This document shows positions 1 through 33,260 of a stretch of DNA of 33,260 nt, in pieces. The notes under the pieces are model-generated. The model made no database searches. It saw only the letters and a list, made by a program, of their open reading frames with translations, and was not told where the DNA came from. Made by a program: the position numbers and the translations under genes. Source of the DNA: a virus. The stretch spans positions 1 to 33,260 of IMG/VR virus record IMGVR_UViG_3300032288_005426. The stretch is one strand, 5' to 3'. Positions within the stretch are counted from its first letter, which is position 1; every line of letters begins with the position of its first letter.

Positions 1-27
1 ATTGCTTAGAATCAATCTACGTAATTA

Positions 28-648
28 TTAATCATTAAATGTTAGATTAACTCCAGGGAACATTTCTCTAACTTTTAGTCTTGCTCTTCTGATTCTTGTT
101 GCTATAGCTCTTTTTTTCATCCCGTACTTATCTGCTATATCTTGATATTTCATTCTCAGTATTTCCCTGTCAAATAGGATATCTTTGTATATCTCAGGAA
201 GATCCTTCATCTTTTCAACAACATTCTCGTATAGATCTTCCATATCATCTTTCTCCATTAGGATATAATCGAAATCTTCCCCTATGATATTATTGGAATA
301 ATTTTTAGGAGATGTAAATTCTTCGGAGTCCTCGTTGTTTTTTAATACCTCCTGAACTATAGGCATATAGCGATCTTCATTTTTCTTAATAACCAATGAT
401 TCATTCCTTGCTATGTTGTAAACCCACGTGGAAAAATTTCCTCTAGAGGAATCGTATTGTGATATCTTTGTCCATATCTTTGCCATCGTGTTGGAAACTG
501 CGTCCTCTGCAGCTTCTTGTTCTGTCAATATAGATTTACAATGGTTTAGTAGGCCTGGTTTAATTCTTTTATATAATTCAACGAAGTCTTTTTCTGATGA
601 GGTTCTAATAAAGTTTTCTGCTAATTCTTGAATGTTTTTTACTGCCAT
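28..648 (-). CDS. ECF-like RNA polymerase sigma factor, probable late-gene sigma
   Basis: This 206-aa protein has the two-domain layout of an ECF/sigma-70 factor. Region 2 lies at about residues 24-83 and includes the AAEDAVSNTMAKIW helix and the NFSTWVYNIARN segment. Region 4 lies at about 146-197 and carries a helix-turn-helix (LRMKYQDIADKYGMKKRAIA) followed by basic RIRRARLKVREMF. A sigma factor directs RNA polymerase to phage promoters. In T4 that role for late genes belongs to gp55 (185 aa), so by size and context this is the likely functional counterpart, although the sequence looks more ECF-like than gp55-like. It starts 17 bp downstream of the dCMP deaminase stop and is probably co-transcribed with it. 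The sigma family is clear; the late-gene role is inference. Confidence 0.85.
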   Translation of the reverse strand: MAVKNIQELAENFIRTSSEKDFVELYKRIKPGLLNHCKSILTEQEAAEDAVSNTMAKIWTKISQYDSSRGNFSTWVYNIARNESLVIKKNEDRYMPIVQEVLKNNEDSEEFTSPKNYSNNIIGEDFDYILMEKDDMEDLYENVVEKMKDLPEIYKDILFDREILRMKYQDIADKYGMKKRAIATRIRRARLKVREMFPGVNLTFND

Positions 649-665
649 CTTTCTTTTAATTTTTT

Positions 666-1103
666 TTAAATGTTTATTTTTTTTATTTCTATTCCTGCTT
701 CTTCAAAAAGTTTAAAAGAATCTGTATTCCTATAAACTTCTGAGTATACTATCCTTTTAATTCCTGCCTGAATTATAAGTTTAGCACAATCGAAACAAGG
801 TGATAATGTTACGTAAAGGGTTGCTCCCTCAGAACTGTTAGTGCTCTTTGCTATCTTGGTTATGGCGTTAGCCTCCGCATGTAATACGGTACGAAGTGTA
901 TTGTTATCGCAGTCCTCACATCCATTAGGAAATCCAGACGGTGTTCCGTTATATCCATCAGATATTATTTGACGGTCTTTAACTATTAAACATCCTACTT
1001 GACTCCTCTTGCAGTGTGAGTTTTCCGACCAAACTTTGGCCATCCTTAAGTAAAGAGAATCTACTTTATTCTGCTTGTTCTGCGATAGGCTCTGATTGCT
1101 CAT
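666..1103 (-). CDS. cd: dCMP deaminase
   Basis: This 145-aa protein is a zinc-dependent deoxycytidylate deaminase, which converts dCMP to dUMP to feed thymidylate synthesis. It shows the family signature: HAEAN at 75-79 (zinc-binding His and catalytic Glu) and SPCFDC at 101-106 (two zinc-binding Cys). The N-terminal MAKVWSENSHCKRSQVGC and GYNGTPSGFPNGCEDC segments are typical of T4 cd and bacterial ComEB. GCEDC may bind a second structural zinc, as in T4. Its start overlaps the end of the upstream 91-aa gene by 38 bp, so the two are probably translationally coupled. The product, dUMP, relates functionally to the thymidylate-synthase-family gene at 26764-27564. Confidence 0.95.
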   Translation of the reverse strand: MSNQSLSQNKQNKVDSLYLRMAKVWSENSHCKRSQVGCLIVKDRQIISDGYNGTPSGFPNGCEDCDNNTLRTVLHAEANAITKIAKSTNSSEGATLYVTLSPCFDCAKLIIQAGIKRIVYSEVYRNTDSFKLFEEAGIEIKKINI

Positions 1104-1341
1104 CAGATTCGGTGCTTTTTAAGGGTGTAACTTCTATTTTGAAACGCTCTACAATATGAAAGGTCTCCATAAGTCTAAAAGCACCAAGTAAATTCAGAAT
1201 TTTATTAACTTCTTCCTCAGTAAATTCTAATTTTTCCTCATTTTCCAAAATTTCCAAACATTCTTTATAGCCTCCGTAGCTATTCAGGAACAACGAAAGA
1301 TCTCCTCTTAGTTCCTTCGTAATTTCATAATTTTTACTCAT
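1066..1341 (-). CDS. small protein of unknown function upstream of dCMP deaminase
   Basis: I do not recognise this 91-aa protein. It is Glu-rich (for example NEEKLEFTEEEVNKILNLLG) and predicted mostly helical, with an acidic low-complexity tail (ESDEQSEPIAEQAE). It has no membrane segment and no cysteine pairs. It is the first gene of the leftmost minus-strand operon. A TATATTTG box (the Bacteroidota -7 pattern TAnnTTTG) lies 25 nt before its ATG. Its 3' end overlaps the dCMP deaminase start by 38 bp. The frame is credible from that arrangement and from codon use similar to its neighbours, but no function can be assigned. Confidence 0.7.
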   Translation of the reverse strand: MSKNYEITKELRGDLSLFLNSYGGYKECLEILENEEKLEFTEEEVNKILNLLGAFRLMETFHIVERFKIEVTPLKSTESDEQSEPIAEQAE

Positions 1342-1366
1342 AGTTTATTATTTAGGTTTATTTTTA

Positions 1367-1374
1367 CAAATATA
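1367..1374 (-). promoter_or_regulatory. candidate -7 promoter box (TAnnTTTG type)
   Basis: On the minus strand this reads TATATTTG, matching the Bacteroides/Flavobacterium -7 consensus TAnnTTTG. It lies 25 nt upstream of the 91-aa gene and just downstream of the hairpin ending the previous transcript, where a promoter for the dCMP deaminase/sigma operon would be expected. No clear -33 TTG element is seen at ideal spacing. Confidence 0.4.
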
Positions 1375-1381
1375 ATAAATA

Positions 1382-1400
1382 GGGTTTAAAAAGTAAACCC
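1382..1400 (-). terminator. hairpin at the end of the virion gene cluster
   Basis: A 7-bp perfect stem (GGGTTTA/TAAACCC) with a 5-nt loop lies immediately after the stop codon of the 575-aa gene. On the minus strand it is followed by ATTTATTATATTTG, which is U-rich but not a clean U tract. It is a plausible weak terminator between the virion genes and the dCMP deaminase operon. Confidence 0.45.
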
Positions 1401-1401
1401 C

Positions 1402-3129
1402 TTAATTAAACTTTTTATCGTTAGGAATCACAATTAATGGATTTTGAAGGGTACTATTAAGCTGGTTAAGCAAACTAACCATGGACTTAATGTTATCGTT
1501 CATTTCCTTATTTAATTCCATTTTTTCCTTCTCTGACTCTTCGTTTTTTATATTACTAGTTGTATTCCCCTCCGTAGTATTACCTGGTGTCGTTTCTGTA
1601 TTTGTTTCAGTCTGCGTATTAGTTGTTGTTGTCGTATTAGTAGTAGCACCAGATTCTGTTTTATTCTCAGTAGACTCATTTTTAGGAGCCTCTGGAGTTA
1701 CTGGACTAGACAAGTTTTGTGTTGTTGTTTCTTTTATAGGGGTAGAAGTAGTAGAAGTTTCAGGGGATTTAACATTTTCCGGAGATATTTTTTCTTCTAA
1801 TTTTGTTTCCTTGTTTTCTGTTTTAGGTGTAGTAGATGTTTTCGTCCCGGTAGTTCCAGTAGCACCAGTAGAACCAGGTTCAGGAAACTTAATACCTAGG
1901 AGTGAAGATAGAAGCTCCTCCTGTCTTTTTTCAACCTCACTCTTAGCACCAGTTCCTCCTGTACCTTTCTTATCTCCCGTACCTCCTGATTCTGAAAATT
2001 TTACACCAAGTGTTGAAGTCAGCAATTCCTCCTGTCTTTTTTCTGCCTCACTCTTAGCACCAGTTCCTCCTGTTGCTGATTTAGTTTCTGTTGTTTTTGC
2101 TCCTTCAACCTTATCAGATCCGGTAGGTCCAGTAGTAGAAGGTGTTGTAGTGGTGGTTGTAGTAGTTAGAGTTTCTGTAGTAGTTGTAGTAGTTGCTCCT
2201 GTGGTAGATGTTGGTGTTACCGTAATGGGTGTTGTTGATTCCACAGGACCCACTGGTCCAGTAGGACCTGTAGTGGAAGCTATAGATTTATCCTCTAACT
2301 TTTGCTCCTCAGTTTTTGCGGTAGCTTCTTTTTTAGCTTCCTCTCCCGCTTCTTTTATTACATCCTCAGCTTTTTTTCCTCCTCTACTCTCTATTAATTT
2401 ATTTATATTTTCGTCATATTTTTTAGACATTTCTAAAACATCAGGTGAATTAAATCCCTCCGCCTCTAGTATCTTAGCAAATGCTGATATCATTGCATTA
2501 TTTTCCGGAGTATAGTATTTAGAAGCATTTGCTGCTCCTGCTTCATCAGCTCCTGGTTGGTTAAAAAGGTAAAGAAAATCAAAAAATCTATCTAATATAG
2601 AATCGAATTTTATTTTTTCGTCCTTTATCTTGCTATCGAAATCTGACTTAACCGAATTATATTTTTCAAATTTTTCTATCTCATCAATTGATCCTATAGT
2701 TTCTATTATTTTAGTTACTTTCCCTGTTTTTAATATATTAGCGTTATTATATTTTTGATTAGCAGATTTTTTAGACATTTCAAATATATCTTTACCGTCA
2801 ACAGATTTTCCCTCATCTATATTCTTAGATATAAGATTTTTATCTTCATCAGATTGTGAGTATGCTTCCCGATAAAAAATCAAGTTATTACTAAATTCTG
2901 GATCAAGCTCTCTTAAATTCTTATTAAATGATATTGTGTAAAAAAATTTTGCGGCAGTACCTGCGCTATCTGCGGAAGACATTTTTTTCACTTCCTCTTG
3001 ATCAAGATTCCCCCCTTTATTTTTTTTAAAATCCTCCTCAAACTTAATCCTATCGAATGCTCCCCCTTCCGATTTAAAAACCGGATACTCAGATCCAGTT
3101 GCTCCTTGTGTTCCTGATTCTTCTGCCAA
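1402..3129 (-). CDS. Thr/Gly-rich probable virion protein with collagen-like tracts
   Basis: I do not recognise a family for this 575-aa protein. Residues 1 to about 270 are charged and helical, with a repeated motif (FEMSKKSANQKY, LEMSKKYDENI). The middle is low-complexity: poly-Thr runs, collagen-like Gly-x-y tracts (TGPTGPVGP, GSTGATGTTG), and two copies of a unit of about 30 residues beginning GTGAKSE and containing EKRQEELL. The C-terminus is a short coiled-coil-like helix (MNDNIKSMVSLLNQLNSTL). The start is TTG, 9 nt after a TATAAATA box; the next in-frame Met is near residue 49. It follows the gp26-like region and ends the virion cluster, so a structural role (fibre, linker or tail-assembly protein) is inferred from position and composition only. 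Confidence 0.75.
   Translation of the reverse strand: MAEESGTQGATGSEYPVFKSEGGAFDRIKFEEDFKKNKGGNLDQEEVKKMSSADSAGTAAKFFYTISFNKNLRELDPEFSNNLIFYREAYSQSDEDKNLISKNIDEGKSVDGKDIFEMSKKSANQKYNNANILKTGKVTKIIETIGSIDEIEKFEKYNSVKSDFDSKIKDEKIKFDSILDRFFDFLYLFNQPGADEAGAANASKYYTPENNAMISAFAKILEAEGFNSPDVLEMSKKYDENINKLIESRGGKKAEDVIKEAGEEAKKEATAKTEEQKLEDKSIASTTGPTGPVGPVESTTPITVTPTSTTGATTTTTTETLTTTTTTTTPSTTGPTGSDKVEGAKTTETKSATGGTGAKSEAEKRQEELLTSTLGVKFSESGGTGDKKGTGGTGAKSEVEKRQEELLSSLLGIKFPEPGSTGATGTTGTKTSTTPKTENKETKLEEKISPENVKSPETSTTSTPIKETTTQNLSSPVTPEAPKNESTENKTESGATTNTTTTTNTQTETNTETTPGNTTEGNTTSNIKNEESEKEKMELNKEMNDNIKSMVSLLNQLNSTLQNPLIVIPNDKKFN
1916..1962. repeat. 47-nt direct repeat, copy 1
   Basis: This copy and the one at 2027-2073 are nearly identical, including a 28-nt perfectly shared block. 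They lie inside the 575-aa gene and encode the duplicated GTGAKSE...EKRQEELL unit. Because the DNA as well as the protein is conserved, the duplication is probably recent or kept similar by recombination. Confidence 0.85.
2027..2073. repeat. 47-nt direct repeat, copy 2
   Basis: This is the partner of the copy at 1916-1962, in the same frame and 111 nt away. It could allow repeat-number variation in the 575-aa protein. Confidence 0.85.
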
Positions 3130-3138
3130 AATACTTTT

Positions 3139-3146
3139 TATTTATA
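3139..3146 (-). promoter_or_regulatory. TATAAATA late-promoter-like box
   Basis: On the minus strand this is an exact TATAAATA, the T4 late promoter -10 consensus. It lies 9 nt before the TTG start of the 575-aa gene and just after a strong hairpin. If used as in T4, transcription would start only a few nucleotides before the start codon. It could instead be an AT-rich translation-initiation element. Confidence 0.4.
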
Positions 3147-3151
3147 TACCT

Positions 3152-3184
3152 AAAAACCCAAAAATGTTATTTTTTTGGGTTTTT
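3152..3184 (-). terminator. strong hairpin spanning the end of the 91-aa gene
   Basis: A perfect 13-bp stem (AAAAACCCAAAAA with TTTTTGGGTTTTT) has a 7-nt loop that holds the TAA stop codon of the 91-aa gene. On the minus strand the 3' arm ends in TTTTT. This is a typical intrinsic terminator whose 5' arm doubles as the last codons (KNPKK). It would end the tail transcript before the TATAAATA box at 3139-3146. Confidence 0.65.
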
Positions 3185-3442
3185 AAATGAGAATGTTTCT
3201 ACCATTCCGTTTTGTTCTACTTTTTTATTTTCATTTTCTATTTTTTGATTTAGCTTATCTATGAATATTTGATATTCATAAAAGGGAAGATTTTCTAAAG
3301 AATCTATCGATAATTTAAATTCTTCCCAAAGTCTAAATTTTATATCAAAGTAGTTGGCTAAAGATATCTGAAATAACGAAAAGAGATCTGTACCCTCCGG
3401 GAAATGATATATCGGCTGTGACCTCCCCCTCACAGCTTTCAC
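3167..3442 (-). CDS. small baseplate-chaperone-like protein overlapping gp26; possible frameshift product
   Basis: This frame encodes up to 91 aa. Its reliable part begins around FPEGTDLFSLFQISLANYFD and continues through a helical segment, LPFYEYQIFIDKLNQKIE. That resembles small gp51-like/tail-chaperone proteins next to gp26 in other T4-like phages; this is an impression from sequence pattern, not a search. It overlaps the gp26-like gene by 98 nt in the +1 frame. The only standard starts in the open stretch are GTG codons (3442 and 3433), giving an odd basic leader (KAVRGRSQPIY). Alternatives are a +1 ribosomal frameshift from the gp26 frame or a non-standard start near 3409. The frame is likely real; its start is uncertain. 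Confidence 0.65.
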   Translation of the reverse strand: MKAVRGRSQPIYHFPEGTDLFSLFQISLANYFDIKFRLWEEFKLSIDSLENLPFYEYQIFIDKLNQKIENENKKVEQNGMVETFSFKNPKK

Positions 3443-4376
3443 ATTTACTATTAATTCTAGATTTTGTTGCGAAGTTTATCTTCTCCGTTATCTGATCTGC
3501 TATTGAGAATTGAAGCGGGGTCCATTCTCCAGAAGCTCTTTCATATTGATCATATAGCCTTTCGTCTAATTCTCTCCAATCCGGGATTATAAAAGAAGCA
3601 ACTTTAGCAAAACTCTCATCGAATTTTTTACCCTTTCTTTTTTTATCTGATAGTATTTTTCTACATACCGTTGTTACTCCTACTGTTGGTATATATAATT
3701 CCATTTCAGGGCTTCCGTCTTTAGGTACAAATTTAAATGAGTAGGTGTCAGTGTTATACCTTTTAAGTATATCTGGATCAACAACAAAGCTATCTAATAA
3801 ATTAGATCTTAATTCTATCATATCTGGAACGTTACAATCGTCTTTTGTGCAATTTTTAGTTACAGGTAATAGTATCTTATTCTCGCCTCTTAGGAATGTA
3901 ATATCCCTTATTGACATTATTATATAGAATCTGTCCTCGTACCAAAGATCATAGGGATCTAAAAATCCTCCCTTCCATCTTATTTTCATACATTTAGAGA
4001 TGATAGAATTTAGTTTATCGTCTAAATCTAATCTATCACTATCATCAACAGTAGAAAATTGCCTAATGTCTTTAACATCTGCAGCCTTTATTGCTATTTC
4101 AAATCCTTCTGGATATCCGAATCCTTTAGATGGAAGATTATCTGGATGGATATTTTTCCATTCTGATTCCATTCCTAGAGGTGTTCTAGAAACATTAACC
4201 TTCCCTAAATTATTAGGCTGGGTGTTTTTATTTGGATTTGGCTGATTGGCTTCATTTTGAATCCAGTCTGGGATAGAATATCCTGCCACATCCTGATCTG
4301 AATCATACTCAAATTTAGAACCCACTTCTCTTTTACCAAGCTGATTCAGCAATTCGTCGTCTAGATTTTGCGTCAT
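3345..4376 (-). CDS. gp26-like baseplate hub protein
   Basis: This 343-aa protein resembles the T4 baseplate hub/gp26 family (Pfam T4_baseplate). The N-terminal 60 residues are polar and disordered-looking. The folded part has a PLGMESEWKNIHPDNLPSKG-type segment, a region around 110-190 with GGFLDPYDLWYEDRFYI, and a C-terminal zinc-finger-like pair, CESC at 312-315, followed by an ISFP motif. In T4, gp26 helps build the central baseplate hub to which the tail tube attaches. It is downstream of the tail tube genes. Its last 98 nt also encode the start of the next ORF in the +1 frame. T4 gp26 is shorter (about 208 aa), so part of the N-terminus here is extra. Family assignment is from motif pattern and position. 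Confidence 0.65.
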   Translation of the reverse strand: MTQNLDDELLNQLGKREVGSKFEYDSDQDVAGYSIPDWIQNEANQPNPNKNTQPNNLGKVNVSRTPLGMESEWKNIHPDNLPSKGFGYPEGFEIAIKAADVKDIRQFSTVDDSDRLDLDDKLNSIISKCMKIRWKGGFLDPYDLWYEDRFYIIMSIRDITFLRGENKILLPVTKNCTKDDCNVPDMIELRSNLLDSFVVDPDILKRYNTDTYSFKFVPKDGSPEMELYIPTVGVTTVCRKILSDKKRKGKKFDESFAKVASFIIPDWRELDERLYDQYERASGEWTPLQFSIADQITEKINFATKSRINSKCESCEGEVTADISFPGGYRSLFVISDIFSQLL

Positions 4377-4396
4377 AGTTTATCTTATATCTCTTT

Positions 4397-4612
4397 TTAG
4401 TCCTCTTTTGATTTTAGTTTCTTATTTGATGACAAAAAGAAATAAAATCCAAAGAAAAGTGCCGAAAGGAAGTAGAAAATTGCTACTGTATGCCAGTAGG
4501 AATCTGTCCATTTCATTATCGTTGCAAAAAGGATATCGAATCCGAAGGGATTGAAGAAAGTTGCTAAAACTAAACAAACCGAAGCCATTCTTGTTCTTCT
4601 TTTCTGATTCAC
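4397..4612 (-). CDS. small two-helix membrane protein
   Basis: This 71-aa protein has two predicted transmembrane helices, about residues 9-33 (includes VCLVLATFFNPFGFDILFA) and 43-62 (AIFYFLSALFFGFYFF), with a Lys-rich cytoplasmic-type tail (NKKLKSKED). The start is GTG at 4612; an ATG at 4588 would give 63 aa. A 67-aa ORF in another frame starts with ATG at 4625, but it is less protein-like and has only one hydrophobic end. NPFGFD followed by a second helix recalls small membrane proteins in other large phages. Function is unknown; a holin-like or membrane-anchoring role is possible but unsupported. It sits between the tail tube and gp26-like genes. Confidence 0.6.
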   Translation of the reverse strand: MNQKRRTRMASVCLVLATFFNPFGFDILFATIMKWTDSYWHTVAIFYFLSALFFGFYFFLSSNKKLKSKED

Positions 4613-4663
4613 AATCGTCGTCCATATTATTTTAATATTCCCATTTTAAGATTTAACCACTAA

Positions 4664-4696
4664 AAACAAAAAATGGAGGCTTTGTCGAGCCTCCAT
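4664..4696 (-). terminator. intrinsic terminator after the tail tube genes
   Basis: A perfect 9-bp stem (ATGGAGGCT/AGCCTCCAT) with a 6-nt loop is followed on the minus strand by TTTTTTGTTTTT. It lies just after the stop of the downstream tail tube gene. This is the clearest minus-strand intrinsic terminator in the virion cluster and would limit read-through from the highly expressed tube and sheath genes. Confidence 0.85.
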
Positions 4697-4719
4697 CTAT
4701 ATATTTGTTTGGTCTAGGT

Positions 4720-5298
4720 TTAATTAAAAACGTCTTCGAAATAATCAGCTCTAAAGGATAAAGCTATTTTATAAGGAGTTGTACCGTTTGTATAATCAAG
4801 ATCTAAAGATTTAATCTGATCAACAGGGAAACAATTTAAAAGCTTTATTCTTCTAAATACATCACCTTGCTTATTAAATATAGAAACAAGTATGTATGTT
4901 CCACCTGCATATGTTGATTTAATACCAGTAGCACCAGTTAAGGGATTGTAGATTAAATCCGACCACTGGCGAAGTGTTTTAAACACATAGTTACTGTTAT
5001 TATCATTCAAGTTAGTCTCGAATTCTATTCTAACCTTAACTCCAGTATCATCTACCACTGCTCCAGCGTATCTTCTTTTAGAAAATTTGTACCTTTGCTC
5101 TGCTGGAGTTGGCATTTTATCAACTGCTAATCCTGTAACAGAAAGAACGTTTTCTACAAGGAGAGTTCTTCCTCCATTACCTTGCTCATTAGCAACTCCT
5201 ACAGGGGGTTGGATAATAACCTCAAACTGGTTAAGATATACTGGTTCGTATAACTGTACTGCTGCTTTTGCAGCTGTAAAATGTGGTAATCCTGCCAT
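4720..5298 (-). CDS. tail tube protein, gp19-like (copy B, downstream)
   Basis: This 192-aa protein belongs to the T4 gp19 family, which polymerises into the inner tube of contractile tails. It opens with MAGLPHFTAAKAA, followed by the LNQFEVIIQPP strand and then FKTLRQWSDLIYNPLTGA, typical of phage tail tube proteins (T4 gp19 is 163 aa). It is a clear paralogue of the next upstream gene (5309-5881): both start MAGLPH, both carry the RQWSDLIYNPLTG block, and both end DYFxDVF. A terminator follows. The upstream context has an AT-rich TATATAATA box close to the ATG. Which copy is the main tube subunit cannot be told from sequence. Confidence 0.93.
   Translation of the reverse strand: MAGLPHFTAAKAAVQLYEPVYLNQFEVIIQPPVGVANEQGNGGRTLLVENVLSVTGLAVDKMPTPAEQRYKFSKRRYAGAVVDDTGVKVRIEFETNLNDNNSNYVFKTLRQWSDLIYNPLTGATGIKSTYAGGTYILVSIFNKQGDVFRRIKLLNCFPVDQIKSLDLDYTNGTTPYKIALSFRADYFEDVFN
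4944..4972. repeat. 29-nt near-identical block shared by the two tail tube genes, copy 1
   Basis: This block differs from the one at 5524-5552 by a single base and includes 20 perfectly shared nucleotides. It encodes part of the RQWSDLIYNPL motif. Identity here exceeds the rest of the two paralogues, so it could be a site of recombination or gene conversion. Confidence 0.75.
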
Positions 5299-5308
5299 TT
5301 CTTAATTA

Positions 5309-5881
5309 TTATATAAATACATCATCAAAATAATCAACTGCCCATTGCATAGTCAATTTGTAAATGGATGTTTGTGTATAGTTCAGACCCATTTCAGTAA
5401 TTGGTGTCATAGGGAAACAGTCTCTAAGATTTATTTTTCTAAATATATCTCCCTGCTTATTGAAAACATTAATTAGAATATTTCCAGTGTAATCCTTTTT
5501 AAGTCCCATAGCACCTGTAAGTGGATTGTAAATTAAATCCGACCACTGGCGTAATGTTTTAAAAACGTACATTGAGTTATTCTCGTTAAGGTTAATCTCA
5601 AATTCTATATCAACATCTAAACCAGTTCTTTGAGGAGCAGCACCAGCATAATATCTTTTTGCGAATTTATACTGTTGTGTGATCTCCCCAGCATTCTGAT
5701 CTACTTGTAGTCCAGATACCCTAGTAACGTGTTCAAGAAGTATATTAGCACTTCCTGGATTTCCAGCATTAACTACTACAGCTGCAGGAGGTGTAATGGT
5801 AACCTCAAACTGGTTAAGGAAAACTGGTTCGAATTTGTTAATCGAAGCCTTAGAACTTGTATAATGTGGTAAACCTGCCAT
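5309..5881 (-). CDS. tail tube protein, gp19-like (copy A, upstream)
   Basis: This 190-aa gp19-family tail tube protein is immediately downstream of the sheath gene, the same order as in T4 (18 then 19). Motifs seen are MAGLPHYTSSKAS, LNQFEVTITPP, FKTLRQWSDLIYNPLTGA and the C-terminal DYFDDVF. It is clearly paralogous to 4720-5298 over its full length, by eye roughly half identical. The start has an AT-rich element, TATATAAAATA, a few bases upstream. Ten bases separate it from the second copy, so both are likely on one mRNA. It is probably the ancestral gp19 because it keeps the syntenic position, but that is inference. Confidence 0.93.
   Translation of the reverse strand: MAGLPHYTSSKASINKFEPVFLNQFEVTITPPAAVVVNAGNPGSANILLEHVTRVSGLQVDQNAGEITQQYKFAKRYYAGAAPQRTGLDVDIEFEINLNENNSMYVFKTLRQWSDLIYNPLTGAMGLKKDYTGNILINVFNKQGDIFRKINLRDCFPMTPITEMGLNYTQTSIYKLTMQWAVDYFDDVFI
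5524..5552. repeat. 29-nt near-identical block shared by the two tail tube genes, copy 2
   Basis: Partner of the block at 4944-4972, in the same reading frame of the paralogous tube gene, 580 nt away. Confidence 0.75.
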
Positions 5882-5925
5882 TTTTTATTTTATATATTTA
5901 CATTAGAGAATTCTATAAAAATTTA

Positions 5926-8900
5926 TTAACTAAATTGTATAAATCCTCCTGATGCTATACCTCCAGTTCTTGTAACAGTCATTCTATTGATGAATTTATG
6001 TATACCTCTTGCAGGTTCGATTATTACATCGATGATTCCGATATTTTGATCGATTATTGCAGGAGTGTTATTAGAAGAATCCATAATAGTCAGATAGTTA
6101 TAGATACCACCTACAGATCTTACTCCACTCAAGTAATTATCTACTAATGTTTTAATTTCAAGTCTAACGTTGTCTTCGTTGAAATCAAATACGTAGTTTG
6201 ATAAGATTTCTTCAATTGCAGATTCAACTGTAATCAATAGATCCCTTACATGTAAGTTATTAAATGCGGAGTTAGTTCTTTGGTAGCTTGTTTGGTTACC
6301 GTAAATAACTATTCCTACCCCTCTCTTTCTTATGATAGGGTTGATTCCGAATGGTTCTAGATATTCTCTATCTTCTATATCGAAATCATATTCCAATCCT
6401 ACTAAGTTAGAAGAAGAAATGATACCTCTCTTAAGACCAGCCACTATAGAATAAGGTTCACCTGTAATAAACTTACGTATGAAGTTATTCGAAACATAAG
6501 GAGCTGGTGGGACGTTTAAGTTCTTATTGTTCTCTCTTATTGTTAAGAAAGGAGCAAAGAATCCTGAGAATTTAGCTCCTAGATCCTCATCTGGAAGAGA
6601 GAATGTGAAAGAAGGATTCAAACTTAAGTTACCTCCGTCTGCAATATATCTAGCTTGTAACAGTGGAGCTGGATCTTGTGCAGTAGGAGCTGAAGTAAAT
6701 CTAGGGTCTATAGACTCTGAGAATTTCTTCATCGAAGGAACGTTACATATAGCTAAACATTTTTGTCTGTTTTTAGCTAGTCTAGTAAGCTGATATTTAC
6801 AGTTAGGTTGTATACCCCCGTCGAATGTGTCGATAATGTATCTAAATGTAATTACGTCAGTATCTGCTAGTGTTCTAGCAAGGTTTGTATTAGAAAGAAC
6901 ATCTAGAATCTCATTCATTCTGGTATCTGTACCATTAGGCATAGATGCTGCTTTAATATCCGATCCTGGAAGATACGTAAAGTTGAATGATGTAACAAAT
7001 TCTTGGATATTCTTAAACTTCCAAACTCTTGTTGTTGCACCTGGATATAATTGAATTGGTCTTTCAGTTTTAACTTGAACAGTGTAAATGCCTGGTGAAG
7101 TTGCAGAAGCTACAGTTTTAACCTCTAGAACCCTAGTTAATCTAGACTGAAGATTTTCAGTTAATGGATTATCATAGAATTGAAGGTCTGTAGATACCAA
7201 TAGATCCCCAACTTTTATACCTGATGAGTTAGCAACTGCAGTAGATAACTCTATAACATTAGGCTGAAGCTGTGTTATAATGTCGATATAGTCGCTTATA
7301 TTTCCAGCAGTAGAAACGATGTTAAAGCTTTCTCCTGTAGTTTGATTAGTTCCTACCGGTAGAGAGCTAATGTATGTTGTATCCCAGGTAGAAATAGCCT
7401 CCGGAGTTGTGAATGTGTCATCAGCATAAGCTCTACAAACTAAGATATTGTATCCATCTCGGTCAACATTTACTTCAAATTTTAAGTATTGAAGCAGTGA
7501 TCCTGAATCATCTTTCCAATCAACATCCCCATCTCCAATATTACCAGCTACCCAGTCTCTATACATTTCTGAGTTTTCGTATGCTAGGTAAGAATCAGTT
7601 CCTACTGGAATATCTGGAGAGAAGTAAACGTCGTCATTATCAAAATAATCCGGGTTACCAATTTGATAAGCTGCAACCGAACTTTTATTAGTTATATCAT
7701 AAGGTTCAACATATGTTGTTGAAGCAGTAGATCCAACTAATGGATGTTTTAATCTTAGTCTTATCTGAGTTCGTACTCCAACAGGTAGTGTTGAATTTGT
7801 TATTGTTTTAGCCTCTACTATTTTAAGTTTAACTAAATCCCCCTCGTAAAATCCTAGGTATCCTGGTGTAGGTAGATTTGAGGTAACTTTACCAACCACC
7901 CATCTTTCAGCAGGAGCTGAATTAGATATGGTTGTAAATTCGTCCAATGTAGTGATCTGAGTGTCATGAGTCACCGCATTAGTAAATTTAGTATCTATAT
8001 AAATTGCTCCTCCGTCTCTAGCTGACGGGCTGTAAGTATCCCAAAGAGAAGTTGGTATACCAGCATCACCTGTAGCGTTATAGAGGGTATCTATTAGTAG
8101 GGTTCCTGTTTCTGGTAGTATATCCATTCCTGGATTTGAAGGAGAAACGTTGTCCTCTAATTCTGTACCACCGGTTGATCCATCTATATTTTTATAGTAA
8201 GTATAATCAGCAAATAAATTCTGAGAATAAGATAAGAAATTTAAAGCCTTAGGTACGCTTGTAATATCTGCATCCTGACCAATCTCATCAACTAAATGGT
8301 GACCAACTAAGTCAAAAACTGATGAATTATCTACTAGATCATCTAAAGCTTCTTCGTTAACAGCACAGAATATACCAGTAGTTGGTGTCTGATTGTTAAT
8401 TAATGTTTGGATGTATCTTAGAGTACCGTTTTGATCAACAAAGTTGGGAATTACTGTACCAGTTGTAGTAAGTACTAGGTTAATTCCATCTAGTGCTAAG
8501 AAATTATCTATCTGCGACTTAATAAATCCTTTAGATGTAAAGTATGCACTGTAAATAGGATCGTTTGCTAAAGCTTGATAATCTGTCCAATTTCCGCTTA
8601 TAACGATTACATCGATAAACCAATCTGAAAGATAATCATATTGGTTCATATAAGAAGGAACGTTATCTGCTCCAAAATATTCTCTAGCAGTTATATCAAA
8701 TCCTTTTAATGGGAATCTTGAATCAAGAGATTTTCTAACTATAACACTAACAGGATTTTGTCCAAGATTAACGATACTAAATAGTTTTCTATTATCCGGC
8801 TGTGCTCCTGAATTATCCTCAGTTGCTATTAAATAAGTTGTATCTGGGAACCAGAATTTTTCCTTGTTATAGTAAGAAGATAATAATTTATCTTGTTTAG

Positions 8901-9327
8901 TTAGGGGGTCTGAATATCCGCCAGTTGCATTTGCACCATTCGCTTCTTCAGTATCCATAGAGAAAGCTCTATATCTAGCAACATCGGCACCTGCTGCATA
9001 ATCTGGATCTCCGTTTACGTCTACTGTGTTATTTAAAAGTCTTAGGTTAAGAGCGAATATAGGTCCACTTTGTAGACAAACCAGTGACGATCTGTGGAAG
9101 AATGATCCTTTTTTCTCTAAAGCCTTATCTATCCCTCCAAAAACTGATTGGAAAGTTGTAATATCTGGGCAATAAACAGGTGTGTTAAAAGGTCCAATAT
9201 TAGAATAACCAACCACTAATCTGATAGTGGAAGGGTTTATAATAATATTTTCGCTAGCATCAAATTCTAAAGTATAAACCCCAGATGCCTTAAATTGGGA
9301 TAAATCAAGTTTGACTTGTTTTGCCAT
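5926..9327 (-). CDS. tail sheath protein, gp18-like, oversized
   Basis: This 1133-aa protein is the contractile tail sheath, which surrounds the gp19 tube and shortens during DNA delivery. Evidence is its position between terminase and tail tube genes, an N-terminus that engages early (INPSTIRLVVGYSNIGPFN) and a typical sheath C-terminal domain. The C-terminal domain has PFGINPIIRKRGVGIVIYGNQTS, then YLSGVRSVGGIYNY, and ends with VIIEPARGIHKFINRMTVTR. T4 gp18 is 659 aa, so this protein carries roughly 450 extra residues. They appear to lie in the middle (about 380-800), in a beta-rich, Asp/Thr-rich region that would face outward. A TATAAATA box lies 10 nt before the ATG. Sheath identity is strong; the nature of the insert is unknown. 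Confidence 0.9.
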   Translation of the reverse strand: MAKQVKLDLSQFKASGVYTLEFDASENIIINPSTIRLVVGYSNIGPFNTPVYCPDITTFQSVFGGIDKALEKKGSFFHRSSLVCLQSGPIFALNLRLLNNTVDVNGDPDYAAGADVARYRAFSMDTEEANGANATGGYSDPLTKQDKLLSSYYNKEKFWFPDTTYLIATEDNSGAQPDNRKLFSIVNLGQNPVSVIVRKSLDSRFPLKGFDITAREYFGADNVPSYMNQYDYLSDWFIDVIVISGNWTDYQALANDPIYSAYFTSKGFIKSQIDNFLALDGINLVLTTTGTVIPNFVDQNGTLRYIQTLINNQTPTTGIFCAVNEEALDDLVDNSSVFDLVGHHLVDEIGQDADITSVPKALNFLSYSQNLFADYTYYKNIDGSTGGTELEDNVSPSNPGMDILPETGTLLIDTLYNATGDAGIPTSLWDTYSPSARDGGAIYIDTKFTNAVTHDTQITTLDEFTTISNSAPAERWVVGKVTSNLPTPGYLGFYEGDLVKLKIVEAKTITNSTLPVGVRTQIRLRLKHPLVGSTASTTYVEPYDITNKSSVAAYQIGNPDYFDNDDVYFSPDIPVGTDSYLAYENSEMYRDWVAGNIGDGDVDWKDDSGSLLQYLKFEVNVDRDGYNILVCRAYADDTFTTPEAISTWDTTYISSLPVGTNQTTGESFNIVSTAGNISDYIDIITQLQPNVIELSTAVANSSGIKVGDLLVSTDLQFYDNPLTENLQSRLTRVLEVKTVASATSPGIYTVQVKTERPIQLYPGATTRVWKFKNIQEFVTSFNFTYLPGSDIKAASMPNGTDTRMNEILDVLSNTNLARTLADTDVITFRYIIDTFDGGIQPNCKYQLTRLAKNRQKCLAICNVPSMKKFSESIDPRFTSAPTAQDPAPLLQARYIADGGNLSLNPSFTFSLPDEDLGAKFSGFFAPFLTIRENNKNLNVPPAPYVSNNFIRKFITGEPYSIVAGLKRGIISSSNLVGLEYDFDIEDREYLEPFGINPIIRKRGVGIVIYGNQTSYQRTNSAFNNLHVRDLLITVESAIEEILSNYVFDFNEDNVRLEIKTLVDNYLSGVRSVGGIYNYLTIMDSSNNTPAIIDQNIGIIDVIIEPARGIHKFINRMTVTRTGGIASGGFIQFS

Positions 9328-9337
9328 TTTTAAATTT

Positions 9338-9345
9338 TATTTATA
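9338..9345 (-). promoter_or_regulatory. TATAAATA late-promoter-like box before the sheath gene
   Basis: This is an exact TATAAATA on the minus strand, 10 nt before the sheath ATG, in a 71-bp gap after the terminase gene. The gap also holds a hairpin (AAGAAG/CTTCTT arms, about 9350-9372). A separate strong promoter for the most abundant tail proteins makes sense, but the box may instead assist translation. Confidence 0.45.
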
Positions 9346-9398
9346 TTCTAAGAAGTTACTATATTACTTCTTTTTCTATGTATATATCATTTCTCCTT

Positions 9399-11204
9399 TC
9401 AAGAATCAAGGAGTCCGTTTAAGAAAGTATAATTTGATAGATCGGTAGTTTTATTTTGTGCATTCTCGCTGTTCTCTGTTAGCCTTTCCTCTATCAGTTT
9501 TCTGAATTTTTCAGGGATAATATCATATATGTCCATGACCGTTTCTTGAAAATCCCCGACATCAAAAACACAATTGAGATTTACCAGTGTCATAGCTTCA
9601 TCATCTTTACCTATTTGACTAGAAAAACTACCATTAGGATTTATACCAAAATTGGCTAATTCATGTATACCATTTTTACTTGATGGTATTATTTTATAGG
9701 ATCTTGTATTTATTTTAAGATCGTAACAAAATTTCTCCTTGTTTTTAACAGTTAATTTAACACCAGGTTTTAGTTTGCTACTTGCTTCAGAATGTTTAGT
9801 ATAAACAAACATTTCATCAAAGAAATCTTCAGAATCTAATAATTTATCCATTAGCATCTCTCCTTTGTAATTAAGCTCCAAGACTATTCTGGTATTATCT
9901 ACCCCCAATACATCAACTACCAGAATTTCTAAGAATGCCTTAAATTCATCAATTTCTATTATATTAGATCTAAATATTCCAACCTGTAGTAAGCAGAAGA
10001 AATCGCTCTCGTCCTCAAAGAACCTTTTATTTTTTATGACATTACTGGGCATAGGAGCAACTTTAAATATATTAGCTACTGAATAATCTCCTCCGCCTCC
10101 GCTAGCTGTATCTATAGAAATATAGAATCTCTGTCCATCTTTTTCAAATATCGATGCTGGGTCAAACTTAGGATGCCATAAAAGATTAGAATAATCTATA
10201 GGACTGTTTTCAAAAGATGATAATTCATGAAATACGAAATTCTCTTCTGCTCCCTTAAGTCTCTTTAATGTATTAGAATCAAGTAATAGTCTGGAAGAAG
10301 ATAAGAACTGGCATCCATATTCCTGGTTAAAGTCCTCTTCCGATCCGAGTGCAGCAATTTCTTTCTTTTTCCATTCCTCATCCCTTCCTGGTACTTGCCA
10401 CCACTCTACCCTTATAGGATTAAATTCATTCTCTCCTTCTATTGCTCCCTTGTATATTTCCCAGAATTTATTCATCCCGTTTGGTGTGGATGTTATAATA
10501 ACTCGGGCAATCTGAGATGAAGATATAGTAGGATAAACAGATTTAAAGAACTGGTTAATAAAGTTTGGGTTAATATGTGCAAACTCATCCATGTATAACA
10601 TGTGTATTGTATAACCGATAGACGATGTTTTAGTTGTCGTTTTAGCCATTATACGACATCCATTATCATATTTCATTGTCATTACGTTATAAACGAGTAG
10701 ACCGGGCTTTAAAAAGAAAGGAAGACCCTTCATGATAACCTTTATCTTGTCCATTAATTCTGCAGCAGTATCCCCGATATTAGCCATAATCATGGCATTT
10801 TTTTCAAAGTTAAACAGGAGATACCATAACAAAAATATAGAGGATGTAATAGTTTTACCGGATTGTCTGGGAGAGACAAAGACGTTTTTTCTGTGATGCT
10901 GGTATTGATTTAAAATTTGTATCTGATAATCCCTAAGTAGTATTTGCCTAATACCCTCATCTGTCATAACGTGACAATAAGTATTTGCAAAATAAACAAC
11001 ATCCTCTGCGCACTTTTTTATTTCTTCGAGTTCCCATTCAGTGTACTCAAATAAAATATTTCCCTTCCTTAATTCTGGATCGTTTTCGTGAAATGGATTA
11101 TCTACATCCTTATAGTCTACGCCATTCTCTTCGGCGTCATATATTAGTCTTTCAACTTTTGCGCTCGACCAGAAATTACTGGATTTTTCTTCCTTAACGC
11201 TCAT
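9399..11204 (-). CDS. terminase large subunit, gp17-like
   Basis: This 601-aa protein is the DNA-packaging motor ATPase and headful nuclease. ATPase domain: Walker A SPRQSGKT at 111-118, Walker B MLYMDEFAH at 202-210, coupling motif IITSTPNG at about 236-243. Nuclease domain (RNase H fold): first acid in YISIDTASGGGGDYS (Asp365), second in IVLELNYKGE (Glu443), third in GKDDEAM (Asp534 or 535). Length matches T4 gp17 (610 aa). It starts 2 bp after the stop of the probable small terminase gene, so the two are translationally coupled. All catalytic residues are present. The GGGG stretch after the first nuclease Asp is slightly unusual. Confidence 0.97.
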   Translation of the reverse strand: MSVKEEKSSNFWSSAKVERLIYDAEENGVDYKDVDNPFHENDPELRKGNILFEYTEWELEEIKKCAEDVVYFANTYCHVMTDEGIRQILLRDYQIQILNQYQHHRKNVFVSPRQSGKTITSSIFLLWYLLFNFEKNAMIMANIGDTAAELMDKIKVIMKGLPFFLKPGLLVYNVMTMKYDNGCRIMAKTTTKTSSIGYTIHMLYMDEFAHINPNFINQFFKSVYPTISSSQIARVIITSTPNGMNKFWEIYKGAIEGENEFNPIRVEWWQVPGRDEEWKKKEIAALGSEEDFNQEYGCQFLSSSRLLLDSNTLKRLKGAEENFVFHELSSFENSPIDYSNLLWHPKFDPASIFEKDGQRFYISIDTASGGGGDYSVANIFKVAPMPSNVIKNKRFFEDESDFFCLLQVGIFRSNIIEIDEFKAFLEILVVDVLGVDNTRIVLELNYKGEMLMDKLLDSEDFFDEMFVYTKHSEASSKLKPGVKLTVKNKEKFCYDLKINTRSYKIIPSSKNGIHELANFGINPNGSFSSQIGKDDEAMTLVNLNCVFDVGDFQETVMDIYDIIPEKFRKLIEERLTENSENAQNKTTDLSNYTFLNGLLDS

Positions 11205-11206
11205 AA

Positions 11207-11983
11207 TTATTCAAAAATGTCGTCCTCTATTTCAAAATCTATATCATCTTCTCCTCCTAGAAGATCCGTTGTTCCTCCAAATTTTGTTCTTGGGTTTATT
11301 AAACTGTCGTCAGGTGCTTCATTTTTTACTATCTCAGCATCTTTTACTAGGCTTCCGTTCTTCATTACATTCTGGAGATTTTCCATAAGACTTCTCGTAC
11401 CTCTTGCTTTTAAAAGCTCCTCGTTCTGTCTAGATTGTATGATATTACCGTTCTCGTCAAATTCTATATCACCGCCTCCTTTCTTTATATCCTCCGATTC
11501 TGACTTTAACTGCTTATAATTCTTTTCCATCTGAGTCATGTACGACGAGAAGTTTTTAGGCATTTGCATTATCTGGTTTTGGAGTTGTGCAAGAACTTCA
11601 AAAAGTCTAGGCTCTACCCTACCGGAATCTATTTCTTCTATAATTTTAGCTATTGCGTGTTGAGCAGTTCTTATCTGAAATGCCATGGTTGATATACTCA
11701 TAGCATCTATTTTCTGCTTATGTTTTATATAAGACTCCTCAGATATGTTCTCCATATCGTTATAAAACTTAGATAAGGAATCAAGGATTGCTCTAGCTTC
11801 CATTTCGACCTCACTTCTAACACCATCTATATTAAGCTCCCTGTGTTGTTTGATTGGGGGTATATCGGGGGTGCTTAGCCCGGAAAGCATTTCATCCGCT
11901 AATATTATACTGTCTAGTTTATCCTTAAGATTAAGTTCTTGCTCTTTGGATAAATTTGGTTTTTTCGGTTTTCTTCTTGGCAT
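11207..11983 (-). CDS. probable terminase small subunit, gp16-like
   Basis: This 258-aa protein is the immediate upstream partner of the large terminase, the T4 gp16-gp17 arrangement. Small terminases form rings that recognise DNA and regulate gp17. The N-terminus is basic (MPRRKPKKPNLSKEQ). The core is helical, with a likely coiled coil around 110-170 (RTAQHAIAKIIEEI, FEVLAQLQNQIMQM, YMTQMEKNYKQL). The C-terminus is long and acidic (GGEDDIDFEIEDDIFE). T4 gp16 is 164 aa, so this form has extended ends. Assignment relies on position and a helical-core pattern because small terminases diverge quickly; a virion or scaffold protein cannot be excluded. Confidence 0.72.
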   Translation of the reverse strand: MPRRKPKKPNLSKEQELNLKDKLDSIILADEMLSGLSTPDIPPIKQHRELNIDGVRSEVEMEARAILDSLSKFYNDMENISEESYIKHKQKIDAMSISTMAFQIRTAQHAIAKIIEEIDSGRVEPRLFEVLAQLQNQIMQMPKNFSSYMTQMEKNYKQLKSESEDIKKGGGDIEFDENGNIIQSRQNEELLKARGTRSLMENLQNVMKNGSLVKDAEIVKNEAPDDSLINPRTKFGGTTDLLGGEDDIDFEIEDDIFE

Positions 11984-11986
11984 AAA

Positions 11987-14173
11987 TTATCTGTTTCTGG
12001 CCACTTTAGGAAGTTTAAGAACTGGTTTAGCATTGTCTATAATTATAGCAAGCTGTGCATCGCCAACAATATTTTGATTTAGCATTGTCGATTGTTTTTC
12101 CTCTTCGACCATTTGTTTAAAAAATCTATAATTAGTTGCCCATAAAGGACATGATCTTGTTTTATATGAATAATTATTAGTTCCATAGAATGGGCTATCA
12201 TAATTATCTTCTATCACTGGAGGTATATTAAAAGTATAAGCCTGAGTAGTTACTCCATCTAAAGAGTGTATTAAGCTCAAATCCGATGTTTGTGTTGCTG
12301 GATTATCAGGATCGTATGTTAGTCTCCAAACTTTCATAGAGTACTGTCTAAATATATTAGAGAAGTTAAATACAAATCCATACCAGTCATCAGTAGTTGG
12401 AATATATTCTCCAAGAGTACTAGGTATACCAGCTCCAAATGGGGAAGTTATTTCTAGATTATTTATCTTAATTCTAAAGCTTCCAGTTTCCAAATATTTA
12501 TTATCTGTTGGGCTTGTAACTGGATTAGATCCACTCCATATGAAATCTATAAGAATCCCCTGTCCATTGTAGTATCCATCAAAAAGTGTTCTTGCCTGTG
12601 CTTTTTGCATTTTCCATCCTGCAGTAGTTACTGGAGCAGCCGCACCTCCATCTTTTATAGTAAATCTGAATTGATCAACTACTTCAATAAGCTCAAATCC
12701 CCCCGATCTTGTTCCATCAGCAAGTATAGAAACAAATCCATTTGGATTTTCCCCCATGTATAATTTATGTGGTATAGGATAAGTTGTATATGTTATCTCA
12801 TTAGTGCCTATTGAATCTATACTTATATTTAATTTAGAAGCAGGTTTAGGTACCAGTTTACTTCTATCTAAATAATTCCTAGTTCTAAACCAGCACATAA
12901 ATGATCTCTCCTCGTCTGCTGTTAAAATAGGGTCTGCTTTCCACCTAACTGCATCTCTTTCTACCTCTAATAGTAAAGGAGAAGACGGATCTACCTGGGC
13001 TTCCGCATCTATAAATATCTTATCTAAATCATAATAGTTGTTAAATACTATTGTCCAGTTATTATTTAGATCATACTCTATTATGGGAAGATCCTTGTTT
13101 ATGTAGGATCTTATAGGATCCTCTAATCTTCTTTGAGATGTAATAGCATATTGTTGAGGCTTTGTTAGTTCTATCTCCTCATTCTTTACCTCCTCTCCGA
13201 ATAGCTCTTGAGTATTTACCGTATAATCTAAAAGAGCTGTTTCTGCAGCAGGATCATTAAATGTTGTATTTTTCTTAACTTCGTATTTAGTTAGTTGTAT
13301 CTTAAAATAAACCGGATAGTTATTTATATCCCTAAATACATACATTGAATCTATCTGGTAAATTCTGTTTGTTATGGGAAAATAAATAATGTCTCTTTTT
13401 CTCGGTTGTGATCCCTTACCAAATATGCTTTCGAAATATTTTCTATCTATATGAATTTCGAATGGTTGTTGGAAATTTAAACCCCAAGTTTCAAATGTTA
13501 ATGCTGCATCTGGAAATTGGTTATTTGGTACCATTACCTTAACACATTTCTCATCAACTACATTAAATATATTATATTCCTTTAAAACAACATCTTTTCC
13601 CCTTCCCTGTGGTTGAACCGAATAATATACAACTTCGTGCCCAAAAACATTATTTACGATCTTACTAAGATCCTGATACATGTTAATAGATCTGTTAATA
13701 TCGTAAGGTCTGAAAGTAAAATTGCAATCAGAAAAAACTATAGGATAATTTGTAAGCTCTTTACTACAAAGAGGAGCTGGTGGGTTTCCCATAAGACTTC
13801 TTGGATCTACTGTAACATACTGTAAATCAAGCTCGAAATCCAAAAGAACTATAGGAGGACTCAAAGGAGTTCCTGGAGGATAGTATGGACTAGAATTTTC
13901 GTCTGATACTGCAGTCATTCTTATTTCTATCCAAAATGGATTATCTGGTGATATTGTTATATTCGATATAGATGACTGTGTTAATTCAGTCCATAATGAC
14001 CAATTTGATCCGTTTACACTCCATCTGTATTCTAAGTAAAGGTATATGTGTGGAGGATCTTCTCCACTGGTATCTATTACCCATCCATTAAACGATTGTA
14101 CGTTTTTAAATGGCTCTGACCAGGATATAATTCGGTAATTACCTATTGAAGAAAAATCTATGGTTTCTACCAT
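11987..14173 (-). CDS. gp14-like neck protein with large C-terminal extension
   Basis: This 728-aa protein contains a T4 gp14-like segment at about residues 150-330. It includes NNVFGHEVVYYSVQ, the FETWGLNFQQPFEIHIDRKY strand region, PRKRDIIYFPITNRIYQIDS (compare the RPxxGDLIYFPL motif of gp14) and YFKIQLTKYEV. gp14 is a neck protein that joins the head to the tail. T4 gp14 is 256 aa. Here there is an N-terminal beta-sandwich-like domain (YLEYRWSVNGSNWSLWTELT) and a C-terminal domain of about 350 residues with a LamG/concanavalin-like pattern (RSFMCWFRTRN, GSFRIKINNLEI, DDWYGFVFNFSN). The extensions suggest surface decoration or whisker-like structures. It is immediately upstream of the terminase genes. 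Confidence 0.65.
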   Translation of the reverse strand: MVETIDFSSIGNYRIISWSEPFKNVQSFNGWVIDTSGEDPPHIYLYLEYRWSVNGSNWSLWTELTQSSISNITISPDNPFWIEIRMTAVSDENSSPYYPPGTPLSPPIVLLDFELDLQYVTVDPRSLMGNPPAPLCSKELTNYPIVFSDCNFTFRPYDINRSINMYQDLSKIVNNVFGHEVVYYSVQPQGRGKDVVLKEYNIFNVVDEKCVKVMVPNNQFPDAALTFETWGLNFQQPFEIHIDRKYFESIFGKGSQPRKRDIIYFPITNRIYQIDSMYVFRDINNYPVYFKIQLTKYEVKKNTTFNDPAAETALLDYTVNTQELFGEEVKNEEIELTKPQQYAITSQRRLEDPIRSYINKDLPIIEYDLNNNWTIVFNNYYDLDKIFIDAEAQVDPSSPLLLEVERDAVRWKADPILTADEERSFMCWFRTRNYLDRSKLVPKPASKLNISIDSIGTNEITYTTYPIPHKLYMGENPNGFVSILADGTRSGGFELIEVVDQFRFTIKDGGAAAPVTTAGWKMQKAQARTLFDGYYNGQGILIDFIWSGSNPVTSPTDNKYLETGSFRIKINNLEITSPFGAGIPSTLGEYIPTTDDWYGFVFNFSNIFRQYSMKVWRLTYDPDNPATQTSDLSLIHSLDGVTTQAYTFNIPPVIEDNYDSPFYGTNNYSYKTRSCPLWATNYRFFKQMVEEEKQSTMLNQNIVGDAQLAIIIDNAKPVLKLPKVARNR

Positions 14174-14211
14174 TTTGGATACTGTTTGTAATATATATCA
14201 GAAAAAGATAT

Positions 14212-14520
14212 ATGAAAAAATTAAGAGCAACTATGGAGAAGTTTAGTTTTGCGCAACTAACTTCTAATTCTGACGGAAAAACATCCGGGAGTGGTACTGC
14301 AGGGCTTTATATGGTTTTTATTGGTGGTATATGCTTTCTTTTGGGATGTTTTGATAAAATGTTTTTAGACAAGAGTGTTGACATACTAACTCAGTCTATA
14401 ATTTTTTCATCTTTGGGAGCTACTCTTTTAGGCTACAGAAAATCTAAAGACTCGGGTATTCCAGAGATAGAGGAAGAAAAAACAGAAACTAATTCAGAAG
14501 ATCAGCAATTAAATTCTTAA
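14212..14520 (+). CDS. small membrane protein, plus strand, inserted among neck genes
   Basis: This 102-aa protein (from ATG 14212; ATG 14233 is also possible) has two predicted transmembrane segments, about GLYMVFIGGICFLLGCF and LTQSIIFSSLGATLLGY, and an acidic polar tail (EIEEEKTETNSEDQ). The N-terminus is Ser/Gly-rich (SNSDGKTSGSGT). A longer ORF start at 14146 would run back into the gp14-like gene and is unlikely. The gene runs against its neighbours: it is divergent from the gp14 homologue and convergent with the gp15 homologue, sharing 4 nt across the two stop codons. The two-helix, charged-tail form fits a holin or membrane-associated protein, but no family is recognised. Confidence 0.7.
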   Translation: MKKLRATMEKFSFAQLTSNSDGKTSGSGTAGLYMVFIGGICFLLGCFDKMFLDKSVDILTQSIIFSSLGATLLGYRKSKDSGIPEIEEEKTETNSEDQQLNS

Positions 14521-15353
14521 GGATTCGAAGGAGCAGCTCCGGTTGCTCCTGTTTCCCCTGTTATGTCTTTTTTGATATCGTATATTCCTAAACCACTTAT
14601 TATAGAACTATTATCTGCAGGAGCAGTTCCCAGTTCTACATTTAATTTAATTCCACCTTGCATTAAATTACCTCTAAATCTTTCGGTCGTCTTATCTGGA
14701 TCTGGAAGATATGTCTCTAGCTCCATAGAAAAACTTAAAGTTATAGCTTCTCCTCTTTGAGATCCGTAAGACATTTGGAAGTTATTAGGTTGTTTATCTG
14801 GTGGTGCATCGCCTAAAGTAACCTGTACTGGAACTCTAAATCCTTTATAATAGAAGTAGTAAACGAATCTCTTATATAATATTTCTAAAACACTTTGCTG
14901 TATCTTAAAAGCATCCAGCGTTGTATCAGCTTTTATTTTTGCGTTTACTGATATTCCGAGTGGTATAGGATATAGGTAAGATGAATAAGTCTTCATTTCA
15001 CTACCATTTACACCTTCAACTTCCTTGGTATAAGATCCTCTTACAAATTTTGTAGTAGCAGAACCTGTGTCTATCCTTATTGCACCAAGCTCTAGTATAC
15101 CTCTAGGAACTACATCATAATTTCCCTCTGCAAATGCTGGTTTACCATCGCAATCTTCATATGAGAGATAGAAGTCCTGTAAGAATGGCTCATCGCCAAC
15201 CATTGAATAGAAGAATGGGATATAGATAGTTGATACATTCTGGTCATTATCAGTCTGCTCGTAAGTTATAGCTTCGTTTAATTTACTTAATAATCCGATT
15301 ATAACTCCTCTAAAGAATACGTTGTCCGTATTATATTTTTCTAAAAAATTCAT
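14517..15353 (-). CDS. tail sheath terminator, gp15-like
   Basis: This 278-aa protein resembles T4 gp15 (272 aa), the ring that caps the sheath and tube and connects the tail to the neck. The layout matches: N-terminal RGVIIGLLSKLNEAITYEQ, an I-P-F/Y strand (TIYIPFFYSMVGDEPFLQDF), YPIPLGISVNAKIKADTTLD, KIQQSVLEILYKRFVYYFYYK (gp15 has a comparable EQILPYF helix), then VQVTLGDAPPD and LSFSMELETYLPDPDK. The last residues form a short collagen-like tail (GETGATGAAPSNP), a feature shared with the 575-aa protein. It lies upstream of the gp14 homologue, opposite to the 14-15 order in T4. Confidence 0.78.
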   Translation of the reverse strand: MNFLEKYNTDNVFFRGVIIGLLSKLNEAITYEQTDNDQNVSTIYIPFFYSMVGDEPFLQDFYLSYEDCDGKPAFAEGNYDVVPRGILELGAIRIDTGSATTKFVRGSYTKEVEGVNGSEMKTYSSYLYPIPLGISVNAKIKADTTLDAFKIQQSVLEILYKRFVYYFYYKGFRVPVQVTLGDAPPDKQPNNFQMSYGSQRGEAITLSFSMELETYLPDPDKTTERFRGNLMQGGIKLNVELGTAPADNSSIISGLGIYDIKKDITGETGATGAAPSNP

Positions 15354-15356
15354 ATA

Positions 15357-15779
15357 TTATGATAATATTACTGAGGTATTGTCTCTTATTATAGGTTTGC
15401 TTCCGTACTGATAAAGATCTTTTTCGAAATCTATTGTTCTTATCTTAGCCTGTATATAAATAGGAATTTCTCTTAGATTAAATTGAAGTGGACCTTTATT
15501 AGAATTTTTATATTCAGGATGATCGAATTTCCCAGTAGCATATTCAATATCTCCAACAGATCTACAAACTATTATGTCAGATTGTCCGATTGATTGTAAA
15601 TATTTAGTTAATTGCGATATGCCATCTTTTTCTGATACGGATACTATAAATCTATAAACAAAATATTCTTTTTGCGGAATATCGTCAGCTATAGAATCTC
15701 CTTTTACAACTAAAAAATAAATGTATGTGGGAGTAAGATTCCTTATCGATTCTGTCCCTGCTGGATAATTTTCTGCCAT
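15357..15779 (-). CDS. unknown 140-aa protein, first gene of the virion cluster
   Basis: I do not recognise this protein. It is beta-rich with strands such as PTYIYFLVV, YFVYRFIVSVS and FNLREIPIYIQAKI, and it has no membrane or signal segment. It ends 3 bp before the gp15-like start and is preceded by AAGGAGG followed by TATATAAAAC and the ATG, one of the few plausible Shine-Dalgarno sites in the window. As first gene of the neck/tail operon it is probably a virion or tail-completion component. In T4 the corresponding neighbour is gp13 (309 aa), but there is no clear resemblance. Confidence 0.7.
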   Translation of the reverse strand: MAENYPAGTESIRNLTPTYIYFLVVKGDSIADDIPQKEYFVYRFIVSVSEKDGISQLTKYLQSIGQSDIIVCRSVGDIEYATGKFDHPEYKNSNKGPLQFNLREIPIYIQAKIRTIDFEKDLYQYGSKPIIRDNTSVILS

Positions 15780-15822
15780 GTTTTATATATCCTCCTTAGT
15801 TTTATTAGACGTAATATTAATA

Positions 15823-15830
15823 TATAAATA
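15823..15830 (+). promoter_or_regulatory. TATAAATA late-promoter-like box, plus strand
   Basis: This is an exact TATAAATA, 8 nt before the ATG at 15839, in the 59-bp divergent gap. Together with the AT-rich element on the other strand (before 15779) it makes this a divergent start region. Confidence 0.42.
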
Positions 15831-15838
15831 AAAAGAAC

Positions 15839-16390
15839 ATGAAATATCTTATACCATTTAACGAAAGCTTTTCTAATAAGTCTGATCTAAGGCTAAATAT
15901 AGAATCAACTACAAAAAATGGTCTAGAGATAATACAAAAAGAAGATCCGTCAATAGAAAAAATGTCGGAGTCATCTTTTATAAGAAGAGCAACTAAAAAT
16001 GATAATATCAATGGGTCATTCATTATGGATGGTATTTTAAGAATAAGAATAACAGGACCTAGAGATCTTTTTGGGAGAAGTGGAGGAGCAACTTACATAT
16101 CATTAAGAGAGCCACAAAATTTCGATTATGAATTATTCAAGAACAGGATATCTTCAGTAACACACGAAGGGGGAGTTACAAAACCAGAATCAGTCAATAA
16201 GGTAATAGATGAAATAAAAAATATCATAATAGAATGTTCCAATTCTGGGTATTCAATAGTTAACTACGAGGAATCTCCTGAAGAAAATATCTACGAGGAT
16301 CAGATTATGGATGTTGTTAATCAAATAAAATCTGAAATAGGAGTAGAAGAGATTAAGAAAATACTTAATAATATTATCTCTAAATTATAG
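15839..16390 (+). CDS. unknown protein with possible capsid-targeting N-terminus
   Basis: This 183-aa protein of unknown function begins MKYLIPFNESF, one of several window proteins with an aromatic/acidic N-terminal peptide like the T4 capsid-targeting sequence. The body is mixed alpha/beta, with a central basic motif (GILRIRITGPRDLFGRSGG) and a helical C-terminus (EEIKKILNNIISKL). There is no membrane segment. It lies between the divergent virion operon and the recombination operon; its TAG stop abuts the gp46 stop on the other strand with no gap. The packaging hypothesis is weaker here than for other members because the cleavage-like site (FNE) is not the usual L/I-x-E. Confidence 0.7.
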   Translation: MKYLIPFNESFSNKSDLRLNIESTTKNGLEIIQKEDPSIEKMSESSFIRRATKNDNINGSFIMDGILRIRITGPRDLFGRSGGATYISLREPQNFDYELFKNRISSVTHEGGVTKPESVNKVIDEIKNIIIECSNSGYSIVNYEESPEENIYEDQIMDVVNQIKSEIGVEEIKKILNNIISKL

Positions 16391-18058
16391 TTACACCAAT
16401 TCCTCAAATGAAATATCTGAGAAGTTGTTTTTCTTGGATATTTCAATTTTGTAATCAAATATTTCGGTAGGCATTGGGGCATGATTAATAACGAATATGT
16501 TCATATTCAAATCATCTGAAAGCTTTCTTAATGTTCCTAATATGCTATGAACTCCGTCTGGATCAACTGAGCTAAAAATCTCATCAAGAAATAGGATATT
16601 TACTGAGGAAAATCTTATCTTCATTAGCTTTATTACTGCAATTAGTACTGCAAAATCCACTTTTTTCATCTCTCCTGTAGATAAAGTCTGCGGGGATATC
16701 TCCTCTCCTAAATGAAATATCTGAGCATTAAACTCTTCGTTAAATACTACTTTATATGGAAGATGTAGAGAAAGCAGTGTATTCAATATCTCATTATTCA
16801 GAGATGGTAATATAGATTTAATAGCTAATTGTTTTACACCTTTCTCACTTAAAACCTCATCGAGTGTTTTTACCCAAGCTTGTTTCTCCTCGAATAATGA
16901 TTTCTCTTTATTGAAATCCGAAAGATCGTCATTAGCCTTATTTAAAAGCTTTCTTATAGAATTTAATTGATCATCATTTTTAGCGGTCTTAAGATCTTTA
17001 ATTTTATCCCTTAATGTTCTTATTCCTCCTTCTATTTTACTTCCTTTTGAGAATAAATCATTTTTAATTTCCCCCACTTTACTTTGAGCTTTTTTAGCAT
17101 CGTCATAATTACTTTTGAGCTCTTTAAGATCCTCTGTATATTTCTCTTTTAATTTACAAAGATCATCAAAAACTGATTTATGAAATTCCGTTGATAGATC
17201 AGAAGAACATGTTGGACATTTATCCTGATTATATAGGTTTATCTTGGAATCTATCTCCTTTATTTTAGAAGCTAAATCGCTATATTTCTCGTATGATTTG
17301 TTCACATTATCATTAATCTGCTTCTCTTTTGTCTTGAATGATTTTAATTTATCAGTGTGAAGTTCTAATAGTTTTTTGTAATTTTCTAACTGATCCTCCG
17401 CTTCATCTATTTTAGATCCTGAATTTTCTACTATTTTTTTCTGTAGATCTTCTAATTCAGCCTGTGATGCTGATATAGATCTTCCAGTTGCAAATATTTC
17501 CCCCGTGAGTTGATCTATTGATGATTTGATGCTTTTGCTTTCTTCTTTAAGTATATCCCTCATTTCATTAAGGATATAGAATCCAAATATCTTATCAATT
17601 ATTAACTTCTTGTCAGCTGTACTCATTTTTAAGAAGCTTTTGAAATCATTTATCGATAAGGATATGGTGTTGTTAAAAACATAATATGGGATTTTTAATA
17701 TGTCATCAGTAAGGAAGTCCTGAACATTGCTTTTACCTGCCTGATCGTATATGTTACCGTTAACAGATAGCTGAAAATGTGATGGCTCTAATCCTCTTTC
17801 CACCTCATAAGATTTACCATCCTGCTCAAATGTAATTTTCATCCAGCAAGATTTGTTTGATCTGTTGGGAATATCTTTAAGCTTCTTTCCCTCTAATTTT
17901 CCATAAAGTCCAAAAGTTATTACATCAGAGATAGTGGACTTACCCACACCATTCTCTCCAACAACTTGTACTAACCCTCCTTTCTCAGGAAGTTCTAATT
18001 TTTGGATTTTATTTCCATAGGAGGCAACATTTCTCCATTCAATCTTCTTGATCTTCAT
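16391..18058 (-). CDS. recombination endonuclease ATPase subunit, gp46-like (Rad50/SbcC family)
   Basis: This 555-aa SMC-like ATPase partners gp47 to process DNA ends for recombination-dependent replication and host DNA degradation. Motifs in order: Walker A GENGVGKS at 34-41, two coiled-coil arms (about 165-280 and 290-400), zinc-hook CPTC at 281-284, ABC signature LSTGE at 459-463, Walker B NILFLDEIFSS at 487-497 and D-loop SSVDPDG. Length is close to T4 gp46 (560 aa). All key residues are intact. The ATG overlaps the end of the gp47 gene by 20 bp, consistent with coupled translation of a complex. It is the last gene of the operon. Confidence 0.96.
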   Translation of the reverse strand: MKIKKIEWRNVASYGNKIQKLELPEKGGLVQVVGENGVGKSTISDVITFGLYGKLEGKKLKDIPNRSNKSCWMKITFEQDGKSYEVERGLEPSHFQLSVNGNIYDQAGKSNVQDFLTDDILKIPYYVFNNTISLSINDFKSFLKMSTADKKLIIDKIFGFYILNEMRDILKEESKSIKSSIDQLTGEIFATGRSISASQAELEDLQKKIVENSGSKIDEAEDQLENYKKLLELHTDKLKSFKTKEKQINDNVNKSYEKYSDLASKIKEIDSKINLYNQDKCPTCSSDLSTEFHKSVFDDLCKLKEKYTEDLKELKSNYDDAKKAQSKVGEIKNDLFSKGSKIEGGIRTLRDKIKDLKTAKNDDQLNSIRKLLNKANDDLSDFNKEKSLFEEKQAWVKTLDEVLSEKGVKQLAIKSILPSLNNEILNTLLSLHLPYKVVFNEEFNAQIFHLGEEISPQTLSTGEMKKVDFAVLIAVIKLMKIRFSSVNILFLDEIFSSVDPDGVHSILGTLRKLSDDLNMNIFVINHAPMPTEIFDYKIEISKKNNFSDISFEELV

Positions 18059-19151
18059 TCTCTGTTATTTGTACTGAAACTTTATGAAGTAGTTTTTCTA
18101 TTGCACTGTAGATTTTTGTTTTCTTTTCGTCCTCGTAATTACACTTATCCAAGTATAATTTTGTTAGGTCGAGTATAGAAAAATTCTTTCCCTCTAAATC
18201 ATGAAATCCCTCATCTATTATTTCTTGATCCGGATTTGTTATAGGGGTAAAAGAGATTTTCAATGGGGGATTAACATATTCTGTTAATAATCCTAGAGGT
18301 GCTTTAACTGCCATCTCTGGATCGACTAGAATATCAATAAAGTTATTTTTAAATATAGGATTTAATTCAGATGGATTAGAATTCAAAACCTTATCGAAAG
18401 TCATTCTTACAAATCTAGGAGAATAATCATTCCCGTAATATTCTTCGTTTCCATCTTCTAAATCAAGTACTGTTATACCTTTGGGGTTATCGGTATCAGA
18501 TCTAGTAAGTTGATAAGGAGACCCAAGCATTCTCATTTTACCAAAAGTTTGAGAATAATGAATATGTCCAGAATATACCCTTTCAAATTTGTCTATATCA
18601 GAATATTCTAATCCTTCATCTATTCTAACAAACTTATTAAACATTAATCCTTTAAGGTCCGTATGACAAAACATGTAGTCATGATTTCCTTTTACCTCCT
18701 TTAAAGTTTCTCTCTCAGCATCGTGATCCTTTCTCCAAGGCATAAGAAAAACTTTCCTATCCCCCATAGTTATTGATTCTGGCTCTTCGTATATTTTTAT
18801 CCTAGGTATCCATTTCAGAGATTTTAATGAGTTTACCTCATTGGTATTTTTTCCATAGATATCGTGATTCCCACATATTATGAATATACCATCTTTAAAT
18901 ATTGATGATAGCTCCTCAAATATTTCTATACCAAGATTAAGAACTCTTAGATTAAGAGATTGTCTACTGTCATAAACATCCCCAAGATGAACTAAGCAAT
19001 CTCCCGGTCTATAAATCCTTCTACATAAAGGTATAAACCAGTTCTTGAAGTAATTCTCGTGTATTTCGATCCAATCATTGGAGTTATTTCTAACCCCTAA
19101 ATGTGTATCAGTAATAAATATTATTCTCTTTATATTAGGAAAACTGTTCAT
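18039..19151 (-). CDS. recombination endonuclease nuclease subunit, gp47-like (Mre11/SbcD family)
   Basis: This protein of about 370 aa is a metallophosphoesterase nuclease partner of gp46. With numbering from the upstream TTG, the phosphodiesterase motifs are DTHLG at 16-20, GDVYD at 58-62, GNHD at 95-98, His164 in CHTD, and GHIH at 196-199. All metal-binding residues are present. T4 gp47 is 339 aa. I chose the ATG at 19151, which overlaps the previous gene's TGA by one nucleotide (TGATG), over the TTG at 19154. The downstream overlap with gp46 supports one operon for the complex. Confidence 0.95.
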   Translation of the reverse strand: MNSFPNIKRIIFITDTHLGVRNNSNDWIEIHENYFKNWFIPLCRRIYRPGDCLVHLGDVYDSRQSLNLRVLNLGIEIFEELSSIFKDGIFIICGNHDIYGKNTNEVNSLKSLKWIPRIKIYEEPESITMGDRKVFLMPWRKDHDAERETLKEVKGNHDYMFCHTDLKGLMFNKFVRIDEGLEYSDIDKFERVYSGHIHYSQTFGKMRMLGSPYQLTRSDTDNPKGITVLDLEDGNEEYYGNDYSPRFVRMTFDKVLNSNPSELNPIFKNNFIDILVDPEMAVKAPLGLLTEYVNPPLKISFTPITNPDQEIIDEGFHDLEGKNFSILDLTKLYLDKCNYEDEKKTKIYSAIEKLLHKVSVQITENEDQED

Positions 19152-19627
19152 CAAAAGATTTTTTTAATTCCTTTCTTACCTAAAATACCATATTTTTGAT
19201 CCATTTCTTGAACTATAAGCTCTTTATATTTCATATGAATAGATTCATAAGCCTTCTGATAATTTATTGCAGTATAGTCACATATAGCAACAAATTTCTC
19301 AACCATACTAAATTCAGTTCCCTCCAATTCTTTAAGTATATCCTGAAATATTAAAGGAATAAGATCCTTCGGTATTTTCTTAGTTGGACTTATAACAGTC
19401 CATCTAGAAGCTTGAAATATCTCATCTATCCTGTCATTCAAATTACAAGAATATATGTAGTCCTCGTCCTCATATGTTACAACTGATTGTAAACTTCGAT
19501 AATCCAAATTTGGATCAACCTCAAATTCCTCATCAGTAGAATCGGAGCCGTTATCTGACTCATTTAATTCAGGGTCTATATTGAGATCGTCTTTTTCATC
19601 TTCAATCAGTTTCTTTTGCTTTTTCAT
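19151..19627 (-). CDS. acidic protein of unknown function in the replication operon
   Basis: This 158-aa protein is not recognised. The first 45 residues are very acidic and disordered-looking (NESDNGSDSTDEEFEVD). The rest is mostly helical (KDLIPLIFQDILKEL, MVEKFVAICDYTAINYQKAY) with a basic C-terminus (GKKGIKKIF). It overlaps the helicase stop by one nucleotide (TAATG) and the gp47 start by one. Position between helicase and nuclease suggests a replication or recombination accessory role such as helicase loading, clamp binding or transcription coupling. T4 counterparts such as gp33 or gp59 cannot be confirmed by eye. Confidence 0.75.
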   Translation of the reverse strand: MKKQKKLIEDEKDDLNIDPELNESDNGSDSTDEEFEVDPNLDYRSLQSVVTYEDEDYIYSCNLNDRIDEIFQASRWTVISPTKKIPKDLIPLIFQDILKELEGTEFSMVEKFVAICDYTAINYQKAYESIHMKYKELIVQEMDQKYGILGKKGIKKIF

Positions 19628-20928
19628 TAATCATTCATTATTTGAGAATTTGGATCTTCAGATATTCTCATATAGTTGTAATCAACTATGAATTTCTTGT
19701 AGGAGTTTTTATACCCCTCGTCCCTATTTGCTAAAAGCTTTAGCTTATATTCGTTGTTCGTGTACATCATAGGATCTTGTATAATTCCAAACATTCCATC
19801 TACTGTTGCAACTAATCCCGATGATTCTGATGCTGAGTTCATACTTAGATCTGTAGCGTCGAATTCGCTTTGTTTTGTTTGTGTTGCAGTAACAATAGCC
19901 CAATGGTTTCTTTGTGCTGCAGCTCTAAGATCTTCTGCAATTTGCTTGATCTTCATATATGTATTTTCGGAGTTTGGATTTCTCCAGTTCTTCATGATAT
20001 TAATATAGTCTATAATCACTATCTTAAATTTCATACCCATTATCTGCTCAACTTTAGTCAACCAATTTTCTACGTCTATAGCAGATGCCTGAGATGTTGG
20101 AAATTCCTTTACTACTAATTCTCCAGGAGTTCTTAAATTTTCAAATGCTAGATTGGTAATTTTCTTTTTTATGAGGGAGTCATTTTCAGCAGTCTCTTTA
20201 TACTCAGACATTCTAATTCCTAAAAGATTAGATCCCAACCTTTTCATGTATTTAGTATCACCTAGTTCTAAAGTAATAATAGCAACATTATTAGAAGCTC
20301 TTATTGCTTGTGTTGCTATATTACCTAGCCATAATGTTTTACCCACCTTTGGTTGACCTAAGAAAACATATAGACCCTTTGCAGAAAAACCACCTCCTAA
20401 ACAGAAATCGATGTAATCATATCCACTAGAGAACGTTAGGTTAGCTGGTTGCTTGTGAGCTTCTGGGTCTCTAAAGTTAAGACCCATATCGAAAGAAAAG
20501 TCGACCTTGTTTCTGTCAACTACTATAGATTTATAGGTATTAATTACATCCTTAATATTATCTGGGGTAACCTCAGTGCTTCTTATATAATTAACAGAAT
20601 CTACTGCACTTTTCTCTAGAGTCTTCCATTCAATCCACGATTCAACATTTTGCTGAAGCCAGTCTTGATCATAATCGTCTAGATTTATAGACCACATAGA
20701 TTCTAATAAAGAATCGGTAATCCTGTCGTCTATCTTTAATAATTTAGCAGCTTCCCTTACCTGTACTTTACTTGGAGTTTGTTGATACTTCTTCCAGAAC
20801 GATTTAACTACTTTAAAAGCCTCCTGATAGTCTGTATTTTTAAAAAAACTAATCTCTGTCGCGTCAATATAAGCCGGGTTTTCAATTACCGATCTAAACC
20901 AAATATTTTCTAAGTGTTGATTCTGCAT
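19627..20928 (-). CDS. replicative DNA helicase, gp41/DnaB-like
   Basis: This 433-aa protein is a RecA-fold hexameric helicase of the T4 gp41 type, which unwinds DNA at the fork. Residues 1 to about 150 form a helical N-terminal domain. The motor has Walker A GQPKVGKT at 191-198, the ITLEL motif at 218-222, Walker B KIVIIDYINIM at 302-312, the H3-like TATQTKQSE segment, and a C-terminal DGMFGIIQDP/LLANRDEG region. Length is near T4 gp41 (475 aa). It is encoded between UvsX and gp47 in an overlapping operon. No separate primase is seen in the window. Confidence 0.93.
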   Translation of the reverse strand: MQNQHLENIWFRSVIENPAYIDATEISFFKNTDYQEAFKVVKSFWKKYQQTPSKVQVREAAKLLKIDDRITDSLLESMWSINLDDYDQDWLQQNVESWIEWKTLEKSAVDSVNYIRSTEVTPDNIKDVINTYKSIVVDRNKVDFSFDMGLNFRDPEAHKQPANLTFSSGYDYIDFCLGGGFSAKGLYVFLGQPKVGKTLWLGNIATQAIRASNNVAIITLELGDTKYMKRLGSNLLGIRMSEYKETAENDSLIKKKITNLAFENLRTPGELVVKEFPTSQASAIDVENWLTKVEQIMGMKFKIVIIDYINIMKNWRNPNSENTYMKIKQIAEDLRAAAQRNHWAIVTATQTKQSEFDATDLSMNSASESSGLVATVDGMFGIIQDPMMYTNNEYKLKLLANRDEGYKNSYKKFIVDYNYMRISEDPNSQIMND

Positions 20929-20931
20929 TTT

Positions 20932-21225
20932 TTAATAGTGTGGATTATCCTTTATTTTATACCAATTTTTATTTCCTATACTTCTTTCAGTCTTTTCAAA
21001 AACCCCAGTTTCTATTAATTCTTTTATTATTTTTCCATGAGAAGTTTTCTTCCATCCAGATTCTAAAAATGAATTAAAAGTCTGGTCGGAAAATTCACCA
21101 TCAGGTCTTCCGTCTTTTATTAAATAAGAATTAAGTTCGTAGATGATGTCTTCTTTAGTGGGATATTCTGGAAGATCCTTCCAAACACCCATAAGGTATT
21201 TTAATTTAAGCTTGTTCTTCTCCAT
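20932..21225 (-). CDS. small winged-helix-like protein between UvsX and helicase
   Basis: This protein of about 97 aa is of unknown function. It is rich in Lys and aromatics. A segment reading HGKIIKELIETGVFEKTERS, followed by GNKNWYKI, has the look of a winged helix-turn-helix wing. I prefer the ATG at 21225 to the TTG at 21231; it overlaps the uvsX end by 20 bp, so translation is probably coupled. Position between recombinase and helicase suggests a mediator role comparable to UvsY or the gp59 loader, but the length and sequence do not allow that call. Confidence 0.65.
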   Translation of the reverse strand: MEKNKLKLKYLMGVWKDLPEYPTKEDIIYELNSYLIKDGRPDGEFSDQTFNSFLESGWKKTSHGKIIKELIETGVFEKTERSIGNKNWYKIKDNPHY

Positions 21226-22384
21226 CTTCAACTACATTTTCTTCTTGATCCCCGTCAATTAGATCCTCGAATTCTTTCTCGTCGAAAAGATCAGGGAGTT
21301 TAAAATGTGGCTGAATAACTTTTTCATCAATCATTTTTAGAACCTCATCGGTAAATACCTCAGGGGTAAATATCTGTGTAGATGGTACAGTTTTTCCTAA
21401 ATGTCTAACTGCCCATCTAGGTGATGATTCATTAGGGATAAATTCCATTTCCCCAGTTTTCTTGTCTACTTCAAGCTTACCTCTTTGTATTCCACACGTT
21501 TCCCAAGATACAAAATCCTGTAATCCAACATAAGCGTTCATACCATTCATAAATGAGATGTGGAATTTAACTGGATATGGTCTAGTAAATCTTGCTTTCT
21601 TTGGAGTAGATGTTACAACAATACCTGTTCTCGTATTATCACTCCCTTCTTTTAATTGAGCTTTAGAAAGCATAATAACATTACTCATAGAGAATATAGG
21701 TCCATCTCCGCCTGCAGCTTCTTTCGTCGGCATAAATCCACCGATGTTACCAGTGGTAGTGTGATTTGTACAAATTAAAGGAATCTTAACTGCAGTAAGA
21801 TCTAATGTAATAACTCTGAATAGAGATCTTAGCTCTTTTGATCTAATACCCATATCCATTGCACTTTTACCCTTTAGTGCATCTCCTGTTTCCTTATCTG
21901 TAGATAACATACCTAATGAATCTAGGATAAGAGCAATCTTAGGTTCTGCACCATCTTTTCTATAAGATTTAACCTTATCGACTAAGTTAGCAACAAACAC
22001 TTTAAAATCTGAAATAGTCTTGATCGGCTGATATCTAACTTTGTTTGTATCGATACCGAATTTTTTTGCCCCTGATTTATCAATAGCTCCTTCTGTATCG
22101 CAATATATTACGTTATAATCTTTTCTCTGAGCTTCTCTTACGATATTCATACAGAGGAAAGATTTTCCTGTTTGTGGATCACCAGCAATTCCCATTGATC
22201 TATTGTTGGCTATTCCACCGAACAATGTTCCCGATAGCTGAGCATTTAACAAGTAGTTACCAGTAGGAATCCATTCACTTACTTCCGAGAATTCATTATT
22301 TTCCAATATTGATCCCGTTTCAAAACCATCAATCTTTGATAGTTGCTTATCCAATTCTAAAAACGAAAATTCTTTCTTAGCCAT
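21206..22384 (-). CDS. uvsX: UvsX-like RecA family recombinase
   Basis: This 392-aa strand-exchange ATPase drives recombination-dependent replication and repair. Walker A GDPQTGKS is at 68-75, the NVIYCDTEGAID motif at about 91-102, and Walker B ALILDSLGML at 151-160. The catalytic/L2-type region ICTNHTTTGNIGGFMPTKEA is followed by GGDGPIFSMSN. The C-terminal tail is acidic (DGDQEENVVEDGEEQ), as in UvsX and RecA. Length equals that of T4 UvsX (391 aa). It heads the tight replication operon running to gp46. The upstream small gene (22394-22699) is only 9 bp away and probably shares its promoter. Confidence 0.95.
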   Translation of the reverse strand: MAKKEFSFLELDKQLSKIDGFETGSILENNEFSEVSEWIPTGNYLLNAQLSGTLFGGIANNRSMGIAGDPQTGKSFLCMNIVREAQRKDYNVIYCDTEGAIDKSGAKKFGIDTNKVRYQPIKTISDFKVFVANLVDKVKSYRKDGAEPKIALILDSLGMLSTDKETGDALKGKSAMDMGIRSKELRSLFRVITLDLTAVKIPLICTNHTTTGNIGGFMPTKEAAGGDGPIFSMSNVIMLSKAQLKEGSDNTRTGIVVTSTPKKARFTRPYPVKFHISFMNGMNAYVGLQDFVSWETCGIQRGKLEVDKKTGEMEFIPNESSPRWAVRHLGKTVPSTQIFTPEVFTDEVLKMIDEKVIQPHFKLPDLFDEKEFEDLIDGDQEENVVEDGEEQA

Positions 22385-22393
22385 ATTAATTAA

Positions 22394-22699
22394 TTATTTA
22401 CTTATTTTACACACTGATCTTTTAATAATTTCGGAATCGTTTAAATTTTCATTTCCGAATCTCCCGTCCATTTCTCTAAGGATATAAAGGTCCTTTCCTA
22501 AATTACGAGCCACATTTTCTAATTTTTCTATTTCCCTTGTTACGTCCAAATCACCATACCAAATTTTTCCCTCTCCTAAAACAAAAATATTAGCATTAAA
22601 ATAAACTTCATTTTCTGGATATAATTCTCTATACCCAGACTTAGATCCTGATATCATCCTAGATAAACTTAAACCCTCACTTATAAACAAATCTTCCAT
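22394..22699 (-). CDS. unknown 101-aa protein upstream of uvsX
   Basis: This protein is of unknown function. Its sequence looks folded, with NANIFVLGEGKIWYGDLDVT (a beta-hairpin-like stretch) followed by a helix, EIEKLENVARNLGKDLYIL, and REMDGRFGNE. There are no recognisable catalytic motifs or membrane segments. It is the promoter-proximal gene of the uvsX operon: a 15-nt element shared with the start region of 23056-23337 lies 25 nt upstream of its ATG. It is likely expressed early or middle with the replication genes. Confidence 0.72.
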   Translation of the reverse strand: MEDLFISEGLSLSRMISGSKSGYRELYPENEVYFNANIFVLGEGKIWYGDLDVTREIEKLENVARNLGKDLYILREMDGRFGNENLNDSEIIKRSVCKISK

Positions 22700-22724
22700 T
22701 AATTATTTTTTAATTGTTAATTAT

Positions 22725-22739
22725 TATAGATTGATTTTG
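22725..22739 (-). promoter_or_regulatory. shared promoter element before the uvsX operon
   Basis: On the minus strand this reads CAAAATCAATCTATA and continues as TATAAT. The identical 15-mer occurs at 23362-23376, at almost the same distance from the next start codon (25 and 24 nt). Both copies are preceded by a T-run and a GTCC/GGACC-like segment. It is best read as a -10 region plus its upstream spacer of a phage promoter class. Confidence 0.5.
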
Positions 22740-22759
22740 TGATTTGGTCCGAAAAAATG

Positions 22760-23014
22760 CTAAATTTCCCCTCTTATTTTTAGTAGTTTAGAGCAGTTCT
22801 CAAATTTTTGATTAGACTCGTTCCATTTTATTAGATGATCCAATATTTCTATTGTTTTTTGTGGATCCTCTTTTAGAGATTCTTCTAAAAGATAGGGGCA
22901 ACTAAGCCAGAGTTTAGTTTTCTTCTCCGGGTCTATCGAGTACTCTGGTTTCTCTATATACAAAAAAAATCTGCCATCAGCAGATTTTTTGATATATTTT
23001 CTTCCATTTCCCAT
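22760..23014 (-). CDS. small unknown protein, possible paralogue of the next gene
   Basis: This 84-aa protein is of unknown function. It starts MGNGRKYIKKSADGRFFLYIE and ends with a helical motif, LIKWNESNQKFENCSKLLKI. That motif resembles LIAHFESTEEYERCAFLLDL in the adjacent 93-aa protein, so the two may share a helical-hairpin module. A perfect 11-bp terminator-like hairpin lies inside codons about 9-17 of this gene, so its expression may be limited by attenuation. It is conceivable that the terminator is primary and the ORF weakly expressed. Confidence 0.6.
   Translation of the reverse strand: MGNGRKYIKKSADGRFFLYIEKPEYSIDPEKKTKLWLSCPYLLEESLKEDPQKTIEILDHLIKWNESNQKFENCSKLLKIRGEI
22964..22990 (-). 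terminator. intrinsic terminator-like hairpin inside a coding region
   Basis: The minus strand shows a perfect 11-bp stem (AAAAAATCTGC/GCAGATTTTTT) around a 5-nt loop, with the run of eight T starting in the 3' arm. It is within the 5' coding part of the 84-aa gene, about 70 nt after the stop of the 93-aa gene. It has every feature of a Rho-independent terminator apart from its coding position. Confidence 0.65.
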
Positions 23015-23055
23015 ATATCTATTATACGAGAAATTTCTGAATAAGTTTCCAAGTT

Positions 23056-23337
23056 TTATTGTAAATCTTCCAAGGATTTCTTTATGTAGTCTTTTTTCAC
23101 TTTATTGGAAAGATCTAGTAGAAAAGCACATCTCTCGTATTCTTCGGTTGATTCAAAATGTGCGATTAATCTTTCAAAAAGATCGGTTTTTAAAAACTTG
23201 TTTAATGGATTTCCTTCTTTGAATGCTTCTGCTCCTTCTACTAACATATAATCGTAAAGTTTTCTAGATTGTACATCAAACATTCGGTCTATTTGTTCTT
23301 CGAATTTTTCAAGTCTTTTTATCTCTTCTGGTTCCAT
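23056..23337 (-). CDS. small helical unknown protein
   Basis: This 93-aa protein is predicted entirely helical and highly charged (MEPEEIKRLEKFEEQIDRMF). The C-terminal helix pair, LFERLIAHFESTEEYERCAF, resembles the end of the adjacent 84-aa protein. No known domain is recognised. It is preceded by the shared promoter element at 23362-23376 and a TATATTTG box. It is probably an early or middle phage gene; function is unknown. Confidence 0.68.
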   Translation of the reverse strand: MEPEEIKRLEKFEEQIDRMFDVQSRKLYDYMLVEGAEAFKEGNPLNKFLKTDLFERLIAHFESTEEYERCAFLLDLSNKVKKDYIKKSLEDLQ

Positions 23338-23361
23338 TTCTTTAATTTTTTATATAACAAA

Positions 23362-23376
23362 TATAGATTGATTTTG
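23362..23376 (-). promoter_or_regulatory. shared promoter element before the small early genes
   Basis: This is the second copy of CAAAATCAATCTATA (minus strand), 24 nt from the ATG of 23056-23337. It runs into TATATTTG (23358-23365), a match to the Bacteroidota TAnnTTTG -7 box, with a T-rich segment and TTGTCC upstream. Confidence 0.5.
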
Positions 23377-23394
23377 CGGACAAAAAAAATGATT

Positions 23395-23739
23395 CTATTT
23401 TTTATAATTTGTAAATATTTCCTCTCCGGGTCTAATATCTCTCAATGAAAAAAATATTAATTTATTCTTTACTGTATCGGTTTCCCAATCAGCATTAAAT
23501 TCGTAATCGGAGTGATTAAATATACTCCCGTATCCTAAACAAATAACTAACCTCATACCTCCTTTAGGCCAACTAAAAAAATGTTCATTTAATATATCAG
23601 GATATGCTATATCATTAGGGACTGGTATATAGTGGCATTCTTCCAATACCTCGCCCTTTTTTATATTCTCTGAAGCAAAAACACCTCTTCCGTGAACGGG
23701 GGAATCGTCTACATATATTTTCTTAGATCTATAAAGCAT
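23395..23739 (-). CDS. SET-domain protein, putative lysine methyltransferase
   Basis: This compact 114-aa protein is almost entirely a SET domain. Motifs seen: HGRGVFASENIKKGEVL at about 16-32 (the G-x-G SAM-binding opening), the GYGSIFNHS signature at 69-77 (NHS is the cofactor and catalytic pocket motif), FNADW, and C-terminal LRDIRPGEEIFTNY at 99-112 with the catalytic-type Tyr. SET enzymes transfer methyl groups from S-adenosylmethionine to protein lysines. The size is like minimal viral SET proteins such as chlorovirus vSET (about 119 aa). There is no pre-SET or post-SET zinc cluster. Its target is unknown; a host protein or a phage virion/DNA-binding protein are possibilities. Confidence 0.85.
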   Translation of the reverse strand: MLYRSKKIYVDDSPVHGRGVFASENIKKGEVLEECHYIPVPNDIAYPDILNEHFFSWPKGGMRLVICLGYGSIFNHSDYEFNADWETDTVKNKLIFFSLRDIRPGEEIFTNYKK

Positions 23740-23813
23740 AAAGGTTATAAACGGTAAATATAAAGTTTAATGATTATAATCCTATACAAATAAAAGATTT
23801 CAATAAGAGGATA

Positions 23814-23822
23814 TATAAAATA
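23814..23822 (+). promoter_or_regulatory. TATAAAATA box before the pretoxin-like gene
   Basis: A TATAAAATA variant of the late-type box lies 7 nt before the ATG at 23830, in the 90-bp divergent gap with the SET gene. The context (AGAGGATATATAAAATAAAAAATA) resembles other start regions of the window. Confidence 0.35.
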
Positions 23823-23829
23823 AAAAATA

Positions 23830-24642
23830 ATGGATAATTTATTATCTCTTGAAGATTATTTATTTGAAAGTAAGCCTCCTAGATTCTTTACAGAGGAACA
23901 AATAAATGAATCTATACAATATATGGAGAGTGAAGACCCCGCTCTAATGGAAGCATGGTACAACACTGTTCTAGATTTTGCTGCACTGGTACCTGGTGTT
24001 GGTTCAGTTGCTGAGGGTATAAACCTTGTTTCTTATGCAAAGCAAGGTGAATATTTATTAGCAGGCCTATGTGCAATAGGACTAATACCTCTTTTTGGTC
24101 AATATATAGGTGCTGGTGGATCTCTATTAGTAAAGGCATTAGGAAAAGGGAAGGCATTGGGTTCTTCAATATTAAAGCCTCTAACTAATACAGTAGCTAA
24201 ATTCTTCCCTAAGATAGTTGGATTTCTAAAAAGTTCTAAGTTTTTATCCAAGTTTTCTGGTATAGCTCCTTTTGTTGGAAAAATAATAGGTTCTCTTAAA
24301 AACTTCGTAGTTAAAGGGGGAGCAAAATTAACAAAAATGGCTACTAATCCAGCACAAATTAAGGCTTTAACAGCATCAGTAAGAGGAGTTACGAGGGAAG
24401 CAAAATTTGGATATAAAGCTTATGATTGGATGTTTGGATCAAATGCTAAACCAGCAGTTTCAACAGTTCCATCAACAGCGGGATATTCAGGAACTGCTCA
24501 GATATCTCCAGAATATCAAATCCCAGTTCCTAAAGATGCTTATATGGCTTATCAAGGAACTCCTTTAAAAAATATAAGACCTTATACAGATACTGAAATT
24601 TCACAAGCTGAAATGGCTCAAGACTGGGAAAAATATTTATAA
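23830..24642 (+). CDS. hydrophobic, glycine-rich putative head-cargo protein
   Basis: This 270-aa protein begins MDNLLSLEDYLFE, a capsid-targeting-like peptide ending in L-F-E. Residues about 45-105 form a hydrophobic, Gly-rich region (LDFAALVPGVGSVAEGINLV, GLIPLFGQYIGAGGSLLVKA). This is the pattern of pre-toxin/linker regions found in polymorphic toxins and in some T4-like phage virion proteins. Then come Lys-rich amphipathic helices (KIVGFLKSSKFLSKF, KIIGSLKNFVVKGGAKL), which could bind or insert in membranes. The C-terminus is polar (PVPKDAYMAYQG). It is a single-gene plus-strand unit with its own terminator. A packaged, membrane-active protein injected with DNA is a reasonable hypothesis; no enzymatic domain is visible. 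Confidence 0.72.
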   Translation: MDNLLSLEDYLFESKPPRFFTEEQINESIQYMESEDPALMEAWYNTVLDFAALVPGVGSVAEGINLVSYAKQGEYLLAGLCAIGLIPLFGQYIGAGGSLLVKALGKGKALGSSILKPLTNTVAKFFPKIVGFLKSSKFLSKFSGIAPFVGKIIGSLKNFVVKGGAKLTKMATNPAQIKALTASVRGVTREAKFGYKAYDWMFGSNAKPAVSTVPSTAGYSGTAQISPEYQIPVPKDAYMAYQGTPLKNIRPYTDTEISQAEMAQDWEKYL

Positions 24643-24650
24643 AAACTACA

Positions 24651-24676
24651 AACCCAGGATTTCTCCTGGGTTTTTT
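24651..24676. terminator. bidirectional intrinsic terminator
   Basis: A perfect 9-bp stem (AACCCAGGA/TCCTGGGTT) with a TTTC loop is followed by TTTT on the plus strand. It lies between the convergent genes 23830-24642 and 24689-25528. The plus-strand direction is strong; the minus strand has only a short TTT run after the stem. Confidence 0.85.
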
Positions 24677-24688
24677 GTGAAGTCACTT

Positions 24689-25528
24689 TTAAATTTTAGA
24701 TCCACAATTTGGACAAAACTTCCAAGTTTGCTTTTTCATCCTAGTACCACAATCTGTACAATAATTTCTTATAGAAGAAGATTCCAGTGGTTTTTGTGAT
24801 TCTGGAAGGATTCTATATTTAATTGTTTTTTGTGGGGTGTTACAGAAACTTCCAGAGACACTTTTGAAGTCTTGTTTGCTAGATTCCCCCATTTCAATCC
24901 TTCCCGTTTCTATGCTGTTACTAGAATTAGATCCTTTTACTGAATCATTAACCATACTTGTTGTTACAAATAGATTGTTTATGGTGCTACCCCCTAGTGT
25001 AAAATTGGTATCTGAAATATATGATCCTATAATATCAGAACCATAAGTGGTATTAGCTCCACTGGAATAGATACCTGTTCCACCTGTAAGATTAAGTGAA
25101 GAGCTATTTAAATTTATGGTGTTGTTATAGGATTTAAAGTAGTCGTTTAAATTATAAGGATTTTTGTTATATAATTCCTCATTATAAAACGAAACCTCAA
25201 TCATACCATTATCCATTATAGCATTAAGAGCCTCATTAGAATTATCGACTTCATAAGTCTCAAAAAGAAACTTATTGTTATTGTCTATAAATCTTTCTAA
25301 ATAAACTCTTTCACCAGGCCGGAGTACTATTCCAGATTCGGAAATACTTTTACCATTTAGATCGATTTTTGCAAGTACCCTTGCTGTTGTTGGATTGAAT
25401 AGCTCAATCTCGAAGTTCTCTCCGTCTTTTAGATAGACGGAATCGCCATAAATTTTGGCTCTGTTTCTGTTTCTTGTGATGTTTGCGGTACATCCGCCCA
25501 CATTCACGCTTGGCGTTGAATAATACAT
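24689..25528 (-). CDS. unknown protein with C-terminal zinc ribbon
   Basis: This 279-aa protein has three parts. The N-terminal part (about 25-95) is beta-rich, with FEIELFNPTTARVLAKIDL and GIVLRPGERVYLERFID, a fold-like pattern suggesting a small capsid or decoration-type beta domain. The middle (about 130-215) is low-complexity Asn/Ser/Thr/Gly. The end is a zinc ribbon with two CxxC pairs, CTDC and CPNC, spaced about 18 residues (CTDCGTRMKKQ...FCPNCG). No family is recognised. Virion surface location is inferred from the beta domain plus Ser/Asn-rich linker. It is convergent with the pretoxin-like gene and ends at their shared terminator. Confidence 0.7.
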   Translation of the reverse strand: MYYSTPSVNVGGCTANITRNRNRAKIYGDSVYLKDGENFEIELFNPTTARVLAKIDLNGKSISESGIVLRPGERVYLERFIDNNNKFLFETYEVDNSNEALNAIMDNGMIEVSFYNEELYNKNPYNLNDYFKSYNNTINLNSSSLNLTGGTGIYSSGANTTYGSDIIGSYISDTNFTLGGSTINNLFVTTSMVNDSVKGSNSSNSIETGRIEMGESSKQDFKSVSGSFCNTPQKTIKYRILPESQKPLESSSIRNYCTDCGTRMKKQTWKFCPNCGSKI

Positions 25529-25600
25529 AAAGATTATTTTATTTGGCCCCTTCCTTTACGTCCATTTCTGAAAGCTCTACGGTTTGTTGACCGGGAAGTG

Positions 25601-25616
25601 ACTAGAAACCTCTAGT
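25601..25616. other. small palindromic hairpin in a 111-bp gap
   Basis: The gap 25529-25639 holds a 6-bp perfect stem, ACTAGA/TCTAGT, with an AACC loop, and no ORF or tRNA that I can support. No T-run follows on either strand, so it is not a standard terminator. It could be an operator or RNA structure upstream of the zinc-ribbon gene. Confidence 0.35.
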
Positions 25617-25639
25617 TCTATTATTATATAACCAATATT

Positions 25640-25912
25640 TTAAAAGTTTCCAAATCTAGATAGCGGAATATAATCTTTAACTAGATCTGAATGTATTAAT
25701 TGGGGTATTCTTCTATATTCTTTATACCACCTATTACATACGTAAATGTCCTTTCCCTGTGAGTTAATTATTTCAACAACATCATATTCTGCCTCTTCGA
25801 ATGGACCGATAGCTCTAGTTATGACCTTTCCTATTATAGGCATTCTCGTCACATCCTCTCCGCTATACTCTAGATTCTCAACTAAAAAATCTCTTAACCT
25901 CTTTATTTTCAT
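25640..25912 (-). CDS. small unknown protein with capsid-targeting-like N-terminus
   Basis: This 90-aa protein begins MKIKRLRDFLVE followed by NLEYSG; FLVE fits the (L/I/V)-x-E pattern for T4 gp21 prohead protease sites. The rest is beta-rich (IGKVITRAIGPFEEAEYDVVEI, DIYVCNRWYKEYRRI), possibly an SH3-like small barrel; no family is recognised. Its ATG overlaps the stop of the transglycosylase-like gene by 4 nt (ATGA), so the two are translationally coupled and probably packaged or used together. Confidence 0.68.
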   Translation of the reverse strand: MKIKRLRDFLVENLEYSGEDVTRMPIIGKVITRAIGPFEEAEYDVVEIINSQGKDIYVCNRWYKEYRRIPQLIHSDLVKDYIPLSRFGNF

Positions 25913-26751
25913 TTTACTGCATTTATTCCTAGAGGAACTTTATTAGCGTTCATCTGTTTAGTTTTTTCTGTATTCTCCAAATCTTGCATTTGTATTTCTG
26001 GATTTTGAGAAGGGTCCTCTATAGCTTCTATAGTTCCCCTATAATATTCTAATGGTTTCTTAGATCTATAAGATTCAGGATCAGCAAAAGCTCCTGTAAA
26101 ATTTCCTAAAATATAGTTGTTTTCATCATCCTGCTCTTCGTCGCTGTTAAATATCTGGTCGATATATTCATAGTAATCTTTTTTAGTTTTACCCCCATCA
26201 GAAGGAAACTTCTTGAAAGTTTCTACGTTTTTATCTACTACGTACATTGGAAATTCCCACTTCCAATCTTTTCTTATAACCTCGGGATAGAATGTAATTG
26301 CGGCAAAATCTCCTGGAGAAAGCTCACCTTTTATATTCATCCCCGATATCCACATTTTATAGAAAGCTCTCACTAAATCTAATTGATCAACATTAGACAT
26401 TTCTACAACATCGTTTGCTGTGTAATTTTTACCAGTTTCAGGATTTACAAAATATTTTAAAACTGATGGCATGAATGCTAAAAGACCAACTGCGCCTGAC
26501 ATGGAATCCTTGTATTTAGGATCAAATCTACATTCATGAAATATTGTGTGAAGAAGCCACTGTGGCTTTATTTTAAGCTCTTCAGATATTTTTATTATCT
26601 TCTTTAAGAACTTATTTCTATTTTCTTCTATAAGTCCACTATAAGGAAGTTCTGTAACAGTCTCTGATTTGTAAGAGGCTGGATCCATTTTCTCAACCTT
26701 TACATTTTCGAATAAAGAAAAGCTTTTAAAGTCTTTTAGATGTCTCAACAT
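25909..26751 (-). CDS. lytic transglycosylase-like protein with capsid-targeting-like N-terminus
   Basis: This 280-aa protein has an SLT/goose-lysozyme-like core at about 45-100: IKPQWLLHTIFHECRFDP with catalytic-type Glu73, then SGAVGLLAFMPSVLKYF, equivalent to the GAVGLLQFMP signature of lytic transglycosylases. These enzymes cut the peptidoglycan glycan strand. There is no signal peptide. The N-terminus, MLRHLKDFKSFSLFE, resembles a T4 capsid-targeting sequence with a possible L-F-E cleavage site. That suggests a head-packaged or virion-associated murein hydrolase used at entry rather than a secreted lysin. The C-terminal third is polar and disordered. It is coupled to the 90-aa gene downstream. 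Confidence 0.78.
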   Translation of the reverse strand: MLRHLKDFKSFSLFENVKVEKMDPASYKSETVTELPYSGLIEENRNKFLKKIIKISEELKIKPQWLLHTIFHECRFDPKYKDSMSGAVGLLAFMPSVLKYFVNPETGKNYTANDVVEMSNVDQLDLVRAFYKMWISGMNIKGELSPGDFAAITFYPEVIRKDWKWEFPMYVVDKNVETFKKFPSDGGKTKKDYYEYIDQIFNSDEEQDDENNYILGNFTGAFADPESYRSKKPLEYYRGTIEAIEDPSQNPEIQMQDLENTEKTKQMNANKVPLGINAVK

Positions 26752-26763
26752 CTAATATATATC

Positions 26764-27564
26764 CTAAATCAAATTCTTAAGCATAGGTTTCTCTGATGAC
26801 CAAGCATGTAAAGAAGTAATGTGCATAGTAAGCATACCTGGTTTAACATTCTCCCAGCTTTCAGGATCTTTTTTCTTGCACTGTTCGATAAGCCAAAATA
26901 CTTTTCTAGCACAAAGATAAATGTCGTCTCTAAAGTGCCTAAAGAAATCACAGGATCTAATATAATAGACAACATGTACCCAATCTCCTCTTCTTATGAA
27001 GTGATATCCAATAGTGCAAGGAACTCTTTCTCCGTGAACTGATCCAGTATCTTCTGGATACCATATAGGTAAAAATGCTTGCCTAGTGAAAGGCTCTCTA
27101 ACCATAAGATTAATAACGTCTGCAAAATCTCCGTAATGGTATCTTATACCTTTTAAAGTACATCCAGTAATACGTGTTTCGGATTCAGCCTCTCCATATT
27201 TTCCCCAGATTCTTTCCGGATATGTGTGAGAGAATTTTTCATCACCTCCAAATTCAGAATTATTCTTTTGAGCATATGGCCATCGCACATGAGATGGAGG
27301 GGGATTTAAAGGAGATCCGCTAACCCTTTCTTCAAAGTGTTCGTCTGCCCATGCAAAATTAGGTTTAATTTGTTCTCCTATAACTTTAATGTCTGGTGAC
27401 ATCTGACACGAAAATGAAAGATTCAATGTCTCAATCATGGCATATCTTGGATCATGTTTAATCTCCTTTCCTTGCCATTTCTCTGTATGAACAACATACG
27501 AATAATCGTACATCTGTTGCGCTGTCCATTTTATGACATCATCAAATCTCCCAAATTTCTTCAT
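26764..27564 (-). CDS. thymidylate synthase-family enzyme, likely dCMP (hydroxy)methylase type
   Basis: This 266-aa protein is of the ThyA superfamily. The catalytic Cys is Cys183 in ERVPCTIGYHF. The phosphate/substrate motif RSCDFF at 203-208 aligns with E. coli ThyA Arg166-Ser167-Cys168-Asp169. The downstream block FRDDIYLCAR puts Asp214 at the position of E. coli Asn177. Asn there selects dUMP, while Asp is characteristic of dCMP-specific enzymes such as T4 dCMP hydroxymethylase (gp42). A His-containing MHITSLHAW strand follows, with Thr where ThyA has Tyr209. The N-terminal half is divergent (SHTYPERIWGKYG in place of the usual DLGPVYGxQWR). The likely product is a C5-modified dCMP; a divergent thymidylate synthase remains possible. 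Confidence 0.75.
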   Translation of the reverse strand: MKKFGRFDDVIKWTAQQMYDYSYVVHTEKWQGKEIKHDPRYAMIETLNLSFSCQMSPDIKVIGEQIKPNFAWADEHFEERVSGSPLNPPPSHVRWPYAQKNNSEFGGDEKFSHTYPERIWGKYGEAESETRITGCTLKGIRYHYGDFADVINLMVREPFTRQAFLPIWYPEDTGSVHGERVPCTIGYHFIRRGDWVHVVYYIRSCDFFRHFRDDIYLCARKVFWLIEQCKKKDPESWENVKPGMLTMHITSLHAWSSEKPMLKNLI

Positions 27565-27609
27565 TTATTTTAATGTTTTCTATTATATGGATGTTTATAT
27601 TATAGTTTC

Positions 27610-28677
27610 CTATTTATGGAACCTATCGAAAGAATTTTTTGATATTTTATTGAACCGGACTTTGCCAATAAATTCACCTATAGTTAAACAGTCAGTATAA
27701 CTCATTGCGGATTTAAGATAATCCTTGAAGTTTTCTGTCCATCCAGTTAGTGTATATTCGACTGGCTGCATTTTTGAAATACCCTCTGAAGTTTTAAGTT
27801 CGGTTTTACCTAAGCTTTTCTGTACCTCTTTAGTGGACATCCCCCTAAATTTCTTATAGAATTTTCTTCCTGCTTCAAATTGTAATAATGTATCGATTGA
27901 ATATTGATCAACCTTAGCCCCTGGTTCTTTCCAAGTTCCGTGATTTATATTTTCTTCATATGTTTCTCCGCAGCTTTCCAGAGTCTTGTTAAAAATACTA
28001 CCTAGCATTACGTAATCAGCACCTAGTGCTAGAGCCTTTATAACATCGGAATACTTCTTAAATCCGCCGTCTGCTACTATTTTAGTACTTAGATTTCTTT
28101 CTTCCTGTAATTTATATGTTTCATGTATCAAAGAAGCCATTGGATATCCTATACCAGTTTGTACTGTTGTTAGACATCCTGCACCATTTCCTATACCCAT
28201 TCTTACGTAATCTGCACCTGCATTTGCAAGAGAAAGAAATGTCATAGGATTAGCACAATTACCAACCATAATAACTAAGGAACTACCGTATATCTCTTTT
28301 GATTCCTCAACTAGCTCTTTTACTAAGCTCATATGACCATTGGCTATATCTATGAGAGCATAGCATTTCTTTCCAAGTGGTATATTAGCTTTGTTATCTA
28401 TGAAGACTTTTTTAAAATCATCGAGGCCATATGAAAACCAAACTTTATAATCGGTTGAAAAATAGTTTATCCCATAATCTATAGATAATCTTGGTATGAT
28501 TCCGTATATCTTATTTTCATTGAATATAGTATAATTATTATTATCTATAACAGTATCCATAGGGGCAGTAAAAAGAGGAAGCATTTGTTTCTCGTCAAAT
28601 ACGTCTACTTTTTTTCTAGACAGAATACTGGTGTGAACCTCTGGTTCAATTAGAATATCATCGAAGTCAAAAAGCAT
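27610..28677 (-). CDS. IMP dehydrogenase / GMP reductase family enzyme
   Basis: This protein of about 355 aa belongs to the IMPDH/GMPR TIM-barrel family. Motifs: FDDILIEP near the N-terminus, FTAPMDTV, the catalytic-loop segment GIGNGAGCLTT (about 161-171) with nucleophile Cys168, VADGGFKKYSDVIKALALGA, LGSIF, then FRGMSTKEVQ and SEG. No CBS domain pair is present, so it is either a minimal IMPDH or a GMP reductase; FRGMSTKE looks more GMPR-like. I used the ATG at 28677 (MLFDFDD) rather than an upstream start whose extra residues look non-homologous. It sits next to the TS-like gene, suggesting nucleotide-pool remodelling. Confidence 0.88.
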   Translation of the reverse strand: MLFDFDDILIEPEVHTSILSRKKVDVFDEKQMLPLFTAPMDTVIDNNNYTIFNENKIYGIIPRLSIDYGINYFSTDYKVWFSYGLDDFKKVFIDNKANIPLGKKCYALIDIANGHMSLVKELVEESKEIYGSSLVIMVGNCANPMTFLSLANAGADYVRMGIGNGAGCLTTVQTGIGYPMASLIHETYKLQEERNLSTKIVADGGFKKYSDVIKALALGADYVMLGSIFNKTLESCGETYEENINHGTWKEPGAKVDQYSIDTLLQFEAGRKFYKKFRGMSTKEVQKSLGKTELKTSEGISKMQPVEYTLTGWTENFKDYLKSAMSYTDCLTIGEFIGKVRFNKISKNSFDRFHK

Positions 28678-28716
28678 GATTATTTTATTCTTTATAGTGT
28701 AAAAAAAATAAAGATT

Positions 28717-28754
28717 CCACAAAAATGCCCAGATTTTTTAAGATCCGGGCATTT
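28717..28754 (-). terminator. intrinsic terminator after the 467-aa gene
   Basis: A 12-bp stem (minus strand AAATGCCCGGAT with ATCTGGGCATTT, one G-T pair) and an 8-nt loop is followed by a short TT run and GTGG. It is located between the 467-aa gene and the GMPR-like gene. The flanking A/T runs on the other side would also allow it to act on the plus strand. Confidence 0.75.
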
Positions 28755-28764
28755 AATTTTTTAT

Positions 28765-30168
28765 TTAGTTAAGATTAAATCCTCCACCCCAATCAAAAGA
28801 TCCACCTGGACCTTTAGGTCCTTCGTTACCTCCTTGATCTCCGGATTGTCCTTGATCTCCATACTTGGATTTCCAATCCTGATATTCTCTCTCTTGTTTC
28901 ATATCTGATAAACATTCATCTATAATAGGATCTATCATAGATCTGTCCATACCAACCCCTATTTGATTTTTAGGCTTTAAAGAGTTTGTAACCGGATCTA
29001 TAGTCTGATCTAATATAGAGTGAAAAAGCTCTAAAACTCTTCTTGCTGGTGTTATTTGAGATATTTTTCCATAAACCAAGAAGTGTAATTGCTCAAGGAA
29101 TGATGCAATATCATTTTGTGAACTATCGGGATCTCCACTCATAATATCACTGATTTTATCCTGTACATTACTGTTGCTATTTATAACAAGTCCAAGAACC
29201 ATCTGAAGTCTTTTTCCGATTGCCTGCTCTTCTATCTCGTCAAAAAGAGTTTCTGTATTATCAATAACTATTTCAGTAGCTTCTAATCCAAGTCTATCTG
29301 AAAGCTCAAGTAGGAGCTGCTGTGTAATTAATTTATAAACTCCCTTAACAGATTCATGAATAAGTAATCCAAACTCCATTGCTCTAGCAATAATAGTTGA
29401 TTGAACACCATCAATATATTCTGAAGCATCTGGATTTATTTCACCCTCATCTTGTAATTCCTTTAATATTTTTTCAGGATCTGGTTTTTCCTCTTCCTCC
29501 TCTTCGGATTTTGGTTTTTTAACTTCTATATCACAAGCTCCTGGGGGTGCTTGTCTAAACATAGAAGCTTTTTGATCCGGGGTAAGAGTCATGTCAAAAT
29601 AGTGTGCTGCAGCAGATATTCTATTTAGAAGGTCTATGTATTCTCTTCCTGGTGCTTCACCTAATATTTCTTTTATTCTGTCAGCAACCATCGGAAGGTT
29701 TATAATCTCTTTTACGTTTAATCCCTTTCCTTGTTGGATAGTTCTAATTACTTTCCGCTTGTTTATTTCATCTATTATTTCTTGATCCTCTAATTCAACC
29801 TTTTTTTCACATTGAGAGCATTCCATTTTTTCCTTCATCGCCTCTTGTGGTCTATCCGTTATCTTTAGATCTAAAATAACATCGTCAATGAAAGTACCGT
29901 AAACTTTTCTTATTGCTTCTTCTGCTAATTCTTCAAGTTCTCTTTCGTGACCAGCTTGAATCCTTCTAGCTCTCATTACGTTACCCATAATATTAAGATC
30001 CGGAGCATTCTCCCTTACATATCTTTCAGCTTCTTCCTGGTTAGCATTTACTATTGCATCTAAAAAAGCTTTGGATGATTTTTCTGGATCCTCTCCAGGA
30101 AACGCTGGATTTCCTTTAAGGGTTGCTTCATTCAAGAAGCTTTCAAAATTAGCTATATTTTTTCCCAT
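28765..30168 (-). CDS. large unknown protein with capsid-targeting-like N-terminus
   Basis: This 467-aa protein begins MGKNIANFESFLNE followed by ATLKG. FLNE then A is the best match in the window to a T4 gp21 cleavage site (L-x-E, small residue after). The body is mostly helical and acidic, with one CSQC pair near 117-120, a Glu-rich stretch (SEEEEEEKPDPEK) and a long helical domain at about 250-400 (AMEFGLLIHESVKGVYKLI). The end is Gly-rich (GGNEGPKGPGGSFDWGGGF). No family is recognised. By analogy with T4 Alt and IP proteins it may be an internal head protein. It is followed by a terminator and preceded by the Pro-rich 103-aa gene with an 8-bp gap. Confidence 0.72.
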   Translation of the reverse strand: MGKNIANFESFLNEATLKGNPAFPGEDPEKSSKAFLDAIVNANQEEAERYVRENAPDLNIMGNVMRARRIQAGHERELEELAEEAIRKVYGTFIDDVILDLKITDRPQEAMKEKMECSQCEKKVELEDQEIIDEINKRKVIRTIQQGKGLNVKEIINLPMVADRIKEILGEAPGREYIDLLNRISAAAHYFDMTLTPDQKASMFRQAPPGACDIEVKKPKSEEEEEEKPDPEKILKELQDEGEINPDASEYIDGVQSTIIARAMEFGLLIHESVKGVYKLITQQLLLELSDRLGLEATEIVIDNTETLFDEIEEQAIGKRLQMVLGLVINSNSNVQDKISDIMSGDPDSSQNDIASFLEQLHFLVYGKISQITPARRVLELFHSILDQTIDPVTNSLKPKNQIGVGMDRSMIDPIIDECLSDMKQEREYQDWKSKYGDQGQSGDQGGNEGPKGPGGSFDWGGGFNLN

Positions 30169-30176
30169 TATTTTAA

Positions 30177-30488
30177 TTATTGGATTGGTAGACCCTTAAG
30201 TCCTCTAAGTCTCATGACTAAACTTTTTGCTAGCTCAGTTCCTTTTTCTCTAACTATAGAGCTTTTTACATTATCCATAACATCGCCAAAATTAGTTGCC
30301 ATAGGATTTTCTTCTTCCTCTGGTCTAGGCTCTCTATCCGGAAAAGCACGCCCAGGTCTTTTAGGAGCTGGCGGAGGATTAGTATCTGGTCTAGTAGGAG
30401 CAGGTGTAGTTCCTGGATTAGTTTTAGGTTTAGTAGCAGGTTGAGTCATTATAAACTCATATAAGCTAGTTATTATCTTTCTACCCAT
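30177..30488 (-). CDS. Pro-rich small protein, possible head cargo
   Basis: This 103-aa protein begins MGRKIITSLYEFIM, a peptide resembling the capsid-targeting sequences of neighbours but lacking a clear x-Glu cut site. It is followed by a Pro/Thr-rich linker (TNPGTTPAPTRPDTNPPPAP) and a helical basic end (SLVMRLRGLKGLPIQ). No family is recognised. It is first gene of a minus-strand pair with the 467-aa gene and is divergent from the 556-aa gene; the 45-bp gap contains the palindrome AGATATATATCT. Confidence 0.65.
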   Translation of the reverse strand: MGRKIITSLYEFIMTQPATKPKTNPGTTPAPTRPDTNPPPAPKRPGRAFPDREPRPEEEENPMATNFGDVMDNVKSSIVREKGTELAKSLVMRLRGLKGLPIQ

Positions 30489-30495
30489 TTGTAAT

Positions 30496-30512
30496 TTTAT
30501 TTAAGATATATA
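30496..30512. promoter_or_regulatory. divergent start region with AT palindrome
   Basis: The 45-bp gap between 30488 and 30534 contains the 12-bp perfect palindrome AGATATATATCT. It is the likely shared divergent promoter or operator for the head-cargo candidate genes on either side. It has no exact TATAAATA. Confidence 0.35.
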
Positions 30513-30533
30513 TCTCAACAAACAAAAAAAGAT

Positions 30534-32204
30534 ATGATATACAATTTTAATCAATTCAAAGGAGAAGATTCGGTATACGAATCAGTTGATTATGCAAAAT
30601 CACTCCTATTAAGATTGGCTTCTGACGAAAGAAGAAAAAAAATGAGAATTCCTAGGGAAGAAAAAGTAGAGTTTACCCCAGAGGAACAAAAAGAAATATT
30701 AAATAATCCTAAATACATAGAAGTTAGGGATTATTTGTTAAAGGCTAAAAAACCCGGTCTTATCGGTCCGTTTACATATTTTAGAATAGTCGAGAATCTT
30801 CCAATGGAATGTGGTACTATTGATCCAGTAACAAAAGAGCCAGATTACGAATGCTTTTCGATAGTTAATTTAAAAAGAAAACTAGATATTGTTTCTCCAT
30901 TACTACAGACCTTTCCTCTCCCTTTAGGAACACCAGAAAACTATATAAAGGAGAAAATAAAAACAAATAGCGATTATAGATCTTATGAGAGATTATTAGA
31001 TGATATTGATAACATATTTTCTCAAAAACCAGTAAAAGAATTCGTCGATAAATTTGTTGGGCCTATAAGACAAGAATTTACTAAATCTTTAAAAGAACAG
31101 GAAACCGATTCGCAAAGAAAACAATTATTAGACAGACTTTTCCACGCAGTTAGCGATATTAAAAAGCTAAAGCCTATAGTAAATGAGGAGACTGGAGTAG
31201 AAGAAACTGCAGAGGAGCAGCTAGTAAAATATGGTAGTAAATACAAGGACACTAGAACATATCCAGAATTTATAGACACATACGAAGCATTTAAAGAATT
31301 CGTAAGAGATTGCGAAGATAAAGTTTCTGGATGGGGAAGTGGAATCTCTGAATTTATAGAGGAATTAAAAAATATATCTCCTTCTATCAAGATCCTTTAT
31401 TATAATGCAGCGAAGGGATTAGTTGTTACTTCTTCAAGATCTGGTGCGGGTATGAGGGCTGTATGTAAAATAGCCAATGCTACTTATTGTATAAGAACAG
31501 ACTCTACTTTCTGGAGCTACACTTCAGGAAAATTACAAATATCATTTAGCGAATTAAAACTCCCAAAAACAGATCTAAAATACTTAACATCACTTACTAT
31601 AAATAGAAATGGTGCTGTTGTAGACTCTGCGAACAGAATTAATAACAGAATACAGCAAAGTAATGAAAACTATATAGATCTTCTAAAAAGATATGGGATA
31701 TACGACGAAAAAGCAGTGGAAGCTATAGAAAGAAATTTTAATAGTGAACTAGCAATTAAAGGAATCATCGAAAAAATAGAGAAAAGGACAGGTAAGGATA
31801 AATCTGCACTATTGGGAGCTCTTGGATCTTTGGGAATTCAACAAGCAATAGAGGAAGGTGATTACTCACAAGAAGAAATGGATCTTTACAAGGAGCTTGT
31901 TATAGGTATAATTAGAAGGGATAATGATATAACTTACAAAGAAATAGTAGATTACTTCAACAATCCTTCAGGTGGAGGATTTTTCTTAAAAGAAGATATT
32001 GATTTATTCGAAGTAATTACTGATAAGAAATATGATAGGAGTGACGTTGAAAATATATTAAGACTCACTATTAATTCTATACCTGAACTAGAATCATTTG
32101 CAGTTCAGATGGAGAATAAAGATCCAAAAATTTACAAACAAATTAGATACATTATAGATTATCATCCTACCATTAAGGAATATGTAGAAACTAGGATGCT
32201 ATAA
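30534..32204 (+). CDS. large unknown protein, possible head cargo
   Basis: This 556-aa protein begins MIYNFNQFKGEDSVYE, which loosely fits the aromatic/acidic N-terminal peptide family (V-Y-E as possible cleavage site). Residues 1-260 are helical and charged. A central region, about 285-345, reads like a small beta-rich domain (IKILYYNAAKGLVVTSSRSG, YCIRTDSTFWSYTSGKL). Its spacing recalls the 'xxWCxxxxxxxFxxY' blocks in phage proteins annotated as unknown or PcfJ-like. The C-terminus is helical (ALLGALGSLGIQQAIEEG). No function can be assigned. It is convergent with the HNH gene, leaving only 1 bp between stops. Confidence 0.7.
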   Translation: MIYNFNQFKGEDSVYESVDYAKSLLLRLASDERRKKMRIPREEKVEFTPEEQKEILNNPKYIEVRDYLLKAKKPGLIGPFTYFRIVENLPMECGTIDPVTKEPDYECFSIVNLKRKLDIVSPLLQTFPLPLGTPENYIKEKIKTNSDYRSYERLLDDIDNIFSQKPVKEFVDKFVGPIRQEFTKSLKEQETDSQRKQLLDRLFHAVSDIKKLKPIVNEETGVEETAEEQLVKYGSKYKDTRTYPEFIDTYEAFKEFVRDCEDKVSGWGSGISEFIEELKNISPSIKILYYNAAKGLVVTSSRSGAGMRAVCKIANATYCIRTDSTFWSYTSGKLQISFSELKLPKTDLKYLTSLTINRNGAVVDSANRINNRIQQSNENYIDLLKRYGIYDEKAVEAIERNFNSELAIKGIIEKIEKRTGKDKSALLGALGSLGIQQAIEEGDYSQEEMDLYKELVIGIIRRDNDITYKEIVDYFNNPSGGGFFLKEDIDLFEVITDKKYDRSDVENILRLTINSIPELESFAVQMENKDPKIYKQIRYIIDYHPTIKEYVETRML

Positions 32205-32205
32205 T

Positions 32206-32694
32206 TTACTTAGGTAAATACATCGTCCAGCTATCATAAGCTGTAGAAAAATTCTTAAGGAAGTAACCATAACCAGGTTTAAATGGCTTATGTCTCATAG
32301 GCATTCCTGCTTCGGAAGGTGTTTTTGATCCCTTCTTAACATTACATTTTGAACAGCATGTTGCAAGGTTTTCCCATGTATTTCCACCTCCTCTGGATCT
32401 AGGTACAACATGGTCTATAGTAAGATCCTTATTAGAATCACAATATAAGCATTTTAAACTATCTCTCCTGAATATATTCTCTCTAGTAGGTTTTAGCTTC
32501 TTAAAAGGAAGAACAACATACTTTAAAAGCCTTATAACTGATGGCCTTTTATAAATTTGTTGATCAGTAACAATTGGATTAGATTCGTCGTGTTCTAATA
32601 CCTCAGCTTTACCTTTATATACAAGTTTGAATCCCCGAGCCATATCGGTAACACTCACTGGAGTAAAGTCGTTATTTAGCACTAGCACTTTCAT
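32206..32694 (-). CDS. HNH endonuclease
   Basis: This 162-aa HNH-family nuclease has zinc pair CLYC at 82-85, the DH dyad in LTIDHVVPRSRGG at about 92-103, Asn in NTWENL and the second zinc pair CSKC at 114-117 followed by NVKKG. The N-terminal region is typical of the family that begins 'VLVLNNDFTPVSV'. HNH enzymes nick or cut double-stranded DNA; in phages they serve as homing endonucleases or assist packaging. It is not inserted within another gene, so it is a free-standing type. The ATG is preceded by AT-rich sequence. The tRNA-Gln lies about 40 bp upstream on the same strand. Confidence 0.92.
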   Translation of the reverse strand: MKVLVLNNDFTPVSVTDMARGFKLVYKGKAEVLEHDESNPIVTDQQIYKRPSVIRLLKYVVLPFKKLKPTRENIFRRDSLKCLYCDSNKDLTIDHVVPRSRGGGNTWENLATCCSKCNVKKGSKTPSEAGMPMRHKPFKPGYGYFLKNFSTAYDSWTMYLPK

Positions 32695-32735
32695 AATCTA
32701 AAATTTTACATACTGGTCATTGTATTTATCTTTTG

Positions 32736-32807
32736 TTTTCCCCCAAGGATTCGAACCTCGATTCTGTGGACCAAAACCACATGTCCTGCCAATTAGACGA
32801 GAGGAAA
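32736..32807 (-). tRNA. tRNA-Gln (anticodon UUG)
   Basis: This is a 72-nt cloverleaf on the minus strand. The acceptor TTTCCTC pairs with GGGGAAA (one G-T). The D arm is GTCT/GGAC with loop AATTGGCA, the anticodon arm TGTGG/CCACA with loop TTTTGGT (anticodon TTG, reads CAA), and the variable loop is 4 nt. The T arm is CGAGG/CCTTG with the canonical TTCGAAT loop. The discriminator base is A, and CCA is not encoded. It matches the AT-rich codon use of the phage. Confidence 0.93.
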
Positions 32808-32820
32808 ATATAAGTAGGTT

Positions 32821-33120
32821 TTACCCTACTTTTATGAATTCATTTCGATCAATTGATTTCGCAATCCATCGGGATAATTCAGATCCTTTTATTTCTGAAC
32901 CAAACTCAGTGGTTCCTAAATCTCCGGAAAGATTATAGGTATCCATATAAGCTGTTTCTTCATCGCCATACTTTATTCTATCAACTGTTGAAATTGGAAA
33001 TTGGTATAATCCACCTAATGTTTCAACAGTGTAGTATAAATTACCAGCTATATAATGACTAAATTTAGCCATTACTTTAGACTTAAACAAGTCTTTTTTT
33101 ACTTCATTTTTATCAAGCAT
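32821..33120 (-). CDS. small conserved-looking protein of unknown function
   Basis: This 99-aa protein (from the ATG at 33120) has a two-part layout: MLDKNEVKKDLFKSKVMAKF, then IAGNLYYTVETLGGLYQFPIS, and a C-terminal block GTTEFGSEIKGSELSRWIAK. It resembles small phage or plasmid proteins of about 100 aa with 'GNLYYxV' and 'xFGxExKxxxLxRWI' motifs, whose function is unknown. The start at 33120 is favoured over 33126 because AAGGAG lies 7 nt before it. It overlaps the preceding frame's TGA and is probably coupled to it. It is located upstream of the tRNA. Confidence 0.75.
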   Translation of the reverse strand: MLDKNEVKKDLFKSKVMAKFSHYIAGNLYYTVETLGGLYQFPISTVDRIKYGDEETAYMDTYNLSGDLGTTEFGSEIKGSELSRWIAKSIDRNEFIKVG

Positions 33121-33260
33121 AATCATTCTCCTTTTTCCATTTTTCGTGCATCTGATTAATTGTGTGATAAGGACTTCCTTTTCCCTCTACTATTTCATCA
33201 AATCCATTTTCTTTTGTTATAACTGATTAATCAGCTTTTATTGTTCCTTTAAATTTATCA
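33113..33260 (-). pseudogene. partial reading frame interrupted by an in-frame stop
   Basis: The minus strand from the window edge reads DKFKGTIKAD, then TAA (33227-33229), then continues open as SVITKENGFDEIVEGKGSPY and HTINQMHEKWKKENDYA to a TGA that overlaps the next ATG. There is no ATG, GTG or TTG between the TAA and a Met near the end. It is either a recently broken gene, a sequencing or assembly error, or a recoded stop. The gene continues outside the window, so only its last 49 codons are visible. Confidence 0.45.
33223..33234. repeat. 12-bp perfect palindrome containing the in-frame stop
   Basis: CTGATTAATCAG is a perfect palindrome centred on the TAA that interrupts the edge reading frame. 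It may be chance in AT-rich DNA, but its coincidence with the disrupting codon is notable. Confidence 0.5.

What the first reader, a model, noticed from the sequence alone, without database searches (positions are those of the whole stretch)
23395..23739. Minimal SET-domain methyltransferase in a bacteriophage
All SET hallmarks are visible in 114 aa (HGRGVFA, GYGSIFNHS, GEEIFTNY). SET proteins are well known in eukaryotes and in chloroviruses (vSET methylates host histone H3) but little studied in phages. It sits next to the head-cargo genes and small early-type genes, so it could modify a host protein such as a nucleoid protein, ribosome or polymerase, or a phage protein.
Basis: partly seen in the sequence, partly recalled or inferred. 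Interest (0 to 1): 0.6.

Follow-up and report, generated by a model that had tools for sequence, protein, structure and literature searches.

The report
Tail-less SET methyltransferase in T4-like phages
A T4-like phage, probably of Bacteroidota bacteria, carries a real and conserved small SET-domain protein (a lysine-methylating enzyme fold best known from histone modification), but its whole phage clade has lost the short end segment that normally completes the active site, so its activity and target are open, testable questions.

Summary
The ORF at 23395-23739 (-) is a genuine SET protein: Pfam SET 1.7e-14, nearest solved structure chlorovirus vSET 4e-12, model pLDDT 91 with vSET as top PDB fold match. 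It is a maintained gene: 23 IMG/VR contigs carry 62-81% identical copies in the same slot (divergent head-cargo-like gene / SET / three small genes / uvsX), with median dN/dS about 0.13. A sister T4-like clade keeps the flanking genes but lacks SET there. Phage SETs are already annotated in public databases (Stenotrophomonas phages, uncultured Caudovirales), so this is a new variant, not a new kind.

In all 18 distinct clade members the protein ends 2-6 residues after the catalytic Tyr. Of 45 other SETs compared, 44 have 8 or more residues there and 43 have an aromatic. That post-SET segment normally helps form the SAM and peptide sites. Varying stop codons argue against an error.

Most likely it is a lysine methyltransferase acting on a host or phage protein, with the missing segment supplied by dimerisation, the substrate or a partner. 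A binding protein without catalysis is the main rival. Substrate and activity are untested.

The parts
23395..23739 (-). SET-domain protein ORF (114 aa)
   Evidence: Pfam PF00856 1.7e-14; vSET 4e-12; fold match vSET 3kma E 7.7e-9, TM 0.76/0.82; 23 homologous loci
23674..23694 (-). HGRGVFA, N-terminal SET motif (residues 16-22)
   Evidence: sequence; H16, G17, R18, G19, F21 invariant in the first 12-member alignment
23509..23535 (-). GYGSIFNHS pseudoknot/SAM motif (residues 69-77)
   Evidence: 16 of 18 distinct clade members NHS, 2 NNS; aligns to vSET GFGAIFNHS
23404..23427 (-). GEEIFTNY, ends in the predicted catalytic Tyr112 (codon 23404-23406)
   Evidence: aligns to vSET Y105; Tyr present in 18/18
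23395..23403 (-). Residual tail Lys-Lys-stop: missing post-SET segment
   Evidence: tail 2-6 aa in all 18 clade members versus 8 or more aa in 44 of 45 other SETs; stops vary TAA/TAG/TGA
23740..23829 (.). Divergent intergenic region between SET and 23830-24642
   Evidence: invariant TATATAT element in 17 loci; ATATATAAAA 19 nt upstream of the 23830 ORF
23830..24642 (+). Divergent neighbour, head-cargo-like protein with a late-type promoter element
   Evidence: next to SET in all 23 SET loci; late-type element shared with sheath and tube genes; head-cargo role is inferred only
23056..23337 (-). Small neighbour gene (93 aa), present with or without SET
   Evidence: own TAnnTTTG element at -28
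22760..23014 (-). Small neighbour gene (84 aa), found only in the SET-carrying clade; speculative partner
   Evidence: collection scan: 22 contigs, all of the SET clade; no full-length match in 33 sister or distant SET records; near-invariant YIK(K/R)S(A/P)(D/N)GR
22394..22699 (-). Conserved small gene upstream of uvsX
21206..22384 (-). UvsX-like recombinase, downstream end of the SET-led block
   Evidence: PHROG 97 1.3e-55; synteny

Best explanation
The gene encodes a phage-type SET protein that most likely transfers methyl groups from SAM to lysine on a protein target during infection. Shown: SET fold, kept SAM-motif region and catalytic Tyr, purifying selection, fixed position at the head of the block leading to uvsX in one clade of T4-like phages, and absence of the C-terminal post-SET segment in that whole clade. 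Inferred: because the open side of the cofactor and peptide sites lacks its usual cover, the site is completed by self-dimerisation, by the substrate, or by another phage or host protein, giving an enzyme that works on a docked target rather than a free tail. The target is unknown; a DNA-associated or replication protein fits the location and the known archaeal case (Go1-SET on the chromosomal protein MC1-alpha) but is a guess.
For: Pfam SET over the full profile; vSET-like by sequence and fold; pLDDT 91. Catalytic Tyr in 18/18 and NHS in 16/18 distinct clade members although dN is substantial; median dN/dS 0.127, lower than the three small neighbours (0.17-0.23) and above uvsX (0.068). Same slot in all 23 loci. 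Phage SETs form a group apart from the cellular ones sampled, and the clade is a unit in it (88/85 and 91/95 support). Small stand-alone SETs can be active: vSET on H3K27 (PMC3089700), Go1-SET on MC1-alpha (PMC3980110). A DIM5 without the post-SET domain is functional in vivo (PMC8115510).
Against: In SAM/SAH-bound SET structures the post-SET segment contributes to the cofactor pocket and the peptide groove (PMC3868588, PMC2797608), and this clade lacks it. Two members have NNS in place of NHS. No activity, cofactor binding or substrate was shown. The sister clade replicates without it at this site, so it is not essential to this phage type.
Confidence: 0.55

Rival explanations
1. Non-catalytic SET: the truncated domain no longer turns over but binds a host or phage protein (or SAM), as a takeover or assembly factor.
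For: Post-SET segment absent in the whole clade, while it helps complete the cofactor site in known structures (PMC3868588). NHS to NNS in two members. The distant SET of phage Moby also ends two residues after the Tyr, with a degenerate NSS motif.
Against: Catalytic Tyr kept in 18/18 and NHS in 16/18; purifying selection on the protein. A pseudo-enzyme would be expected to lose the Tyr in some lineages.
Confidence: 0.25
2. Trans-completed SET with a dedicated partner: the 84-aa neighbour 22760-23014 supplies the missing segment.
For: The neighbour occurs only in the tail-less SET clade, two genes downstream, with a Tyr-to-LW spacing (EYSIDPEKKTKLW) like that of cellular tails (NYNGEPEDQSPLW).
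Against: Both genes mark one clade, so co-occurrence counts as a single event. Its LW lies in a predicted helix. The nearest phage relatives have tails without LW (GEGYEKVVKTVQ, NRSGGNHFD). The motif match was noticed after the fact. In one member (L003) the neighbour appears frame-broken while SET is intact.
Confidence: 0.07
3. Ordinary passenger gene: a mobile small gene with no role of note, kept by chance at a variable spot.
For: The slot is variable: a Nudix-like gene in L043 or nothing in L054 of the sister clade.
Against: Present in the same place in all 23 loci, with dN/dS about 0.13.
Confidence: 0.06

Closest known systems
vSET (PBCV-1 A612L, chlorovirus H3K27 methyltransferase)
   Same: Minimal stand-alone SET domain without pre-SET; best PDB match by sequence (4e-12) and fold (3kma, TM 0.76/0.82); IFNHS and catalytic Tyr shared.
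   Different: vSET is 119 aa with the Tyr at 105, i.e. 14 residues after it; this protein has 2. vSET Y16 and Y50 align to R18 and H53 here (alignment). vSET acts on a eukaryotic histone; the substrate here is unknown.
Annotated phage SET proteins (Stenotrophomonas phages Moby, Ps15; uncultured Caudovirales A0A6J5L8Y2)
   Same: SET domain in tailed phages, 33-41% identical; Moby also ends at KYLI.
   Different: Unrelated genome context; most other phage SETs keep an aromatic tail.
Chromosomal SET proteins of Saprospiraceae (Bacteroidota)
   Same: 37-42% identity, IFNH and NY motifs.
   Different: About 128-149 aa with a conserved LWF tail; neighbouring genes are cellular.
Go1-SET (Methanosarcina mazei)
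   Same: Prokaryotic SET acting on a DNA-associated protein, MC1-alpha (PMC3980110): functional analogy.
   Different: Not compared by sequence here; cellular, not viral.

Membership tests
SET domain (Pfam PF00856) | Significant full-length match to the profile | tested here: met
   54.5 bits against a cut-off of 22.4, positions 1-105
SET domain (Pfam PF00856) | SET (beta-clip, pseudoknot) fold | tested here: met
   pLDDT 91; the 50 PDB matches shown are SET or PR-domain proteins and complexes
SET lysine methyltransferase | NHxx SAM/pseudoknot motif and catalytic Tyr | tested here: met
   N75-H76-S77 and Y112 in the window; Tyr 18/18, NHS 16/18
SET lysine methyltransferase | Post-SET/C-terminal segment completing SAM and peptide sites | tested here: not met
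   2-6 residues in all 18 distinct clade members; role of the segment PMC3868588, PMC2797608. Hence filed as a SET-domain protein, with methyltransferase activity inferred only
SET lysine methyltransferase | SAM-dependent methyl transfer to lysine | not testable with these tools
   needs an enzyme assay
vSET-type viral histone methyltransferase | Homodimer acting on histone H3 Lys27 | not testable with these tools
   no complex prediction available; a bacterial host has no H3 (general knowledge)
T4-like phage genome | gp46/47, UvsX, DnaB-like gp41 helicase, terminase, tail sheath, gp55-like sigma | tested here: met
   PHROG matches

The most novel reading that the evidence does not exclude
The clade has evolved a SET methyltransferase whose cofactor and peptide sites are completed in trans, by a second subunit, a phage partner (for instance the clade-specific 84-aa neighbour) or the substrate itself, so that methylation happens only on the docked target during phage replication.
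Probability: 0.15. Interest if true: 0.7.

Novelty: new variant of a known kind. Interest (0 to 1): 0.42.

Why it matters
Protein-lysine methylation by phages is almost unstudied; no phage SET enzyme with a shown substrate turned up in the searches made here. A conserved SET fixed next to the recombination and replication genes of an environmental phage clade is a good test case for whether phages mark host or phage proteins as chloroviruses mark histones. The natural absence of the post-SET segment also asks what the smallest working SET domain is, and whether that segment can be supplied in trans.

Tried and rejected
Chance motif match: rejected by profile, structure and synteny. Sequencing error or recoded stop causing the short tail: rejected, since 18 distinct sequences end there with TAA, TAG or TGA at slightly different positions and no conserved reading frame was seen downstream. 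Recent host acquisition: not favoured, as the closest sampled cellular relatives are only 37-42% identical and fall outside the phage group, though many deep forks are unresolved. H3K27-like substrate in the neighbour 22760-23014 (IKKSA against ARKSA): considered, but the motif lies in a predicted beta hairpin rather than a free tail, so not pursued. Neighbour 22760-23014 has no fold match (best E 0.6). Anti-defence role: no PADLOC match for SET or neighbours, which is weak evidence. Host from promoter signature: TTTG-N17-22-TAnnTTTG is not enriched in the window, so the host phylum rests on weaker signs. Near-DNA search of phage records found no match.

Full report
Observation. The minus-strand ORF 23395-23739 encodes 114 aa with the three motifs quoted. 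It matches Pfam SET over the full profile (54.5 bits, E 1.7e-14). PHROGs gives only two families of unknown function. The nearest solved structure by sequence is PBCV-1 vSET (4e-12), then S. pombe Set7 and P. falciparum PFL0690c. The AlphaFold model (23-row alignment) has mean pLDDT 91.0 and pTM 0.84; the best PDB fold match is vSET 3kma, TM 0.76/0.82, and the best viral match a SET protein of an uncultured Caudovirales phage, 41% identical. By the alignment, vSET Y105 corresponds to Y112, vSET Y16 to R18 and vSET Y50 to H53.

Genome. The window is a 33,260-base virus record. PHROG matches show a T4-like phage: gp55-like sigma factor, dCMP deaminase, tail tube and sheath, terminase, gp46/gp47, DnaB-like helicase, UvsX. 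The host is not shown; Bacteroidota is a guess from the nearest cellular SETs (Saprospiraceae), lipoprotein-like genes in sister phages, helicase similarity to Prevotella phages (37%) and a TAnnTTTG element before one gene. The full Bacteroidota promoter pattern is not enriched.

Conservation. Two scans of IMG/VR gave 23 contigs with 62-81% identical SETs. In all 23 the order around it is: gene 23830 (opposite strand), SET, 23056, 22760, 22394, uvsX, 20932, gp41, 19151, gp47, gp46. Median dN/dS among 18 sequences is 0.127 for SET, 0.225, 0.224 and 0.166 for the three small neighbours, 0.163 for gene 23830 and 0.068 for uvsX (synonymous sites are near saturation, so these are rough). Eighteen further uvsX loci (77-84% identical UvsX, gp41 at 61-78%) show no SET near uvsX, though four have under 3 kb of upstream sequence and one (L070) has none. 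Of 11 such records searched whole, one (G004) has a different, longer SET-like ORF elsewhere; records may be fragments. In L043 the slot holds a Nudix-like gene, and in L054 nothing. So SET is a clade-level accessory gene, gained by this clade or lost by the other.

Missing tail. Across 18 distinct clade members the protein ends 2-6 residues after the catalytic Tyr; seven of these stubs contain an aromatic residue, none a Trp. Among 45 other SETs found (five cellular, the rest from viral records), 44 have 8 or more residues, 43 have an aromatic, 29 a Trp; the single short one is Stenotrophomonas phage Moby. The collection scan that supplied most of them used patterns upstream of or ending at the Tyr, so tail length did not drive recovery. 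Stops are TAA, TAG and TGA at different positions, and the following 60-80 bases show no conserved frame. The nearest phage relatives (L113, 50%; L115, L116, 45-48%) have tails of 9-12 residues, which suggests loss in the clade. In known SAM/SAH-bound SET structures the post-SET segment contributes to the cofactor site, and with I-SET forms the peptide groove (PMC3868588; PMC2797608). One fungal DIM5 without a recognised post-SET domain is functional in vivo, though it has a long C-terminal tail (PMC8115510).

Origin. In a 63-row tree (116 columns, many forks unresolved) the window clade is a unit (91/95) inside a phage group (88/85) from which the sampled Saprospiraceae, Bacillus and WWE3 proteins are excluded.

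Expression. Gene 23830 has ATATATAAAA 19 nt upstream, like a tail tube gene, and TATAAATAAA precedes the sheath gene; the TATATAT element is invariant in 17 loci. SET is therefore divergent from a probable late gene and reads towards uvsX. A TATAA close to the SET start codon is frequent but not interpreted.

Partner candidate. The 84-aa gene 22760-23014 was found in 22 contigs, all of the SET clade, and not, beyond one weak partial match, in 33 sister or distant SET records. Its predicted structure is a hairpin plus helices (pLDDT 80, pTM 0.57) without a fold match. Co-occurrence is one evolutionary event and the tail-like motif was noticed after the fact, so this is only a lead.

Literature. 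Phage SETs appear as annotations (Ps15: PMC9025141; Moby record). No phage SET with a known substrate was found; the library holds only open-licence papers.

Verdict. A real, selected, clade-fixed SET protein; activity and substrate untested; a new variant because of the missing post-SET segment.

Noticed in passing
L132 2908-3866; L134 2923-3849: Two SET genes lie head to tail in the same phage contig, next to an IMPDH-like gene.
   Followed up: no
L043 3111-3644: A Nudix-like hydrolase gene (by motif) occupies the SET slot in a sister phage.
   Followed up: no
26764-28722: A divergent thymidylate-synthase-like gene next to a GMP reductase/IMPDH-like gene, a pair kept in nearly all SET loci; possible nucleotide modification genes.
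   Followed up: partly
upstream of 9327, 3129, 5881, 15779 (-) and 23830 (+): ATATATAAAA or TATAAATAAA 11-19 nt before start codons of structural or unknown genes, a likely late promoter of this phage group.
   Followed up: partly
L003 4210-4393: The 84-aa neighbour gene appears frame-broken in one clade member whose SET gene is intact.
   Followed up: partly
22760-23337: The two small genes 22760-23014 and 23056-23337 look alike at their C-terminal ends (by eye), possible paralogues.
   Followed up: no
L022 and L025 SET: NHS is NNS in these two clade members.
   Followed up: no
32735-32807: tRNA-Gln (ttg) gene on the minus strand beside an HNH endonuclease gene.
   Followed up: no
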